Translations under genes and position numbers: made by a program
Part shown: piece after piece, positions 1-64,000 of the stretch
Layout of the letters: each line of letters begins with the position of its first letter
Position numbering within the stretch: position 1 is the first letter of the stretch
Notes under the pieces: model-generated
The model's database searches: none
Told to the model about the DNA's origin: nothing
The model's input: only the letters and a program-made list of their open reading frames with translations
Origin: Embleya hyalina
GTDB lineage: Bacteria > Actinomycetota > Actinomycetes > Streptomycetales > Streptomycetaceae
Reading direction: 5' to 3'
Assembly: GCF_003967355.1 (NCBI RefSeq)
Contig: NZ_BIFH01000017.1
Coordinates: forward strand, 395,065-459,064
DNA: 64,000 bases

Positions 1-1
1 C

Positions 2-1102
2 GAGGTGCGCGCGATCCTGGACGCGGGCCGCTACCGCGCCACGAGCGAGCCGAGGGATCTGGGCGGCTACGACATCGCGGTGATCACCGTGCCCACGCCG
101 CTGCGCGAGGGCGTACCGGACCTGAGCTACATCGAGGAGTGCGCCCGCACGCTCGCGCGGTATCTGCGCCCGGGCGCGTGCGTGGTGCTCGAATCGACCA
201 CCTACCCGGGCACCACCGAGGAGTTGGTCGGCCCGATCCTGGAGGAGGGCTCGGGGCTGACCGCGGGCCGCGACTTCCACCTGGGCTACAGCCCGGAGCG
301 GATCGACCCGGGCAATCCGACCTGGAACCTGGTCAACACCCCGAAGGTGGTGTCGGGGGTGGACGCCGCCTCGCTCGCGGTGGTGGAGGGCTTCTACGGC
401 TCGCTGGTCGAGCGGGTGGTGCCGGTGTCCTCGCCCAAGGAGGCCGAACTGGTCAAGCTGATCGAGAACACCTTCCGGCACGTGAACATCGCGCTCGTCA
501 ACGAGGTCGCGATGTTCGCCCACGACCTGGGCATCGACGTGTGGGAGGCGATCGACGCCTGCTCCACCAAGCCGTTCGGGTTCCTGCGCTTCACGCCGGG
601 TCCCGGGGTCGGCGGGCACTGCCTGCCGATCGACCCGTCGTACCTGTCCTGGCGGGTGCAGCGCGCGCTCGGACAGAGCTTTCGTTTCGTGGAGTTGGCC
701 AACGACGTCAACAACCACATGCCCGACTACGTGATCCGCCGACTCACCGCCGCGTTCAACACCCGGCGGCGCTCGGTCAACGGCTCGCACGTGTTGCTGG
801 TGGGGCTCGCGTACAAGAAGAACACCGGCGACGCCCGGGAGTCGCCGTCGACGCACGTGGCCCGACTGCTGCTGAACCTGGGTGCCGAGGTCACCGCCGC
901 GGATCCGCACGTGGAGCAGTCCCAGGTGGTGGACGCGCGGTTGCGGCGGGTGGAGTTGACGCCGGAGACGGTCGCCGCGGCCGACGCGGTCGTCCTGCTC
1001 GTCGACCACGACGACATGGACCTGGAGTTGCTGCGCACCGCCGACTACGTGCTCGACTGTCGTCGGGTGCTCGGCGCGGGGCCCAACATCGAGGTGTTGT
1101 AG
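2..1102 (+). CDS. UDP-N-acetyl-sugar 6-dehydrogenase (WecC/WbpA-like), 5' truncated by the window edge
   Basis: This is the C-terminal 366 or so residues of a nucleotide-sugar dehydrogenase. The family oxidises the C6 hydroxyl of UDP-GlcNAc or UDP-ManNAc to a carboxylate with two NAD+. Visible motifs are YSPERIDPG, the central-domain segment around KLIENTFRHVNIA, and the catalytic-cysteine motif GGHCLPIDPSYL; the C-terminal nucleotide-binding domain begins near VLLVGLAYKKNTGD. The N-terminal Rossmann GxGxxG lies before base 1, so the true start is outside the window. YSPERIDPG resembles the UDP-GlcNAc/ManNAc group more than UDP-glucose dehydrogenase. It faces the minus-strand sugar operon at 1728-8421 and would supply the uronic acid for it. 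A hairpin follows the stop. The family is secure; the substrate is inferred. Confidence 0.9.
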   Translation, partial: EVRAILDAGRYRATSEPRDLGGYDIAVITVPTPLREGVPDLSYIEECARTLARYLRPGACVVLESTTYPGTTEELVGPILEEGSGLTAGRDFHLGYSPERIDPGNPTWNLVNTPKVVSGVDAASLAVVEGFYGSLVERVVPVSSPKEAELVKLIENTFRHVNIALVNEVAMFAHDLGIDVWEAIDACSTKPFGFLRFTPGPGVGGHCLPIDPSYLSWRVQRALGQSFRFVELANDVNNHMPDYVIRRLTAAFNTRRRSVNGSHVLLVGLAYKKNTGDARESPSTHVARLLLNLGAEVTAADPHVEQSQVVDARLRRVELTPETVAAADAVVLLVDHDDMDLELLRTADYVLDCRRVLGAGPNIEVL

Positions 1103-1118
1103 GCCGATCGCGGCCGGC

Positions 1119-1151
1119 GCGCGGTGGTCGGGGGTGTCGACCACCGTGCGC
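1119..1151 (+). terminator. Hairpin after the sugar dehydrogenase
   Basis: A GC-rich inverted repeat starts 17 bases after the dehydrogenase stop. CGGTGGTCG pairs with CGACCACCG around a short G-rich loop, and the stem can extend at its base. There is no T-run, as is usual for actinobacterial terminators. Confidence 0.5.
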
Positions 1152-1200
1152 CGCTCCGGCCCGTCCCGGGCCCCTGCGGCCCGTTCCCGTCGGTCCCGCC

Positions 1201-1356
1201 CTACCTGTATTCGATGATCTTCGTCTTGTGCCCGGTGGCCTTGGTGTGCGCCTTGGCCGCCACCTGTGCCGCGTCCTTCGACCGGTACCGCTGGCGCGCG
1301 CCGTCCGACTTCGACGGACAACCGCCTTCTTGGCAAAGCCATCCCCAGGTACTCAT
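1201..1356 (-). CDS. Small conserved-looking hypothetical protein (51 aa)
   Basis: This short ORF begins MSTWGWLCQEGG and ends THKATGHKTKIIEYR. The ATG at 1356 has a clear GGAGG six bases upstream, which favours translation over chance. An upstream in-frame start at 1425 lacks such a site. The peptide is basic, has two cysteines near its N-terminus and no membrane segment. I do not recognise a family. It stands alone between the convergent ends of the dehydrogenase and the MBL-Rieske gene, beside an unusually AT-rich stretch. Confidence 0.5.
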   Translation of the reverse strand: MSTWGWLCQEGGCPSKSDGARQRYRSKDAAQVAAKAHTKATGHKTKIIEYR

Positions 1357-1727
1357 GGACAACCTCCAGACATCACGGGCGCCATTCCCGTCCCGACGCA
1401 GGACACGAATGACTTGGACGGCCACACCGCAGCACCTGCGGCCGCCGTGCGACCGACACTCGACACGTCATGACACGCTCGTGACGGAACCCGGACGTTC
1501 CGGAGAAAAACGTTTTCCTTTTGAATGCTTACCGCTTCGCTATCGACATACAAAGGATGCAATACCGCGATCAATGATCTTTTCTGCCTATTACGACGAA
1601 AGAGTGGTACCGGGTAGCTCGCCGGGGTGACGGCACACAAGGCGCGGCGGTCGATTGCCGATAGGCGCGACACGTTATGTCAACCGGATCGCCTCGAACG
1701 CGCGCCCTCGCCGCCCGGCGGCGAATG
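1357..1727. other. 371 bp without a supported gene; contains an AT-rich patch
   Basis: No ORF with a good start or recognisable product is seen. Bases of about 1500-1620 are strikingly AT-rich compared with the rest of the window (runs such as gaaaaacgttttcctttt). The patch could hold the promoter of the small gene at 1201-1356, or be foreign DNA left by an insertion. Confidence 0.4.
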
Positions 1728-3290
1728 TCACGGATCCGGGACATCCGGACCGGCACGATCGACGCCGCCGGCCGGGCCGACACGCAGCGGCACCGTCCCG
1801 CCCGAGACGCACTCCCCGGTGTCCAGCCGCCACTTCCAGTGGTGTCGAGGGCACTCCAGCACGCCCGCCTCGATGTCCGCGTGCGACAGGTCCTCGCCGG
1901 CGTGCGGACAAAAGCGCTGCATCCGCACCCCGCACCGCTCGATCGACTCGCCGCGCGCGGCCGATTCGCGTTCCCTGACCATCTGCATGGTCTGCGCCGG
2001 GTGTTCGCCGTAGCGCAGCAGGCTCATCAGGGTCAGGTCGAACACGTCCGGATCGCGGGCCAGGCCGAGCCGCATGGACAGCAGCGCCTCCTCCCAGCCC
2101 ACCTCGCCGTCCACGATCGCGCGCAGCGCCCGCTGCGGCACCTCGATCGTGTAGGCGGGATCGACGGGTTCGTCCTCGAACACGATGTCGCCGGCGATCC
2201 GGCCCAGCCGCACCGACCACGAACCGCCGTCCGAGGTCAGTCGCACGTCCTTGCGCCACTCGCCGAGGAAGCGCTTGTTCCAGCTCTGCAACCGGGCGAG
2301 GTAGGCGTCCAGTTCGGCGGGCGTCACCGGCTCGAAGGGCGGCTCGGCGTACGCCCGCCACTCCTGCTCGCGGCGGTCCCGGTAGGCGCTCAGGTAGGCG
2401 TCGGTGCGCCAGTGCGCCGACGGGCCGCTCGGCGCCGCGAGGTCGTCGCCCGGCGCCGCCTCGATCACCCGCACCCTCGGGCAGGCCGCCGCGAAGTCGG
2501 CCGCGAACGCCTCCCACAGCGGGAAGATGGTCTCGTCGCGGTCGTTGTACCGGGCCAGTTCCGGGTCCAGGAACACCGGCGGGCCGGCCGAGGGCAGATA
2601 GGACCGCGCACCGGTCAGCCGGACCTTGCGCACGAGCGTGTCGAACAGGTCCGAGCGCACCTCGGCGGTCTTCTTGCGCTGCACCTCATCGGGATACGCG
2701 TACGCGTTCGGGTACCACATCGCGCCGGAGAACTGGGCGGACAACAGGTCGATCTCGTCCGGGAGTTCGCCGAGCGGGGTGTTGCAGTCGTTGAGGTCGA
2801 GGAAGCGGTATCCGTCGAGGTCGACGAGCAGCCCGCTGTCCTCCTTGTGGCTGGTGTCGAGGAACATCGTCAGGGTCAGCCCGGGCACCGGCGTGAACGA
2901 CTCGCGGTGGCCGAGCACCACCTGCTCGCGGAACCCGAGCGCGGTCATCCGCCGGACCAGCGACTTGGACCGGTAGCGGGGCAGCACCACGGTGACGCCC
3001 CGGTCCAGCCGGTCCAGCAGCCGCTCGTCGAAGTGGTCCTCGTGCAGGTGCGAGAGGTAGAGGAGGTCGGGTCGGCCGGCGACCACCTCCGGCAGCAGTT
3101 CGCGGTTGTCGGGGAAGGGGAACCACGAGCCGAGGAAGGCGGGGTGGAACCACGGGTCGATCAGCAGCGAGACGCCGGCGTGCGCGACCACGAAGCCCGC
3201 GTGGCCGAGATAGCGGATCGTGCCGGGCGCCGGCGGGCGGGGCCTCGGGGCGACCGGCCCCGGCCGGCGGCGGTCGGACCCGGGCGTCAC
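1728..3290 (-). CDS. MBL-fold plus C-terminal Rieske protein, NamH/CMAH-type N-acyl sugar hydroxylase
   Basis: A 520-residue two-domain protein. Residues about 24-400 are a metallo-beta-lactamase-like domain with the metal motif SHLHEDHFD (His81, His83, Asp85, His86). The C-terminal Rieske domain binds a 2Fe-2S cluster through Cys461-x-His463 and Cys480-x2-His483 (CPH...CPRHHWKW). Segments such as DGYRFLDLNDCNTPLGELP and RLGLARDPDVFD recall vertebrate CMP-Neu5Ac hydroxylase, but there the Rieske domain is N-terminal. As I recall, mycobacterial NamH (UDP-MurNAc to UDP-MurNGlyc) has about this length and this domain order. The GTG at 3290 overlaps the upstream aminotransferase stop by four bases (GTGA), so it is the last gene of the sugar operon. 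It probably hydroxylates an N-acetyl group to N-glycolyl; whether on UDP-MurNAc or on the sugar made here is unknown. Confidence 0.8.
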   Translation of the reverse strand: MTPGSDRRRPGPVAPRPRPPAPGTIRYLGHAGFVVAHAGVSLLIDPWFHPAFLGSWFPFPDNRELLPEVVAGRPDLLYLSHLHEDHFDERLLDRLDRGVTVVLPRYRSKSLVRRMTALGFREQVVLGHRESFTPVPGLTLTMFLDTSHKEDSGLLVDLDGYRFLDLNDCNTPLGELPDEIDLLSAQFSGAMWYPNAYAYPDEVQRKKTAEVRSDLFDTLVRKVRLTGARSYLPSAGPPVFLDPELARYNDRDETIFPLWEAFAADFAAACPRVRVIEAAPGDDLAAPSGPSAHWRTDAYLSAYRDRREQEWRAYAEPPFEPVTPAELDAYLARLQSWNKRFLGEWRKDVRLTSDGGSWSVRLGRIAGDIVFEDEPVDPAYTIEVPQRALRAIVDGEVGWEEALLSMRLGLARDPDVFDLTLMSLLRYGEHPAQTMQMVRERESAARGESIERCGVRMQRFCPHAGEDLSHADIEAGVLECPRHHWKWRLDTGECVSGGTVPLRVGPAGGVDRAGPDVPDP

Positions 3291-4423
3291 AGCCGGCTCA
3301 GCGCTCCCGCGAGCACCTCCGCGACGCGCTCCTGCTGCCCGGCGGTAAGCTGCGGGTACAGCGGCAGCGAGAGCAACTCCTCGGCGGCCCGCTCGGCGAC
3401 CGGGAAGTCGCCTCGGGCGTGGCCCAGTTCGGCGAACGCGGGTTGCAGGTGCACCGGCACCGGATAGTGCACGCCGGCGCCGACGCCCGCCTCGTTCAGC
3501 AGCGCGAGCACCTTGTCCCGCTCGGGCACCCGGACCGCGTACAGGTGCCACACGTGCTCGTTGCCGGGCGCGGTCCGGGGCAGCCGTACACCCTCGATAC
3601 CGGCCAGCAGCGTGTCGTAGCGCGCCGCCGCCGCCCGCCGCCGCACGTTCCAGTCGGCCAGCCGGCGCAGCTTCGCGCGCAGCACCACGGCCTGGATGGT
3701 GTCCAGGCGCGAGTTGAACCCGAGCCTGGTGTGCACGTACTTGCGCGAGGAGCCGTGGTCGCGCAACTCGCGCAGTATTCGCGCGTGTTCCTCGTTGCCG
3801 GTGCACACCGCGCCGCCGTCGCCGTACGCGCCCAGGTTCTTGCCCGGGTAGAAGCTGGTGGCCGCGATGGCGTCCGGACCCCACGCGCCGGGGGCCACGC
3901 CGTCCTGGGTGGCGCCCTGGCACTGCGCGGCGTCCTCGACCAGGAACACCCCGCGCGCCTTCGCCAGCGCCCGCAGCGCGCCCATCGGGGCCAGTTGCCC
4001 GTTCAGGTGCACCGGCAGCAGGGCGCGGGCCCCCGACGGGTCGCCCAGCGCCTCGGCGGCCCGCTGCGGGTCGAGCAGGAGGTGGTCCTCGTCCACGTCG
4101 GCCAACACCGGCCGCGCGCCCGCCCGGACCACCGCCTCCGCGGTCGCCACGAACGTGTTGGCGGGCACCACCACACCCTCGCCCGCGCCGACCCCGAGCA
4201 CCCGCAGCGCCAGCTCCACCGCGTCGGTGCCGTTGGCCACGCCCACGCAGTGCGCGGCACCGGTGAACGCGGCGAACTCGGCCTCGAATTCCGCCACATC
4301 GGGGCCGCCCACGAACGCGCAGGTGTCCAGGACCCGGGCGATGCCGGCCGCCACCTCGGTCGCCACCTCGGCGTGCGCGGCGGCCAGATCCACCAGCGGG
4401 ATCCGGTTCGGCTCAGCACTCAT
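3287..4423 (-). CDS. DegT/DnrJ/EryC1/StrS aminotransferase (second of the cluster)
   Basis: A 378-residue fold-type I PLP enzyme that aminates keto-sugar nucleotides, usually with glutamate as donor. It opens with the family signature IPLVDLAAAHAEV. FVGGPDVAEFEAEFAAF and GVANGTDAVELALRVLG follow, then VEDAAQCQGA (the Asp binds the PLP ring nitrogen). The Schiff-base lysine is in SFYPGKNLGAYGDGG. The ATG at 4423 has GGGGAG upstream; an in-frame GTG at 4438 would place this site inside the gene. The start overlaps the acyltransferase end by 11 bases and the stop overlaps the MBL-Rieske start by 4, so the genes are translationally coupled. The GKNLGAYGDGG form is common in enzymes making 3-amino sugars (WlbC/WbpE-like), which suits a uronic-acid pathway. 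The exact substrate is inferred. Confidence 0.9.
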   Translation of the reverse strand: MSAEPNRIPLVDLAAAHAEVATEVAAGIARVLDTCAFVGGPDVAEFEAEFAAFTGAAHCVGVANGTDAVELALRVLGVGAGEGVVVPANTFVATAEAVVRAGARPVLADVDEDHLLLDPQRAAEALGDPSGARALLPVHLNGQLAPMGALRALAKARGVFLVEDAAQCQGATQDGVAPGAWGPDAIAATSFYPGKNLGAYGDGGAVCTGNEEHARILRELRDHGSSRKYVHTRLGFNSRLDTIQAVVLRAKLRRLADWNVRRRAAAARYDTLLAGIEGVRLPRTAPGNEHVWHLYAVRVPERDKVLALLNEAGVGAGVHYPVPVHLQPAFAELGHARGDFPVAERAAEELLSLPLYPQLTAGQQERVAEVLAGALSRL

Positions 4424-5123
4424 GCGTGTCTCCCCCACCTCGTCGCTCCGATTCGGCGAGGTCCGGCGCCGCGCGCAGTCGGCGTGCCGGCACCCCCGCC
4501 CACACCTCGGCCGGCGGCACGTCCCGCGTCACGACCGAGCCCATCCCCACCAGTGATCGGGCGCCGATCACCCGGTGCTCGCGCACCAGCGCACCGGCCC
4601 CCAGGTACGCCTCCCGGCCCACCACGACCCCGCCGGCCAGCCGCACTCCCGCGGCCAGCGTGGCGAACTCGCCCACGTCGTCGTCGTGGGTCAACACCAC
4701 CTGCGGCATGGTGTGCGCGTGCGCGCCGACCCGGACCCCGGTGGTCAACACCGTCTGCGCCATCAACACCACGCCGGGGCCCACCTCGCAGGTCCGCGGG
4801 ACCACCGCGCTCGTGTGCACCAGGGTGGCCCAGCGGTCGACCGGCAGCCCGAGCCGGGCCACCACCCGCGACCGGCTCCACCAGTGCGCCGGGCTGCCCG
4901 TGCACACCACCACGAGGGCGTCCGGCCACTTGTGCACCGCGTCGGCCCCGCCGAGCACCGGCACGCCGTCCACCTCGGTGTCCCGCCGGGCCGGGTCGTC
5001 GTCCAGGAAGCCGAGCAGCCGCCATCCCGAACTCCCGCGCGGGGCACGAAAGTCCGGCAGCGCGGCGGCGACCTCCCGGGCGAAACCCCCGGCGCCGACG
5101 AGGAGCAGATCGCGAAAGGACAC
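4413..5123 (-). CDS. NeuD/PglD-type sugar O/N-acyltransferase (left-handed beta-helix)
   Basis: A 236-residue protein with an N-terminal Rossmann-like pocket (LLLVGAGGFAREVAAAL) and a C-terminal hexapeptide-repeat helix, the layout of the NeuD/PglD family that transfers acetyl groups from acetyl-CoA to amino sugars. Hexapeptide periodicity shows in VGPGVVLMAQTVLTTGVRVG, GVVVGREAYLGAGALV and SLVGMGSVVTRDVPPAEVW. The GTG start at 5123 shares one base with the stop of the upstream aminotransferase (TAGTG), and the 3' end overlaps the next gene by 11 bases. It probably acylates the amino group installed by one of the flanking aminotransferases. Confidence 0.85.
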   Translation of the reverse strand: MSFRDLLLVGAGGFAREVAAALPDFRAPRGSSGWRLLGFLDDDPARRDTEVDGVPVLGGADAVHKWPDALVVVCTGSPAHWWSRSRVVARLGLPVDRWATLVHTSAVVPRTCEVGPGVVLMAQTVLTTGVRVGAHAHTMPQVVLTHDDDVGEFATLAAGVRLAGGVVVGREAYLGAGALVREHRVIGARSLVGMGSVVTRDVPPAEVWAGVPARRLRAAPDLAESERRGGGDTHEC

Positions 5124-6286
5124 TAGACGGCCGCCCGCACGCCCGCCGCCGCCCGCACCGCGGCGACCACCCGGTCCTGCTGCGCCTCGGTCAGCTCGTG
5201 GAACAGCGGCAGGATCAGCGAATCGCGGGTCAGCCGCTCGGTGACGGGCAGCGGTACGTGCTCGACATCGGCGTAGGCGGGCTCCAGGTGCGCCGCCATG
5301 ATCCCGCGCCGGGCGGAGATGCCGGCCCGGGCCAACCCGCCGAGCAGTTCGTCGCGCGACATCGGGAAGTCCTCGGGCAGCAGTACCCAGAACGCCTGGA
5401 AGTTGGTCAGCCCGTACGCGGGATCCGCGGCCGTCTCCAGGCCCGCCACATCGGCCAGCGACTCCCGGTATCGGGCGGCCAATTCCCGCCGCCGCTCGAC
5501 CATCGCGGCGAGCCTGCCGAGCTGCACCAGGCCGATCGCCGCCTGCACGTCGGTCATCCGGTAGTTGAAGCCCAGTTCGTCGTAGCTCTCCACCACCGGC
5601 GCCCCACCCGCCCGGTCCGCCGCGTCCCGATCGGCCGCGCTCACACTCATCCCGTGCTCGCGCAGCCGGCGCAACCGCGGCGCGTGGCCCGCGCGTGCCA
5701 GCGTGAGCATGCCGCCCTCGCCCGTGGTCAGCAGCTTGCGCGGGTGGAACGAGAAGGTCGCGGACATCGCCCCCGCGCCGACGGGCCGGCCCTTGTAGGT
5801 CGAACCCGCCGCACAGGCGGCGTCCTCCACCACCACGATGCCCCGGTGGTCCACCAGGGCCCGCATCGCGTCCAGGTCGGCCGGGATGCCGCCCTGGTCG
5901 ACCAGGATCACCGCCCGCGTGGCCGAGGTCAGCACCGGCTCGACGGTGTCCGGGGACAGGTTGCCGGTGGCCCGCTCGACGTCGGCGAACACCGGGCGCG
6001 CGCCCACGTAGCGCACCGCGTTGGCGGTGGCCACGAAGGACAACGAGGGCACCACCACCTCGTCTCCCGGCCCCACCCCGGCGTTGATCAGCGCCAGGTG
6101 CAGCGCGGTGGTACACGAGGACACCGCGATCGCCTCCGCCACCCCCAGACGGTCCGCGAAGGCCCGCTCGAAGGCCGCCACCCGAGGTCCCTGGGCCACC
6201 CACCCGGAGCGCACCGCGTCGGCCGCCGCGGCCGCCTCCTCGTCGCCCATCCAGGGCCGCATCACCGGAATTCGTTCCATGCCCAT
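5123..6286 (-). CDS. DegT/DnrJ/EryC1/StrS aminotransferase (first of the cluster)
   Basis: A 387-residue PLP-dependent sugar aminotransferase starting MGMERIPVMRPWMGDEE. The family features are AVSSCTTALHLALINAGVG for cofactor binding, VVVEDAACAAGSTYKG, and the lysine in FSFHPRKLLTTGEGGML. The HPRK(x)-type lysine site resembles ArnB/PglE enzymes acting on 4-keto sugars, while the second aminotransferase has a PGKN-type site, so the two probably act at different carbons. The ATG at 6286 is preceded by GGGAGG five bases upstream. The gene lies 97 bp after the epimerase and overlaps the acyltransferase by one base. Confidence 0.9.
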   Translation of the reverse strand: MGMERIPVMRPWMGDEEAAAAADAVRSGWVAQGPRVAAFERAFADRLGVAEAIAVSSCTTALHLALINAGVGPGDEVVVPSLSFVATANAVRYVGARPVFADVERATGNLSPDTVEPVLTSATRAVILVDQGGIPADLDAMRALVDHRGIVVVEDAACAAGSTYKGRPVGAGAMSATFSFHPRKLLTTGEGGMLTLARAGHAPRLRRLREHGMSVSAADRDAADRAGGAPVVESYDELGFNYRMTDVQAAIGLVQLGRLAAMVERRRELAARYRESLADVAGLETAADPAYGLTNFQAFWVLLPEDFPMSRDELLGGLARAGISARRGIMAAHLEPAYADVEHVPLPVTERLTRDSLILPLFHELTEAQQDRVVAAVRAAAGVRAAV

Positions 6287-6382
6287 CGTGTCCTCCCCCA
6301 GCCCCGTCCGCGCCGAACCCTTGACCCAGCTCCGCGTGTCCATGCCCGAGCCGCACCGAACTCCCGCGGTGCGCCCATCGGT

Positions 6383-7351
6383 TCAGACCGCGTCCCGCCA
6401 CCACGCCACCAGTCGGCGCAGCCCCTCGTCGATGTCCACCTCGGCGGTGAAGCCCAACTCCCGTGCCGCCTTGGTGGTATCGGCCAGCCGCCGGGTCACC
6501 CCGCCACTGGCCCGGGCCGGGCCGTACTCGATGCCGAGGTGCTCGGCGCCCATCACCACCAGCAGCCGCTCGGCCAGCGCGCCCAGCGAAGTCTCGCTCC
6601 CGGACGCGATGTTGAACACCTCACCGCTCGCATCCGCCCGCGCGGCCAGGAGATTGGCGCGCGCGATGTCGTCGGTGTACACGAAGTCCATGGTCTGCAG
6701 GCCGTCGCCGAAGATCAACGGGGGCTCCCCCTTGCCGATCCGCTCCATCCAGCGGATCAACACCTCGGTGTACAGGCCGTGTACGTCCATCCGGGGGCCG
6801 TAGACGTTGAAGTAGCGCAGCGCCACGTAGTCCAGGCCGTACATCGCCCGGAAGCTGCGCAGCAGGCCCTCGTTGAACAGCTTGGCCGCGCCGTAGAGCG
6901 TGTCGTTGTCGTACGGGTGGTGCACCTCGGTGGTCGGGAAGTGCTCGGCCAGCCCGTACACGGACGCGGAGGAGGACGTGACCACCTTGCGCACGTCGGC
7001 CGCGACCGCCGCCTCCATCACGTCGTAGGTGCCGTCCACCAGCACTTCGAGGGCGAGCCTGGGCTCCTCGACGCACTGCGTGATCCGGATCGCGGCCAGG
7101 TGGAACAACACGTCGACGCCCGGCGTCAGCCGGGCCAGCAACGCCCGGTCGCGGATGTCGCCGTCCACCAGCTCGACCCGCTCGTCGGCCAACGCCCGGG
7201 CCAGGTTGCCCCGGTGACCCCGGGTCAGGTTGTCGAGCACGACCACCTTGGCCGCGCCCGCGTCGAGGAGGCGGTCCACGATGGTGGATCCGATGGTCCC
7301 GGCCCCGCCGGTGACCAGGCAGTGCGATCCGGCGATCTCGACACTCGTCAC
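6383..7351 (-). CDS. NAD-dependent epimerase/dehydratase (extended SDR)
   Basis: A 322-residue extended short-chain dehydrogenase acting on nucleotide sugars. The NAD-binding motif is VTGGAGTIGSTIVDRLL, with the basic/acidic stretch VVVLDNLTRG after it. The catalytic Ser is in TSSSASVYG and the Tyr-x3-Lys is YGAAKLFNEG. The sugar-site motif RYFNVYGPRMD is typical of UDP-GlcNAc/UDP-Glc 4-epimerases and related dehydratases. GTG at 7351 overlaps the oxidoreductase stop by four bases (GTGA) and has GGGGGA upstream. In this operon it could be a C4-epimerase or supply a 4-keto intermediate for one aminotransferase; the sequence alone does not decide. Confidence 0.88.
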   Translation of the reverse strand: MTSVEIAGSHCLVTGGAGTIGSTIVDRLLDAGAAKVVVLDNLTRGHRGNLARALADERVELVDGDIRDRALLARLTPGVDVLFHLAAIRITQCVEEPRLALEVLVDGTYDVMEAAVAADVRKVVTSSSASVYGLAEHFPTTEVHHPYDNDTLYGAAKLFNEGLLRSFRAMYGLDYVALRYFNVYGPRMDVHGLYTEVLIRWMERIGKGEPPLIFGDGLQTMDFVYTDDIARANLLAARADASGEVFNIASGSETSLGALAERLLVVMGAEHLGIEYGPARASGGVTRRLADTTKAARELGFTAEVDIDEGLRRLVAWWRDAV

Positions 7352-8421
7352 GATTGTTCCCCCACGGCGACGGCGACGCCGCCCAGTTCCAGGCTGCGCG
7401 AGGCGGCCTCCAACAGTTCCAGTACCCGCAGTCCCGCCCGCCCGTCGGTGAGCGCGGGGCGGGCCGCGCCGATCGCCTCGGCGAACTCGGCCATCACCGC
7501 GCGCAGCGCCTCGCGTTCGGGCAGCGCGGGCAGAACCACGTCGCCCATCCGGTAGGAGATCAGCTTCTCCCGGCGGGCGTCGTGGTCGAGCGTGGTGTCC
7601 TCGATCCGGTCCACCCCCTTGTCGTGCACCTGGAGCCGGGCCGCCGGGTTGGTGTCGTCCCACACCAGCGTGCGCCGCGAGCCGCCGATGATGGTGGTGC
7701 GGACCTTGGTCGGCGAGAGCCAGTTGACGTGCACGTGCGCGATGGCGCCGTTGCTCAGCCGCAGCACCAGGTAGGCCAGACAGGCCCGGCCGGTGCCCAG
7801 CGGGTCCGCGCCGTGCGCGGACACCGACACCGGGCGCACCCCCGGCGGCAGGATGAAGTCCAGGATGGACAGGTCGTGCGGCGCGAGGTCCCACAACACG
7901 TCCACGTCGGGCTGCACCAGCCCGAGGTTGATCCGGACCGAGTCGAAGAAGCGGATGTCGCCCAACTCGCCGCCGTGGATCATCTCGCGGATGTGCCGGA
8001 CCACCGGCATGTAGCAGAACGTGTGATCGCACATCAGGGTCAGCCCGGTGCGCTCGGCCAGTTCGACGAGCTTGACCGCCTCGGCGTACGCGGCCGTGAT
8101 CGGCTTCTCGACCAGGACGTGTTTGCCCGCCTCCAGGGCCGCCGCGACCAGTTCGAAGTGCGTCGCGGCCGGTGTCGCGATGGCGACGGCCTGCACGGCC
8201 GGGTCCGCGAGCACGTCCCGATACGACGTGCTCACCCGGACCGTGCTGTAGTCGCCCAGGACCGCTCGGGCCCGTGCCTCGTCGAGGTCACACAGCCACT
8301 CCACCCGCAGCGCCGGCGTGGCCTGCGCGTTGCGGATCAGATTGGGACCCCAGTAGCCGGCCCCTATGACGGCCAGCCCGATGGGCCGACCGGATCCGGA
8401 ACCAGATCCGGAATTCGACAT
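7348..8421 (-). CDS. Gfo/Idh/MocA family NAD(P)-dependent oxidoreductase (WlbA-like)
   Basis: A 357-residue oxidoreductase with the N-terminal Rossmann motif LAVIGAGYWGPNLIRN and the family-diagnostic GKHVLVEKPIT. In lipopolysaccharide uronic-acid pathways WlbA/WbpB oxidises C3 of UDP-GlcNAc-uronic acid before transamination. That role fits the 6-dehydrogenase, aminotransferases and acyltransferase here. The ATG at 8421 has GGGGAG about 13 bases upstream, rather far. A Ser-Gly repeat (SNSGSGSGSG) forms a flexible N-terminus. It is the first gene of the operon, transcribed away from the deaminase gene at 8712 across about 290 bp. Confidence 0.88.
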   Translation of the reverse strand: MSNSGSGSGSGRPIGLAVIGAGYWGPNLIRNAQATPALRVEWLCDLDEARARAVLGDYSTVRVSTSYRDVLADPAVQAVAIATPAATHFELVAAALEAGKHVLVEKPITAAYAEAVKLVELAERTGLTLMCDHTFCYMPVVRHIREMIHGGELGDIRFFDSVRINLGLVQPDVDVLWDLAPHDLSILDFILPPGVRPVSVSAHGADPLGTGRACLAYLVLRLSNGAIAHVHVNWLSPTKVRTTIIGGSRRTLVWDDTNPAARLQVHDKGVDRIEDTTLDHDARREKLISYRMGDVVLPALPEREALRAVMAEFAEAIGAARPALTDGRAGLRVLELLEAASRSLELGGVAVAVGEQS

Positions 8422-8711
8422 GACGGAACGTCAACTCCCCTGCACCCCCCGGCCGCACGGGCCCAGCCGCCGCACGGCACCCCCACCCGAACGAAGCTAG
8501 CGCCCGATCCGGCCCGGCGCGGGCCAACCGGGAAATCCGCGGGGGTCGGACCGGCCTGCGAAGATCCTTGGCGGAGTCCCGGTTGCACGTGACGCCGAGG
8601 CGTTTGGCACGCTGTTGCACGCACAGTCACCGATCCGGGCGCCGGCACGATCCCAGCATCGATGGGAACGGCCGCCCGGCAAGCAGCACATGAACGAGAA
8701 GGGAACGCCAC

Positions 8712-9224
8712 GTGGCCGCGGGTACCCCGACGACGACACTGGCGAAGGAACGTACGGCGGAAGTGGATCCGACGATCGAACCGGCCCGCGAGACCCCGGA
8801 CCGGGGCACCCCGCGGGGAACGCGCGAGAGCATCCTCCCGGCCGTGGCGGCCGCGCTGATCATCGGCAAGCGGATCAGCACCCGGGCGGGCGCCAAGGGC
8901 GACACCGTGCCGAACCCGCATCCGCTGGTCCGGGACTTCCTGCTGGCACTGCCGCCCGAATCGCGCGAGCGCTGGCGGGGCCGCTGCCCCGAGGTCGAGT
9001 TGGTCTCCGAGCACCTCTTCGAGGCCGAGGCGGCGCGCAGCAAACGGGCGGCCCGGCGGCCGTTCACCGTGCAGGAGGCGCGCCGCTCGCTCAAGGGGGC
9101 CAAGCTGACACTGCGCCGGATCCGCGAGGACGGCGACCCACAGCACGACACCTATCAGCCGCCGTGCCGATCCTGCGCTCCGATGCTCGACCACTTCGGC
9201 GTCACACCGACGGAAAGCGGCTGA
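8712..9224 (+). CDS. YwqJ-related putative deaminase (toxin domain)
   Basis: A 170-residue protein whose C-terminal half looks like the YwqJ branch of the cytidine-deaminase fold found in polymorphic toxins. The zinc-ligand and catalytic pairs are CPE at residues 92-94 and PCRSC at 151-155. The order (CxE, then a helix-rich insert, then PCxxC) matches the family. No signal peptide, WXG or RHS repeats precede the domain, so it is a free-standing effector or a non-secreted enzyme. GTG at 8712 has AAGGGA about eight bases upstream. It lies one base before the SUKH-3 gene, and that pairing is the main reason to call it a toxin. Its substrate (nucleotide or nucleic acid base) is unknown. Confidence 0.72.
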   Translation: MAAGTPTTTLAKERTAEVDPTIEPARETPDRGTPRGTRESILPAVAAALIIGKRISTRAGAKGDTVPNPHPLVRDFLLALPPESRERWRGRCPEVELVSEHLFEAEAARSKRAARRPFTVQEARRSLKGAKLTLRRIREDGDPQHDTYQPPCRSCAPMLDHFGVTPTESG

Positions 9225-9225
9225 C

Positions 9226-9708
9226 GTGTCCCGGTTCTCCTCCGACGTGGTGCACGAACTCAAGCGGGCCGGCTGGACGGTGGGCCGGCGTCGGCTGACC
9301 CAGGCCGAGACGTGGGCCCGGCAGATCAGCGACCACGAGTCGCCCGACGGCCACCGGCACAGCGTGTTCCCGGCGGCGCTGGTGGCCTGGGCCGAGTTCG
9401 GCACCCTGCACTTCGCGATCGGCGGCGCCGGCAAGGACGTCCTGCGCCGACCGTTCACCATCGATCCCACCCGGGGGTTGCACCTGCCCCGCACGCTGAC
9501 CGACGTGGGCCGCGCGCTGGGCACCCCGCTGGCGCCGCTCGGCGACGAGGACGGCGGCAGCGCCTACCTGGCCATCGACCCGGGCGGTCGGGTGTTCGGC
9601 CTGGACCACACCGGCGAGTGGTTCATCGGCTCGTCGATGGACGCCGCGATCAGCACGCTGGTCCTGGGGCACGCCCCGGTACGCATCCGCGACGACGGGC
9701 GCTGGTAG
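9226..9708 (+). CDS. SUKH-3 domain immunity protein
   Basis: A 160-residue protein with SUKH-3-like features: an N-terminal helix (VVHELKRAGWTVGR), the WAEFGTLHF strand segment, and YLAIDPGGRVFGLDHTGEWFIGSSMDAAI near the end. SUKH proteins are immunity factors that bind the toxin encoded just upstream. GTG at 9226 is one base after the deaminase stop, so the pair is cotranslated. A strong hairpin follows at 9735-9768 and ends the two-gene unit. Confidence 0.8.
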   Translation: MSRFSSDVVHELKRAGWTVGRRRLTQAETWARQISDHESPDGHRHSVFPAALVAWAEFGTLHFAIGGAGKDVLRRPFTIDPTRGLHLPRTLTDVGRALGTPLAPLGDEDGGSAYLAIDPGGRVFGLDHTGEWFIGSSMDAAISTLVLGHAPVRIRDDGRW

Positions 9709-9734
9709 CCGCGGCCGGCGGTGCCACGCGTGCG

Positions 9735-9768
9735 AAAGGGCGGCGCCCCGCAGGGGGCACCGCCCTTT
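9735..9768. terminator. Terminator between the SUKH-3 gene and pth (convergent)
   Basis: AAAGGGCGGCGCCCC pairs with GGGGCACCGCCCTTT around a very short loop, with one G-U pair. The A-run and T-run at the stem ends make it usable from both strands, which fits two genes converging here. Confidence 0.8.
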
Positions 9769-9783
9769 GTCGTCGTGGCTCGC

Positions 9784-10380
9784 TCAGGTGTTGAAGCGGT
9801 TCTGCGCCCGCTCCAGCCCCTCGCGGACCAGTGCCTCGCACGCGTCGGCCGCCCGGTCCACCTCGAACCCCAGTTCCTTGCGCTCGGTCGCGGAGAAGTC
9901 CCTGAGCACGAACGCCGCGACGTCCATCCGGCCCGGGGGTCGCCCGATGCCGAACCGCACCCGCAGATAGTCCGGCCCGAGCGACTTGGTGATCGACTTC
10001 AGGCCGTTGTGCCCGTTGTCGCCCCCGCCGCGCTTGAGCCGCAACACGCCGTAGTCGACGTCCAGCTCGTCGTGCACCGCGATGATGTTCGCGACCGGGA
10101 TCTTGTAGAAGTCGCGCAGCGCGGTCACCGGACCGCCGGAGAGGTTCATGAACGACATCGGCTTGGCCAGCACCACGCGGTGCGGGCCGATCCGGGTCTC
10201 CACCACCTGGGCGCGCGACTTGTGCGCCTTGAATTTCGACCGATCCCGCTCGGCGAGCAGGTCGACCACCATGAACCCGACGTTGTGGCGATTCCCGGCG
10301 TATTCGGGGCCGGGATTGCCGAGGCCCACGACCAGCCAGGGACTGTCGTCCGTGGTGGCGTGGGCCTGCGACTCACTCAT
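9784..10380 (-). CDS. pth: Peptidyl-tRNA hydrolase
   Basis: A 198-residue enzyme that frees tRNA from peptidyl-tRNA dropped by stalled ribosomes, acting in the cytoplasm. Its signatures are [21 protein letters not shown] (Asn and catalytic His), [19 protein letters not shown] and [13 protein letters not shown]. The length is typical. It follows the L25 gene by 38 bp on the same strand, the usual actinobacterial arrangement with prs and glmU upstream. Confidence 0.97.
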
Positions 10381-10418
10381 GATGCCGTTGTCCCCGCGTT
10401 CGTCGCGCGTGTGTCGAC

Positions 10419-10997
10419 TCAGGCCTCGTCGGCCGCGGTCTCCTCGGCGGTCGGCTCGGGCGCCGACGGGGTCAGGATGTGCAGGATGACCGCCTCGGGG
10501 TCGCCCGCGAGCGCGGTGCCCTTCGGCAGCTTGATGTCCTTGGCGTGTACCGAGGCGCCCGGCTCCAGGCCGGTCACGTCGATCTCGATGGTGCCGGGGA
10601 GGGCGGTGGCGTCGGCCTCGACGGGGAGCGCCGGGACGACGGTCTCCAGCAGGCCGCCCGGGGCGATCTCGCCGACGGTGCTGACCGGAACCTCGACCGT
10701 GACCGTCTCGCCCTTCTGGACGATCAGGAGGTCGACGTGCTCCAGGTGCCGCTTGATCGGGTGCCGCTGGACGTCCTTGGGCAGGGCGAGCTGCGCCTTG
10801 CCGTCGATGTCCAGCGAGAACAGCACGTTGGGGGTCTTGAGCGCGAGCATGAGCTCGTGGCCCGGAAGCGCAAGGTGGAGCGGAGCGGAGCCGTGACCGT
10901 AGAGGACGGCCGGCACCTTACCCGCGCGACGGGCGCGACGGGCGGCACCCTTGCCGAACTCGGAACGCGGCTCGGCGACGATACGGACCTCGGACAC
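10419..10997 (-). CDS. rplY: 50S ribosomal protein L25/general stress protein Ctc
   Basis: A 192-residue long-form L25 (CTC) that binds 5S rRNA. The N-terminal L25 domain runs from [20 protein letters not shown] through [10 protein letters not shown], and the C-terminal TL5-like domain includes [19 protein letters not shown]. It ends in an acidic tail ([14 protein letters not shown]). GTG at 10997 has GAGGAG eight bases upstream, which decides it over longer in-frame starts. It lies between prs and pth. Confidence 0.95.
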
Positions 10998-11419
10998 GAC
11001 GGGTACTCCTCGAACGACGCGGTGGCGGATGGCGGGGCGGGGTCCCCATGATGCGGATCGACTGCGGACGGTGATCGCCGGAGCCGGTTCGTAGGTGCCC
11101 GAGTGGCACCGGGTCCCCTGCAAAAGCCTTGGAGGAGTACACGACACACAACTACCGCGTCGATCACGGAGCAAGTAGCGCGCATCCCTCGCCGGGCAAC
11201 CCCGTTAGCCTACCCGCTCTTCTCGGTCGACCCGAAATCGGGTCGCGACAAGCACCACTCGAACGAGTGATGGCACGCCCCCCGGTCAGGGCACGATACC
11301 GCGAAGAGCGAGCGGGCACACGTACGCCGCCCGGCCGAACGGACGGGCGGCGTACGCGAGTTGGAACAGTCGAGACTCGGCATCCCGCTAAGGTGCCGAA
11401 TGTCGGCCGGACCTTCGGA
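10998..11419. other. Gap between prs and rplY (about 420 bp)
   Basis: No convincing gene is seen. It holds the hairpin at 11321-11356 that probably ends prs transcription, and must contain the rplY promoter between there and 10997. Confidence 0.5.
11321..11356 (-). terminator. Terminator downstream of prs
   Basis: A perfect 13-bp inverted repeat, CGTACGCCGCCCG and CGGGCGGCGTACG, with a 10-base loop. It lies about 65 bases beyond the prs stop on the minus strand. Confidence 0.75.
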
Positions 11420-12397
11420 TCAGCTGTGGCCCTCGAACAGGCTCGTGACCGAACCGTCCTCGAAGACCTCGCGGATCGCGCGGCCCACCATCGGGGCGAT
11501 CGACAGGACGGTCAGCTTGTCGAACCGACGCCCCTCCTCGATCGGCAGCGAGTTGGTCACGATGACCTCGCTGATCCGCGAGTTCTTCAGCCGGTCCACG
11601 GCGGGGCCGGAGAGCACCGCGTGGGTGGCGGCCACGATCACGTCGGCCGCGCCGTTCTCGTACAGCGCGTCGGCGGCGGCGCAGATCGTGCCACCGGTGT
11701 CGATCATGTCGTCGACCAGCACACAGGTGCGGCCGGCGACGTCACCGACCACCTCGTGCACGGTGACCTCGTTGGCGATGTTCGGGTCGCGACGCTTGTG
11801 GATGATCGCCAGCGGGGCGCCGAGGCGGTCCGTCCACTGGTCCGCCACCCGGACCCGGCCGGCGTCCGGGGAGACCACGGTCAGCCGCTCGCGGTCCACC
11901 CGCTTGCCCACGTGGTCGGCCAGCAGCGGCAGCGCGAACAGGTGGTCCACCGGGCCGTCGAAGAAGCCCTGGATCTGCGAGGTGTGCAGGTCCACGGCCA
12001 TCAGTCGGTCGGCGCCCGCGGTCTTGAACAGGTCCGCCATCAGCCGCGCCGAGATCGGCTCGCGACCGCGGTGCTTCTTGTCCTGACGGGCGTAGCCGTA
12101 GAACGGGACGATGACCGTGATGCGCTTGGCGGAGGCCCGCTTGAGCGCGTCGATCATGATCAGCTGTTCCATGATCCACGTGTTGATCGGAGCCGTGTGG
12201 CTCTGGATCACGAAGGCGTCGGCACCTCGTACGGAGTCCTCGAACCGTACGTAGATCTCCCCGTTGGCGAACTCGAAGGCCTTGGTGGGAACGAGGTCCG
12301 CACCGAGCTCCGAGGCCACCTCCTTCGCAAGTTCGGGGTGGGCCCTGCCCGTGAAGAGCATGAGCTTGCGCTCAGGCGTCACCTTGATCCCGCTCAC
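11420..12397 (-). CDS. prs: Ribose-phosphate pyrophosphokinase (PRPP synthetase)
   Basis: A 325-residue enzyme that makes PRPP from ribose 5-phosphate and ATP for purine, pyrimidine, His and Trp synthesis. The class I features are FANGEIYVRFEDSVRG, the flexible-loop region YGYARQDKKHRGREPISA, DLHTSQIQGFFD, and the PRPP-binding loop VLVDDMIDTGGT. GTG at 12397 overlaps the glmU stop by four bases (GTGA), so the two are translationally coupled. Confidence 0.97.
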   Translation of the reverse strand: MSGIKVTPERKLMLFTGRAHPELAKEVASELGADLVPTKAFEFANGEIYVRFEDSVRGADAFVIQSHTAPINTWIMEQLIMIDALKRASAKRITVIVPFYGYARQDKKHRGREPISARLMADLFKTAGADRLMAVDLHTSQIQGFFDGPVDHLFALPLLADHVGKRVDRERLTVVSPDAGRVRVADQWTDRLGAPLAIIHKRRDPNIANEVTVHEVVGDVAGRTCVLVDDMIDTGGTICAAADALYENGAADVIVAATHAVLSGPAVDRLKNSRISEVIVTNSLPIEEGRRFDKLTVLSIAPMVGRAIREVFEDGSVTSLFEGHS

Positions 12398-13932
12398 AGC
12401 ACCGTCTCCTTGCCATTCGCCTCGGCAGAACCGTCGTTCGGCCCGGCCGTTGTGTGCACGTCACCCGCGTCGCCCTGGCTCGACGCGAGCGCGCGTTCGG
12501 CGGCCTGCGCCGAGGCCGTACCCGCGCGTTTGCGTGCGACCCACCCGTCGATGTTGCGTTGGCGCCCCCGCGCCACCGCCATCACACCGGGTGGGACATC
12601 TTCGGTGATCGCCGATCCGGCGGCCGTGTAGGCGCCGTCGCCGATCTCGATCGGGGCGACCAGCATGGTGTCGCTGCCCACGCGGACGTGGTCGCCGACC
12701 ACCGTGTGGTGCTTGTTCACGCCGTCGTAGTTCACGAAGATCGTGGCCGCGCCGATGTTGGTGCCCACTCCGATGGTCGCATCCCCGACATAGGTCAGAT
12801 GCGGCACCTTCGAACCCTCGCCGACCACGGCGTTCTTCATCTCCACGAAGCCGCCGGCCTTGGCCTTGGCGGCGAGGCGGGTACCGGGCCGCAGGTAGGT
12901 GTACGGGCCCACGGTCGCCTCGGGGCCGATCTCGGCACCCTCGCTCGTGGTGTTGTACACGTGCGCCCGCGGCCCGACGACCGTATCGCGCAGCGTGCAG
13001 TTGGGACCCACCACGGCCTCGGCGGCGATGCTGGTGACGCCGTGCAGCTGGGTGTTGGGGTGCACGACGGCGTCCGGCTCGAACGTCACGTCGACGTCGA
13101 TCCAGGTGGTCGCGGGGTCGATCACGGTGACCCCGGCGCGCATCACGGCCTCGATCAGGCGGTCGTTGAACACCCGCCGCGCCTCGGCGAGCTGCACCCG
13201 GTCGTTGACGCCCAGGATCTCCCGGTGGTCCACGGCGGCCGCGGCGCCCACCCGGTGTCCGGCCTCGCGCAACACGTGCAGCGTGTCGGTGAGGTATTCC
13301 TCGCCCTGACTGTTGTGCGGGGTGATCTGTCCCAGCGCCTCGCGCAGCAGCTTGCCGTCGAACGCGTACACGCCGGAGTTGATCTCGGCGATCGCGCGCT
13401 GCGCGGCGGTGGCGTCCTTGTGCTCGACGATCGCGGTCACGGCGCCGCGCCCGTCGGGGGTGTTCTCCCGGACGATCCGGCCGTAGCCGGTCGGGTCGGG
13501 CACCACCGCGGAGAGCACGGTGACGGCGTTGCCCTCGCTCTCGTGGGTGGCGACCAGGGCGGCCAGGCTGTCCGAGGTCAGCAGCGGGGTGTCCCCGCAG
13601 GTGACCAGGACCACTCCGTCGGGTTCGCGGCTGCTCGCGGCGAGCCCGTCCAGGGCGACGCGCACGGCGTGGCCGGTGCCGTTCTGCTCCTCCTGGACGA
13701 CCACCTTGGCCGCGGGGTCCAGTACGGAGAGGTAGCCGGCGACCTTGTCGCGGCCGTGGCCGACGACGACGATCAGGTCTTCGGGATCCAGTCGTCGGGC
13801 GGCCTCCACCACGTGCCCGACCATGGCCCGACCGGCCAGGGTGTGCAGCACCTTCGGGGTGGTCCTGGAGCGCATGCGGGTGCCCTCACCCGCAGCGAGT
13901 ACGACGACGGCAGCCGGGCGGATGGGGCTCAC
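12394..13932 (-). CDS. glmU: Bifunctional GlcNAc-1-phosphate uridyltransferase/glucosamine-1-phosphate acetyltransferase
   Basis: A 512-residue enzyme for the last two steps to UDP-GlcNAc, precursor of peptidoglycan and of the sugar cluster at 1-8.4 kb. The N-terminal pyrophosphorylase has VVVLAAGEGTRMRS, GTGHAVRVALD and VTCGDTPLL. The C-terminal left-handed beta-helix acetyltransferase has GVTSIAAEAVVGPNCTLRD, YLRPGTRLAAKAKAGGFVEM and FVNYDGVNKHHTVVGD. GTG at 13932 has GAGGAG nine bases upstream. The last 40 or so residues (about 473-512) are a low-complexity Ala/Gly/Ser tail beyond the usual end. Confidence 0.97.
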   Translation of the reverse strand: MSPIRPAAVVVLAAGEGTRMRSRTTPKVLHTLAGRAMVGHVVEAARRLDPEDLIVVVGHGRDKVAGYLSVLDPAAKVVVQEEQNGTGHAVRVALDGLAASSREPDGVVLVTCGDTPLLTSDSLAALVATHESEGNAVTVLSAVVPDPTGYGRIVRENTPDGRGAVTAIVEHKDATAAQRAIAEINSGVYAFDGKLLREALGQITPHNSQGEEYLTDTLHVLREAGHRVGAAAAVDHREILGVNDRVQLAEARRVFNDRLIEAVMRAGVTVIDPATTWIDVDVTFEPDAVVHPNTQLHGVTSIAAEAVVGPNCTLRDTVVGPRAHVYNTTSEGAEIGPEATVGPYTYLRPGTRLAAKAKAGGFVEMKNAVVGEGSKVPHLTYVGDATIGVGTNIGAATIFVNYDGVNKHHTVVGDHVRVGSDTMLVAPIEIGDGAYTAAGSAITEDVPPGVMAVARGRQRNIDGWVARKRAGTASAQAAERALASSQGDAGDVHTTAGPNDGSAEANGKETVL

Positions 13933-14104
13933 AGAGCAAGGCTCCTCGGCATCGCTGGCGGGGGATGCCCGACGACCCCGAAGGCCGACTTCGGAGATAC
14001 GAAATGACGGCACGACGAAGCCGAGCCGAACAAACCGGGCCCTATGAGGATAGCGCCGTCGGCGGGAGCCTCCACGCGCCGATGCGGTCCGCACGACCGA
14101 AGGG

Positions 14105-14177
14105 CTCCGCTACCAGGATTTGAACCTGGACCAAGGGGACCAAAACCCCGTGTGCTGCCGAGTTACACCATAGCGGA
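14105..14177 (-). tRNA. tRNA-Gln(UUG)
   Basis: On the minus strand the acceptor arms TCCGCTA and TAGCGGA pair fully. The T-arm reads CCAGG TTCAAAT CCTGG. The anticodon stem is GGGG/CCCC with loop TTTTGGT, giving anticodon TTG (reads CAA). No CCA is encoded. It lies about 170 bp upstream of glmU on the same strand. Confidence 0.93.
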
Positions 14178-14477
14178 ATGAATCGGGCATTCCGCCTGAG
14201 CAGCGGGTTCATCCCGTTTTCACGGCACCCACTATGCCGGCCCCCCGGCGTCCCGTGCGCGAATAACCCCCCGGAAACCGGGCCCAAGATCGCCGACGCG
14301 CCGTCGGCATGCTCGCGCGCGCACCTGGAAAACGTCCTCCCCGGGGTGCGCGAAGGAAGAACGAGAAGGCGTACAGACCCCTCGCTTTCCGCTCATGACC
14401 TGCCATACTGACGGAACTTACGGCTCCGTAGGTTACGTCGCCGTAGCGTTGCCTGCCCCCGACCTGAGGGAATCCCT
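14178..14477. other. Divergent promoter region between tRNA-Gln and the desaturase
   Basis: A 300-base gap without a supported gene. It must carry the tRNA promoter on the minus strand and the desaturase promoter on the plus strand. A palindromic operator candidate lies at 14416-14433. Confidence 0.5.
14416..14433. promoter_or_regulatory. Palindromic operator candidate for the TetR regulator
   Basis: ACTTACGG-CT-CCGTAGGT is an 18-bp near-perfect palindrome with one mismatch, 44 bases before the desaturase ATG. A TACG/CGTA pair also occurs just downstream. Size, symmetry and place suit a TetR-dimer site, most likely for the regulator encoded just after the desaturase. Confidence 0.6.
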
Positions 14478-15455
14478 ATGACCGTTTCCTCCCCCGGTTC
14501 CCCCGGCGCCGGCGTGCTCGAAGCCGAACGGAAGTCCGCCGACTCGGCCCCACGCGGCACGCTCGGCGGCGAGCGCAAGCACGCCGCCGAACAGATCGCG
14601 CTGGCGCTCTTCATCGGCGTCCCGTTCCTCGCGCTGGTGGCAGCGGTACCGGTCGCCTGGGGATGGGGACTGTCCTGGCGCGACGTGGTGCTCGCGGTGG
14701 TGATGTACGCCATCACCGGTCACGGCATCACCATCGGGTTCCACCGCTACTTCACCCACGGGTCGTTCAAGGCCAAGCGCCCGGTCCGGATCGCGCTGGC
14801 GATCGCGGGCAACATGGCCGTACAGGGGCCGCTGGTGCGCTGGGTGGCCGACCACCGCAAGCACCACAAGTTCTCCGACAAGGAGGGCGACCCGCACTCG
14901 CCGTGGCGCTACGGCACCGGCGTCGGCGCGCTGTCCAAGGGCCTGTGGTGGGCGCACATGGGGTGGCTGTTCGACGTCGAGCAGACCTCGCAGGAGAAGT
15001 ACGCGCCCGACCTGCTCAAGGACCGCGACATGATTCGCGTCTCCCGCCAGTTCCCGCTGTGGGTGGCGGTCTCACTGGCCGCTCCCGCGCTGGTCGGCGG
15101 GCTGTGGGCGTGGTCGTGGCAGGGCGCGGTGACCGCGTTCTTCTGGGCCGGCCTGGTCCGGGTCGCGGTGCTCCACCACGTGACGTGGTCGATCAACTCG
15201 ATCTGCCACGCGGCGGGCGAACGGCCGTTCAAGTCGCGCGACCGTTCCGGCAACGTGTGGTGGCTGGCCATCCCGTCGATGGGCGAGTCCTGGCACAACC
15301 TGCACCACGCGGACCAGACCAGCGCCCGGCACGGGGTGCTGCGCGGTCAGCTCGACAGCAGCGCCCGGACGATCCGCTGGATGGAGAAGCTGGGCTGGGT
15401 CTGGGACGTGCGTTGGCCGGACCGGGAACGGGTCGCCGCACGGCGCGCGGCATGA
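14478..15455 (+). CDS. Acyl-CoA/acyl-lipid delta-9-type fatty acid desaturase
   Basis: A 325-residue integral-membrane di-iron desaturase that puts a double bond into saturated acyl chains to adjust membrane fluidity. The three histidine boxes are HRYFTH (HX4H), HRKHH (HX2HH) and HNLHH in SMGESWHNLHHADQT. Two hydrophobic blocks flank the first box (IALALFIGVPFLALVAAV; VLAVVMYAITGHGITI) and a third lies before the last box. ATG at 14478 has GAGGGA seven bases upstream. The TetR gene starts 7 bases after the stop, so the two form an operon that is probably autoregulated through the upstream palindrome. Confidence 0.92.
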   Translation: MTVSSPGSPGAGVLEAERKSADSAPRGTLGGERKHAAEQIALALFIGVPFLALVAAVPVAWGWGLSWRDVVLAVVMYAITGHGITIGFHRYFTHGSFKAKRPVRIALAIAGNMAVQGPLVRWVADHRKHHKFSDKEGDPHSPWRYGTGVGALSKGLWWAHMGWLFDVEQTSQEKYAPDLLKDRDMIRVSRQFPLWVAVSLAAPALVGGLWAWSWQGAVTAFFWAGLVRVAVLHHVTWSINSICHAAGERPFKSRDRSGNVWWLAIPSMGESWHNLHHADQTSARHGVLRGQLDSSARTIRWMEKLGWVWDVRWPDRERVAARRAA

Positions 15456-15462
15456 TGGGCCA

Positions 15463-16116
15463 GTGACCGAGACCAGCAGGCGGAGTGCACCGCGCGGCGG
15501 CGGTCGTGTGCGCATGACCGGAAAAGAGCGCCGGGAGCAGTTGATCGACATCGGTCGAACACTGTTCGCGGAGCGTGGCTACGACGCGACCAGTGTCGAG
15601 GAGATCGCGCACAAGGCCGGCGTGTCGAAGCCGGTGGTCTACGAACACTTCGGCGGCAAGGAAGGGCTGTACGCGGTCGTCGTGGACCGCGAGACGAGCG
15701 CACTGCTGGACGGGGTGACCGGCGCGCTGACCGGCGGCCACCCCCGGGAGCTGCTGGAGCAGGCCGCCTTCGCGCTCCTCGACTACATCGACCACAACAC
15801 CGACGGCTTCCGCATCCTGGTCCGGGACTCGCCGGTGGCCCAGTCGACGGGCACCTTCGCCTCGCTGATCAGCGACATCGCCTCGCAGGTCGAGGACGTG
15901 CTCGGCCTGGAGTTCAAGTCGCGCGGCTACGACCCGAAGCTGGCCCCGATGTACGCCCAGATGCTGGTCGGGATGGTCGCCCTGACCGGCCAGTGGTGGC
16001 TCGACGTCCGCCGCCCCAAGAAGGCCGACGTCGCCGCGCACCTGGTCAACCTGGCCTGGAACGGCCTCTCCGGCATCGAACCCAAACCGAGGCTGGTCGG
16101 CCGCCGCAGCTCGTGA
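15463..16116 (+). CDS. TetR/AcrR family transcriptional regulator
   Basis: A 217-residue repressor-type protein. The N-terminal helix-turn-helix is residues 18-65 (RREQLIDIGRTLFAERGYDA, then EEIAHKAGVSKPVVYEHFGGKEGLYAVV), with a variable ligand-binding C-terminal domain. It starts at GTG 15463, seven bases after the desaturase stop. The likely target is the desaturase promoter. By analogy with other desaturase-linked TetR proteins the ligand may be an acyl-CoA; that is inference. Confidence 0.92.
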   Translation: MTETSRRSAPRGGGRVRMTGKERREQLIDIGRTLFAERGYDATSVEEIAHKAGVSKPVVYEHFGGKEGLYAVVVDRETSALLDGVTGALTGGHPRELLEQAAFALLDYIDHNTDGFRILVRDSPVAQSTGTFASLISDIASQVEDVLGLEFKSRGYDPKLAPMYAQMLVGMVALTGQWWLDVRRPKKADVAAHLVNLAWNGLSGIEPKPRLVGRRSS

Positions 16117-16297
16117 CCCGACCCGGAGTCGGCGGCATACGTGGCGGGGGCGCCCCCCGGGGGGTGGCCCCTTTCTCGGCCCGCGCCGCGGCCGACCCCG
16201 ACATCCGACGCGTCGGCCTCGACACGTTGTCCGGCCCGGCGTCGCATCGAGGCCGGCGCCGGCCCATCGGCGGCGGACTCGCGCCGTGTGGCGTGGG

Positions 16298-16332
16298 GAC
16301 GGCCGCGGAGTGCCGGAGGCTCCGCGGCCGTC
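16298..16332. terminator. Terminator between TetR and rocD (convergent)
   Basis: A perfect 13-bp stem, GACGGCCGCGGAG and CTCCGCGGCCGTC, with a 9-base loop. It lies 18 bases past the rocD stop and can serve both converging units. Confidence 0.75.
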
Positions 16333-16350
16333 GCGATCCGGCGGACCGGG

Positions 16351-17622
16351 CTACGCCAGGACCGCGCGGAGTTGGTCCAGGGACCACTCCAGGTCGTCCT
16401 TGGAGATCACCAGGGGCGGGGCGATGCGGATGGTCTGGCCGTGGGTGTCCTTGACCAGTACGCCCCGGTCGAGCAGGGCCTGGGAGACCGCGCGCGCGGT
16501 GCCGTGCGCCGGGTCGACGTCGACGCCCGCCCACAGGCCGCGGCCGCGGACCGCGGTCACGGAGTGCCCCACCAGCGTGGCGAGTTCGCGGTGCAGGTGG
16601 TCGCCGAGGTCGGCGGAGCGCTGCTGGAACTCGCCGGAGCGCAGGATCTCCAGGACCTCCAGGCCCACCGCGCAGGCCAGCGGGTTGCCGCCGAACGTGG
16701 AGCCGTGCTCGCCGGGGGCGAACACACCGAGCACCGCGCGGGACGACACCACGGCCGAGATCGGCAGGATGCCGCCGCCGAGCGCCTTGCCCAGGATGTA
16801 CATGTCGGGCACGACACCCTCGTGCTCGCACGCGAAGGTGCGGCCCGTGCGGCCGAGTCCGGACTGGATCTCGTCGGCGATGAACAACACGTCGCGCTCG
16901 GCGGTGACCCGGCGCACCTCGGCCAGGTAGCCGGGCGGCGGGACCAGCACGCCGGCCTCGCCCTGGATCGGTTCGAGCAGCACCGCCACCGTGTCGTCGG
17001 TGATCGCCGCGCGCAGCGCCGCCGCGTCGCCGTAGGGCACGACGTCGAAGCCCGGGGTGTACGGGCCGAAGTGCCGGCGCGCCTCCTCGTCGGTGGAGAA
17101 GCTGACGATCGTGGTGGTGCGGCCGTGGAAGTTGCCCGCCGCCACGATGATCCGGGCCCGCCCGTCCGGCACGCCCTTGACCTCGTAGCCCCACTTGCGC
17201 GCGGTCTTGACCGCGGTCTCCACCGCCTCCGCGCCGGTGTTCATCACCAGGACCATCTCCATGCCCGCCAACTCCGCGAGTTGCTCGCAGAACGGCGCGA
17301 AGCGGTCGTTGTGGAACGCCCGGCTGGTCAGCGTGACCCGGTCCAACTGCCGCTTGGCGGCGTCGATCAGGCGCGCGTTGCCGTGTCCGAAGTTGAGCGC
17401 GGAGTACCCGGCCAGCATGTCCAGGTAACGCCGGCCCTCGACGTCGGTCATCCAGGCCCCGTGCGCCTCGGCGACCACGATCGGCAGCGGGTGGTAGTTG
17501 TGCGCGCTGTAGTCCTCGGCCAACGCGATCAGTCGGGTGCTCTCGGTGCCGGGGCCGCCCGGGCGGCCGACCCCGGACTTGTGCTCGGGAGCGGAGGGGG
17601 CGGGGGTGTGCTGCGTGCTCAT
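16351..17622 (-). CDS. rocD: Ornithine aminotransferase
   Basis: A 423-residue class III PLP aminotransferase converting ornithine and 2-oxoglutarate to glutamate-5-semialdehyde and glutamate. Markers are the N-terminal DYSAHNYHPLPIVVAEAHGAW, MNTGAEAVETAVKTARKWGY, AAGNFHGRT, EPIQGEAGV, the metal/cofactor-site run FIADEIQSGLGRTG, and the Schiff-base lysine in ILGKALGGG. ATG at 17622 has AAAGGA five bases upstream. About 25 extra N-terminal residues are Pro/Gly/Ser-rich. It lies 174 bp downstream of the DDAH-like gene on the same strand, the usual Streptomyces pairing for arginine/ornithine breakdown. Confidence 0.95.
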   Translation of the reverse strand: MSTQHTPAPSAPEHKSGVGRPGGPGTESTRLIALAEDYSAHNYHPLPIVVAEAHGAWMTDVEGRRYLDMLAGYSALNFGHGNARLIDAAKRQLDRVTLTSRAFHNDRFAPFCEQLAELAGMEMVLVMNTGAEAVETAVKTARKWGYEVKGVPDGRARIIVAAGNFHGRTTTIVSFSTDEEARRHFGPYTPGFDVVPYGDAAALRAAITDDTVAVLLEPIQGEAGVLVPPPGYLAEVRRVTAERDVLFIADEIQSGLGRTGRTFACEHEGVVPDMYILGKALGGGILPISAVVSSRAVLGVFAPGEHGSTFGGNPLACAVGLEVLEILRSGEFQQRSADLGDHLHRELATLVGHSVTAVRGRGLWAGVDVDPAHGTARAVSQALLDRGVLVKDTHGQTIRIAPPLVISKDDLEWSLDQLRAVLA

Positions 17623-17796
17623 GACGTCCTTTCGCAACGGTGGAGAACCGTGGAATCGCTACGAGAGTGGAGAACGGCGATAGGGGGATACCGAGAGGAG
17701 ATTTGCTACGAAGACGGGAAAATCCCGTGACAAACGACAAGGCGGAGGAAAGTCACCCGGGTGGGTACGGACGGGATACCCCGCAGGGGCGTTGGA

Positions 17797-18711
17797 TCAA
17801 CGAGCGGCGCGCAGTTCCAGTACGCAGCCGCGCACGCTCGCGCCGTGGGCCGCGAACGCGGACATGTCCAGCTCGATCGTACGGAATCCCCGCTCCGTCA
17901 ATCGGGCGGCGAGCGCGGGTGTCGTGTCGCCCATCACCACGCTGCGCCCGTCGGAGACCGCGTCGAGGCCGAACGCCGCCGCGTCCGCCTCGTCCACCTC
18001 TATCCGCTCCGGGAACACCCGGGTCAGCCGGCGCAGCGCGGTCGGGGTGAACGCCCCCGGGTAGTAGGCCGCGGTGTGCTCGCCCAGCACGGTCAGCGCC
18101 GAGCCGAGTCGGGGAAAACGCGGGTCGGCCAACTCCAGCGGGACCACCGGCAGGCCGAAGAACGCCTGCGCCTCGGCATGCGCGGCCGACTCCGTCAGCG
18201 GCCCCACCGCGGCCAGCAGCCGGGGGCCGACCGGGATCAGATCGCTCTCGCCCTCGTGGGCGAACACCGGCTCGAGCGCGGAGCGGAAGCCGTGCCGGGC
18301 GAACCACTCCAGATACGCCGGTGTCTCGGCCGACCGGGCCGCCGCGCGCGGACGCGCGCCGAGCACCCGCCCGCCCACCACGGTCGCCGCCCGCGAGGCG
18401 AAGACCATGTCGGGCAGCCCCGGGCGACCCGGCACCAGGCTCACCCGATGCCCGAGCCCGATCAATACCGTGCGCAACCGCTCCCACTGACCCATCGCGG
18501 TCGTGGTGCGCGCCGTGAACGCGGTCGCCGGCGGCGTCTCGTCCAGGAACACCGGCGGACACATCACGTAGTGCCGCAGTTCGGCCGCCCTCGGGGCGAC
18601 GAAGCCGCGTCGCCGCTGTCGGGGCACCCGCGCCCGCTCGGCTCCGGGCGATATGCGTTCCGACCGCAGGTCGGAACGGCCCGATCGACCGCAGCGCGAG
18701 GTGAGGCGCAC
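17797..18711 (-). CDS. DDAH-like (dimethylargininase family) protein lacking catalytic His and Cys
   Basis: A 304-residue member of the arginine-modifying pentein superfamily, like the dimethylargininases that accompany rocD in streptomycetes. Conserved framework includes GLPDMVFASRAATV, EGESD, AYYPGAFTP, FGLDAVSDGR and the C-terminal VRGCVLEL. At the catalytic His position the expected YHLDTAL reads FPRLGSAL (Arg codon 18109-18111). At the nucleophile the expected VKCCTLEL reads VRGCVLEL (Gly295, codon 17827-17829, with Cys one residue later). The frame is intact. It is therefore probably a pseudoenzyme or has a changed reaction. The GTG at 18711 has AAGGGG seven bases upstream; a GTG at 18627 would remove a poorly conserved 28-residue N-terminus. 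Confidence 0.8.
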   Translation of the reverse strand: MRLTSRCGRSGRSDLRSERISPGAERARVPRQRRRGFVAPRAAELRHYVMCPPVFLDETPPATAFTARTTTAMGQWERLRTVLIGLGHRVSLVPGRPGLPDMVFASRAATVVGGRVLGARPRAAARSAETPAYLEWFARHGFRSALEPVFAHEGESDLIPVGPRLLAAVGPLTESAAHAEAQAFFGLPVVPLELADPRFPRLGSALTVLGEHTAAYYPGAFTPTALRRLTRVFPERIEVDEADAAAFGLDAVSDGRSVVMGDTTPALAARLTERGFRTIELDMSAFAAHGASVRGCVLELRAAR

Positions 18712-20075
<1,364 letters not shown>

Positions 20076-20085
20076 GGCGCAGCAC

Positions 20086-20628
20086 ATGGCCAAGCGCACC
20101 ATCGGGGTGTCGATCGCGATTCCCGAGCCCTACGGCAGCGAGTTGCAGGCTCGCCGCGCCGGGTTCGGGGATCCGCTCGCGAACGCCATCCCGACCCACG
20201 TGACCCTCCTGCCGCCGACCGAGGTGGCCGACGAGGCGATGGCCGAGGTCGAGGAGCACCTGCGCGCGGTCGCCGCCGGCGAGGCCCCGTTCGACATACA
20301 CCTGCGCAGCACCGGTACGTTCCGACCGACCTCGCCGGTGGTGTTCGTCCAGGTCGCGCGCGGTATCCCGGAGTGCGAGCGGATCGAGGCCGCGGTGCGA
20401 TCCGGGCCGCTGGAGCGCGAGTTGCACTTCCCGTACCACCCGCATGTGACCGTCGCGCATCACCTGCCCGATCACATGCTCGACCTGGCGTTCGCGGAAC
20501 TCGTCGACTACGACGCGGTCTTCCCGATCTGGGGCTTCAGCCTGTACGAGCACGGCACGGACGGGGTGTGGCGCCCGCAACGTGACTTCGCGTTCGGCCA
20601 ATCGTTGCCAGGTCCGCTGCCCGTGTGA
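20086..20628 (+). CDS. 2'-5' RNA ligase family protein (2H phosphoesterase)
   Basis: A 180-residue protein with the two HxTx motifs that define the 2H superfamily: HVTLL (in IPTHVTLLPPTEV) and HVTVA (in YHPHVTVAHHLP). Members hydrolyse 2',3'-cyclic phosphates or join RNA ends through 2'-5' bonds; the substrate here is unknown. ATG at 20086 comes 10 bases after the trpS stop and gives the family length; an in-frame GTG inside trpS would be too long. Cotranscription with trpS is likely. Confidence 0.88.
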   Translation: MAKRTIGVSIAIPEPYGSELQARRAGFGDPLANAIPTHVTLLPPTEVADEAMAEVEEHLRAVAAGEAPFDIHLRSTGTFRPTSPVVFVQVARGIPECERIEAAVRSGPLERELHFPYHPHVTVAHHLPDHMLDLAFAELVDYDAVFPIWGFSLYEHGTDGVWRPQRDFAFGQSLPGPLPV

Positions 20629-20670
20629 TGCCGTCCCGGCCGCACGGGACGTCACGGAGTGGAGTCGCGT

Positions 20671-21711
20671 GTGGGCAGGACGTCGGGCGGGCAGCAGTCA
20701 TCCGTGGCGATCAAGGAGCGGCTGGCGAGGATCCCGGTCATCGGCCCCACCTGGCGGGCCTATTCGCGCTACGGCGATCGATACGGCAATCGACTCGCCG
20801 CGGCGGTGACCTACTACGGGTTCCTGTCGCTGTTCCCGTTGATCACGCTCGCCGCGGCGGTGGTGGCCGCGGCACTCGACCCCTCCCAGGTCCGCCGGAT
20901 GCAGAACAAGATCTCCGAGCAGATCCCCGGTATCGCCGACAAGTTGGACCTGGACGCGCTGGTGCGCAACGCGGGCGCGGTCGGGGTGATCGGCGGCGCG
21001 CTGCTGCTGGTGTCCGGGACGGGGTGGGTGGACGCGACGCGTTCCTCCATCCGGGCGATCTGGGACGTGGAGGAGGAGCCGGGCAACGTCGTCGTGCGCA
21101 AGATCGCCGACGTCGGCGTGCTGATCGGCCTGGGGCTCGCGTTGGCGCTGTCGGTCGGCGCGTCCACGTTCGCGACGGTGGTGATCCGGCACGTCTCCGA
21201 CTCGATCGGGCTCGAACACCAGCCGGTCGGCCGGATCCTGCTGCAGATCGCCGCGTTCGCGGTCGCGGTCGGCGCGAGCGTGGTGTTGTTCCTGTACCTG
21301 CTCGTGGGGATGCCGCGACTGACCATGCACCGCTCGGTCGCGATCAAGGGCGCGTTGATCGGGGCGGTCGGCTTCGAGTTGCTGAAGCTGTTGGTGTCCT
21401 CGTACATCGCGGGGGTCGCGGGCAAGAGCGCCTACGGCGCGTTCGGGGTCCCGGTGGCACTGCTGCTGTGGATCTACTTCGTGACCCGCCTGCTCCTGTT
21501 CTGCGCGGCCTGGACGGCCAACGCCCAGGAGGCCGGGGAAGCCGCCGACAACATCGAGGCCGCCGCCGAAAAAGCCGCCGCGGAACCCCCATTGGACCTG
21601 TCCGCCTACGGCACCAGGCCCACCCACCCCATCCGCACCTACGCCCTGGCAATAGCCGGCACCGCCACCCTCGGCATCCTCCTGGAACGCTTCACCCGAA
21701 ACCACCCATAA
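20671..21711 (+). CDS. YihY/BrkB-type inner membrane protein
   Basis: About 346 residues of the YihY (virulence factor BrkB) family, polytopic proteins of uncertain function once called ribonuclease BN. Features are the N-terminal LAAAVTYYGFLSLFPLITLA, the segment DATRSSIRAIWDVEEEPG, and about six hydrophobic helices, ending with LLLWIYFVTRLLLFCAAWTANAQE and a cytoplasmic tail. GTG at 20671 has GGAG six bases upstream; GTG at 20659 is an alternative without a good site. The gene ends at a tandem-repeat block. Confidence 0.87.
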   Translation: MGRTSGGQQSSVAIKERLARIPVIGPTWRAYSRYGDRYGNRLAAAVTYYGFLSLFPLITLAAAVVAAALDPSQVRRMQNKISEQIPGIADKLDLDALVRNAGAVGVIGGALLLVSGTGWVDATRSSIRAIWDVEEEPGNVVVRKIADVGVLIGLGLALALSVGASTFATVVIRHVSDSIGLEHQPVGRILLQIAAFAVAVGASVVLFLYLLVGMPRLTMHRSVAIKGALIGAVGFELLKLLVSSYIAGVAGKSAYGAFGVPVALLLWIYFVTRLLLFCAAWTANAQEAGEAADNIEAAAEKAAAEPPLDLSAYGTRPTHPIRTYALAIAGTATLGILLERFTRNHP

Positions 21712-21731
21712 CCGAGGACCACAACCCGACC

Positions 21732-21994
21732 ACCGTTCAAAACCATCAACAAAAGCCGAGCACCTTCGCGAGACCAACCACCCCAGCCCGGCCGGCGTCC
21801 GAGACCATCAATAAAAGCCAAACGCCCCCACGAAGCCACGCACCCCAGCCCGGCCAGCGTTTGAGGCCATCGGCAAAAAGCCAAACAACCCCGCGAAGCC
21901 ACCCACTTCAGCCCGGCCGGCGTTTGAGGCCATCCGTAAAAGCCAAGCACCCTCGCAAAGCCAACCACCGCAGCCCGGCCGGCGCCTGAGGCCG
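21732..21994. repeat. Imperfect ~62-bp tandem repeat, about four copies
   Basis: The core AGCCCGGCCGGCGTTTGAGG recurs at 21785, 21847, 21910 and 21972, spaced 62, 63 and 62 bases. Between cores runs a conserved segment like CCATCnnnAAAAGCCAAGCACC followed by GCGAAGCCAnCCACC. A partial unit lacking the core begins at about 21732. The core resembles an intergenic repeat I remember from many Streptomyces chromosomes. The block lies between the converging BrkB-type and carboxypeptidase genes and shows no credible ORF. Confidence 0.85.
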
Positions 21995-22002
21995 CCCCAC
22001 CC

Positions 22003-23211
22003 CTACGGCAGGATGTCGTCCTCGAACCGCACGCCCGAACCCCCCTCGCGCCGCCGAAGGGCGAACAGCACGCCACCGCCCACCACAAGCGCCGCCGGCA
22101 CCCCCAGCCCCGCCCACAACACCCAGTCGAACCCGTCGTCGTCCGAGGCGGACGAGGCCTTCGCGGTCTTGGCGTCGCCCGGCTTCCCGTCGGCCGCCTT
22201 CGTGCTCTTGTCGTTCTTGTCCCCCGGCGCCGACAACGGCTCCACCAGCATGCCGACCGGCTTCGCCTGGGCCATCGCGGCGAAGCCCCAGTCGAGCAGC
22301 TTCCCGGTGTCCTCGTACGTCTTGCCCTTGCCCTCGACGTGCATGATGCTCACGAGCAGCGTGTGCCCGCCCCGCTGCGCGCCGCCGACGAAGGTGTTCC
22401 CGGCGTTGGTGGTGTAGCCGTTCTTGACGCCGAGCATGCCCGGATACTGGCCCAGCATCGTATTGGTGTTCTGGATCTGGAACTTGGCCCCCGCGACACC
22501 GGGGAAGTCGGCGACCTTGGTGCTCGCGTACGAGCGGAAGTCGTTGTTCTTGAGCCCTTCGCGGGCGAACAGCGCGAGGTCGTACGCGCTGGAGACCTGC
22601 CCCGGCGCGTCGTAGCCGTCCGGCGAGACCACGTTGGTGTCGCCCGCCCGAAGCTGCTTGGCCCGCTCGTTCATCTGCCGCACGGTGGTGTCCACGCCAC
22701 CGTTCATCGCGCACAGCACATGCACCGCGTCGTTGCCCGAGCGCAGGAACACCCCGCGCCACAGGTCCTCGACCTTGTAGGTCTCGTTCTCCTTTATCCC
22801 GACCAGGCTGCTGCCCTCGCCGAGGTTGCGCAGCTCGGCCGGCGCCACCTGGTGGGTGGTGTTGCGGTCGATCTTGGGCAGCACGGTGTCCGCGAACAAC
22901 ATCTTCAGCGTGCTGGCCGGCGGCAACTTCCAGTGCGGGTTCTTCGCCGCCAGGATTTTGCCGGTCTCCGCCTCGGCGACCACCCACGAGTAGCCCTCGA
23001 CGGCGGGCGGCGGCGGGCTCCCGGGCGGCAGGTCGCTCTGTACCCCCGGTTGGGCCAAGCGCGCGCCACCCACATCCGACATCGACGCGGGGGGCTGCGG
23101 CTCCGGCGTTTCCGGCGCCGCCTGCGCCATCGAGGCGGAACCCAACACGAAAGCGATCGCCCCCGCGCACGCGACAGCCGGCTTGCGAGAAGCCCGGAAC
23201 CAGTAAGACAT
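22003..23211 (-). CDS. D-alanyl-D-alanine carboxypeptidase (PBP5/DacA-like)
   Basis: A 402-residue secreted, membrane-anchored serine peptidase that trims the terminal D-Ala from peptidoglycan stem peptides. An N-terminal signal peptide (AVACAGAIAFVLGSASMAQAA) leads to a Pro-rich linker. The active-site motifs are S100-TLK103 (PASTLK), S158-G159-N160 and K263-N-G (KNGYT, in place of the usual KTG). A C-terminal helix (VLWAGLGVPAALVVGGGVLFAL) with a basic stop-transfer RRREG anchors it. The Lys/Asp/Ser-rich linker before the helix is disordered. ATG at 23211 gives the best signal peptide, though its ribosome site is weak. It is divergent from the SCO4848-type gene. Confidence 0.92.
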   Translation of the reverse strand: MSYWFRASRKPAVACAGAIAFVLGSASMAQAAPETPEPQPPASMSDVGGARLAQPGVQSDLPPGSPPPPAVEGYSWVVAEAETGKILAAKNPHWKLPPASTLKMLFADTVLPKIDRNTTHQVAPAELRNLGEGSSLVGIKENETYKVEDLWRGVFLRSGNDAVHVLCAMNGGVDTTVRQMNERAKQLRAGDTNVVSPDGYDAPGQVSSAYDLALFAREGLKNNDFRSYASTKVADFPGVAGAKFQIQNTNTMLGQYPGMLGVKNGYTTNAGNTFVGGAQRGGHTLLVSIMHVEGKGKTYEDTGKLLDWGFAAMAQAKPVGMLVEPLSAPGDKNDKSTKAADGKPGDAKTAKASSASDDDGFDWVLWAGLGVPAALVVGGGVLFALRRREGGSGVRFEDDILP

Positions 23212-23318
23212 GCGATGAGCGTACTGGCGGCCCCCGGCTGCGGTTCGGCGCCCGCGCCGCCGCATACTGAACCGGGACAAATTTGCTGAACTTTTGACCG
23301 GGAAACGGGTGCTTCACG

Positions 23319-23552
23319 TTGAGGATCGGCCGCGGTACATCCGCCTGTCTGGTGTTGTTCGGCGTCTGGAGCTGGATCCTGTGGCCGAACTTCCTCAGGA
23401 ACATCTGGGCCGACGACCGCTCCTGGAACGACGGCCCGACCGCGTTCTTCCTGATCCACCTGGCCCTGACGATCGTCTCGTTCGCGGCGGGCAACGCGAT
23501 CGGTTGGCTCGGGATCAAGGGGCTGCGCGCGACACGGACGTCGCGGACGTGA
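23319..23552 (+). CDS. SCO4848-family small membrane protein
   Basis: A 77-residue protein with two transmembrane helices (ACLVLFGVWSWILWPNFL and FFLIHLALTIVSFAAGNAIGWLGI). Its pattern (FGVWSWI...PTAFFLIHL...IGxxGxxGLRA) matches the small protein found beside the D,D-carboxypeptidase in streptomycetes. The start is TTG at 23319. Its stop overlaps the P450 start by four bases (GTGA). The function is unknown; position suggests a link to the carboxypeptidase or the envelope. Confidence 0.82.
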   Translation: MRIGRGTSACLVLFGVWSWILWPNFLRNIWADDRSWNDGPTAFFLIHLALTIVSFAAGNAIGWLGIKGLRATRTSRT

Positions 23553-24841
23553 CCGACGACCCCGCGGGCTGCCCCGCGCACCCGGTGCCGGCCGGGCCCG
23601 AGTTGTTCACCCGGGAGTTCATCGCCGACCCGTATCCGGCGTACGCGCATCTGCGCAAGCACGCCCCGGTGCACCGCACCACGCTGCCCAGCGGGGTGGA
23701 GGCGTGGCTGGTCACCCGATACGCCGACGCCCGGCAGGCGCTCGCCGACCAGCGGCTGAGCAAGGACCCGCGACGGTCGGAGGCGGCCTGGAAACAGGGC
23801 AAGGTCGGCGTGCCCGGCGAGCAGCGCTCGGGGGTGGGCGCGCATCTGCTCAACCTCGACCCGCCGGACCACACCCGGCTGCGCCGCCTGGTGTCCAAGG
23901 CGTTCACGCCGCGCCGCGCCGAGGAGTTCCGCCCACGCGTCCAGGCCCTGACGGACCGGCTGCTCGACGACTTCGCCCGGACCGGCGAGGCCGACCTGAT
24001 CCACGACTTCGCGTTCCCGCTGCCGATCTACGCGATCTGCGACCTGCTCGGTGTGCCGGAGGAGGATCAGGCGGACTTCCGCACCTGGGCCGGGATGATG
24101 ATCCGGCACGGCTCGGGGCCGCGCGGCGGGGTGGCCCGGGCGGTGCGGCACATGCGTACGTATCTCGCCGAGTTGATCCACCGCAAGCGCGCGACGCTCA
24201 CCGACGCGGACGACGACCTGATCTCGGGGCTGATCCGGGCGAGCGACCACGGCGAACACCTGACCGAGGACGAGGCCGCGGCGATGGCCTTCATCCTGCT
24301 GTTCGCCGGTTTCGAGACCACGGTCAACCTGATCGGCAACGGGCTCCTGACGCTGCTCACGCACGACCGGGAACGGCTCGCGCTCCGGGCCGACCCCGAA
24401 CTGCTCGCACCCACCGTCGAGGAACTGCTGCGCTACGACGGGCCGGTCGAGGTGGCCACGTGGCGGTTCAGCACCACCGAGTTGGAGATCGGCGGGACCC
24501 GGATCCCGGCGGGCGAGCCGGTGCTCGTGGTGCTCGCGGCGGCCGACCGCGACCCGCGCCGATTCCCCGCGCCCGACCTGCTCGATCCGGCCCGCGCGGA
24601 CAATCAGCACCTGGCCTTCGGGCACGGCATCCACTACTGCATCGGCGCGCCGCTCGCCCGGCTCGAGGGCCAGATCGCGATCGGCACGCTGCTGCGTCGG
24701 CTACCCGATGTGCGGCTCGCGCTGCCGGCGGACGAACTGCGGTGGCGCGGCGGGCTGATCATGCGGGGCTTGCAGCGGCTGCCGGTGACGTTCGCCCCGG
24801 AGACGGACGGCCGCGAGGCGGGTGGGCCGGAGGGCGGTTGA
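23549..24841 (+). CDS. Cytochrome P450 (bacterial class I, CYP107-like)
   Basis: A 430-residue soluble monooxygenase. The I-helix oxygen-binding motif is FAGFETT, where Glu stands at the place of the common Asp/Glu before Thr-Thr. The K-helix ExxR is EELLR, and the heme loop is FGHGIHYCIGAPLAR with the ligand Cys at about residue 364. GTG at 23549 overlaps the preceding membrane-protein gene by four bases. No ferredoxin or ferredoxin reductase is adjacent, so electrons must come from elsewhere. The substrate is unknown; CYP107 relatives often oxidise polyketides or steroids. The last 15 or so residues are Gly/Glu-rich. Confidence 0.93.
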   Translation: MTDDPAGCPAHPVPAGPELFTREFIADPYPAYAHLRKHAPVHRTTLPSGVEAWLVTRYADARQALADQRLSKDPRRSEAAWKQGKVGVPGEQRSGVGAHLLNLDPPDHTRLRRLVSKAFTPRRAEEFRPRVQALTDRLLDDFARTGEADLIHDFAFPLPIYAICDLLGVPEEDQADFRTWAGMMIRHGSGPRGGVARAVRHMRTYLAELIHRKRATLTDADDDLISGLIRASDHGEHLTEDEAAAMAFILLFAGFETTVNLIGNGLLTLLTHDRERLALRADPELLAPTVEELLRYDGPVEVATWRFSTTELEIGGTRIPAGEPVLVVLAAADRDPRRFPAPDLLDPARADNQHLAFGHGIHYCIGAPLARLEGQIAIGTLLRRLPDVRLALPADELRWRGGLIMRGLQRLPVTFAPETDGREAGGPEGG

Positions 24842-24896
24842 GCCGGAGGGCGCTCGACCGGAAGGCGGTTCGCCCGCGGTCGATCGGGACGGACGT

Positions 24897-24940
24897 GGGT
24901 CGGCGGGGTGACGGATCGTCATCCATCGCCCCGCCGACCC
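24897..24940 (+). terminator. Terminator downstream of the P450
   Basis: A perfect 12-bp stem, GGGTCGGCGGGG and CCCCGCCGACCC, with a 20-base loop that itself can pair (TGACG/CGTCA). It lies 55 bases past the P450 stop. Confidence 0.75.
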
Positions 24941-24970
24941 GCCGGTCCCGAGCACCCTTCTCCCCGAATC

Positions 24971-25060
24971 GCCCCCGCCCCCGGTCTTCCCGCCCCCGGT
25001 CCCGCCCCGGTTCCACCCCTGGTCCCGCCCCCGGTCCCACCCCCGGGTCTTCCCCACCCG
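24971..25060. repeat. C-rich low-complexity tandem tract
   Basis: About eight imperfect copies of a 10-12 base unit of the form GGTCCCGCCCCC or GGTTCCACCCCT. The plus strand is almost free of A. It lies in the P450-MarR gap and looks like a slippage-generated minisatellite. Confidence 0.7.
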
Positions 25061-25246
25061 TTCCCCGCCTTCGAGGCCCCCTGCGCGCGTTCCCCCGCCT
25101 CACATCCCGTTGTTCACCACCCCTACGCCCCCCGGCGTTCCACCCCTCGGATCACCGCCACCCGTCCGCTCCGGCGTTACTTCCCCAAGACGCCTTCGCG
25201 GATCCGGACGATGCTCCCCACCCCCCGACCCCCGTCACGACCCGGG

Positions 25247-25333
25247 CTAGTCGTGTCCGGTCAGTGCCGCGAGATCGGCGGGCGTGGGCCGACGGCGCCG
25301 CGTGCCGCGGACCGGGTGAATGGTGAAGGTCAT
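25247..25333 (-). CDS. Possible 28-aa peptide of unknown function
   Basis: A short ORF beginning MTFTIHPVRGTRRR and ending ADLAALTGHD, with AGGAG six bases before the ATG at 25333. The peptide is very basic in the middle and acidic at the end. No modification enzyme or transporter lies beside it, so calling it a precursor peptide would be a guess. The good ribosome site is the only support. Confidence 0.25.
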   Translation of the reverse strand: MTFTIHPVRGTRRRRPTPADLAALTGHD

Positions 25334-25484
25334 GCCCTGCTCCTGTTCCCCGAGGCGAACCCTTGCGGTTTCGCTCCCAACAGGGACTTGTCTACAGGGC
25401 GCCGTTCCCGGCACACAACGGGTCCTTGACACATTTGATCACTTGGAGTGAATTCCGACCATGGAAGGGTCAAAGAGGTTTGTT

Positions 25485-25979
25485 TCAGGCGTGGTTGTCG
25501 AACGGCGCCACGAGCGAACGCAACAGCCCGGCCAGCGCGGCCTGCTGATCGACCGTCAGGCCGGCCAGGATGGCCCGTTCGTGGTCCAGCAACTCGGCCA
25601 TCGCCGCGTCGACCCGATCCCGGCCGTCGTCGGTCAGCCGGACCAGCACCCCCCGCCGGTCGTCGGGGTCGGGCAGGCGCAGCACCAGGCCCTTGGCCGC
25701 GAGGCGGTCGATACGATTCGTCATCGTCCCGGAGGTGACCAGCGTCTGGGTGAGCAGTTGGCCGGGCGAGAGCTGATACGGCGCGCCGTCGCGGCGCAGC
25801 GCGGAGAGCACGTCGAATTCCCACGGTTCGAGGTCGCGCGCGGAGAACGCGGTACGCCGGGCGCGGTCGAGATGCCGCGCCAGTCGGGTCACCCGGCTCA
25901 ATACTTCGAGGGGTTCGACGTCGAGGTCGGGGCGCTCCCGCTTCCATGCCGCGACAAGCCGGTCGACCTCGTCTTTCAT
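25485..25979 (-). CDS. MarR family transcriptional regulator
   Basis: A 164-residue winged-helix regulator. The DNA-binding core runs from FDVLSALRRDGAPYQLSPGQLL through LVTSGTMTNRIDRLAAKGLV, and the wing DPDDRRGVLVRLTDDGRD is the diagnostic MarR signature. The length is normal and the start is ATG 25979. It is not in an operon; the ADP-ribosylglycohydrolase gene points the other way across about 210 bp, so the two may share a control region. The ligand is unknown. Confidence 0.93.
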   Translation of the reverse strand: MKDEVDRLVAAWKRERPDLDVEPLEVLSRVTRLARHLDRARRTAFSARDLEPWEFDVLSALRRDGAPYQLSPGQLLTQTLVTSGTMTNRIDRLAAKGLVLRLPDPDDRRGVLVRLTDDGRDRVDAAMAELLDHERAILAGLTVDQQAALAGLLRSLVAPFDNHA

Positions 25980-26189
25980 GAGGTCATTCTAGCGAATCGT
26001 TCGATGCCGAGCCTCTTGATGTCGAGATAAGAATCAGCAATATTCGCCACGTTCCGAGAGGATGCGGCCACCTTATGGCCGTACCGCACCCCGAAGGGCC
26101 GGAACCCTCGTCTCGGGTCGGGCGAAGTCGCCGTCCCGGCACGGTAATCCCTTGGCTGCCGGCCCCGGCCGGCCGGCAGGGTGGGGCGC

Positions 26190-27134
26190 ATGGACCGCAC
26201 CCGACGCGTCGCGAACGCGGCGCGCTCCCTGCACGGATTGGCCCTCGGCGACGCCTTCGGCGAGCAGTGGTTCGGCTACCGGGGGGCCGAGCTCACCGAG
26301 CGGCTGACCCGCCGCATCGCCCCGCAGGCCCGCCTCTGGTACTGGACCGACGACACCGCGATGGCGCTCTCGCTGCTGCGGATCCTGCACCTGTGCGACG
26401 TGGTGGACCAGGACGCGCTCGCGACGCACTTCGCCGCGTCGTACGAGGCCGATCCGTATCGCGGCTACGGCCCGTCGATGCACGGCGTGCTGCGCGCGAT
26501 CCACGAGGGCGAGCCGTGGCGGGAGGTGACGCGCCGCCAGTTCGAGGGCCAGGGCTCGTGGGGCAACGGCGCGGCGATGCGGGTCGCGCCGCTGGGGGCG
26601 TGGTTCGCCGACGACGGGCTCGCGGTGGTGGCGGCCGAGGCGGAGCGGTCCGCCGAGACCACGCACGCGCATCCGGAGGCGGTGGCGGGAGCGGTCGCGG
26701 TGGCGATCGCGGCGGCGCTGGCGACTCGGGGGCGGGGCGAAGCGGCCCCGGATCCGGCGGAGTTCCTGGCCGAGGTGGCCGGGCACACCCCGGAGAGCGA
26801 CGTGGCGGCGGGCCTGCGGGCGGCCTCCCGACTGCCCGCCCACTCCTCGGTCCGGCACGCGACGGGCGTACTCGGCAACGGCTCGCGGATCAGCGCCCCC
26901 GACACGGTCCCCTTCGCCCTGTGGACCGCCGCCCACCACCCGGACTCCCTCCCGGAGGCCCTGTGGCACACCGCGACCGGCATGGGCGACGTCGACACCA
27001 CCTGCGCGATCACCGCGGGCGTCGTCGCCTCCCGCACCACCCTGTCCGACATCCCGAAACCCTGGCTGACCGCCCGCGAACCGATCCCCACCTGGGTCGA
27101 CACCGGCGGAACGCCGGCGCCGCCCCGGTCCTGA
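26190..27134 (+). CDS. ADP-ribosylglycohydrolase family protein
   Basis: A 314-residue protein of the DraG/ARH3 family, which removes ADP-ribose from modified proteins or nucleotides using two metal ions. All metal-site motifs are present: GLALGDAFGE near the start, WTDDTAMAL, GNGAAMRVAPLG, and GDVDTTCAITAGVV towards the end. ATG at 26190 is favoured over the GTG at 26181 because AGGGTGGGG lies just upstream. No ADP-ribosyltransferase is adjacent. It may act on endogenous ADP-ribosylation or defend against ADP-ribosylating toxins; the sequence does not decide. Confidence 0.9.
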   Translation: MDRTRRVANAARSLHGLALGDAFGEQWFGYRGAELTERLTRRIAPQARLWYWTDDTAMALSLLRILHLCDVVDQDALATHFAASYEADPYRGYGPSMHGVLRAIHEGEPWREVTRRQFEGQGSWGNGAAMRVAPLGAWFADDGLAVVAAEAERSAETTHAHPEAVAGAVAVAIAAALATRGRGEAAPDPAEFLAEVAGHTPESDVAAGLRAASRLPAHSSVRHATGVLGNGSRISAPDTVPFALWTAAHHPDSLPEALWHTATGMGDVDTTCAITAGVVASRTTLSDIPKPWLTAREPIPTWVDTGGTPAPPRS

Positions 27135-27355
27135 CCGGACTCGGGAATCGAGCGCCCGACCACGCCGCATACTCCCGGCGGGTCCTCCGGCCCGGCCCCT
27201 TCGACGAGCGGTGACCGTGGGTCGGCCGCCGGGTCGTTCGGTTGTCCATGCCCTCGATCGCCGCGACCGGTGTCGGTCGGCGATTCCGGTGGTTCGACCG
27301 GATTCGCCCCGGCCGACCGGATCCCGCCCCCCGGGCGGGCGCGGCGTGGGATCCG

Positions 27356-27865
27356 TCAGCGGGCCAGGTCCGGGCGGTACGAGCCCACCACCCAGGCGCG
27401 AGTGGCGACGCCCACCCGGTTGAGGGTGTTGATCGCGGCGATCGACCAGACGATCCGGCCCATCTCCACGTCGTCGAAGTACTTCGCCGCCTCGTCCCAG
27501 ACCGGTGTCGGCACGTGGCCCTCGGTGAGCAGCGTGACCGCCTCGGTCAGCGCCAGCACCGCGCGCTCCCGGGCGGTGAAGAACGGCGTCTCGCGCCAGA
27601 CCGGGATCGCGTGCATACGCTGCTCGGTCTCGCCGAGTTCGCGGGCGTCCTTGGTGTGCATGTCCACGCAGTAGGCGCAGCCGTTGATCTGCGACGCGCG
27701 GATCTTGATCAGCTCCGCGACGATCGGGTCCAGACCCTCGGCCGCCACCGTGCTCAGCGCGATGGCGGCCTTGTACGCGGCGCCGTGCAGGGACTCGACG
27801 GGCAGTCGGGCCGGCTCGCCGGCGACGGGGGTTTCCGCGGTCACTTCCTGAATGCTCATGATCAT
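27356..27865 (-). CDS. Carboxymuconolactone decarboxylase/AhpD-like peroxidase-family protein
   Basis: A 169-residue protein with the AhpD-type motif ASQINGCAYCVDMHTKDAR (Cys-x2-Cys, then His three residues on). These proteins reduce peroxides or recycle the cysteines of peroxiredoxins. LHGAAYKAAIALSTVAAEGLD and LALTEAVTLL are common family segments. The start is ATG 27865, or ATG 27859 two codons later. It is transcribed divergently from the MocR regulator with only 41 bases between the starts, a common arrangement in which the MocR protein controls the AhpD-like gene. Confidence 0.9.
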   Translation of the reverse strand: MIMSIQEVTAETPVAGEPARLPVESLHGAAYKAAIALSTVAAEGLDPIVAELIKIRASQINGCAYCVDMHTKDARELGETEQRMHAIPVWRETPFFTARERAVLALTEAVTLLTEGHVPTPVWDEAAKYFDDVEMGRIVWSIAAINTLNRVGVATRAWVVGSYRPDLAR

Positions 27866-27906
27866 GACCCTACGTGCGGACCGGACCGCGACTAAGGTCC
27901 AATCCC

Positions 27907-29391
27907 ATGCGAAGTTCCCGGGCCATCGGCGATGTGGATCTGTACCTGGAACCCGGCCCCGTGCGCGGCCGGCGGATCGGATTGGAGCGTGCGCTGCGCG
28001 CGGCGATCGTGGACGGCCGGCTCGCCCCCGGCACCCGGCTGCCCTCCTCGCGCACCCTGGCCGTGGACCTCGCGATGGCCCGCAACACGGTCGCCGAGGC
28101 GTACGCCCAACTCGTCGCCGAGGGTTATCTGATCGCCCGTCGCGGCGCCGGCACCCTGGTCGCCGAACGCCCGGCCGACCCGGTGCCGGTACCGGTGTAC
28201 GCGCGTGCCTCGGCCCCGCGCTTCGACCTGCGGCCCGGACGCCCGGACCTGTCCGCGTTCCCCCGGGCCCGCTGGGCCGCGGCCCAGCGGCGCGCGCTGG
28301 CCGCCGCCGGGCCCGACGCGTTCTGGCCGTCGGTCGACCCGCGCGGCCGGATCGAACTGCGCGAGCGCCTGGCCGACTACCTCGGCCGGGTCCGGGGGGT
28401 GCGCACCCGGCCGGATCGCATCGTGGTGTGCGCGGGCTACGCGCAGGGCCTGTTCCTGCTCGGCCACGCGCTGGCCGCCCGCGGTGCGCGCCGGATCGCC
28501 ATGGAGGACCCGGGGCTGCCGTTCCTGCGCGAGATCGTGGCCCGCACCGGCGTCGAGGTCGCCTCCGTCGCGGTGGACGGGCAGGGCGCCCGGATCGACA
28601 CCGCCGGCGACGCGGACGCGATCGTGCTGACCCCGGCCAACCAGTCCCCGATGGGCGTGCCGCTGCACCCGGATCGGCGCGCGGCGGCGCTGCGCTGGGC
28701 CGCGGAGACCGGTGGCGTGGTGATCGAGGACGACTACGACGGCGAGTTCCGCTACGACCGGCACCCGGTCGGCGCGCTCCAGGGCCTGGGCGCCGAACAC
28801 GTGGTGTACGCGGGCACCGCGAGCAAGATGCTCTCGCCGGGCCTGCGGCTCGGCTGGCTGGTGGTGCCGCCGTACCTGCTCGACGACCTGCTCGCGGTCC
28901 GCGATCGGCCCGAGTTGACGGTGGGCACGCTGGACCAGCTCACCCTGGCCGAGTTCATCGCCGCCGGCGACCTGGACCGCCACGTCCGCCGCGCCCGCCT
29001 GGCCTACCGCGACCGCCGCGACCGGCTCGTCGCGGAGCTGGCCCGGCGGGTGCCGGCCGTACGGGTGTGCGGCATCGCCGCAGGCCTGCAGGTGCGGCTC
29101 GAACTGCCCGCGGGCGGACCGGGCGAGGAGGAGACGCGCACGCTGCTGGCCCGGCGCGGTGTGGCGGTGCATCGCCTGGGCTGGTACCACCTGCCCCCGT
29201 ACGCCGAGCACCCGCCGGGTCTGGTCGTCGGCTACGCGGCCCCCTCCGCGGCGGCCTTCGCCGGCACGCTGGAGGCCCTGGTCGCCGCGCTGGCCGAGTT
29301 GTTCGGGCCGAGGACCGCGCCCGGGCGCGCCCGGCTCCCCGAACACACCGGCGGCGGGCCGTTCGGCCCGCCGCCGGTCGATTCCGCGTGA
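27907..29391 (+). CDS. MocR/PdxR-type GntR regulator with aminotransferase-like domain
   Basis: A 494-residue chimera. Residues about 20-85 are a GntR winged helix (GRRIGLERALRAAIVDGRLAPG, SSRTLAVDLAMARNTVAEAYAQL). The rest is a fold-type I aminotransferase-like domain that binds PLP as effector: FWPSVDPRGRIELRERLADYL, VVIEDDYDGEFRY, and the PLP lysine in GTASKMLSPGLRLGW. The usual HQ(Y/F)PTG segment is NQSPMG. ATG 27907 lies 41 bases from the divergent AhpD-like start; an inverted GGACC...GGTCC in the gap may be its operator. A terminator-like hairpin overlaps its last codons. Confidence 0.92.
   Translation: MRSSRAIGDVDLYLEPGPVRGRRIGLERALRAAIVDGRLAPGTRLPSSRTLAVDLAMARNTVAEAYAQLVAEGYLIARRGAGTLVAERPADPVPVPVYARASAPRFDLRPGRPDLSAFPRARWAAAQRRALAAAGPDAFWPSVDPRGRIELRERLADYLGRVRGVRTRPDRIVVCAGYAQGLFLLGHALAARGARRIAMEDPGLPFLREIVARTGVEVASVAVDGQGARIDTAGDADAIVLTPANQSPMGVPLHPDRRAAALRWAAETGGVVIEDDYDGEFRYDRHPVGALQGLGAEHVVYAGTASKMLSPGLRLGWLVVPPYLLDDLLAVRDRPELTVGTLDQLTLAEFIAAGDLDRHVRRARLAYRDRRDRLVAELARRVPAVRVCGIAAGLQVRLELPAGGPGEEETRTLLARRGVAVHRLGWYHLPPYAEHPPGLVVGYAAPSAAAFAGTLEALVAALAELFGPRTAPGRARLPEHTGGGPFGPPPVDSA
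29350..29375 (+). terminator. Hairpin at the 3' end of the MocR gene
   Basis: A perfect 11-bp stem, GGCGGCGGGCC and GGCCCGCCGCC, with loop GTTC, inside the last 15 codons. It faces the converging mdh gene and can act as a terminator in either direction. Confidence 0.55.
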
Positions 29392-29421
29392 GGCCGGCGC
29401 CGGGAAGGCACCGGCTCCGAC

Positions 29422-32081
<2,660 letters not shown>

Positions 32082-32106
32082 CCGCACGCGTCCTCTCGCG
32101 GCGGGA

Positions 32107-32134
32107 CGCCCGACCCGGCGCGCCGGGTCGGGCG
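32107..32134. terminator. Terminator between the GS-like gene and the DUF3017 gene (convergent)
   Basis: A perfect 28-bp palindrome, CGCCCGACCCGGCG joined directly to CGCCGGGTCGGGCG. It sits between two converging stops. Confidence 0.75.
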
Positions 32135-32151
32135 CGCCGGACGGGCCCCGG

Positions 32152-32541
32152 CTAACGGCCGGTGCGCTTGGGCACCCACGGCAGGTCGACCAGCGGTTCG
32201 GGGATGCTCAACCCCAGGAGCAGGACCGCGCCGCCGAAGAACAGCAGGATAACCACGTCGGTGAACCGGCTGCGGACCGCCAGCACCCCCACGTCGGACA
32301 CGAACACCCGCAACAGCGCGGCGACCAGGAAGGTCCCGGCGATCATCATCGCGGCGGGACGGTAGCCGCTCAGCGCCGCGGTCAGCAGCGCGGCGAGCAG
32401 GCAGCCGAAGACCACCGTCGCGGGCCACTCGCGCAACCGCCCGGGGCCGGTCGGCGAGCCGGCGCCCTCGGGCGGGAAGGTGCCCGGATCCCTCCTCCTG
32501 CCGTCCCTGCGTCGCCCCCGAGTCGTTGCCACCACGTCCAC
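32152..32541 (-). CDS. DUF3017 membrane protein
   Basis: A 129-residue protein with a basic N-terminus and three hydrophobic helices (WPATVVFGCLLAALLTAAL, PAAMMIAGTFLVAALLRVF, VVILLFFGGAVLLLGLSI). The pattern and the place directly after folD match the actinobacterial DUF3017 family. GTG at 32541 lies 71 bases after the folD stop. The function is unknown; it is a likely operon partner of folD. Confidence 0.82.
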   Translation of the reverse strand: MDVVATTRGRRRDGRRRDPGTFPPEGAGSPTGPGRLREWPATVVFGCLLAALLTAALSGYRPAAMMIAGTFLVAALLRVFVSDVGVLAVRSRFTDVVILLFFGGAVLLLGLSIPEPLVDLPWVPKRTGR

Positions 32542-32612
32542 CTCTCATCGACAGGGCGAGCGATGCCGCGACGGGCCCGGAGCGGTCCGGCCCCGGGCCC
32601 GTCGCGACCGGG

Positions 32613-33470
32613 TCACAGACCGGTGACCTGCCGCTCGGCGGCCTCGACGACGTTGGTGAGCAACATCGCGCGGGTCATCGGACCCACCCCGCCGGGCATC
32701 GGGGCCACCCACGCGGCCTTCTCGTACGCCTCCGGGTGCACGTCGCCGACCAGGCCGTGCTCGGTGCGGGTGATGCCCACGTCGAGCAGCACCGCGCCGG
32801 GCTTGACCATGTCCGCGCTGATCAGCCCGGGCACCCCGGCGGCGGCGATCACGATGTCGGCCTGGAGCACGTGGAACGGCAGCTCCTTGGTGCCGGTGTG
32901 GCACAGGGTCACCGTGGCGTTCTCGGTCCGGCGGGTGAGCAGCAGGCCGATCGGGCGACCGACGGTGACCCCTCGGCCGATCACGCACACCTCGGCGCCG
33001 TTGATCTCGATGTCGTGCCGGCGCAGCAGTTCCACGATGCCGCGCGGCGTGCACGGCAGCGGCGCCTCCTGGCCGAGCACCAGCCGGCCGAGGTTGGTCG
33101 GGTGCAGGCCGTCGGCGTCCTTGTCCGGGTCCATCAGCTCCAGGACCCGGTTGGCGTCCAGGTGCCGGGGAAGCGGCAGTTGCACGATGTAGCCGGTACA
33201 GGCGGGGTCCGCGTTGAGCTCGCGGACCACGTCCTCGACCTGCTCCTGCGTCGCGTCGGCGGGCAGGTTGCGCTGGATGCTCGCGATGCCGACCTGGGCG
33301 CAGTCGCGGTGCTTGCCGCGCACGTACGAGTGGCTGCCGGGGTCGTCGCCCACGAGCACGGTGCCCAGACCCGGCGTGATGCCGCGGGCCTTCAGGGCCT
33401 CGGCCCGTACGGCCAGTTCGGCTTTGATGGCGGCGGCGGTGGCCTTGCCGTCGAGGATCTGCGCCTTCAA
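32613..33470 (-). CDS. folD: Methylenetetrahydrofolate dehydrogenase/cyclohydrolase
   Basis: A 285-residue bifunctional enzyme interconverting 5,10-methylene-, methenyl- and 10-formyl-THF, feeding purine synthesis (purH, purN at 36.7-38.9 kb). Seen are [17 protein letters not shown] (catalytic Lys), [38 protein letters not shown] and the C-terminal [14 protein letters not shown]. The start is an unusual TTG at 33470 with AGGAG seven bases upstream; it overlaps the stop of the FUSC-type gene by four bases (TTGA), which supports it. Confidence 0.96.
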
Positions 33471-35656
33471 GTTGTCTCTCCTGGTCCACGGTTCCGGGCC
33501 GGTCGTTGCGATTGTCCCGTATCCGGGCCGGCCGTGCGGCGGACCCCGTACAGCAACCGCGCCGGCGGGGCCAGGATGCGCTGCCGGACGAACGCGGGCA
33601 GGTGCCGGGCCGCCACCGGTTCGTTCGCGCGGGTGATCACCCGACCGAGTCGCCTGAGGTGTTGCCGCAGTACCGGATACCCCCACAGGTCCGGGAGTTC
33701 GGGCAGGGTCGGGGGACGGCGCTCCTCGGCGGCCGAGGCCAGTTCCTCGACGTAGGCGTCGAGTCGGGCCAGGTCGTCCTCGGGGATCGGCTCGGGCGGA
33801 TCCGTGCGGTAGGTCTCGGGCGCGGTCATCAGCCGGTAGCCCAGCCGCTGGGCGGTGACGATGGCGGGCCACAGGCGTTCCGCGTCCAGGTGCCGGCCGG
33901 TGATCTCGCCGAGCGCGGACTCGTACACGCTCCACAGGTCGATCAGCTCGCGGCGGGCCGCCCGGCGGGTGCCGCCCCAGGCCCGATCGTCGACGATCTG
34001 CCCGGTGACGGTGGCGCGCAGCAACATCGCCTCGGCGCGGATGGCCCGGCCCAGCTGCCGGGGCAGCCGGGTGGCCGAGGCGCGCGGCCACAACACCAGG
34101 CTCGCGACCAGGCCGACCGCCAGGCCGAGCACGGTGTCGATCATCCGGGTGGCGGCCAGGTCGCCCACATGCGCGCCGGGGCTGCCGGCGGCGGCCAGGA
34201 ACAGGCCGACGGGTGTCACGCAGGCCGCGCCCACGGCGAGGTTGCGGGCGATCACCGTCTGGGTGGCGCCGAACAGCAGCGCGACGACGATCACCACCAT
34301 CCACCGGTCGGGCCGCAGGTCGTGGAAGAACAGCGCGATCACCGCGACGCCGAGCAGGGTGCCGATCGCCCGTTGCAGCACCCGGCCGAAGTCGAGCACG
34401 ACATTGCCGCCCTGGAGCGCGGCACCGGCGGCGATGGCCACCCACACGGGGTGCACCACCGGCAGCAGCACGGCGGCGAGCGCGGCCGAGCCGACACCGA
34501 GGCCGGTGCGCAGGGCGGTCGGCGGCACCAGCGAGGACCGGTCGAACGCGGCGCGCAACCGCTCGCCGGCGCTGGGCCGCCGACCGGGGATGATCTCGCC
34601 CTCCTTGACCGCGGGTTGCCCCGCCGCCGCGGCGGCGGCCCGCAGCGCGGTGCGCAGGGTGCGTTCGGCGGCGGTCTCGGTGTCGGCGAGCACCGCGGGC
34701 AGCACCGGGACGAGGGTGGGCCGCCCGACGGCGCCGGCCAGCGCGCGCACGGTCTCGATGATCTCCGCCGGCAGCGGCCGGTCCCGCTCGACGGCGAGCA
34801 GTTGCGCGGCCTGGAACAGGTCGAGCGCGCGCCGGCACAACACCCGCAGCCGGCGGGCCTCACCGGTGCGCCGGTTGCGCCGGGTGTCGGCGCGCAGCAC
34901 GGTCACCCACGCGCTGTGCACGGTCTCGGAGGCGCGGTGCCGGGCGGCGTCGCTCGGCTGGTCGCCGATCGCGGCGAAGAAGTCGGCCAGCGCCTCGAAG
35001 CAGGCGGCGAGCGCCAGGTGCTCGGGGTGGCGCGGGCGCACCAGCCAGCCGGACATCGACACCAGCCACGCCCCGGCGGCGCCCGCGAGCACGAGGGCGC
35101 CGCGTTCGAGCACCCGGTCCGGCTGGTGCGGCAGGAACGCGCCCATCGCGCAGACCAGGGTGAACATGTACCCGCCGGGACGGTCCACCTGGAGCGCGCC
35201 GCACAGGAAGGTGGCGACGCCGGCCACCAGGGTGATCACCGGGACGTACAGCAGCGGGGTGCCGGCCGCGAGCGAGCCCAGCATCAGCGACACGGCCAGG
35301 CCCAGGCCGACCAGGGCGAGGGTGATGCCGCGGCGCGCGTAGGGCTCCTTGGCCGCGTACAGGACGGCGTAGCCGCCGAGCGCGGCGAAGGTGGCGTCGC
35401 CGAGGCCGAGCGTGGCGGTGACGATCGCGAAGGGGATGCCGACGCCGAGCGCGGCGCGGATCCCGGCGGCCCAGGTGAAGCCTTTCCCGGTGAGCGTGAC
35501 CAGCGGCCTGATCTGGTTCTGCGGACCCAACTCCGGCGGATGCACCGCCGGGAACGGAGGCAACGTCGGCGGCCCGTTCGGGTCTGCCGAGGGCCCGGGC
35601 GGCAACGCGAGGGGGGCACGTTCCGGATGGGGTCCCGGGGTCGCCTGATCCTGCAT
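33467..35656 (-). CDS. FUSC/aromatic-acid-exporter-like membrane protein
   Basis: A 729-residue protein with two halves, each with about five to six transmembrane helices followed by a soluble stretch: first half [20 protein letters not shown] to [16 protein letters not shown], second half [20 protein letters not shown] to [19 protein letters not shown]. This tandem arrangement is that of FUSC/YccS/ArAE proteins, putative efflux systems for aromatic acids. The second half ends in a cytoplasmic helical domain. ATG 35656 is chosen; a TTG at 35692 would add 12 residues, and neither has a strong ribosome site. The stop overlaps folD by four bases, so an operon FUSC-folD-DUF3017 is likely. Confidence 0.82.
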
Positions 35657-35892
35657 GCTCCCATGCAACGCACGTTTCGCCGGGAATGCCAAGTCCCGCT
35701 CGGATGATCCCGGTCACCGGACCGGGCGCAAACCTACCGGGCGCCAACCGTGGCGGTGTAAGGTGCCGCCTCCAATGGACTCTCGGGTCGTGGGGGCGAC
35801 GCCGGGCTCGAACGCGGCGCTCGCGCGTCGACATGCCCGGGGGTCACCGGCGTCGCGCACGGTGTGCGCGCGTTCTCAGGGGAGAGTTCCAG

Positions 35893-36555
35893 ATGTCCCA
35901 ACCTCCGGGTCCGTACGGCCCGCCGCCCGGTTACGGCGCCGAGGGTCAAGGCGCGGGCTACGGCCAACAGCCCGGCTACGGCCAACCGGCCTACGGTCAA
36001 CCCGCCTACGGGCAGCCCGGCTACGGCCAGCCCGATTACGGTCAGCAGGCCGGCTACGCCCAGCCGTACGGTTACGGACCGCCGCAGAATCTCGGCGACT
36101 ACTGCGCGAGCTGGGGACGGCGCCTGGGTGGGATGCTCCTGGACGGGCTCGTCATGCTGCCGGTGCTGATCCCCTACTACATCGGGTTCGGGATGTACGT
36201 GAGCAAGACCGAGACCACCAGCAACCTCGACGGCAGCGAGACGACCACCTACGACGGTGGGTCCGGTCCGATCGTGCTGATGATCGTCGGCGGTGTGCTC
36301 TCGTTCGCGTTCGGTCTCTGGCAGCTCTACCGCCAGGGCAAGACCGGTCAGACGATCGGCAAGAAGGCGGTCGGGATCAAGGTCTTGCGCGAGCGGGACG
36401 GCATGCCGACCGGCTTCGGGATGGCCTTCGTCCGCGGCATCGCGCACTTCCTCGACACGATCGCGTGTTTCCTCGGCTGGTTGTGGCCGCTGTGGGACGA
36501 CAAGAAGCAGACGTTCGCCGACAAGGTCTGCTCGACGGTCGTGGTCAAGGTCTGA
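35893..36555 (+). CDS. RDD-family membrane protein with Gly/Tyr/Gln-rich N-terminal repeats
   Basis: A 220-residue protein. Residues 5-60 are repeats of the form [10 protein letters not shown], low complexity and probably disordered. The RDD domain follows: [20 protein letters not shown] (the R...D of the name), [16 protein letters not shown] with [17 protein letters not shown], and a third hydrophobic stretch [17 protein letters not shown] proteins are widespread membrane proteins, some of them ion exchangers. ATG at 35893 has GGGGAGA upstream. A terminator between it and the converging purH closes the unit. Confidence 0.85.
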
Positions 36556-36572
36556 GCACCACCACCGACGCG

Positions 36573-36608
36573 CGCGAGGCGCGGCCCCGTTCGGGGTCGC
36601 GCCTCGCG
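36573..36608. terminator. Terminator between the RDD gene and purH (convergent)
   Basis: CGCGAGGCGCGGCCCC pairs with GGGGTCGCGCCTCGCG around a GTTC loop, with one G-T wobble. It lies 18 bases after the RDD-gene stop. Confidence 0.75.
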
Positions 36609-36666
36609 TGTGTCCGGGGCCGGATCGGTGCGGCCGGATCGGCGGTCCGGGATCGGTGGATCCGGA

Positions 36667-38253
36667 TCAGTGGAAGAAGTGCCGGGTCCCGGTGAAGTAC
36701 ATGGTGATGCCGGCCGCGCGCGCGGCCTCGACCACCTGCTCGTCGCGGACCGAGCCGCCCGGCTGCACGACGGCCTTGACGCCGCCCTCGATCAGCACCT
36801 CCAGGCCGTCGGGGAACGGGAAGAACGCGTCGGACGCGCCCACCGAACCCGCCGCCCGCTCGCCGGCGCGCTGCACCGCCAGCCGGGCCGAGTCGACCCG
36901 GTTGACCTGGCCCATGCCCACCCCGACGGTCGCACCGCCGGTCGCGAGCAGGATCGCGTTGGACTTGACCGCGCGTACCGCCCGCCAGGCGAACACCAGG
37001 TCGCGCAGCGTCTCGGCGTCGGCCGGCTCGCCGGTGGCCAGCGTCCAGGCCGCCGCGTCGTCGCCCGGTGCCTGGTAGCGGTCGGCGTTCTGCAGCAGCA
37101 GCCCGCCGTCGATCTGGCGGAACTCGACCGGCGTGGCGGGCGCCTCGGGCGCGCGCAGCACCCGGATGTTCTTCTTCCGGGCCAGCACCTCGACCGCGCC
37201 GTCCTCGTAGCCCGGCGCCACGATGACCTCGGTGAAGATCTCCGCGACCTGCTCGGCCATCGCGACGCTCACCGGGCGGTTGACCGCGATCACGCCGCCG
37301 TAGGCGGACACCGGGTCGCTCGCGTGCGCCCGCAGGTGCGCCTCTGCGACGGTCTCGCCGATCGCGATGCCGCACGGGTTGGCGTGCTTGATGATCGCCA
37401 CGCACGGCTGCTCGTGGTCGTAGGCGGCGCGGCGGGCCGCGTCGGTGTCCTGGTAGTTGTTGTAGGACATCTCCTTGCCGTGCAGCTGCTCGGCACCGGC
37501 CAGACCGCCGGTGCCGTCCACGTAGAGCGCGGCGGCCTGGTGCGGGTTCTCGCCGTAGCGGAGCACGTTCTCGCGGCGCCGCACCGAGCCGAGGAAGGTC
37601 GGGAAGCCCTCGTCGTCGGCCGGGGCGTAGCTGCTCGAGAACCAGGACGCGACCGCGACGTCGTACGCGGCGGTGTGGCCGAACGCCTCGCCCGCGAGCC
37701 GCTTGCGCTGCGCGAGGTCGAAGCCGCCGGCCTCGATCGCGGCGAGCACGTCGGCGTAGCGGTCCGGGCTGGTCACCACGGCCACGGACGGGTGGTTCTT
37801 GGCCGCGGCACGCACCATCGAGGGCCCGCCGATGTCGATCTGCTCGACACACTCGTCCGGCGTGGCGCCCGACTCGACGGTCGCGGTGAACGGGTACAGG
37901 TTGACCACGACCAGGTCGAACGGCCGGATCTCCAGCTCGTCGAGCTGCGCGCGGTGCGACTCCAGGCGCAGGTCGGCCAGGATGCCGGCGTGGACGCGCG
38001 GGTGCAGCGTCTTGACCCGGCCGTCCAGGCACTCGGGGAAGCCGGTCAGCTCCTCGACCCTGGTCACGGGCACGCCCGCGGCGGCGATCCGGCCGGCGGT
38101 GGAGCCGGTGGAGACCAGTTCGACCCCGGCGGCGTGCAGGCCGCGGGCCAGCTCCTCCAGACCGGTCTTGTCGTACACGCTGATCAGCGCGCGACGGATC
38201 GGGCGCAGCCCGTCCTGGTCGGCGGGGGTGGGGGTGGGGGCGGCGGAAGTCAT
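36667..38253 (-). CDS. purH: Bifunctional AICAR formyltransferase/IMP cyclohydrolase
   Basis: A 528-residue enzyme for the last two steps to IMP. The N-terminal IMP cyclohydrolase domain has [46 protein letters not shown] and [16 protein letters not shown]. The C-terminal formyltransferase domain has [24 protein letters not shown] (catalytic Lys-His), [14 protein letters not shown] and [14 protein letters not shown]. It takes 10-formyl-THF, to which the FolD protein contributes. ATG at 38253 overlaps the purN stop by four bases (ATGA). Confidence 0.97.
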
Positions 38254-38894
38254 GCGGGGATCCGGACCTTTCTTCCTTCGATGCGGTAGCCCTCGCGGGC
38301 CAGCCGGCCCACGACCTCGACGAGCAGGGTGCGCTCGACAGTCTTGATGCGCTCGTGCAACGCCTCGCCGCCGTCGGCGTGATCGCCGTCCTCGACCGCG
38401 ACGACGCCCTGAGCGATGATCGGCCCGGTGTCCACGCCGGCGTCCACGAGGTGCACCGTGCAGCCGGTCACCTTGGCGCCGTACGCGAGCGCGTCCCGGA
38501 CGCCGTGCGCGCCGGGGAACGAGGGCAGCAGTGCGGGGTGGGTGTTGACGGTGCGTCCCTCGAAGCGGGCCAGAAAACGCGGGCCCAGGATCTTCATGAA
38601 GCCTGCCGAGACCACCAGGTCGGGCTCGTGCGCGGCGACCGCGGCGGCGAGCGCCGCGTCCCAGTCGGCCCGGGTGGGGTGGTCGGCCACCCGCTCGACG
38701 AAGGTGGGTACACCGGCGCGTTCGGCGCGGGTCGGCCCCGCGATGCCGTCACGGTCGGCGCCCACGGCCACCACGCGCGCGCCGTACGCGGGATCCGCGC
38801 ACGCGTCGAGCAGGGCCTGCAGGTTCGTGCCGGAACCGGAGACGAGGACGACGAGCCGGGCCGGCCCGGGGGTGCGCGGGGCGTGAACGGCCAC
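38250..38894 (-). CDS. purN: Phosphoribosylglycinamide formyltransferase
   Basis: A 214-residue 10-formyl-THF-dependent enzyme, the third step of de novo purine synthesis. Key motifs are [18 protein letters not shown] (phosphate binding), [28 protein letters not shown] (catalytic Asn and His) and [13 protein letters not shown] (catalytic Asp). GTG at 38894 gives the family length. It is coupled to purH by a four-base overlap. The 346-base gap upstream separates it from the divergent membrane-protein gene at 39241. Confidence 0.95.
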
Positions 38895-39240
38895 TGCTTT
38901 CAGGCTCTTTCCGGAAGGGAAGGGCGGGAGGGGCACCCAAGGGATTCGCGCTCTCGCCGGGATCTCGCACGGGTCCGGCGGGCGTTCCCCGACGGGAGGC
39001 GGGAACACGGAGCGGCGCCCGTACGTCGGCAACGATAGCGTCAGGGGGTAGGCAGTACCGAACCGGCGGGGTGGGATGCCATCGGCGGTGCCGGCGTGAT
39101 CCGGTCGACGGGCCCACGGGCCGCGGTCGACGGGGGCCTCGGGGCCCCGCGAACGCCGCCGCCCGGCTACGGTGCACCCCGCACACGTACGATCCTGGGA
39201 AGGGAATCCCGCGATCCGGCACGACGAGGGCAGGCAGAGG

Positions 39241-39900
39241 ATGAGTACCGGCAACGAGACCGACGAGCGGGATCCCTACGCCCCGCCGCCGGAGGGTACG
39301 CCCGACCGCCCGCCGGCCGCCCCGTGGAACGTGCCCGGCAACGGGCGAGGGGACGGCAACGGAGGCAACCGACAGGGCCGCGAGGACCGGCCGCAGCGGG
39401 CACCGCGCGAGCCGCGCGAGCAGCCCGACCCGAAGGACGTCCGGGTCCGCAACGCGCGCCTGGCGCTGTGGGCGGGGGTGTGGGCGGTGTTCTTCGCCCT
39501 GTTCTTCCCGTCCGACCTGGGCCTGGTGCTCGGCGTGGTGCTGGGTGTGGTCGCCCTGGCACTCGGCATTCGCACCGTCCGCAGCACCACCCCGGCCACC
39601 GCCGGGCCGCGGATCGAGGAGGGCCCGGGCGGCACCGCCCGACACCCGGGACACGCGCCCGGCGGCCCGGCCCACCGGCCGCGCGTACGCCGGCCGGCCC
39701 GCGCCCGCTCGGGCGCCGCGCTCGCGGGTGTGGTCACCGGCGCGATCGCGGTGGTCTACGTGCTGGGCGTGTGGACCTTCGAGGCGGTCAACAAGGACTA
39801 CTACGACTGCATGGACAGCGCGCTCACCAAGACGGGCGAGCAGCGCTGCCTGGACAAGCTGCCGGACCGGTACCACTGGGTCGTGGACGGCACGTTCTAG
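39241..39900 (+). CDS. Hypothetical membrane protein, two transmembrane helices
   Basis: A 219-residue protein. The first 75 residues are a hydrophilic Pro/Gly/Arg/Asn-rich tail. A hydrophobic pair follows (LALWAGVWAVFFALFFP; LGLVLGVVLGVVALALGI), then an Arg/Pro/Gly loop, another helix (AALAGVVTGAIAVVYVLGVWTF) and a short extracytoplasmic end with two Cys (YDCMDSALTKTGEQRCLDKL) that could form a disulfide. I do not recognise a named family, but similar proteins sit next to the PerM-like gene in streptomycetes. ATG at 39241 directly follows a purine-rich AGGGCAGGCAGAGG. Its stop overlaps the end of the PerM-like gene. Confidence 0.7.
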   Translation: MSTGNETDERDPYAPPPEGTPDRPPAAPWNVPGNGRGDGNGGNRQGREDRPQRAPREPREQPDPKDVRVRNARLALWAGVWAVFFALFFPSDLGLVLGVVLGVVALALGIRTVRSTTPATAGPRIEEGPGGTARHPGHAPGGPAHRPRVRRPARARSGAALAGVVTGAIAVVYVLGVWTFEAVNKDYYDCMDSALTKTGEQRCLDKLPDRYHWVVDGTF

Positions 39901-41822
39901 GGCTCCTGCCGGATCCGGGGCCCGGAATCTCGGGCCCCGGGGTTTCGGGGCTCCGTGTTCCGGGGCTCCGTGTTCCGGGGCTCCGCGGATCCGAGGAGCG
40001 GGCGCGGTCCCGCGTCGGTCGGGTCGGAATGGAACGAGGCGAGGGCCGTCTCCGCTGCGGCGGGGGCGGCCTTCGGGGTCTCCGGGCTCTTGGGGCTCTT
40101 GGGGCTCTTGGGGCTCTTTAGGGTCGTCGCGTCGTCCGGGGTCGTCGAGCCGGGCGGGTCGGCCGGGCTTGTCGGGTGCTCCCGGCCGCGCCACCAGGTG
40201 GCGGCCAGGGCGGCGGGGGCGGCGACCAGGGCGATCTCGACGGTGAGCGCGGCGGCGGTGCGCCACACGTTCGGGCCCAGGTCGGCGAGGTTGGCCAGGC
40301 CGGCGGTGCCGGTGGCCAGCCGGGTCGAGGCGAGGGCGAGCAGGCCGACGCCCACACCGGCGCCGACCGCGTGCGCGGTGACCGGGAGCCAGGACCGGGG
40401 CGGCTCGGCACGGGCCGCGAAGCAGCCCGCCACGACACCCGCGAGCACCGGCAGCACCGCGGGCGCCCACGCGGTGGAGGGCACCGTCGCGGGGCCCGGC
40501 AGGGCGGCGAGCAGCGGCAGCGTGGGCAGCGTGCCGAACGTGCTGCCGGTGGGCGCGATGGTGGTGGCCGCGCCCAGCGCGAAGCCGGTGCCGGCCGCGT
40601 AGCACACCGCCCAGACGATCGCGTTGGGCACGAGGGCGGCGCACAGGACGGCCAGGGCCGCGAAGCCGACCGCGTCGTTCGTGGTGAGCTTCAGGGCCAG
40701 GCGGACCTGCCCCGTATGGGCGAACAGGCAGACCAGGACCAGCAGTGCCCCGCCCGCCGCGAGCACCGCGGCCGAGGCCAGACCCGCGCGAACCGCGGGC
40801 ACCCGGACCAGGATCGGGCCGAACGCCCCCAGCACGCCCGCGGCCAGGACACCGAGCCCGGCGACCGCGACGGTGTCCGCGACCGGCCGCACGCTCGCGG
40901 TGCCGACGCCGGCGGCCACCGCGTACATCAGGCCCGTGTAGACCGGCACCTGCGCCGCGAGCACGAGCACGGTCCCGGCCACGCCGTCGGCGAGCCGTCG
41001 GCCCATCCGGCACAGCAGCCAGATCAGCGGGACGGTCAGACCGAGCGGGGCGAGTTGCAGCGGCACCACCGTCACGATCGGCGCGACGGAGCCGGTGGCG
41101 ACGTGGCTGGTCTCCACGACCTCGAAGCCGACGTGATGCGCGGCGAGCCAGATCCCGCCGACCACGCGCAGCAGCGCCCTGGGGTGGTCGAAGCTGCCCG
41201 AGCCGGCGCCGCAGGTGGCCACGATCAGCACCAGCAGCGCGACCGTGCCGAGTCCGGCCGCGGCCACCAGCAGCGCGGACACCACGCCTCGGGCGAGCGC
41301 CTGGGCGATCCGGGCGGTGTCGGGACGGTGTGCGGCGAGGGCGGTCAGGGTCGCCGCGCCGGGCAGTGTGGACCACACGAGCGGCGTCGAACCCGCGGGC
41401 ACCGGTGGGCCCCACCGGCGGTCGGGCGGCGGTGGGGGTTCGGAGGCGGTGGGGGTGTCGACCGGGGCGGGCGCGGGGAGGGCGTCCGGGAGGTGGTCGG
41501 GCCTGGGGGGAACGACGGGGGGTGGGGTGTCGGGGCGCGGGGGCGGGGGCGGGGGTTCGTCCGCCGTTCCCGGCGTCGCCGGGGGTTGCCGCGGCGTCTG
41601 CTCCGGCGCGTCGTGGGTGTGTACCGCGTCGGCCGCCCGGGCCGGCTCCGCCGTCTCGTCGAGCGGGGTGGGGGGCGTGCTCGACGGGGCGGGTGGCTGC
41701 TCGAGGGGCCCGGAGCGGGGCGCGAGCAGGCTCTCCACGCCGGCCCACGGGCCGGCTCGGACCACCGCCCAGGGCGCCGCCGAGCCGTGCTCGGTTTCCG
41801 GCATTTCGGTCACGGTCCCCAT
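39897..41822 (-). CDS. PerM-like polytopic membrane protein (DUF6350)
   Basis: A 641-residue protein. The first 150 residues are hydrophilic and Pro/Glu/Ala-rich (with PPPPPPRP runs). About ten hydrophobic helices follow, from ARGVVSALLVAAAGLGTVALLVL through LTVEIALVAAPAALAATWW, then a tail of SPK-type and RNTEP repeats. In mycobacteria PerM, a membrane protein tied to cell division, lies beside purN, which supports this call. The tail is encoded by 9-bp and 15-bp direct repeats in the DNA, so its length may vary in frame. ATG 41822 is chosen over an upstream in-frame start at 41912 that reads through the divergent promoter. Confidence 0.8.
   Translation of the reverse strand: MGTVTEMPETEHGSAAPWAVVRAGPWAGVESLLAPRSGPLEQPPAPSSTPPTPLDETAEPARAADAVHTHDAPEQTPRQPPATPGTADEPPPPPPRPDTPPPVVPPRPDHLPDALPAPAPVDTPTASEPPPPPDRRWGPPVPAGSTPLVWSTLPGAATLTALAAHRPDTARIAQALARGVVSALLVAAAGLGTVALLVLIVATCGAGSGSFDHPRALLRVVGGIWLAAHHVGFEVVETSHVATGSVAPIVTVVPLQLAPLGLTVPLIWLLCRMGRRLADGVAGTVLVLAAQVPVYTGLMYAVAAGVGTASVRPVADTVAVAGLGVLAAGVLGAFGPILVRVPAVRAGLASAAVLAAGGALLVLVCLFAHTGQVRLALKLTTNDAVGFAALAVLCAALVPNAIVWAVCYAAGTGFALGAATTIAPTGSTFGTLPTLPLLAALPGPATVPSTAWAPAVLPVLAGVVAGCFAARAEPPRSWLPVTAHAVGAGVGVGLLALASTRLATGTAGLANLADLGPNVWRTAAALTVEIALVAAPAALAATWWRGREHPTSPADPPGSTTPDDATTLKSPKSPKSPKSPETPKAAPAAAETALASFHSDPTDAGPRPLLGSAEPRNTEPRNTEPRNPGARDSGPRIRQEP
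39946..40127. repeat. In-frame 15-bp and 9-bp direct repeats at the 3' end of the PerM-like gene
   Basis: Two full copies of CTCCGTGTTCCGGGG (39951-39980, plus partial flanks), and five copies of GGGGCTCTT at about 40083-40127. Both unit lengths are multiples of three, so copy-number changes keep the frame. They encode the RNTEP and SPK repeats. Confidence 0.8.
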
Positions 41823-41944
41823 GCTGCCCGCGCGACTCCGATCCGGACCGCATATGCCTGCCGAGCGGGGCAAGACACCCCATTTGCTCGATCGCAAGCA
41901 TTTAATATGCATTTTCGGTCGACCCTCGGGTACCTCAGCCCCTC

Positions 41945-43126
41945 ATGGGCATCGACGACGAGCACACGGTCCCGCGCGCGAGCGCCCCGGGGTTCGACGC
42001 CCTGCTCGCGGCGACCGCCCCCGACATCGCGCGCTACACGTTCCTGTTGACCGCGAGCCCGACCCGGGCCGCGCACGTGACCCGGCACACCTTCGCCCGG
42101 GTCTGGCGCGACCTGCCGGACGCGGCGGACACCCCGGCCGACGCCGCCTACGTACGCACCCTCGCCGGCGATCTCGCGCTCGGCCGCCGGTTCCTGGTCC
42201 GCCGGGCGCTGTGGCGGCTCGTACCGCACCCCGACCTCACCGCGCGGGTGGTCCCGCACGCCGACGACGACACGCGGCGCGACCAGGACATCGCGCTCCT
42301 GCGCGCGCTCCAGCGGGTGCCCGCGCACCGGCGCCGGGTCTTCGTCCTGCGGCACCTGTTCGGGTTGTCCCCGGAGCAGGTGGCGGCCGAGACCGAGGCG
42401 ACCACCGAGGTGACCCGGATCCGGCTGATGCACGCCCACGAGGACCTCGCCGACCGGGTCCCGGCGATCACCGGCCCGTCCCCGAACTGCGCCGAGGCGC
42501 ACGCGTTCCTGAGCACGCTCACCCGCGACCTGGCCGCCCGCCACGCGCCGCACGTCCCCCGCGCGCACACCGCGCGCGTGGGCAGCCGGGCCCGCACCGC
42601 GACGCTGGTCACCGTGGTGGTCGCGGCGATCCTGGCGCTCTTCGTGGCCGCGTTGCCCCGGCTGCTCACCCCGGGTACCTCCCGCGACCCGCGCGCGGGC
42701 GACCGGGTGCAGCCGCTTATCGGCCCCGAGGTGGCCCGCCGGGTTCCGCCGGTGCCCGCGGCCACGATGCCGGACGAGACCCCGCCGGCCCCGGCCGCGG
42801 CCCCGCCCGCGCCCGCGGAGCGGACGGAGGCGCCGAGCGAGGCACCGGCCGCCCCCGAGGCGCCCGAGCCGCCGCCCGCGGCCCCGGCGGACGGGCAACC
42901 GGCCCTCGGCGGGGCGCCGGTCCCCGCCGCCCCTGGGCGGCTCTCGCCGCTGATCCGACCGGCGACGCCCACCGGTGCCCGGACCGCGGCCGGATCGGCG
43001 GCCGACCCGCGGCCGCGCACGGAGGCCGCGGCGACCGGGCCGGGCGCGCTGCTGGCCCCGGAGCGGGCCTTCGTCCTCGACACGAGTTGTGTGAACAACG
43101 GGCTGCGCCGGGTCGCGGCGCCCTGA
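41945..43126 (+). CDS. ECF sigma-factor-like protein fused to a transmembrane segment and Pro/Ala-rich domain
   Basis: A 393-residue fusion. Residues 15-90 resemble sigma region 2 (LLAATAPDIARYTFLLTASP, HVTRHTFARVWRDLPD). Residues 118-175 match region 4 (ALQRVPAHRRRVFVLRHLFGLSPEQVAAETEATTEVTRIRLMHAHEDL). A single helix at about 218-241 (TLVTVVVAAILALFVAALPRLL) puts the rest outside the membrane: a Pro/Ala-rich linker and a short end with one Cys (DTSCVNNGLRR). This layout suggests a membrane-tethered sigma factor or a degenerate sigma serving as sensor. ATG 41945 has no clear ribosome site. Divergent from the PerM-like gene. Confidence 0.72.
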   Translation: MGIDDEHTVPRASAPGFDALLAATAPDIARYTFLLTASPTRAAHVTRHTFARVWRDLPDAADTPADAAYVRTLAGDLALGRRFLVRRALWRLVPHPDLTARVVPHADDDTRRDQDIALLRALQRVPAHRRRVFVLRHLFGLSPEQVAAETEATTEVTRIRLMHAHEDLADRVPAITGPSPNCAEAHAFLSTLTRDLAARHAPHVPRAHTARVGSRARTATLVTVVVAAILALFVAALPRLLTPGTSRDPRAGDRVQPLIGPEVARRVPPVPAATMPDETPPAPAAAPPAPAERTEAPSEAPAAPEAPEPPPAAPADGQPALGGAPVPAAPGRLSPLIRPATPTGARTAAGSAADPRPRTEAAATGPGALLAPERAFVLDTSCVNNGLRRVAAP

Positions 43127-43146
43127 CCGGAACGGCCGCGGAAGAC

Positions 43147-43192
43147 ACGACGCCCCGCACCCCACCGGGAACGGCGGGGTACGGGGCGTCGT
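43147..43192. terminator. Terminator between the sigma-like gene and sucD (convergent)
   Basis: ACGACGCCCCGCACCCC pairs with GGGGTACGGGGCGTCGT, leaving a short loop that can pair further (CCACCGGG...CGG). It sits between the converging stops. Confidence 0.8.
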
Positions 43193-43207
43193 CGGTGACC
43201 GGGTGGG

Positions 43208-44092
43208 TCAGCCGGCCATGATCTCGCGCATCAGGCGCGCCGTCTCGGACGGCGTCTTGCCGACCTTGACGCCGACGGCCTCGAGCGCGTCCTGCTTGGC
43301 CTGCGCGGTGCCCGAGGAGCCCGAGACGATGGCGCCGGCGTGGCCCATGGTCTTGCCCTCGGGGGCGGTGAAGCCCGCCACGTAGCCGACGACCGGCTTG
43401 GTGATGTGCTCGGCGATGTAGGCCGCGGCACGCTCCTCGGCGTCGCCGCCGATCTCGCCGATCATCACGATCGCGTCGGTGTCCGGGTCGTCCTGGAACG
43501 CCTGGAGGCAGTCGATGTGCGTGGTGCCGATGATCGGGTCGCCACCGATGCCGACGGCGGTCGAGAAGCCGATGTCGGCCAGCTCGTACATCATCTGGTA
43601 GGTCAGCGTGCCCGACTTGGACACCAGACCGATCCGGCCCGGCTTGGTGATGCTGGCCGGGATGATGCCCGCGTTGGACTGACCGGGGGTGATCAGGCCG
43701 GGACAGTTCGGGCCGATGATCCGGGTCTTGTTGCCCTTGGCGCCGGCGAGCGCCCAGAACTGCGCGGTGTCGTGCACCGGCACGCCCTCGGTGATCACCA
43801 CGGCGAGCCCGATGCCCGCCTCGATCGCCTCGACCACGGCGTCCTTGGTGAACTTCGGCGGCACGAAGACCACCGTGACGTCGGCGCCGGTGGCCTCCAT
43901 GGCCTCGGCCACGGTGCCGAATACCGGTACCTCGGTGCCGTCCACGTCGACCGTGGTGCCGGCCTTGCGCGGGTTCACGCCACCGACGATGTTCGTCCCG
44001 GAGGCGAGCATCCGGTGGGTGTGCTTCATCCCCTCGGAGCCGGTCATGCCCTGGACGATGACCTTGCTGTCCTTGGTCAGGAAGATAGCCAT
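43208..44092 (-). CDS. sucD: Succinate-CoA ligase, alpha subunit
   Basis: A 294-residue subunit of the TCA-cycle enzyme making succinyl-CoA/succinate with ATP or GTP. Seen are the CoA-binding Rossmann start ([20 protein letters not shown]), [43 protein letters not shown], and the phosphohistidine segment [16 protein letters not shown] at 44092 lies 16 bases after the sucC stop. The pair forms one operon, as usual. Confidence 0.97.
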
Positions 44093-44108
44093 GCTGGGTC
44101 GGTCTCCC

Positions 44109-45284
44109 TTACTTCGCGGCAGCGAGCTCGGCGGCCCGCTCGGCCGCGCCATCCATGGTGTCCACCTGCTGGACCAGCGGGTGGTTCGCGTCGGTCAGGA
44201 TCTGCCGACCCAGCTCCGCGTTGTTGCCGTCCAGTCGCACGACGAGCGGCTTGGTGACCGCCTCGCCCTTCTGCTTCAGCAGTTCGAGCGCCTGCACGAT
44301 GCCGTTCGCGACCGCGTCGCACGCGGTGATGCCGCCGAAGACGTTGACGAAGACCGACTTGACGTCGGCGTCGCCCAGGATGATCTCCAGGCCGTTCGCC
44401 ATCACCTCGGCGGACGCGCCGCCGCCGATGTCGAGGAAGTTGGCGGGCTTGACGCCGCCGTGGTTCTCCCCGGCGTACGCGACCACGTCGAGCGTGGACA
44501 TGACCAGGCCCGCGCCGTTGCCGATGATGCCGACCGAACCGTCGAGCTTGACGTAGTTCAGACCCTTGGCCTTGGCCGCCGCCTCCAGCGGGTCGGCCGC
44601 GTCCTTGTCCTCGAGCGCCTCGTGGTCGGGGTGGCGGAAGTCGGCGTTCTCGTCGAGCGAGACCTTGCCGTCCAGCGCGATGATCTTGCCCTCTTCGGAC
44701 TTGATCAGCGGGTTCACCTCGACGAGCGTGGCGTCCTCTTCGACGAAGACGGTCCACAGCGTCTTGAGGGTCGCGACGATCTGGTCGTGCAGCTCGGCCG
44801 GGAACTTCGCCGCCTCGACGATCTCGCGGGCCTTGGCCTCGGTCACGCCCTCGATCGCGTCGACCGGGATCCTGGCGAGCGCGTCGGGGTTCTCCTCGGC
44901 GACGACCTCGATCTCGACGCCGCCCTCGACCGACGCCATCGCGAGGAAGGTGCGGTTGGTGCGGTCGAGCAGGAACGAGACGTAGTACTCGTCCACCGGC
45001 TTGGCCAGCCCGGCCAGCATGACCTTCTTGACGATGTGGCCCTTGATGTCGAGGCCGAGGATCTGCTCGGTCTTCTCGACGACCTCGTCGGTGCTGAAGG
45101 CCAGCTTCACGCCGCCGGCCTTGCCGCGGCCACCGACCTTCACCTGAGCCTTGACGACGGCCTTGCCGCCCATGCGTTCGGCGGCGGCCCGTGCCTCCTC
45201 CGGAGTGAAGACGACTTCACCGGGCAGAACCGGCACACCGTGCTTAGCGAAGAGATCCCTCGCCTGGTACTCGAACAGGTCCAC
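44109..45284 (-). CDS. sucC: Succinate-CoA ligase, beta subunit
   Basis: A 391-residue ATP-grasp subunit. Motifs are [38 protein letters not shown], the metal-binding [26 protein letters not shown], and [16 protein letters not shown] with [16 protein letters not shown] at 45284 has AAGGACGG about seven bases upstream and gives the canonical N-terminus VDLFEYQA. The promoter must lie in the 393-base gap upstream. Confidence 0.97.
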
Positions 45285-45677
45285 GCGGGTCCGTCCTTGT
45301 GATCGCGATCGGATATGCGGAACATGCGCAGCCGCGTCCGTCGTCGCGCAGGTCCGGCAGGCTCGCCCCCGGTTCCGGTGGACGGCGTCCGCACGCGTAG
45401 CTGATCCGCCTTGCAGGCTATCGGGCACGGGTGCCAGGCCCGAATCAGGGTCTCGGTCCCGCTCCCGGCCACCTCTCGACCGCGGCGGCGCCGCGTGTCG
45501 AGATCCGCCTGTTTGCGCCTGTTCCACCGTGACACAGGGAACACACCAAAACGGACAGTGACCACTCGATGTGGCCGACGACACGCCGAACACCGCGGCG
45601 GATGATCACGCCCGTCCCCAACCGTACGCCTGGAGTTCATCGTCCCGATGCCCGCGCCGCCGTCTCGCGGGCCGTTC
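45285..45677. other. 393 bp between the VWA gene and sucC
   Basis: No gene with a good start is seen. It presumably carries the sucCD promoter on the minus strand. I could not place -10/-35 boxes with confidence. Confidence 0.4.
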
Positions 45678-46841
45678 CTACGGCTTCGGGACGGGCAGGG
45701 GCAGGCCCTGGAGGGCGGCGGCCATGACCTCCGGGAACAGGTCGGGAGTGCAGGCGAAGGCGGGGCTGCCGATCGCGGACAGGGCGGCGGCGTTGGTGTG
45801 GTCGTAGGCCGGGGCGCCCTCGTCGGAGAGGGCCAGCAGGGTGACGAAGGTGGTGCCGGCGGCCCGCATGCTCGCCGCGCGGCGGACCATCTCGTCCCGC
45901 ACGCCGCCCTCGTACAGGTCGCTGATCAGCACGACGACCGTCTCCGTCGGCCGGGTGATCAGCGATTGGCAGTAGGTCAGCGCGCGGTTGATGTCCGTGC
46001 CGCCGCCGAGGCGGGTGCCGAAGAGCACGTCGACCGGGTCGTTCAGCCGGTCGGTCAGGTCGACCACGCTGGTGTCGAAGACCACCAGCGAGGTCCGCAG
46101 CGCGTGCATCGAGCCGAGCACGGCGCCGAACACCGACGCGTAGACCACCGAGGCCGCCATCGAACCGGACTGGTCGACGCACAGGATCACGTCCTTGCGC
46201 ACCCCGTGCCGGCGGCGCCCGTAGCCGACCAGGCGCTCCGGCACGATCGTGCGGTGCTCGGGCTGGTAGTGCCCGAGGTTGGCCCGGATCGTGGCGTTCC
46301 AGTCGATGTCCCGCGGGCGCGGGCGGTGCACCCGGGTCGAGCGGTCGAGCGCGCCCCGGACCAGGCTCGTGGTGCGTTGCGCGACCCGGCGCTCCAGGTC
46401 GTCGACGACGCGCCGGACCACCGCGCGGGCGGCCTCCTTCGTCGCCTCGGGCATCAGCGCGGTGAGCGCGAGCAGGGTGCCGACCAGGTGCACGTCGGGT
46501 TCGACGGCGGCCAGCATCTCCGGCTCCAGGAGCAGCCGGGTCAGGTCGAGCCGCTCGATCGCGTCCTGCTGGAGGATGCTCACCACGCCCGCCGGGAAGT
46601 AGGCGCGGATGTCGCCGAGCCAGCGGGCCACCGACGGCGCGGAGGCACCGAGGCCGGCGGCGCGCGGCCCGGTCGCCCGCCGACTGCCGCGCGGGGCCTG
46701 GCTCTCCGGGCGGTACAGCGCGCTCAGCGCCCGGTCGATCCGGGCGTCGTCGCCGGTGAGGCCGTGACCGGTGCCGTCGGGTTCGCCGCCGAGCACCAGG
46801 CGCCAGCGGCGCAGCCGTTCGTCGTCGGCCTCGTGCGTCAC
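45678..46841 (-). CDS. VWA domain protein of the MoxR-DUF5682-VWA operon
   Basis: A 387-residue protein. An N-terminal helical region (IDRALSALYRPES to RVAQRTTSLVRGALDRS) precedes a von Willebrand A domain at about residues 190-375 with an intact metal site: DQSGSM (DxSxS), GGTDINRAL and ISDLYEGG. VWA proteins paired with MoxR AAA ATPases act as substrate adaptors or metal-dependent scaffolds. GTG at 46841 overlaps the DUF5682 stop by four bases (GTGA). It is the last gene of a tightly coupled three-gene operon. Confidence 0.88.
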   Translation of the reverse strand: MTHEADDERLRRWRLVLGGEPDGTGHGLTGDDARIDRALSALYRPESQAPRGSRRATGPRAAGLGASAPSVARWLGDIRAYFPAGVVSILQQDAIERLDLTRLLLEPEMLAAVEPDVHLVGTLLALTALMPEATKEAARAVVRRVVDDLERRVAQRTTSLVRGALDRSTRVHRPRPRDIDWNATIRANLGHYQPEHRTIVPERLVGYGRRRHGVRKDVILCVDQSGSMAASVVYASVFGAVLGSMHALRTSLVVFDTSVVDLTDRLNDPVDVLFGTRLGGGTDINRALTYCQSLITRPTETVVVLISDLYEGGVRDEMVRRAASMRAAGTTFVTLLALSDEGAPAYDHTNAAALSAIGSPAFACTPDLFPEVMAAALQGLPLPVPKP

Positions 46842-49117
46842 GGGGTCACCTCCCGGTGCGCCAGGCCCAGGATCCCGGCCAGCAGCGGCAGTACGGCGTC
46901 GGCGCGCCCGCCGTCGAAGTGCTCGGCGGTCGCGATCGGGACGGCGGCCCGCGCCGGGGTGCGGATCCGCTCGCCGAGCAACCGGCGTTCGGGCGCGGCG
47001 AAGGTGGCGAAGGTGCGTCGCAGCAGCGGCAGGATCTCCACGAACAGGTCGTCGGGGGTGCCGGTGATCCAGGCGTCGACCAGGTCGAGGAGCCCTTCGT
47101 CGTGGATCAGCAGCATGCCGCCGCCGGCCAGGAATCCCTCGATCCAGGCGGCCGATTCGCGGTGCGGGACGCCCCGGGTGAGGGCGCGGGCCAGGCGGGG
47201 CGCGGCCGCCTCCGGCGCGAGGCGGCCCAGGTCGAGCAACAGGCGGGTGGCCCGGCCGGTGAGCAGGCCCGGCAGGTTCTCCCGGTCGGCGAGCCGCCGC
47301 AGGGTGGCGTACCACTCGTCCTGCCGGCGCTCCGGCAGCAGTTGTACCGCGGCGTGCACGTCGTCGAGGCGACGACGCATCGCCGCGGCCCCGTCGTGGT
47401 CCAGTCCGGCGCAGGCCGCGGGCAGCCCGACGCAGATCCGGACCACCAGGCCGGCCACGACGGTGTCGAGCGCCGAGGTGTCGGTGCCCCGGACGTCGCC
47501 GTAGCGCAGCGCCCGCACCAGTCCCGGCAGCGCGTCGGCGAGCCGGCCGACGTCGGCGTCCAGGGCGGCGCGCCGATCGAGCACCCGCATGATCACCGGC
47601 AGCGCGTCGGGCAGGTCGGCGCGCAGGCAACGCTCGGCGACCTCGGTGACGTCGGCGAGCGATTCGGCCCGGATCGCCAGGTCGCTCGCGCGCGCCTCGG
47701 CCGCGGCGACCACGGTGGTCCCCCACACGCCCGCCTCGGCCACCCGGATCGCCAACTCCGGCTGCCAGTCAAGCCGCCAGGTCTCCCGGAAGGTGCCGCG
47801 GCTCTCCCGACCCGGGACCGGCACGCCCCACGGGACGTCGAGCAGGGCGAGCCGGTTGAGCAGTCGGCTGCGGTCGGCGTGCGAGTCCTTGCGCAGGTCG
47901 AGTTCCAGTTCGCGGGCGGCGGGCTCGGGTCGCAGCCGCAGCCGGCGCTGCTCGCGGGTGAGGTCGCGCTGGAGCGGTACGGCGGGCACCGTCGGCGGCA
48001 CCTCGCCGATCACGTCGCCGACCACGAGGGCGTCGTGCACCAGCGCGAGCGGCCCGGTGACGCCGTCGCACATCACCGCACGGACCGCTTCGAGGGTCTC
48101 GTCCAGACCGGCCAGCGGTCGTCCGCGCAGCGCGGCGAGCGCGTCGGCGTGGCGGGTCGCCTCGATCACATGCGCCGAGGAGACCGGGTGGCCCGCCTCG
48201 CGCAGCAGCGTGGCGATCCGGACGAACCAGCGGGGCAGCGGGTCGGGCTCGGCGGCGGTGTCGAACAGGTGCCGGTACCAGCCCGGGGACGCGACCCCGG
48301 CCCCGTAGCCGGAGTTCTGCGCGAGGCGGTGGTGGGTCCACGGCACCCACGTGGTCTCCACCTTGACCGCGGCCCGGTGCGGCGCGAGCAGCGCGCGGTC
48401 GGCGGCGGCGGAGGGCGGGTCGGCGAGCGCGGGCACGTGCCAGGCGCCGCACACCACGGCGATCCGGGTGTGTCCGGCCCGGCGCGCGGCCCGGACGCAC
48501 TGGCGCATGTGGGCCTCGCGCAGTCGTTCGATGTCGGGCTCGGCGGTCGGGCCCGGGTCGACGGCGGGCCGCTCGTCCTCGCGCAGCGCGGCCATCGCCT
48601 CGGCGAGCGCCGCGAAGGGCCGCAGCGGGTCGTCGGCGGGCGGGCGGTGCTCGATCACGTCCTCCCACCAGTGCTCGGCGTCGTCCCGACCGGCCAGTCG
48701 GGCCAGCGCGGCGATCGGGTCCACCGGGGACGGGACGGGCTCGGCCGGCTCATCGTTCTCGCGCTCGCGGCGGGCCCGGTCGAGGGTGAAGGACACCGCG
48801 ACCGGCAGGTCGATGAACCGGACCGGGACACCGTGCCCGCTCGCGTGGGTGATGGCCACCCACTCGGGGCTGAAGTCGGCGTACGGCCAGAAGCCGGCCT
48901 GCGCGGGATCGTCGACCGCGTGCGCGAGCAGCGCGACGGGCGGACGCAGGCCGGGCTCGGCGGCGAAGGACAGCAGCGGGTCGGCCTCGGGCGGACCCTC
49001 GATCAACACGATGTCGGGCCGCAGCCGGGCCAGCGCGGCGCCGACCGCCCGGGCCGAGCCGGGGCCGTGGTGCCGTACCCCGAGCAGGGTCGGTCGCGCG
49101 GCCGGGAGCCGCGCCAT
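46838..49117 (-). CDS. DUF5682 family protein
   Basis: A 759-residue protein of the actinobacterial DUF5682 family. The N-terminal region (PTLLGVRHHGPGSARAV, DIVLIEGPPEADPLL, FIDLPVAVSF, IAVVCGAWHVPAL) resembles the TraB/PrgY/EreA fold, in which such His/Glu clusters could bind a metal. From about residue 400 a long alpha-helical region without motifs (many Leu/Arg/Asp) looks like a helical repeat scaffold. ATG at 49117 shares one base with the MoxR stop (TGATG). The activity is unknown. Fixed association with MoxR and VWA partners suggests it is the effector or client-recognition part of the complex. Confidence 0.85.
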   Translation of the reverse strand: MARLPAARPTLLGVRHHGPGSARAVGAALARLRPDIVLIEGPPEADPLLSFAAEPGLRPPVALLAHAVDDPAQAGFWPYADFSPEWVAITHASGHGVPVRFIDLPVAVSFTLDRARRERENDEPAEPVPSPVDPIAALARLAGRDDAEHWWEDVIEHRPPADDPLRPFAALAEAMAALREDERPAVDPGPTAEPDIERLREAHMRQCVRAARRAGHTRIAVVCGAWHVPALADPPSAAADRALLAPHRAAVKVETTWVPWTHHRLAQNSGYGAGVASPGWYRHLFDTAAEPDPLPRWFVRIATLLREAGHPVSSAHVIEATRHADALAALRGRPLAGLDETLEAVRAVMCDGVTGPLALVHDALVVGDVIGEVPPTVPAVPLQRDLTREQRRLRLRPEPAARELELDLRKDSHADRSRLLNRLALLDVPWGVPVPGRESRGTFRETWRLDWQPELAIRVAEAGVWGTTVVAAAEARASDLAIRAESLADVTEVAERCLRADLPDALPVIMRVLDRRAALDADVGRLADALPGLVRALRYGDVRGTDTSALDTVVAGLVVRICVGLPAACAGLDHDGAAAMRRRLDDVHAAVQLLPERRQDEWYATLRRLADRENLPGLLTGRATRLLLDLGRLAPEAAAPRLARALTRGVPHRESAAWIEGFLAGGGMLLIHDEGLLDLVDAWITGTPDDLFVEILPLLRRTFATFAAPERRLLGERIRTPARAAVPIATAEHFDGGRADAVLPLLAGILGLAHREVTP

Positions 49118-50229
49118 CAGGCCGGGTCCGCGTCGCGGCAGGCCCGGTAGAAGTCCTGCCAGTCGGCACGCGGGCGCACCGCGGTCTCCAGGTATTCGCG
49201 CCAGACCAGGGTGTCGGCGACCGGGTCCTTGACCACCGCGCCCAGGATCCCCGCCGCCACGTCGGCCGAGCGCAGCACACCGTCGCCGAAGTGCGCGGCG
49301 AGCGCGAGGCCGCCGGTGACCACGGAGATCGCCTCGGCGGTGGACAGCGACCCGGACGGGGTCTTCAGCCTGGTCCGGCCGTCTTCGGTGAGGCCGGCGC
49401 GCAGTTCGCGGAACACCGTGACCACGCGGCGCAGTTCGGCCTCGGCGCCGGCCACCGGCGGCAGTTCGAGGCCGGAGCCGAGCTGGGCCACCCGGCGGCC
49501 GACGATCTCCACCTCCGCGTCGGCGGTCGCGGGCAGCGGGAGCACCACGGTGTTGAACCGGCGGCGCAGCGCCGAGGAGAGTTCGTTGACCCCTCGGTCG
49601 CGGTCGTTGGCGGTGGCGATCAGGTTGAACCCGCGCACCGCCTGCACCTCGTCGTTCAACTCCGGTACGGGCAGGGTCTTCTCGGACAGGATGGTGATCA
49701 GCGAGTCCTGCACGTCGGCCGGGATGCGGGTCAACTCCTCGACCCGGGCGACCAGTCCGCGGCTCATCGCACGCATCACCGGGCCGGCCACCATGGCCGC
49801 GCGGCTGGGCCCGTGGGCGAGCAGTCGGGCGTAGTTCCAGCCGTAGCGGATGGCCTCCTCGGGGGTGCCCGCGGTGCCCTGGACGAGCAGCGTGGAGTCA
49901 CCGCACACGGCGGCGGCCAGATGCTCCGACACCCACGTCTTGGCCGTGCCCGGCACGCCGAGCAGCAGCAGCGCGCGGTCGGTGGCCAGCGTGGTGACGG
50001 CGACCTCGACGATCCGGCGCGGCCCGATGTACTTGGGCGAGATCACCGTGCCGTCGGGCAGCGTGCCGCCGAGCAGGTAGGTGGCCACCGCCCACGGCGA
50101 CAACCTCCACCGCGGCGGCCGGGGCCGCTCGTCGGCGGCGGCGAGCGCGGCCAACTCCTCGGCGAACGCGTCCTCGGCATGCTGCCGGAGCACGTCCTCC
50201 CCGACCGATTCGGCGGCAATTCCCACCAC
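49117..50229 (-). CDS. MoxR-family AAA+ ATPase
   Basis: About 370 residues of an AAA+ ATPase. Walker A is GVPGTAKTW, and the Walker B/lid region includes VARVEELTRIPADVQDSLI. Sensor 1 is in NLIATANDRDRGVNELSSALRRRF, with the ALRRRF arginine typical of MoxR. The N-terminus (RLSPWAVATYLLGGTLPDGTVISPKYIG) precedes the core. A GGGGGAG lies just before tandem GTG codons at 50229 and 50226; the second has the better spacing. It leads the MoxR-DUF5682-VWA operon. Such ATPases usually insert metal or remodel proteins with a VWA partner. Confidence 0.9.
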   Translation of the reverse strand: MVGIAAESVGEDVLRQHAEDAFAEELAALAAADERPRPPRWRLSPWAVATYLLGGTLPDGTVISPKYIGPRRIVEVAVTTLATDRALLLLGVPGTAKTWVSEHLAAAVCGDSTLLVQGTAGTPEEAIRYGWNYARLLAHGPSRAAMVAGPVMRAMSRGLVARVEELTRIPADVQDSLITILSEKTLPVPELNDEVQAVRGFNLIATANDRDRGVNELSSALRRRFNTVVLPLPATADAEVEIVGRRVAQLGSGLELPPVAGAEAELRRVVTVFRELRAGLTEDGRTRLKTPSGSLSTAEAISVVTGGLALAAHFGDGVLRSADVAAGILGAVVKDPVADTLVWREYLETAVRPRADWQDFYRACRDADPA

Positions 50230-50307
50230 GGCTCCCCCAGCGCTCGAACAAACCCGAACAGGGACAAGTCTGCCGGTCGGGTCCGACACGCCGAGGCGGC
50301 AAAGAGG

Positions 50308-50895
50308 TCAGAGGTGATCGAGCAGGAACCCGGTCTCGACGGTCGCGTCGAACGGCTCCGGCAACATCACCGACGCCCCGGCCTTCACCCGCTCCGTGAA
50401 GGTGTAACGCCCGTCGACCGGCCCGAAGCGCACGATAACGTCGTGCTCCTGCCGGTCGACCGTCAGCATCACCGGCACGTCGGCCCGCGCGAACTCATGG
50501 GGCTTTTCCCGTAGGTCGACACGACGTGTGCTGTTCGAGGTCACCTCGACGAACATCCAGACGCCGGACGCAGAAGTCGCGTGCCCATCGCGAAATTCGG
50601 CTGTCTTGCGGGTGTCGACGACGACGAGGTCGGGCGTACGTTCGGTGCCGATTCCCACCAGAAAGGCAACGCCTTCCAGCACGACGACCTCGGCCGGCAG
50701 CCGCGGTTCGAGCAGGTGGCGCAGACCCGTGACGATCCGGGCGTGCTCCCAGTCGGGTGACGCCTGCATAACCAGGCCGGACGGTGACGCCTCCCAGCGC
50801 ACAGCCTCGGGAAACTCGTCGGATGCGCGCAGTATCCGCAGGGCGGCCAGGCGCCACTTCGCCAGTGGGTCCGTCTCGGTGCCTTCGTCACTCAC
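50308..50895 (-). CDS. Uma2/DUF820-family PD-(D/E)XK nuclease-fold protein
   Basis: A 195-residue protein of the Uma2 family. PDLVVVDTR and WMFVEVTSNSTRRVDLREKPHEFA carry the Asp, Glu and Lys expected of a PD-(D/E)XK site (PD...ExT...K), and ADVPVMLTVD follows as in Uma2 proteins. Members are suspected endonucleases but most are uncharacterised. GTG at 50895 has AGAGGA seven bases upstream; an in-frame start at 50958 is possible. It lies between the MoxR gene and a second Uma2 copy on the other strand. Confidence 0.82.
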   Translation of the reverse strand: MSDEGTETDPLAKWRLAALRILRASDEFPEAVRWEASPSGLVMQASPDWEHARIVTGLRHLLEPRLPAEVVVLEGVAFLVGIGTERTPDLVVVDTRKTAEFRDGHATSASGVWMFVEVTSNSTRRVDLREKPHEFARADVPVMLTVDRQEHDVIVRFGPVDGRYTFTERVKAGASVMLPEPFDATVETGFLLDHL

Positions 50896-51126
50896 AAGGT
50901 GATCCTCTCGTGGCAGGGGCCCACGAATCGTCACGGGTTCGCGAACCTTCGATTGCATGCCTGCTCCCTGATCTTGTGCTGGGAAATCTCCCTTCGATAT
51001 TGGTGGGTTCCGGCATTCGATCCGCGTCGGCCGCTCACGGATGAGTGGAATCCGACGAGATCCGACACTCCGAGTCGAACGTCCACTATCGTCGCAGGTT
51101 TGATCGACAACGCGGGGAGGACACCG

Positions 51127-51758
51127 GTGCGCTCTCGACCTTCGTTGCCCTGGTCACCCATCGAGCCCGAAGGTGGTTGGACCGCCGAGGACCTCGATCG
51201 GCTTCCACCAGGCGCCCCGCCCGGGTGGAACTGCTCGACGGGATGCTGGTCGTGCGGTCCCCGCAGTCGTTGCTCCACTCGGAAATGGTCGGCGACCCGA
51301 CCCGATCCCTCGACGCGCAGGCCCCGGCCGCGCTCACCGTGGTCCGTCGCATGACGGTGCGCGTCGGGCCGCGATCCCGGCCGGAGGCAGATGTGTTGGT
51401 CGTGCGGACCGACTCCGCCACGAACCCGGATCTCATCATGTTCCAGCCGGCCGACGTGCGATTGGTCGTCGAAGTGGTCGCCCCGGATACGCGGGCACAC
51501 GATCGAGGGATCAAGCCCGCGCTGTACGCACGGAGCGGCATTCCGTACTTCCGGCGCGTCGAGCAGGACACGGAGGGCACGACCGTCCACGTTCACCGGC
51601 TCGACCCCGCGACACGCACCTACGTCCCGACCGGCGGGCATCGTGCCGCCATGAGACTCGATGTGCCGTTCCCGGTCGTGGTGGATGTGGCCGCGTTGGC
51701 TCACCGAGCCGAACGGGGCTCACCGTCGAGGATTTCCCGGCGCATCCCGGCCCGGTAG
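51127..51758 (+). pseudogene. Uma2/DUF820-family gene with a one-base frameshift
   Basis: GTG at 51127 has an excellent GGGGAGGA six bases upstream and opens VRSRPSLPWSPIEPEGGWTA, then EDLDRLPPGAPPGW, the normal Uma2 N-terminus. After TGG at 51226-51228 the next codon should be GAA (WELLDG); one G is missing. The rest (VELLDGMLVVRSPQSLLHSE, RPEADVLVV, LVVEVVAPDTRAHDRGIKPALYA) continues in the next frame to the stop at 51758. The PD-(D/E)XK residues survive downstream (EAD, EVV, K). It is either a recent pseudogene or a one-base sequence error. Its 3' end overlaps the DUF5691 gene by 58 bases, tail to tail. Confidence 0.8.
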
Positions 51759-53197
51759 CGGAGGGTTTCGGCGAGAGCGCGGAAGGCCTTGGGCCATTCG
51801 CCGTCGCCTTCGGCGAGCCCGTCGACGCGGGTGACCAGTGACGGGTCGAGGCCGCGGCCGGCGACGTCTCGGGCGCCGCTGAAGCTCCAGGGGTACGCGC
51901 CTGATCCGGCCGCCGTCGCGAAGGCGTCCAGGACCGCGTCGCCCAGCGAAACGGGCCACGGGGTCGGGCAGTTGGTGAGCAGTTGCAGGGCCTCGGACAG
52001 GCCGTGCTCGGCGATGTGGCGGGCCACGTGGTCGGCGCACTCGGCCGGCGGCAGCACGGTGAGCAGGCGGGTGGGCGCACCGCGACCGGCCAGTGCCCGG
52101 GCCCAGTCGACGTCGCGCTGGAGCACCGCCGCGCGGGCCCAGCCCTCCCGGACGTCCTCGGCGAACCGGCGCGGCAGCGCACGGGCCGCGATCTCCTCGG
52201 GGCTCGCCCCGAACACCTCCCGCCACACCGACAGCGGCGTGGCCGCGACGACCTCGCCCAGCCACCACGAGTGGTCCTCGCGCCCGGTCGGCGAGGACCG
52301 GTCGATCCCGTCCCGCAGCATCGCCTCGTCGCACTCGCCCGGCGGCACCACCAGCACCCGCCCCGCTCCGTCGGGTCGCAGGCAGGCCCGACCCCGCGCG
52401 CTCATCCGGGCCACGAACGCCGATCCGGGCAGCGCGCCGAGGCGCCGCGCCGCGGCCACCCGGACCACCTTGGCCCGATCGTCCAGGGCCGCCTCCAGGA
52501 ACGCCTCGTCGCCCGCCGTCGCCCCGGTGCCCAGCGCCTCGACGAACACCGCGCGGTCCTCGGCCGGTTCGGCCCGCCAGGTCCGGGCCAGCAACTCCCT
52601 GGCCGCGTCCGGGTCCGCGGCCCGCAGCACCGCGAACGCGGCCAGCCGCTCGCCGAATCGGCCGTGCCGCCACAGGTCGATCGGGTCGTCGGGATCCCCG
52701 GCCGCGATCCGGGTCAGCCAGGCCCACTCCGGGTTGAGCCCGGCCAGCCAACGCCCCCTCGGCCCGGCGAGTTCGGCCACGATCGCCCGCAGGTCCGTGC
52801 GCGAGCGGGCCGCGGTCAACAGGCCCGGCAGTTCGGACTCGGGCGCCCGCAGGCCGGCCGTCCGGGCCACGGCGAGCCATTCCGGCAGGAAGTCCATCCC
52901 GTCGCCTTCGAGCAGGATCCGCAACCGCACCCGGGCCGACTCCGGCACCGACGGTCGCGGGTCCACCTCGGCGCACGGCTCCGGCGGCGCGCCCGCGGGG
53001 GCCCGTCGGCCCGCTCGCCGATGCACCATCACGATCGCCGCCAGGTCGAGCAGCCGGACCGCCTCGTCGGTCCGGTCCACCCGCGCGGCCAGCTCGCCCA
53101 GCGCACCCTCGGCGGGCCATTCCGCGGCCCTGCGCCGCCCGGTGCCCACCAGTGCCGCCGACACCAGGTCGTCCCACACCGGATCCGCGACCCGCAT
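51701..53197 (-). CDS. DUF5691 family protein
   Basis: A 498-residue protein matching the actinobacterial DUF5691 family. The start MRVADPVWDDLVSAALVGTGRR is typical, and long alpha-helical segments with HEAT/ARM-like spacing follow (ARELLARTWRAEPAEDRAVF, DEAFLEAALDDRAKVVRVAA, ARRLGALPGSAF). No catalytic motif is seen. ATG at 53197 has GGGGAG six bases upstream. It lies 107 bases downstream of the SWIM gene on the same strand; in related genomes these two usually precede MoxR-DUF5682-VWA. The role is unknown, perhaps a scaffold. Confidence 0.82.
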   Translation of the reverse strand: MRVADPVWDDLVSAALVGTGRRRAAEWPAEGALGELAARVDRTDEAVRLLDLAAIVMVHRRAGRRAPAGAPPEPCAEVDPRPSVPESARVRLRILLEGDGMDFLPEWLAVARTAGLRAPESELPGLLTAARSRTDLRAIVAELAGPRGRWLAGLNPEWAWLTRIAAGDPDDPIDLWRHGRFGERLAAFAVLRAADPDAARELLARTWRAEPAEDRAVFVEALGTGATAGDEAFLEAALDDRAKVVRVAAARRLGALPGSAFVARMSARGRACLRPDGAGRVLVVPPGECDEAMLRDGIDRSSPTGREDHSWWLGEVVAATPLSVWREVFGASPEEIAARALPRRFAEDVREGWARAAVLQRDVDWARALAGRGAPTRLLTVLPPAECADHVARHIAEHGLSEALQLLTNCPTPWPVSLGDAVLDAFATAAGSGAYPWSFSGARDVAGRGLDPSLVTRVDGLAEGDGEWPKAFRALAETLRYRAGMRREILDGEPRSAR

Positions 53198-53304
53198 CCC
53201 GAACTCCCCTTCCACACATGGCGATCGTCCCCATGACGATCGGCCGCCGAAGATCGGCGGCGGTGTCCGTCCCGCGCCCGATCGGGCCGGTCGCGGCCGA
53301 CCGG

Positions 53305-54621
53305 CTACAGCGGGACGGCTCGGCCCTCGTGCCACGCGGTCACCGGGACGAATCCGCGCGCGCCGTACTCGCCGAACACGGTCAGCCCCGTGCCGCCGGA
53401 CATCGCGGACAACCGCCACAGCGCCTGCTCGCCGGTCCGGGCCCGGTCCACCGGCAGCCAGAACCCGTCCGCGCCGGCGATCCGCCACCCCATCGGCTCC
53501 GGCACCGCCACCACGTCGGCGAGCACCACCGGCCAGGCCTCCAGCCAGGGCTCGCGGCGCAACGCCTCGGCGTAGGCCAGGGTCGCCTCCTCGGGCCCCA
53601 CCCCGGCCGGCTCCGCCCCGGCGGCCGGCTCACCGGTCCGCTCGCCCAGCGCCACCCGCAGCGGCACCGCGTCGTCGTGGAAGGCCGCGTCGGCCTCGAT
53701 GGTGCGCCCCACGGGCAGGGCCAACCGCGGCGCGCGCCCCTGCGGCCCGAAGGCCAGCACCAGCGCGGGCCGGCCCGACCCGATGCCGCGCAGCCAGATC
53801 CGCCGCTCGGTCAGTCCGCCGTCGACGCTGTCCCGGCTGCCGAGCACCAGCCACCGATCGTGCACCGCGGTGCCCTCGGCCCGCGCCGCCCGCAGCACGT
53901 CCTCCGCGTCCACGGTCCAGCCGATGCGCGCCCGCAGTCCGGCCACCAGCGACGGATCGAGGTCGTCGGCGTGTTCGTGGGCGCGCAGGAGCAGCCACAA
54001 CTCGGCGTAGTCCTCCAGCAGTCGGCCCGGCCAGCCCTCCGCCCCGGACGCGGGTATCGCGCCCGCCGCGCGCAACCGGGCGGCCAGGCCGGGGGCCTTG
54101 GCGTCGACCATACGCTCCGCGATGCCGTCCCACATCGCGTATCCCTCACGCTCGGTGCCCACCAGCCCCTGGTGCACCCGATCGGCCAACCACCGGCGCA
54201 ACCGCTCGGTGCCCTCGGCGACTTCGGCCGCCCGCCGCTCGGCGCGGCGCCGGGCCGCGGCGGGATCGGCCAGACCGGCCCGCGCCCGCCGCCCGGCCGC
54301 CGGGGCGTCGACCCAGTCGGGGACGGTCGCCCCGACCGGCACCGCGGCCGGATCGTTCGCCCACAGGAGCAGCAGGCCGAGGGCGTGTGCGCAGGGAAAG
54401 CCCGGTCCGGGACACGAACATCGGCCCGTGGGACCGGCGGGATCGACCACCGTGCGGTAGGCCGTCGCGCCGCCGCCGGACCCCCAGATCGGGCCGCCCG
54501 CGATCGCCGAGGCACCGGTGGCCGACCACGACTCCGGTCTCGCGAGGGCGCTCCCGGCCGTGCGTGCTGCGGCGTCGGGAGCCAGTGCCAACACCCGTTC
54601 CGCGGTCCACCGTTGCTGCAT
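53305..54621 (-). CDS. SWIM zinc-finger family protein
   Basis: A 438-residue protein with an N-terminal SWIM finger of the pattern Cx-C-x(n)-C-x-H in GRCSCPGPGFPCAHALGLLL, at about residues 67-85. SWIM fingers bind zinc and often nucleic acid or protein. The N-terminal WTAERVLALAPDAAA and the helical remainder (RRAERRAAEVAEGTERLRRW; EDYAELWLLLRAHEHADDLD) are typical of the family partnered with DUF5691. ATG 54621 starts MQQRWTAERV. It is the first gene of the SWIM-DUF5691-MoxR-DUF5682-VWA block. Confidence 0.87.
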   Translation of the reverse strand: MQQRWTAERVLALAPDAAARTAGSALARPESWSATGASAIAGGPIWGSGGGATAYRTVVDPAGPTGRCSCPGPGFPCAHALGLLLLWANDPAAVPVGATVPDWVDAPAAGRRARAGLADPAAARRRAERRAAEVAEGTERLRRWLADRVHQGLVGTEREGYAMWDGIAERMVDAKAPGLAARLRAAGAIPASGAEGWPGRLLEDYAELWLLLRAHEHADDLDPSLVAGLRARIGWTVDAEDVLRAARAEGTAVHDRWLVLGSRDSVDGGLTERRIWLRGIGSGRPALVLAFGPQGRAPRLALPVGRTIEADAAFHDDAVPLRVALGERTGEPAAGAEPAGVGPEEATLAYAEALRREPWLEAWPVVLADVVAVPEPMGWRIAGADGFWLPVDRARTGEQALWRLSAMSGGTGLTVFGEYGARGFVPVTAWHEGRAVPL

Positions 54622-54720
54622 GACGGCCACGGTACGGGCCCGCACCGACACGTGTGTGCGAGCCCGTCGAACCCGCGGATCGCAGCGGGCCGAATGTCCG
54701 GATCCGAGGGAAGTGCCCGG

Positions 54721-55131
54721 TCAGGCGGCGGTGGTCGCCACGTGTGCGCGCACCCAGTCGACGATGTCGGTGGTCGGTGCGCCCGGGGTGAACACCGCCG
54801 CGACACCGATCCGTTGCAACTCGGGCACGTCCTCCTCCGGGATGATCCCGCCGCCGAACACCAGGATGTCCTCGGCCTCGCGCTCCTTGAGCAGTTCGAT
54901 CACCTTGGCGAAGAGCGTCATGTGCGCGCCGGAGAGCACCGACAGGCCGATCGCGTCGGCATCCTCCTGGATGGCCGTCTCGACGATCTGGACCGGGGTC
55001 TGGTGCAGCCCGGTGTACACCACCTCGAAGCCCGCGTCGCGCAGTGCGCGCGCGACCACCTTGACCCCACGATCGTGTCCGTCGAGCCCGGGCTTGGCCA
55101 CGACGATCCTGATCGGTCCGGGAACACCCAT
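54721..55131 (-). CDS. icmB: Isobutyryl-CoA mutase small (cobalamin-binding) subunit
   Basis: A 136-residue B12-binding protein. The Rossmann-like cobalamin domain shows KPGLDGHDRG (the DxHxxG motif that supplies the lower axial His to cobalt), GLSVLSGAHMTLF and VFGGGIIPEEDV. Length and sequence fit the IcmB subunit, which with a separate large subunit interconverts isobutyryl-CoA and n-butyryl-CoA and so feeds polyketide and fatty-acid precursors. No large subunit is in the window. ATG 55131 has GGAGG five bases upstream; other in-frame ATGs (55149, 55143) lack it. Confidence 0.92.
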   Translation of the reverse strand: MGVPGPIRIVVAKPGLDGHDRGVKVVARALRDAGFEVVYTGLHQTPVQIVETAIQEDADAIGLSVLSGAHMTLFAKVIELLKEREAEDILVFGGGIIPEEDVPELQRIGVAAVFTPGAPTTDIVDWVRAHVATTAA

Positions 55132-55356
55132 CACTGCCTCCATGTACATAGCGAAGCCCTCGCCCGGAGCGTAACCCCCGCCCGGTCGGCGCACGGGCGG
55201 CGGTCGACGGCGTCCGCCCGGACGGGTGCCGCCGAGGCGGACCTCGTCACCCGCCCGGCCGTCTGACCTGCGGTTCCGATCGCGAGGATTGTCCTGTGAA
55301 CGTCAAGGGAGCTACAGTCCGTTTCCGACCGGCCCCCGAAACGTAAGGCGACGTAG

Positions 55357-56988
55357 GTGACGGACGTTCGCTACCCGAGTGCGGAGCAGCAGGCTCGCCA
55401 CGGGTCGGACGCCGAGGGTGCGTACTCCCCCTACGGCTCGTCCGACCCGGTTCACGGCGGCTACGACCAGGGCTACGGGTACGGCGCGAACGCCTACCCG
55501 ACCGACCCGAGCGGCGGTTGGCCCGCGGTCGACGCATCGGGTGGTTGGGGTGTACCGGCACCCGCGTACGACGGGTACGACACCGGCACCGGCCACCCCG
55601 CGGCGGCCGGCTACGCGTCCGGCGGGTACGCCGCCGTCGACCACTCCGGCACGCAGTACTCCGCCGTCGGCTACGACCCGACGGGCCACGGCTCGGGCGG
55701 CTACGACACCTCGGGGTATCAACCCGCCTACGACGCCTCGGGATACGTCCGGGTACCGAGCCACGACGGCTACGGCGACGGCTACACCGGGTCGTACGAC
55801 GCCTCCGGCGGCTATGCCGCGACCGGCACCTACGGCCATCCCGCGGTCCAGGACACCGGCTACGACACCCGGACCTGGGCGGTGACCGACACCGCGGCGC
55901 AGGATCCGGCGCCTGCCCCGTACGTCGACCCCGCGTGGGACGGTGGCTCGAACACCGGTATGTGGTACGCCGCTTCGGACACCGCCGCGTGGGAGTCCGA
56001 CACCTGGTACTCCCCCGTCCCGGTGCGCGACGACGCCGACAAGTGGTCGGGCGGCAACCGCTCGACGACGGACCTGTTCGACGACGGCGGCACGCGTGCG
56101 CCGGTCGAGCCCGCGTTCGATGTCGACGACCATGACCTCAGCGTGCCGGCCCCCACCGACACCGAGTCCGACGCGGACGACGCGCGCGTCGAGCGGCGGG
56201 TCGAACCGACCGGGAAGCCGAAGACCCGGGAGGCCAAGGCCGGCAAGGAGGCCAAGGAGTCCGCCGACAAGGCCCGGGTGAAGCGCAAACGCGCGTTCCC
56301 GCTCACCGCCGGCGCCCCGCTCGCGGTGATGGGCGCGGCGGCGATGGCCGTCGCGGCGGTCGGCGGCCTGCACACCGCGGGCGCCGAGACCAAGGACGCG
56401 GACCCGGTGGCCGGCGGCGAGGACCTGCCGCTGATGTCGCCGATGGACAAACAACTGGTGGATCTCCAGGTCGGCGCCGAGGACTTCGCCGAGCGCGCCA
56501 GTCGCGCGCAGACCCGGGTCTCGCTCCAGGAGCGCCAGGAACAGGCCCAGCAGGACCAGGAAGCCGAGCGCAAGCGCCGGGAGTCCCTCAGGCCCAAGTA
56601 CGTGCTCCCGGTCGCCCAGAAGGGCCTCAGCGCCTATTTCGGCTCCTCCGGCTCGCGCTGGGCGCACACCCACACCGGCATCGACTTCCCGGTGGACCTG
56701 GGCACCCCGGTGCTCGCGGTGATGGACGGCGTGGTGCGCACGCAGGTGAACACGGCCTACGGGAACATGGTGATCCTGACCGGCAAGGACGGCACCGAGA
56801 CCTGGTACTGCCACCTGACCCGGGCCAAGATCCGCTCCGGTCCGGTCAAGGCGGGCGACGTGATCGCCTACAGCGGCGACACCGGCAACAGCACCGGCCC
56901 GCACCTGCACTTCGAGGTCCGCCCCGGCGGCGGCGCCCCGATCAACCCGCTGCCCTGGCTGCGGGCGAACGGCCTCGACCCGACCTGA
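55357..56988 (+). CDS. M23 family metallopeptidase with long Gly/Tyr-rich N-terminus
   Basis: A 543-residue protein. Residues 1-220 are a Gly/Tyr/Asp-rich, repeat-like tail (SGGYAAVDHSG, GHGSGGYDTSGYQ). A charged stretch and a helix (about 313-335, LTAGAPLAVMGAAAMAVAAV) follow, then a coiled coil (VSLQERQEQAQQDQEAERKR). The LytM/M23 domain keeps the zinc ligands: HTGIDF (His439, Asp443) and HLHFE (His516, His518). It probably cuts peptidoglycan outside the membrane while the Tyr-rich tail stays in the cytoplasm. GTG at 55357. The gene is divergent from icmB. Confidence 0.9.
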   Translation: MTDVRYPSAEQQARHGSDAEGAYSPYGSSDPVHGGYDQGYGYGANAYPTDPSGGWPAVDASGGWGVPAPAYDGYDTGTGHPAAAGYASGGYAAVDHSGTQYSAVGYDPTGHGSGGYDTSGYQPAYDASGYVRVPSHDGYGDGYTGSYDASGGYAATGTYGHPAVQDTGYDTRTWAVTDTAAQDPAPAPYVDPAWDGGSNTGMWYAASDTAAWESDTWYSPVPVRDDADKWSGGNRSTTDLFDDGGTRAPVEPAFDVDDHDLSVPAPTDTESDADDARVERRVEPTGKPKTREAKAGKEAKESADKARVKRKRAFPLTAGAPLAVMGAAAMAVAAVGGLHTAGAETKDADPVAGGEDLPLMSPMDKQLVDLQVGAEDFAERASRAQTRVSLQERQEQAQQDQEAERKRRESLRPKYVLPVAQKGLSAYFGSSGSRWAHTHTGIDFPVDLGTPVLAVMDGVVRTQVNTAYGNMVILTGKDGTETWYCHLTRAKIRSGPVKAGDVIAYSGDTGNSTGPHLHFEVRPGGGAPINPLPWLRANGLDPT

Positions 56989-57028
56989 GCCCGACGCGCG
57001 TCGGCGATCCGGGACCTATCGTGGACGG

Positions 57029-57946
57029 ATGAGCTCATCCGAGGCGCAGTTCACCGCCGAGACCGGCAGCCGTGGCGAGTTCGTCCGGCAGGCCAACCGG
57101 TTCACCGGGCGGCCGGAGCCGGAGCGCGGGCGATATCAGCTGGTGGTGTCCCTGGCCTGCCCGTGGGCGCATCGGGCGATCATCGTGCGTCGGCTGCTCG
57201 GGCTCGACGACGCACTGGGTCTGTCCGTGGTGGACCCGATCCGGGACGAGCGGGGATGGCGGTTCACCAACCACCCCGACGGGCGCGACCCGGCGACCGG
57301 GCTCGCGTTCCTCGCCGACGCCTACCGGGCCAGTGACCCCACCTACGCCGGTCGGGTGACCGTACCCGCGATCATCGACCTGACCACCGGGCACGTGGTC
57401 ACCAACGACTATCCGCGGATCACCCTCGACTTCTCCACCCGCTGGACCGCGCTGCACCGAGCCGGCGCGCCCGATCTGTACCCCGAGCACCTGCGCGCGG
57501 AGATCGACGCGATCAACGCGGACGTGTTCCGGGACGTGAACAACGGCGTGTACCGGTGCGGGTTCGCCACCTCGCAGGACGCCTACGAAGAGGCGTTCGA
57601 CACGCTGTTCGCCCGGCTGGACCTGCTGGAGAAGCGGCTGGGCGGGCAGCGCTTCCTGGTCGGCGACGCGATCACCGAGGCGGACATCCGGCTGTTCACC
57701 ACGCTGGTCCGATTCGACGCGGTCTACCACGGCCACTTCAAGACCAACCTGCGCAAGCTGACCGAGTACCCGGTCCTGTGGGCCTACGCCCGCGACCTGT
57801 TCCAGACCGAAGGCTTCGGGGACACGGTCGACTTCGACCACATCAAGCGGCACTACTACGTCACACACGACGCGATCAACCCGACCGGAATCGTCCCGAA
57901 GGGCCCCGACCCGGAACTGTGGCACACACCGCACGGCCGCGGCTGA
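57029..57946 (+). CDS. Glutathionyl-hydroquinone-reductase-like GST family protein (YqjG/Xi class)
   Basis: A 305-residue protein with the Xi-class GST active site SLACPWAHRAIIVR (Cys44), VSVVDPIRDERGW-like segments, TLDFSTRW and the C-terminal helical domain (FDTLFARLDLLEKRLGGQRFL, EADIRLFTTLVRFD). This class reduces S-glutathionyl-hydroquinones. Actinomycetes make mycothiol instead of glutathione, so the natural thiol is probably mycothiol; that is inference. ATG 57029 is 41 bases after the M23 stop. A terminator follows at 58035-58069. Confidence 0.88.
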   Translation: MSSSEAQFTAETGSRGEFVRQANRFTGRPEPERGRYQLVVSLACPWAHRAIIVRRLLGLDDALGLSVVDPIRDERGWRFTNHPDGRDPATGLAFLADAYRASDPTYAGRVTVPAIIDLTTGHVVTNDYPRITLDFSTRWTALHRAGAPDLYPEHLRAEIDAINADVFRDVNNGVYRCGFATSQDAYEEAFDTLFARLDLLEKRLGGQRFLVGDAITEADIRLFTTLVRFDAVYHGHFKTNLRKLTEYPVLWAYARDLFQTEGFGDTVDFDHIKRHYYVTHDAINPTGIVPKGPDPELWHTPHGRG

Positions 57947-58034
57947 GCACACACCACGCGGGGACGGGGCGGCGCGGAGGCGCGGGCGCGGACGTATGGG
58001 TGCGAGCCCGGTGCCGCGCCCGCCGAGTACGCCC

Positions 58035-58069
58035 GAGGGGGCGGGGGGCCGCCGGCCCCCCGCCCCCTC
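58035..58069. terminator. Terminator between the GST-like gene and the membrane protein gene (convergent)
   Basis: A perfect 16-bp stem, GAGGGGGCGGGGGGCC and GGCCCCCCGCCCCCTC, with a GCC loop. It serves the two converging genes. Confidence 0.85.
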
Positions 58070-58093
58070 GTCGTATCGGACCACCCGTGTCGG

Positions 58094-58864
58094 CTACTTG
58101 GTCAGGCCGACGGCCGGCGGGGGGTCGTCCGGGTCCGCGTCGGGCGCGGCCGGGAAGGCGGCCGAGGATCCGGCCGGTGAGTCCGGCGCTGCCGGCGCCT
58201 CGATCACGGCCATGATCCCGGTCTCGGTTTCCGCCTCGACCCCGGCCCGGTGCGCGCCCCCGGCACGGGACGCGGCCTCGACGTCGGCCCCGGTCTCGAT
58301 GTCGGTCTCGACGCCGGTCCCGGTCTCGACGTCCGACTCGACGCCCGTCTCGAAGCCGGTCCCGGATCCGACGCCGGTCCCCAAGTCGGTCCCGGTCCGG
58401 GAGTCGGCCCCGCCCGGCTCGACGCCGGACTCGACGTCGGCCCCGGCCTCGACGCCGGGCCGGACGTCCGTTCCGAGACCCGCGGCGGCCTCGAATCCGG
58501 CCTTCGGCTCCGGCTTCGTCCCGGGGTCCTCATCGAGCGCGCCGCCGTGCTCCTCGTGCTCCTCGTGCCCCTCCCGGCCCACGAACGCCGTACCGCCCGG
58601 CTCCGACGCCGTCACCGGCGCGAAGAACGCGGCCGGCGGCGTGGGAGCGGCCGGCTCCGCATCGGATCGGCCGGTCGGCAACATCGACCACAGCGCCCCG
58701 GCGAGGCCCGCCAGGCCCACTCCGATCGCCGCGGTGGCCAGCGACCACTCGGGGCTCATCAGCGCGTGTCCGCCCGCCCGCAGCAGATACGCGATCGCGA
58801 TGGCGGTGAACACCACACCCGCGATCAGGGCCATCGGGTCGAAGCGCCGCCTGTTCGTCCTCAT
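58094..58864 (-). CDS. Small membrane protein with long Gly/Thr/Glu/Asp-rich repeat tail
   Basis: A 256-residue protein. Two hydrophobic helices near the N-terminus (ALIAGVVFTAIAIAYLLRAG; LATAAIGVGLAGLAGALWSML) precede an acidic, low-complexity tail (residues about 90-235) of repeats such as GTGVETDIETGADVE. The DNA carries matching imperfect direct repeats. The first 65 residues resemble actinobacterial membrane proteins found next to PspC genes; the tail is unusual. ATG 58864 has GGAGGG nine bases upstream. It follows the PspC gene by 73 bp on the same strand. The function is unknown. Confidence 0.72.
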   Translation of the reverse strand: MRTNRRRFDPMALIAGVVFTAIAIAYLLRAGGHALMSPEWSLATAAIGVGLAGLAGALWSMLPTGRSDAEPAAPTPPAAFFAPVTASEPGGTAFVGREGHEEHEEHGGALDEDPGTKPEPKAGFEAAAGLGTDVRPGVEAGADVESGVEPGGADSRTGTDLGTGVGSGTGFETGVESDVETGTGVETDIETGADVEAASRAGGAHRAGVEAETETGIMAVIEAPAAPDSPAGSSAAFPAAPDADPDDPPPAVGLTK

Positions 58865-58937
58865 CGGGATCCGCCCTCCATCCGGGTCACGCCGTTCCTC
58901 GGTGTCCTGCGCGGGTCCACCCGCTCGAGCGACGCGC

Positions 58938-60233
58938 TCATCGCGGCAACCGTCCGTGGTCGTCGTACAGCAGTTCCACCTGGCCCAGGCCGACCTCCAG
59001 GTCCAGCGTGATCGTGCCGCGCTCCGGCCCCGCGATCGGCTCCACCGTCTCGCTCCGGTCCGGCCGCCAGCCGTCGTCGCGACCGCTCATCGTGCGGACG
59101 TCACCGACGTCGGAGCGGCCCTTGAACACCACCCTGACGTCCTTGGGCACCCACACCTGGATCTGCCCGGCGCCCACCGTGGCCTTGACCGTCGCCGCGC
59201 GGGCCGGCCCCAGGTCGAGGGTACGCAGGTCCAGGTCCAGGTCGCCGCCGCCGAGGTGGTACGACGCGGGCAGTGCCGCGACCGAGGTCGGCGTGTAGGT
59301 GCGCTCCCCCCACGGCCCGGTCAGCGGCACGGTGATCGCGGTGAGTCCGGCGAGCAGCGCGGTGAGCGCGAGGGCGGGCAGGATCAGCAGCCGGGCCCGG
59401 CCGAACCAGGTGCCCGCGAGCAGGCCCAGGCCGACGACGCCGAGCACGATGGCCACCGCGACGGTGAACGTCACGTCGACCGTGTCGGTGCGGTTGAACA
59501 CCCACAGCAGGCCGCCGACCATCGTGGCCACCGACAGCGTGGCCAGCGCCACGTACGAGCGCGGACGCTTCGCGGGCCTGCCCGGCTCGGCCGCGACCGG
59601 CTTCGCGGGCGGTTGCCCACCCTCCGGCGCCGAGCCGCCACCGGGCACCTGCCACCACATCGGCGGTCCCGGCGCGGTGTCGCCGGCCGGGACGGTGTCG
59701 ACCGGCGCGGGAGCGCTCGCCATCGCCGCGACCCCCGCCGTTCGCGCGGCGGCCTCGGACCTGCGTTTCGTGTCGGTCCAGACCATGAACAGGACCACGG
59801 CGGTGATCATCATCAGCGGGACCGACGGGCCGAAGCCCGAGTCCAGGTACGTGAAGAACAAGGCGACCCCCATCACGGCGACCACGGTGGCGGCCGTCGC
59901 CCCGCGGTCGAACTTCCCGGCGAGCACCCGGCGCAGCACCGGCTGCTCCTCTCCACGGGCCGGGATCAACAGCCAGCCCAGGCTGTACACCAGTACGCCC
60001 ACCCCGCCGAAGAGCGACAGCACCGCGAAGACGATGCGGAAGATCACCGGATCGAGGCCGAAATGCTCGCCGAGGCCGCCGCACACGCCGGAGACCATGC
60101 GGTCGTCGACGCTGCGCAGGAGCTGGGGTCGAGTGGTCGTCGTCGTGGGCGCCGCGGACGACCCCGGAGGGCCGCCCGGGACGTCGCCGGCCCGGTTGCC
60201 GGCCGAGACACCGGGTTTCATGTCGTCGTTCAT
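58938..60233 (-). CDS. PspC-domain membrane protein with LiaF-like C-terminus
   Basis: A 431-residue protein. The N-terminal PspC domain (LLRSVDDRMVSGVCGGLGEHFGLDPVIFRIVFAVLSLFGG) is followed by several transmembrane helices. The C-terminal region (LGGGDLDLDLRTLDLGPARA, VGAGQIQVWVPKDVRVVFKG, LDLEVGLGQVELLYD) reads as short beta-strand repeats like LiaF/DUF2154. In Gram-positive bacteria such proteins sense cell-envelope stress and hold back a two-component system. ATG 60233 lies 133 bases from the divergent histidine kinase start, with palindromes between them. A role as modulator of that kinase is likely. Confidence 0.88.
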   Translation of the reverse strand: MNDDMKPGVSAGNRAGDVPGGPPGSSAAPTTTTTRPQLLRSVDDRMVSGVCGGLGEHFGLDPVIFRIVFAVLSLFGGVGVLVYSLGWLLIPARGEEQPVLRRVLAGKFDRGATAATVVAVMGVALFFTYLDSGFGPSVPLMMITAVVLFMVWTDTKRRSEAAARTAGVAAMASAPAPVDTVPAGDTAPGPPMWWQVPGGGSAPEGGQPPAKPVAAEPGRPAKRPRSYVALATLSVATMVGGLLWVFNRTDTVDVTFTVAVAIVLGVVGLGLLAGTWFGRARLLILPALALTALLAGLTAITVPLTGPWGERTYTPTSVAALPASYHLGGGDLDLDLRTLDLGPARAATVKATVGAGQIQVWVPKDVRVVFKGRSDVGDVRTMSGRDDGWRPDRSETVEPIAGPERGTITLDLEVGLGQVELLYDDHGRLPR

Positions 60234-60282
60234 GGGTCCATCGTGGCGTGCGCGCGGCCCCGTTCCCATCGGGCTCCGCCCT

Positions 60283-60330
60283 GGTCGACCCCTGGTCCGA
60301 CCCTGAGGGGGAATCAGGGTCGAGCCCTGA
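60283..60330. promoter_or_regulatory. Overlapping palindromes between the divergent PspC genes
   Basis: GGTCGACC at 60283-60290 is a perfect palindrome. ACCCTGA at 60300-60306 is inverted as TCAGGGT at 60314-60320, and TCAGGG (60314-60319) pairs again with CCCTGA (60325-60330). The shared half-sites suggest operators bound by a dimer, most likely the LuxR-type regulator encoded downstream. Confidence 0.6.
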
Positions 60331-60366
60331 TGCGCCCGGGCTTGCCGGCGTGTGACGATCGGTCGT

Positions 60367-61626
60367 GTGACCGCCGTATATCCGCCCCCCGCCGCGCCGA
60401 ACCGGCCCGCGTACCCGACACCGAAGCTCCGCCGCGCCGCGTCCCACCGGTTCGCCGGCGGCGTCGCGCGCGGCCTGGCCGAGCACCTCGGCGTCGAGGT
60501 GGTGGTCCTGCGGGTCGCCTTCGTCGCGCTCGCGTTCTTCGCGGGCCTGGGCGTGGTCATGTACGCGGCCTTCTGGATCTTCGTACCGCAGAGCGTGGGC
60601 ACCGCCGCCCCGCCGAGCCGCGAGCGCGGTCGGGAGCGGCATCAGGCGCTCGCGCTGATCATCGTGCTGATCGCGGCGACCATGCTCACCGGGCTCGGGA
60701 CCGACACCGACACCGGCTCCGGCGACTGGTTGTGGCCGCTGCTCGTGGCCGGGCCCGGGGTGATCCTGCTGTGGCGTCAGGCCGACGAGTCGCAGCGGCA
60801 GCGCTGGTTCTCGCTGGACGGGCGCAGCCGGGTGGCGGGTTGGCTGCGCGCCCTGATCGGCGCCACGCTGGTGGTCGCGGGCCTGATCTTCTTCTCGCTC
60901 GGCCGCGGCGGCATCGGCGACGCGCTGGCCGCGATGCGCGGGGCGGGCCTGCTCCTGGTCGGCCTGCTGGTCATCTTCGGTCCGTATCTGCTGCGACAGA
61001 CCCGCGAATTGGGCGCCGAGCGCCGGGCCCGCATCCGGGCCCAGGAGCGGGCCGAGGTGGCCGCGCACGTGCACGACTCGGTGCTGCACACGCTGACCCT
61101 GATCCAGCGCCAGGTGGAGGACCCGCGCGAGGTGGCCCGGTTGGCCCGGGCGCAGGAGCGCGAGCTGCGGGCCTGGTTGTACCGCCCCGACGGCGAGGAG
61201 CCGGACCGCACCTTCGCCGCCGCGCTGCGCGGGGTCGCCGCGGAGGTGGAGGACGCGCACGGGGTGTCGATCGAGATCGTGTGCGTGGGCGACTGCCCGG
61301 TCGACGACCGGCTCTCCGCGCTGATCGCCGCCGCGCGCGAGGCGATGGTCAACGCGGCGAAGTACGCGGGCGGCGCGGCGATCTCGGTGTTCGGCGAGGC
61401 CGACGAGGACATGGTCACGGTGTTCGTCCGCGACCGCGGGCCCGGTTTCGACCCGGACTCCGTACCCGCCGACCGGCTGGGTGTGCGAGAGTCCGTGCTC
61501 GGGCGCATGCGCCGCAACGGGGGCGCCGCGAACATCCGCAGCGAACCCGGCGAGGGCACCGAGGTCGAGCTGGAGATGCGCCGCGCCGACGCCGGCCGGT
61601 CCGCTGTGGGAAGGACGAACACGTGA
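60367..61626 (+). CDS. PspC-domain sensor histidine kinase
   Basis: About 419 residues. The N-terminus carries a PspC domain (AASHRFAGGVARGLAEHLGVEVVVLRVAF) rather than a usual sensor. About four to five helices follow, then HisKA_3 dimerisation with the phospho-His in AAHVHDSVLHTLTLIQ, and a HATPase_c domain (EAMVNAAKYAGGAAISVF, VFVRDRGPGFDPDSV, GTEVELEM). It is a NarL-type kinase for the adjacent regulator. GTG 60367 is used; the GTG at 60352 is also possible and neither has a good ribosome site, so a leaderless message is likely. Its stop overlaps the regulator start by four bases (GTGA). Confidence 0.9.
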   Translation: MTAVYPPPAAPNRPAYPTPKLRRAASHRFAGGVARGLAEHLGVEVVVLRVAFVALAFFAGLGVVMYAAFWIFVPQSVGTAAPPSRERGRERHQALALIIVLIAATMLTGLGTDTDTGSGDWLWPLLVAGPGVILLWRQADESQRQRWFSLDGRSRVAGWLRALIGATLVVAGLIFFSLGRGGIGDALAAMRGAGLLLVGLLVIFGPYLLRQTRELGAERRARIRAQERAEVAAHVHDSVLHTLTLIQRQVEDPREVARLARAQERELRAWLYRPDGEEPDRTFAAALRGVAAEVEDAHGVSIEIVCVGDCPVDDRLSALIAAAREAMVNAAKYAGGAAISVFGEADEDMVTVFVRDRGPGFDPDSVPADRLGVRESVLGRMRRNGGAANIRSEPGEGTEVELEMRRADAGRSAVGRTNT

Positions 61627-62300
61627 ACACCACCGAGACGAGTAGCGCAGCCGCCGAGGGCACGCCCCGCACCCGGGTGGTCCTCGTCGACGACCACCGG
61701 ATGTTCCGCACCGGCGTGCGCGCCGAGATCGGCGAGGCGGTCGAGGTGGTCGGCGAGGCCGACGACGTGGCGAGCGCGGTGGCCGTGGTCACCGAGACCC
61801 GCCCCGAGGTGGTTCTGCTCGACGTGCACCTGCCCGGCGGCGGTGGGGTGGAGGTGTTGCGCCGGTGCGCGTCGCTGATCCCGGCGGTGCGCTTCCTCGC
61901 GCTGTCGGTGTCGGACGCCGCGGAGGACGTGATCGGGGTGATCCGGGGCGGCGCCCGCGGCTATGTGACCAAGTCGATCACCGGCGACGAACTGATCCGC
62001 GCGATCGGCCGGGTCGGCGAGGGTGACGCGGTGTTCTCGCCGCGCCTGGCGGGCTTCGTACTGGACGCGTTCGCGGCCACCGACGTGCCGCCGATCGACG
62101 AGGACCTGGACCGGCTCACCCAGCGCGAGCGCGAGGTGCTGCGGCTGATCGCGCGCGGCTACGCCTACAAGGAGATCGCCCGCCGACTGGTCATCTCGGT
62201 CAAGACGGTGGAGACGCATGTCTCCGCCGTGCTGCGCAAGTTGCAGTTGTCCAACCGGCACGAACTGACCCGCTGGGCGACGGACCGGCGACTGGTCTGA
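61623..62300 (+). CDS. NarL/LuxR-family response regulator
   Basis: A 225-residue regulator. The receiver domain has Asp23-Asp24 in VVLVDDHRMF, the phosphoacceptor Asp67 in VVLLDVHLPG, and Lys in YVTKSITGDEL. The C-terminal LuxR helix-turn-helix is LTQREREVLRLIARGYAYKE, then IARRLVISVKTVETHVSAVL. GTG 61623 overlaps the kinase stop. With the divergent PspC protein it forms a three-part envelope-stress system. A perfect terminator follows 20 bases on. Confidence 0.95.
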   Translation: MNTTETSSAAAEGTPRTRVVLVDDHRMFRTGVRAEIGEAVEVVGEADDVASAVAVVTETRPEVVLLDVHLPGGGGVEVLRRCASLIPAVRFLALSVSDAAEDVIGVIRGGARGYVTKSITGDELIRAIGRVGEGDAVFSPRLAGFVLDAFAATDVPPIDEDLDRLTQREREVLRLIARGYAYKEIARRLVISVKTVETHVSAVLRKLQLSNRHELTRWATDRRLV

Positions 62301-62320
62301 CCCGCCGGCGACACCCGGCA

Positions 62321-62374
62321 CACACGACGGCGCCCGTCCTCGGAGACGAATCCGAGGACGGGCGCCGTCGTGTG
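62321..62374. terminator. Strong terminator after the response regulator (convergent with NlpC/P60)
   Basis: A perfect 24-bp inverted repeat: CACACGACGGCGCCCGTCCT with CGGA, loop GACGAA, then the exact complement. It is the longest perfect stem in the window and can stop both converging transcripts. Confidence 0.9.
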
Positions 62375-62396
62375 GTGTCGCGGGGTGTCCGAGGCT

Positions 62397-63482
62397 CTAG
62401 CCGGGGCGGATGGCCGCGAGGAACGGCATCGAGTCCAGCGGCGCCTTGGTCACGGTCTTGCCCGGACGCGGAGCGTGCACGATCTGGCCGTTGCCGATGT
62501 ACATGCCCACGTGGCGGTTGTCCGAGTAGAAGAACACCAGGTCGCCCGGCTGGAGGGCACTCTTGGCGATCTTGGGGCCGTCGTTGATCTGGGTCCAGGT
62601 GGTGCGGCTGAGCGAGACGTTCGCCGCCTTCCAGGACGCCTGGGTCAGGCCCGAGCAGTCGTACGAGCCGGGGCCCTCGGCGCCGGAGACGTACGGCTTG
62701 CCGATCTGTGCCAGCGCGAAGTTGATCGCGACCTGGGCCCGACCGGAGGCCGGGACGTTGGTCGCCGGCGCGTTGTCCTTGTCCTTGTCCCGCGAACTGC
62801 GGTCGTTGCCCCGCGTGGTGTCGTTCGCGTGCTCGTCCGAGTTGAGCACGTCCTCGCGCTGCTTCTCGGTGAGCGTGTTGAGCAGCCGCTGCGCCTCGGC
62901 GAGCTTGGCCTGGATGTCGGTCTTGTTCTTGTTCAGGTCGGTGCGCAGCTTCTCCAGTTCCGCGAGCTGCGAGGAGGCCTCGGTGCGGTCCTGCTGGAGA
63001 ACTCGGGCCTGCGCCGCGATCTGCTTCAGCTTCGCGGCCTGCTGGCCGTCGAGCTGGGACATCATCTGCGACTTCTGCAGGTAACCCTCGGGGTCGCCGC
63101 TGAGCGCGAGCGAGAGCGACGGCGGCAGGCCGCCACTGCGGTACTGGTTCGCCGCCAGGACGCCGATCTGGTCGCGCAGGGCGTTCAGCGCGGCCTGTTC
63201 CTCGGTGATCCGGGCCTGCGTCTGGTTCGCGGTGCCCTGCTGCTTCTCGATCTGCTCCTCGACGCCGTTGGCGGCGTCGGTGGCCTTGACCACGTCGCTG
63301 TGCAGCTGGTTGACGCGGTCCTTGGTCTGCTGGAACGACTGCGCGGGGTCCGCGCTCGCGGTGCCGGCGAAGGTCATCACGCCGGTCATCGTCGCGGCGG
63401 CGGTGACCACGGTCGCGGCGGTGCGCACGGCGGTGCGCGGCTTGGGCTTGCGGTGTTGCCCGGGTCGACGTTGGGACGCCAC
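62397..63482 (-). CDS. Secreted C40 (NlpC/P60) peptidoglycan hydrolase
   Basis: A 361-residue RipA-like protein. A signal peptide (RTAATVVTAAATMTGVMTFAGTASA) leads to a long coiled coil (residues about 50-215, Gln/Lys/Glu-rich) and a C-terminal NlpC/P60 domain. The catalytic triad is Cys276 (SYDCSGLTQ), His324 (NRHVGMYIG) and His336 (QIVHAPRPG). It cleaves D-Glu-mDAP-type bonds in peptidoglycan stems during growth or division. GTG 63482. Directly upstream lies a ydaO-type riboswitch candidate, so cyclic-di-AMP probably controls it. Confidence 0.93.
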   Translation of the reverse strand: MASQRRPGQHRKPKPRTAVRTAATVVTAAATMTGVMTFAGTASADPAQSFQQTKDRVNQLHSDVVKATDAANGVEEQIEKQQGTANQTQARITEEQAALNALRDQIGVLAANQYRSGGLPPSLSLALSGDPEGYLQKSQMMSQLDGQQAAKLKQIAAQARVLQQDRTEASSQLAELEKLRTDLNKNKTDIQAKLAEAQRLLNTLTEKQREDVLNSDEHANDTTRGNDRSSRDKDKDNAPATNVPASGRAQVAINFALAQIGKPYVSGAEGPGSYDCSGLTQASWKAANVSLSRTTWTQINDGPKIAKSALQPGDLVFFYSDNRHVGMYIGNGQIVHAPRPGKTVTKAPLDSMPFLAAIRPG

Positions 63483-63500
63483 TGGTGGCGGGTCTCCTTC

Positions 63501-63670
63501 CTCGGCCGCCTACCGGGTTAGCTGACGGGTTCGGGCGGAAGAAGGCGCCCTACGGTGCCGGAGCACCGATTCACCCCAAGGGACTGCGAGGGTCCCCGGT
63601 TCCGGCTTCGCGTCGCGACGACCGTGGTTGCCCACCGTCACCGAAACCCGTCACCGAATTCGGCGGAGGC
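63501..63670 (-). ncRNA. ydaO-yuaA (cyclic-di-AMP) riboswitch candidate upstream of the NlpC/P60 gene
   Basis: On the minus strand the leader reads CCGCCGAATTC, GGTGACGG, GGGCAACCA, then TTGGGGTGAATC, and ends with CCGAACCCGTCAGCTAACCC followed by GGTAGGCGG. The closing helix is CCGCC at the 5' side and GGCGG at the 3' side. The GTCAGCTAACCCGG block and the GGGGTGAA block are the conserved parts of this riboswitch class as I remember them in actinobacteria. It lies 19 bases before the GTG of a cell-wall hydrolase gene, the usual regulon. Confidence 0.85.
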
Positions 63671-64000
63671 GATCGTGTCGACCGGGTGGCCGACCTCGAG
63701 CCGATCGCCTGCCGCAGAACACTAGTCACACGCGTGTCAGGACCATCACCATTGGCCTTCACATTGCCAAAACTTTACCAATGTCGCCGTTTCCATCTCC
63801 GCGTATCACGGGAAAAGCGCCCTGATTCCCTAAAGTCGATCTTGATCCCTTTTGCCGATCTTTAACGGCATTCGACCGGTGCGCGAGGCGTGGACCGCCG
63901 CCGGCTAGGCTGCCGGACGGCGGCGGCGGTCTCCGCGTCGACGCCGAGAACGCCGGCCGGGTGCCCGCCGGGCGATGATCGACGAGGGGTTGTACGACGT
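63671..64000. other. AT-rich upstream region and unresolved right edge
   Basis: Bases about 63720-63870 are relatively AT-rich and should hold the promoter of the NlpC/P60 leader; boxes could not be fixed. Beyond 63870 the GC rises again. An ATG near 63977 stays open to the edge (MIDEGLYDV) but has no ribosome site, so no gene is claimed. Confidence 0.4.

Follow-up and report, generated by a model that had tools for sequence, protein, structure and literature searches.

A YehL-class MoxR locus with SWIM and DUF5691 in Embleya hyalina and its possible role as a protein-remodelling machine

The five-gene locus of Embleya hyalina

The window analysed here, a stretch of 64,000 nucleotides of the Embleya hyalina genome, carries on its minus strand genes for a SWIM zinc-finger protein, a DUF5691 protein, a MoxR/AAA+ ATPase, a DUF5682 protein and a VWA protein, in this order; two Uma2-like frames, one on each strand, lie among them:

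53305..54621, minus strand: SWIM zinc-finger protein, 438 aa (PF04434, E 3e-4, 20.7 bits against a cut-off of 19.6)
51701..53197, minus strand: DUF5691 protein, 498 aa, possibly an alpha-solenoid (HEAT-like) (PF18944, E 8e-150)
51225..51758, plus strand: second Uma2-like frame (resembles the first Uma2, phmmer E 2e-6 to 3e-5)
50308..50958, minus strand: Uma2 putative endonuclease gene, between DUF5691 and AAA (PF05685, E 2e-13; PADLOC PDC-S03, E 2e-13)
49117..50229, minus strand: MoxR-type AAA+ ATPase (AAA_5; YehL homologue), about 370 aa (PF07728, E 3e-37)
46838..49117, minus strand: DUF5682 protein (YehM homologue; SCO4804 by synteny), 759 aa (PF18934, E 9e-281)
45678..46841, minus strand: VWA_CoxE protein (YehP homologue), about 387 aa (PF05762, E 4e-54)

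The five genes lie where the initial annotation had placed them and each matches a curated Pfam family; an alternative, longer start of the AAA gene is possible at 50289. The overlaps proposed for the last three genes are confirmed, amounting to 1 base (TGATG) between AAA and DUF5682 and to 4 bases (GTGA) between DUF5682 and VWA, and a gap of 107 bases, without overlap, separates SWIM from DUF5691. The five families of the described block are all present, but they do not form an unbroken row, as the two Uma2-like frames, missed in that annotation, separate DUF5691 from AAA; the plus-strand frame overlaps the 3' end of the DUF5691 gene by 58 bases. Among the 69 complete related loci Uma2 occupies this position only in Embleya scabrispora (L064), and the Streptomyces clusters contain no Uma2 profile match; the minus-strand Uma2 gene is regarded as an insertion, and neither Uma2-like gene is counted as part of the five-part system. 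The five genes themselves represent more than a chance grouping, since all of them match curated families and the same order is found in other phyla.

The co-directional order of the window was considered as a derived state and this was rejected, as Catenulispora, Nocardiopsis, Leptolyngbya, Deinococcus and Rhizobium are also co-directional; a divergent SWIM-DUF5691 order is seen in Streptomyces-like genera. Direct SOS/LexA control was likewise discarded: in 65 SWIM-AAA intergenic regions GAAC-N4-GTTC occurs once against 0.4 expected under a mononucleotide-shuffle null, which is no enrichment.

Linkage, fusion and co-retention of the five genes

The complete set occurs together in 69 of 80 related loci and recurs in five phyla. 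Nine of the 11 loci without one or more of the genes are cut by contig ends; L075, in which 1.7 kb after DUF5682 contain no VWA gene, is ambiguous, and in the cyanobacterial locus L107, which is cut upstream, the 10 kb downstream contain no VWA. Nine loci were fetched from 18 plasmid and phage matches, and six of these show the same order on one strand (Deinococcus, Hymenobacter, Rhizobium, Methylosinus, Nonomuraea and Methylobacterium); the remaining three comprise a Fusobacterium locus without a DUF5691 match (L059), one with AAA, DUF5682 and VWA only (L061) and one with the DUF4132 layout (L062).

At the level of whole genomes the families are distributed together. DUF5682 occurs in 17 of 198 Actinomycetota, and the 16 genomes with DUF5691 over cut-off all fall within those 17; among 146 cyanobacteria the DUF5682, DUF5691, AAA and SWIM proteins are found in the identical 8 genomes, with VWA in 7 of the 8. 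In the cyanobacteria the AAA profile scores at least 527 bits in the 8 genomes, its next match being at 48 bits; the SWIM-protein profile scores at least 245 bits in the 8 (next match 22.5) and the VWA profile at least 415 bits in 7 (next match 24). Not included in these counts are weak profile matches in genomes other than the 8 (AAA in 33, at most 45 bits; SWIM in 4, at most 22.5; VWA in 1, 24.3), DUF5691 matches under the curated cut-off (in 3 of the 19 actinobacterial and 7 of the 15 cyanobacterial genomes that show a match at all) and one sub-cut-off DUF5682 match (G295).

Three cyanobacteria retain the five genes in dispersed form, at distances of 68 kb to megabases on a single contig in G243 and G307 and over five contigs in G359; the SWIM-type proteins of G243 and G307 are very similar, so the scattering in these two may be one event. 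In addition, SWIM-type and DUF5691 proteins are fused in L050, L056, L114 and L136, and DUF5682 and VWA in L030, L031, L035 and a further copy, on contig C15, of the Embleya hyalina genome. Linkage, gene fusions and unlinked co-retention strongly support the earlier proposal of a multi-protein functional system, and it is almost certain that the five genes constitute one. On the same grounds, the products may form a stoichiometric complex.

The initial annotation also noted that MoxR-VWA pairs have been proposed as cores of NTP-driven conflict systems, and the locus was accordingly compared with the MoxR-vWA ternary type of anti-phage system. Such systems share the MoxR and VWA engine parts and the core of the present locus is likewise three genes; its patchiness at phylum level (17/198 Actinomycetota and 8/146 cyanobacteria over cut-off) and the position of one DUF4132-type locus on a conjugative plasmid would also fit. 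However, none of the five proteins matches PADLOC at E 0.01, the bpMoxR match stops at 20.0 bits where 27 would be needed, and the matches include no further domain of conflict systems. Phage or plasmid carriage is not the rule either: viral contigs hold 0 relatives, phage records 1 in 50,697 (an unverified scaffold) and plasmid records 17 in 72,556, 16 of them typed non-mobilizable, in tblastn searches with a window protein as query (E 1e-5) that may miss diverged forms. The set is present in 8 of 8 listed genomes of the window's family in the Actinomycetota survey, its genes are kept even where scattered, and in Streptomyces the locus has a fixed place beside the mutase gene and sucCD. An anti-phage role is therefore considered unlikely. 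The only mutant data located, those on SCO4804, bear on chromosome topology in Streptomyces and not on phage defence.

Component proteins and their relation to E. coli yehLMPQ

The AAA+ protein contains the Walker A motif GVPGTAKT (49959-49936), and G94, T95, K97, E164, E165, R223, R224 and F225 are invariant in 16 of 16 aligned members. Its protein-level comparison covered YehL (42% identity, 225 bits) and E. coli's other MoxR protein, RavA (21.6 bits, E 0.89); among PDB chains its profile finds those of Midasin (E 5e-30) and NorQ (E 2e-5). The VWA protein, with VWA_CoxE and VWA_2 as its only domains, carries the MIDAS motif DQSGSM (46175-46158); D222, S224, S226 and D307 are invariant in 17/17 aligned members and T281 in 16/17. 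It is 35% identical to YehP (219 bits) and scores 28 bits with ViaA (E 0.009). Membership in the Mg/Co chelatases (ChlID/CobST) was rejected on the curated model TIGR02442, at 22 bits far under the cut-off of 779.

E. coli yehL-yehM-yehP are homologues of the AAA-DUF5682-VWA core, and the locus thus belongs to the known YehL class of MoxR, as a variant with SWIM and DUF5691: the AAA protein is nearer to YehL than to RavA, homologues of YehM and YehP adjoin it, and a SWIM protein is recognised by motif. Strict orthology to the E. coli genes is not claimed, since AAA and DUF5682 score higher with paralogues of their own genome than with YehL and YehM. MoxR proteins are divided into seven named subfamilies, YehL among them (PMC3893208, accessible portion), and the accessible portions of the literature searched report no function for it. 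The locus had been described as uncharacterised, a term that needs qualification given this resemblance to yehLMP and the correspondence by synteny of the DUF5682 gene to SCO4804, for which a mutant phenotype has been published (PMC8120823).

The SWIM motif of the window, CSCPGPGFPCAH (54420-54385), follows the pattern CxC-x6-CxH; CxC..CxH is found in 17/17 SWIM proteins of alignment A6 and is missing from the SWIM-type protein of three cyanobacteria. SWIM and WGR domains bind nucleic acids or proteins. The description of DUF5691 as a helical scaffold has behind it a sub-threshold HEAT_2 match in one member (L048; E 6e-4, 20.6 bits, below the cut-off of 27.7) and, among solved structures, best matches to alphaRep/HEAT repeats that are not significant (E 0.13-0.74). 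One DUF5691 protein (L046) has a sub-cut-off EAD1 match (18.0 against 24.2). In other lineages a different SWIM protein and DUF4132 stand in place of SWIM and DUF5691. Sequence comparison detects no homology between DUF5691 and DUF4132, nor between the window SWIM protein and YehQ (HMM E 0.63), so the idea of an exchangeable pair is positional only. DUF4132 is absent from the window locus, its sole match in the genome lying on C15.

DUF5682 displays the arrangement GxxH...E...GxxH, with H16 (codon 49072-49070), E40 (49000-48998) and H227 (48439-48437). These three residues, D103, R200, E201 and G224 are identical in 55/55 sequences, and the glycine of the first GxxH is kept in 47/55; the protein is 26% identical to YehM (E 3e-33). 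GxxH...E...GxxH is the motif of the Tiki/TraB superfamily. The hhalign match of DUF5682 to TraB is weak (score 31.7, P 0.0014, probability 17.7%) and consists of one 51-column stretch covering the second GxxH only, and in controls 0/200 column shuffles reach 31.7 (best 24.1), the reversed profile scores 18.5 and six unrelated profiles at most 18.1. Pfam hints in 17 DUF5682 members (TraB, E 0.065, in one; ChaN, E 0.083, in two) are below cut-off and weaker than those to unrelated families. As to the earlier label of TraB/EreA-like, the His/Glu/His set and the 51-column match speak for TraB, while the Pfam hints are at noise level. EreA as the nearest relative was set aside, its hhalign score of 20.4 falling within the control range, but TraB and EreA themselves go undetected against each other (14.5), so that this comparison speaks neither for nor against it. 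Sequence searches found no solved-structure relative of DUF5682, no DNA-binding family exceeds the Pfam cut-off in it, and no TraB relatives lie near the locus in 41 related genomes or 5 others. Taken together, a relation of DUF5682 to Tiki/TraB has modest support from sequence.

Possible function and comparison with known systems

The DUF5682 gene is assigned to S. coelicolor SCO4804 from synteny and length (814 aa in S. coelicoflavus, 815 for SCO4804) and not from the S. coelicolor sequence. The spacing differs: in the locus compared the gene lies 126 bases from its upstream neighbour and, by start choice, overlaps the downstream one or stands 38 bases from it, against 103 and 171 in the published description (PMC8120823). 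The SCO4804 system is induced upon TopA depletion; disruption of the gene lowers topA and gyrB expression and topA promoter activity, and overexpression raises the latter (PMC8120823). The changes in promoter activity would fit a DNA-binding activator of topA, as the discoverers first considered; the neighbouring genes would then be incidental. The purified protein, however, bound neither TopA nor the topA promoter specifically, its DNA binding being abolished by competitor DNA, and the same authors called the effect on topA indirect (PMC8120823); as DUF5682 also has no DNA-binding family over cut-off and is retained along with AAA, VWA, SWIM and DUF5691, an activator of this kind is highly improbable. 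The phenotype of the mutant is mild, with the topA transcript at about 70% and the protein at about 50%. Plasmid supercoiling stays the same, the insertion has a polar effect on sco4805, and light output drops more than the topA transcript, for which a metabolic cause as well, limited cofactor supply, was suspected (PMC8120823); the link to topA may thus be a secondary one. As the physiological field of the system, chromosome topology or DNA stress is put forward tentatively, at somewhat less than even chances.

The loss of light beyond that of topA transcript, as interpreted by those authors (PMC8120823), would also suit a maturation chaperone for one dedicated metal- or cofactor-enzyme, like NorQ/NorD, CoxD/CoxE or CbbQ/CbbO, that brings a metal into place or releases an active site from inhibition; the change in topA would then be a distant consequence of altered metabolism. 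NorQ/NorD acts in this way (PMC9976466, accessible portion), the window VWA protein is of the CoxE type, and Streptomyces-like genera place the genes between a B12-binding acyl-CoA mutase subunit and sucCD, with sucC in 59/69 and the mutase gene in 59/69 complete loci. In a profile search that covered these two candidate clients, however, sucC and the mutase gene were absent from other type-A loci examined (e.g., L055-L058, L113, L127, L133, L136). To our knowledge, SWIM and WGR domains are foreign to chaperones of the NorQ/NorD, CoxD/CoxE and CbbQ/CbbO kind. A dedicated maturation chaperone is possible but rather doubtful.

The explanation favoured here, which is given about even chances as a whole, is one ATP-driven protein-remodelling machine of the YehL class, possibly with a Tiki/TraB-like third subunit, serving chromosome-topology homeostasis; MoxR-VWA remodelling with DUF5682 as a true subunit is, for its part, probable. 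Around the gene content, linkage, fusions, co-retention and conserved sites observed, an assembly, a mechanism and a client may be envisaged. The core would consist of a YehL-type AAA+ ring, a YehP-type VWA protein with a MIDAS target-binding site and the YehM-type DUF5682. On the model of NorQ/NorD and CbbQ/CbbO, the VWA protein would dock on the ring and grip the client via the MIDAS metal, and ATP hydrolysis would remodel it. DUF5682 could be an enzyme-like third subunit whose invariant two-His/one-Glu site acts on the client or reads its state, and SWIM and DUF5691 may be an exchangeable recognition pair. In Streptomyces, if the phenotype can be transferred by synteny from S. coelicolor, the machine would serve chromosome-topology homeostasis with an indirect effect on topA and gyrB.

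In a far bolder and very unlikely version, DUF5682 would be a metalloprotease or hydrolase of Tiki type. The MoxR-VWA ring would feed it, SWIM/DUF5691 or WGR/DUF4132 would direct it to the chromosome, and this ATP-driven machine would strip off or process DNA-bound proteins that have stalled (topoisomerases or gyrase, for example). If true, this version would account both for the induction of the Streptomyces system upon depletion of TopA and for the occurrence of DUF4132 and WGR genes within the DdrO DNA-damage regulon of Deinococcus (PMC8533742), and E. coli yehLMPQ would acquire a function. Independently of it, the YehL class becomes tied by synteny to a Streptomyces phenotype published without that context, MoxR, VWA, AAA+ and DUF5682 being absent from the main text of PMC8120823. 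The five families are a real unit even where their genes are scattered, two DUFs become parts of a probable machine, and the roles of both E. coli yehLMPQ and the Streptomyces cluster become directly testable.

Among known systems, NorQ/NorD, CbbQ/CbbO and RavA/ViaA share with the window a MoxR AAA+ protein and a VWA protein with MIDAS; the similarity of RavA and ViaA to the window proteins is at or near noise (E 0.89 and E 0.009). We know of no DUF5682, SWIM or DUF5691 partner of these three pairs. The MoxR-vWA ternary conflict systems (VMAP, iSTAND, beta-propeller), as described in the accessible portion of PMC7159879, combine MoxR and vWA with a third protein, as here, but the third protein of the window is DUF5682, without a Pfam match named VMAP, iSTAND or beta-propeller (Pfam being assumed to cover each), and, unlike those systems, the scanned proteins contain no effector or EAD domain over cut-off and the genes are rarely on mobile elements. 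With the Tiki/TraB superfamily (E. coli YbaP; Tiki metalloproteases, PMC12329661, accessible portion; ChaN) DUF5682 shares GxxH...E...GxxH and, within its N-terminal 230 residues, an R..xM...GAxH stretch, but it has an extra C-terminal region of about 500 residues.

The corresponding cluster of S. coelicolor by synteny, sco4801-sco4805, lies between isobutyryl-CoA mutase (SCO4800) and succinyl-CoA synthetase (SCO4808/4809), and the Streptomyces SWIM-DUF5691 pair is divergent whereas that of the window is co-directional. The cluster yehI-yehK-yehL-yehM-yehP-yehQ of E. coli K-12 has DUF4132 (yehI) where the window has DUF5691, and its SWIM protein, with two motifs, is encoded downstream instead of upstream; its core trio aligns nearly full length with that of the window, in the same order, and its genes overlap by 8 bases (yehM/yehP) and 4 bases (yehP/yehQ).

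Layout of the five-gene locus

The block in Embleya hyalina comprises five minus-strand genes, three of which (AAA, DUF5682 and VWA) form a core triad, together with two Uma2-type frames located between DUF5691 and AAA:

54621-53305, minus strand, SWIM protein
53197-51701, minus strand, DUF5691 protein
51225-51758, plus strand, Uma2-like frame
50308-50958, minus strand, inserted Uma2 gene
50229-49117, minus strand, MoxR/AAA_5 protein (AAA)
49117-46838, minus strand, DUF5682 protein
46841-45678, minus strand, VWA_CoxE protein (VWA)

Genes, strand and overlaps of the last three (1 base for AAA/DUF5682, 4 bases for DUF5682/VWA) are as described in the initial annotation, which overlooked the Uma2 pair. 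The plus-strand Uma2-like frame and the end of DUF5691 have 58 bases in common. The block is flanked upstream by a gene for a B12-binding acyl-CoA mutase subunit and downstream by the succinyl-CoA synthetase genes sucC and sucD, in an assembly of 78 contigs (12.05 Mb).

The scan of named genomes took the best 80 of 579 DUF5682 relatives, the majority from Streptomyces. All five genes occur together in 69 of the 80 loci, and 9 of the 11 without the full set are cut by contig ends. The SWIM-DUF5691 pair is divergent in 58 complete loci, an order found in Streptomyces-like genera, and co-directional in 11. The window order is that seen in other phyla: the same order with all five genes on one strand occurs in Deinococcus, Hymenobacter, Rhizobium, Methylosinus, Methylobacterium and Nonomuraea, which account for six of the nine loci fetched from plasmid and phage matches. 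The nearest named relative among the best 80, Embleya scabrispora (L064; 82% in DUF5682), shares the window layout with one Uma2; in none of the other complete loci does a Uma2 gene lie between DUF5691 and AAA.

Gene fusions connect members of the set, namely SWIM-type with DUF5691 (loci L050, 866 aa; L056, 3,030 bases; L114; L136) and DUF5682 with VWA (L030, L031, L035 and a second E. hyalina locus on contig C15). DUF5691 is shortened in one actinobacterial family (f26: L044-L047, L049), with 262-286 codons in four called loci and a match confined to the initial 146-210 positions of the 491-position model.

Retention of the set across genomes

Co-occurrence of the five families was suggested in the initial annotation as a check on a multi-protein system. 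Among 198 Actinomycetota, DUF5682 is present in 17 genomes and over-cut-off DUF5691 in 16, all within the 17; the remaining genome (G124) has a DUF4132-type locus. Among 146 cyanobacteria (the phylum of genome G237), over-cut-off DUF5682 and DUF5691 and the AAA and SWIM-protein profile matches fall in the identical eight genomes (AAA, at least 527 bits, next match 48; SWIM protein, at least 245 bits, next 22.5). The VWA profile matches seven of these (at least 415 bits, next 24), the eighth being a highly fragmented assembly (G279).

The five genes are clustered in four of the eight cyanobacteria. G243 and G307 each have them scattered along a single contig of ~5 Mb, with 68-74 kb between the nearest two, and G359 has them spread over five contigs. 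The full set is nevertheless retained in these three genomes, so neighbourhood inertia does not explain its persistence. The SWIM-type proteins of G243 and G307 are very similar, and these genomes may represent one rearranged lineage. In all three scattered-gene cyanobacteria (L195, L196, L197) the SWIM-type protein is devoid of the SWIM motif and keeps its C-terminal ~300 residues; from these sequences, it seems to be the C-terminal domain, not the zinc finger, that stays constant. Linkage, fusion and co-retention strongly support the five genes as one system. This SWIM/DUF5691 variant and its unlinked co-retention were not found in print among the matches listed, although a description may exist.

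The initial annotation noted that MoxR-VWA pairs have been proposed as cores of NTP-driven conflict (anti-phage) systems. Such a role for the block is favored by engine parts common to these systems, a patchy spread across phyla and one locus on a conjugative plasmid. It is not supported, however, and is considered unlikely: PADLOC matched none of the five proteins, the Pfam scan gave no conflict-system domain over the cut-off, and relatives on mobile elements are few (none on viral contigs, 1 in 50,697 phage records and 17 in 72,556 plasmid records, 16 of the 17 typed non-mobilizable). Moreover, the locus holds a conserved place beside the mutase and sucCD in Streptomyces-like genera (sucC in 59 of 69 complete loci), and DUF5682 occurs, among the matches listed, in 8 of 8 genomes of the window's family; ordered from nearer to farther kin, the DUF5682-negative genomes listed begin with other families. 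An 'unverified bacteriophage' scaffold from faeces (L061, MT835988) encodes AAA, DUF5682 and VWA and may be a piece of bacterial DNA catalogued as phage.

Conserved sites and physiological leads

AAA is invariant in 16 of 16 sequences at Walker A G94, T95 and K97, at E164-E165 and at R223-R224-F225; the VWA MIDAS residues D222, S224, S226 and D307 are invariant in 17 of 17, with T281 replaced by N in one. All 55 DUF5682 sequences compared, which cover the three forms of the locus, have H16, E40, D103, R200, E201, G224 and H227. The arrangement GxxH...E...GxxH is the layout of the Tiki/TraB superfamily. Its Tiki members have been described as metalloproteases (PMC12329661). Against a profile of eight TraB proteins, DUF5682 gave a 51-column match (REAxMR...VAVVCGAWH / RNxxMR...VVAVGALH; score 31.7, P 0.0014, probability only 17.7%) that includes the second GxxH and leaves the first GxxH and the Glu outside. 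None of 200 column shuffles scored as high (the top one was 24.1); controls with the reversed profile and with six unrelated profiles stayed at 18.5 and no more than 18.1, respectively. Pfam searches on 17 DUF5682 members returned ChaN in two (best E 0.083) and TraB in one (E 0.065), hints at noise level since unrelated families such as CBM46 reach E 0.017 in single members. Sequence search found no solved structure related to DUF5682. A relation to Tiki/TraB is thus plausible, not established.

In the NorQ/NorD pair, the VWA domain has been modelled inside the MoxR ring, and the NorD MIDAS is required for client activation and dispensable for NorQ binding (PMC9976466, in part). By analogy, AAA and VWA of the window could adopt this arrangement, and DUF5682, which some lineages fuse to VWA, would be seated at the VWA end as an enzyme-like third subunit; SWIM and DUF5691, mutually fused in some lineages, would form a second sub-assembly.

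Neither DUF5682 nor DUF5691 is mentioned in the literature among the matches listed. Synteny equates the Streptomyces DUF5682 gene with sco4804: isobutyryl-CoA mutase is SCO4800 (PMC6629963) and succinyl-CoA synthetase SCO4808/4809 (PMC8981147), and in S. coelicoflavus the genes between these flanks include DUF5691, SWIM, AAA, DUF5682 (814 aa counted from a GTG start, against 815 for SCO4804) and VWA. Agreement in spacing is imperfect: PMC8120823 gives 103 and 171 non-coding bases on the two sides of sco4804, whereas S. coelicoflavus has 126 bases upstream and, downstream, either an overlap or a gap of 38 bases according to the start chosen. According to the accessible text of PMC8120823, a transposon in sco4804, polar on sco4805, reduced TopA protein to ~50% and topA transcript to ~70% and lowered gyrB, leaving plasmid supercoiling unchanged; overexpression briefly raised topA and gyrB transcripts, and also sco4805; and TopA depletion induced sco4804 and adjacent genes eightfold. 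Purified SCO4804 bound DNA only non-specifically and direct TopA interaction was excluded, hence the effect is indirect. The topA link should not be over-read, as light loss in the mutant exceeded transcript loss and was attributed to cofactor supply. MoxR, VWA, AAA+ and DUF5682 are absent from the main text of that paper. The sole pointer to a physiological role is thus far chromosome-topology stress. Neither the possible Tiki/TraB-like site nor the link to the SCO4804 phenotype was found in print among the matches listed, in mostly non-subscription literature, although either may have been described.

Variant forms and the YehL class

Around the triad, two gene layouts are seen: in type A (window) the additions are SWIM and DUF5691, and in type B they are DUF4132 and a different SWIM protein (E. 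coli, L032, L051 and a Sinorhizobium conjugative plasmid), with WGR accompanying DUF4132 in L032. SWIM proteins of the two types have the motif alone in common (type-A profile versus E. coli YehQ, E 0.63), and no similarity of DUF5691 to DUF4132 was detected. The E. hyalina locus on C15 (L052) is a paralogous type-B relative encoding DUF4132, a 1,624-aa product that matches no Pfam family, AAA, DUF5682 joined to VWA (1,353 aa) and a 609-aa SWIM-motif protein; this arrangement is shared by L030, L031 and L035 (the motif was sought in L052 alone). A third form, on E. hyalina contig C18 (L053) and in L033 and L034, contains an unknown protein of 464-649 aa, VWA, AAA and DUF5682; its DUF5682 (~934-948 aa) is strongly diverged and retains the His/Glu/His residues.

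In Deinococcus, the mitomycin C-induced DdrO regulon includes the DUF4132 protein DRA0166 and the WGR protein DR2173, and MolR is cited as LexA-regulated (PMC8533742, in part). These belong to the families of type-B partners; the words MoxR and VWA are absent from the accessible text of that paper, and 65 SWIM-AAA intergenic regions showed no SOS-box enrichment.

The window triad resembles E. coli yehL-yehM-yehP. AAA matches YehL (42% identity, 225 bits; RavA, 21.6 bits), VWA matches YehP (35%, 219 bits; ViaA, 28 bits) and DUF5682 matches YehM (26%, E 3e-33). Homology and class are claimed rather than strict orthology, because other E. hyalina copies of AAA and DUF5682 outscore the E. coli proteins. 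YehL is among seven described MoxR subfamilies (PMC3893208, in part), and the core triad is of this known kind, the YehL class.
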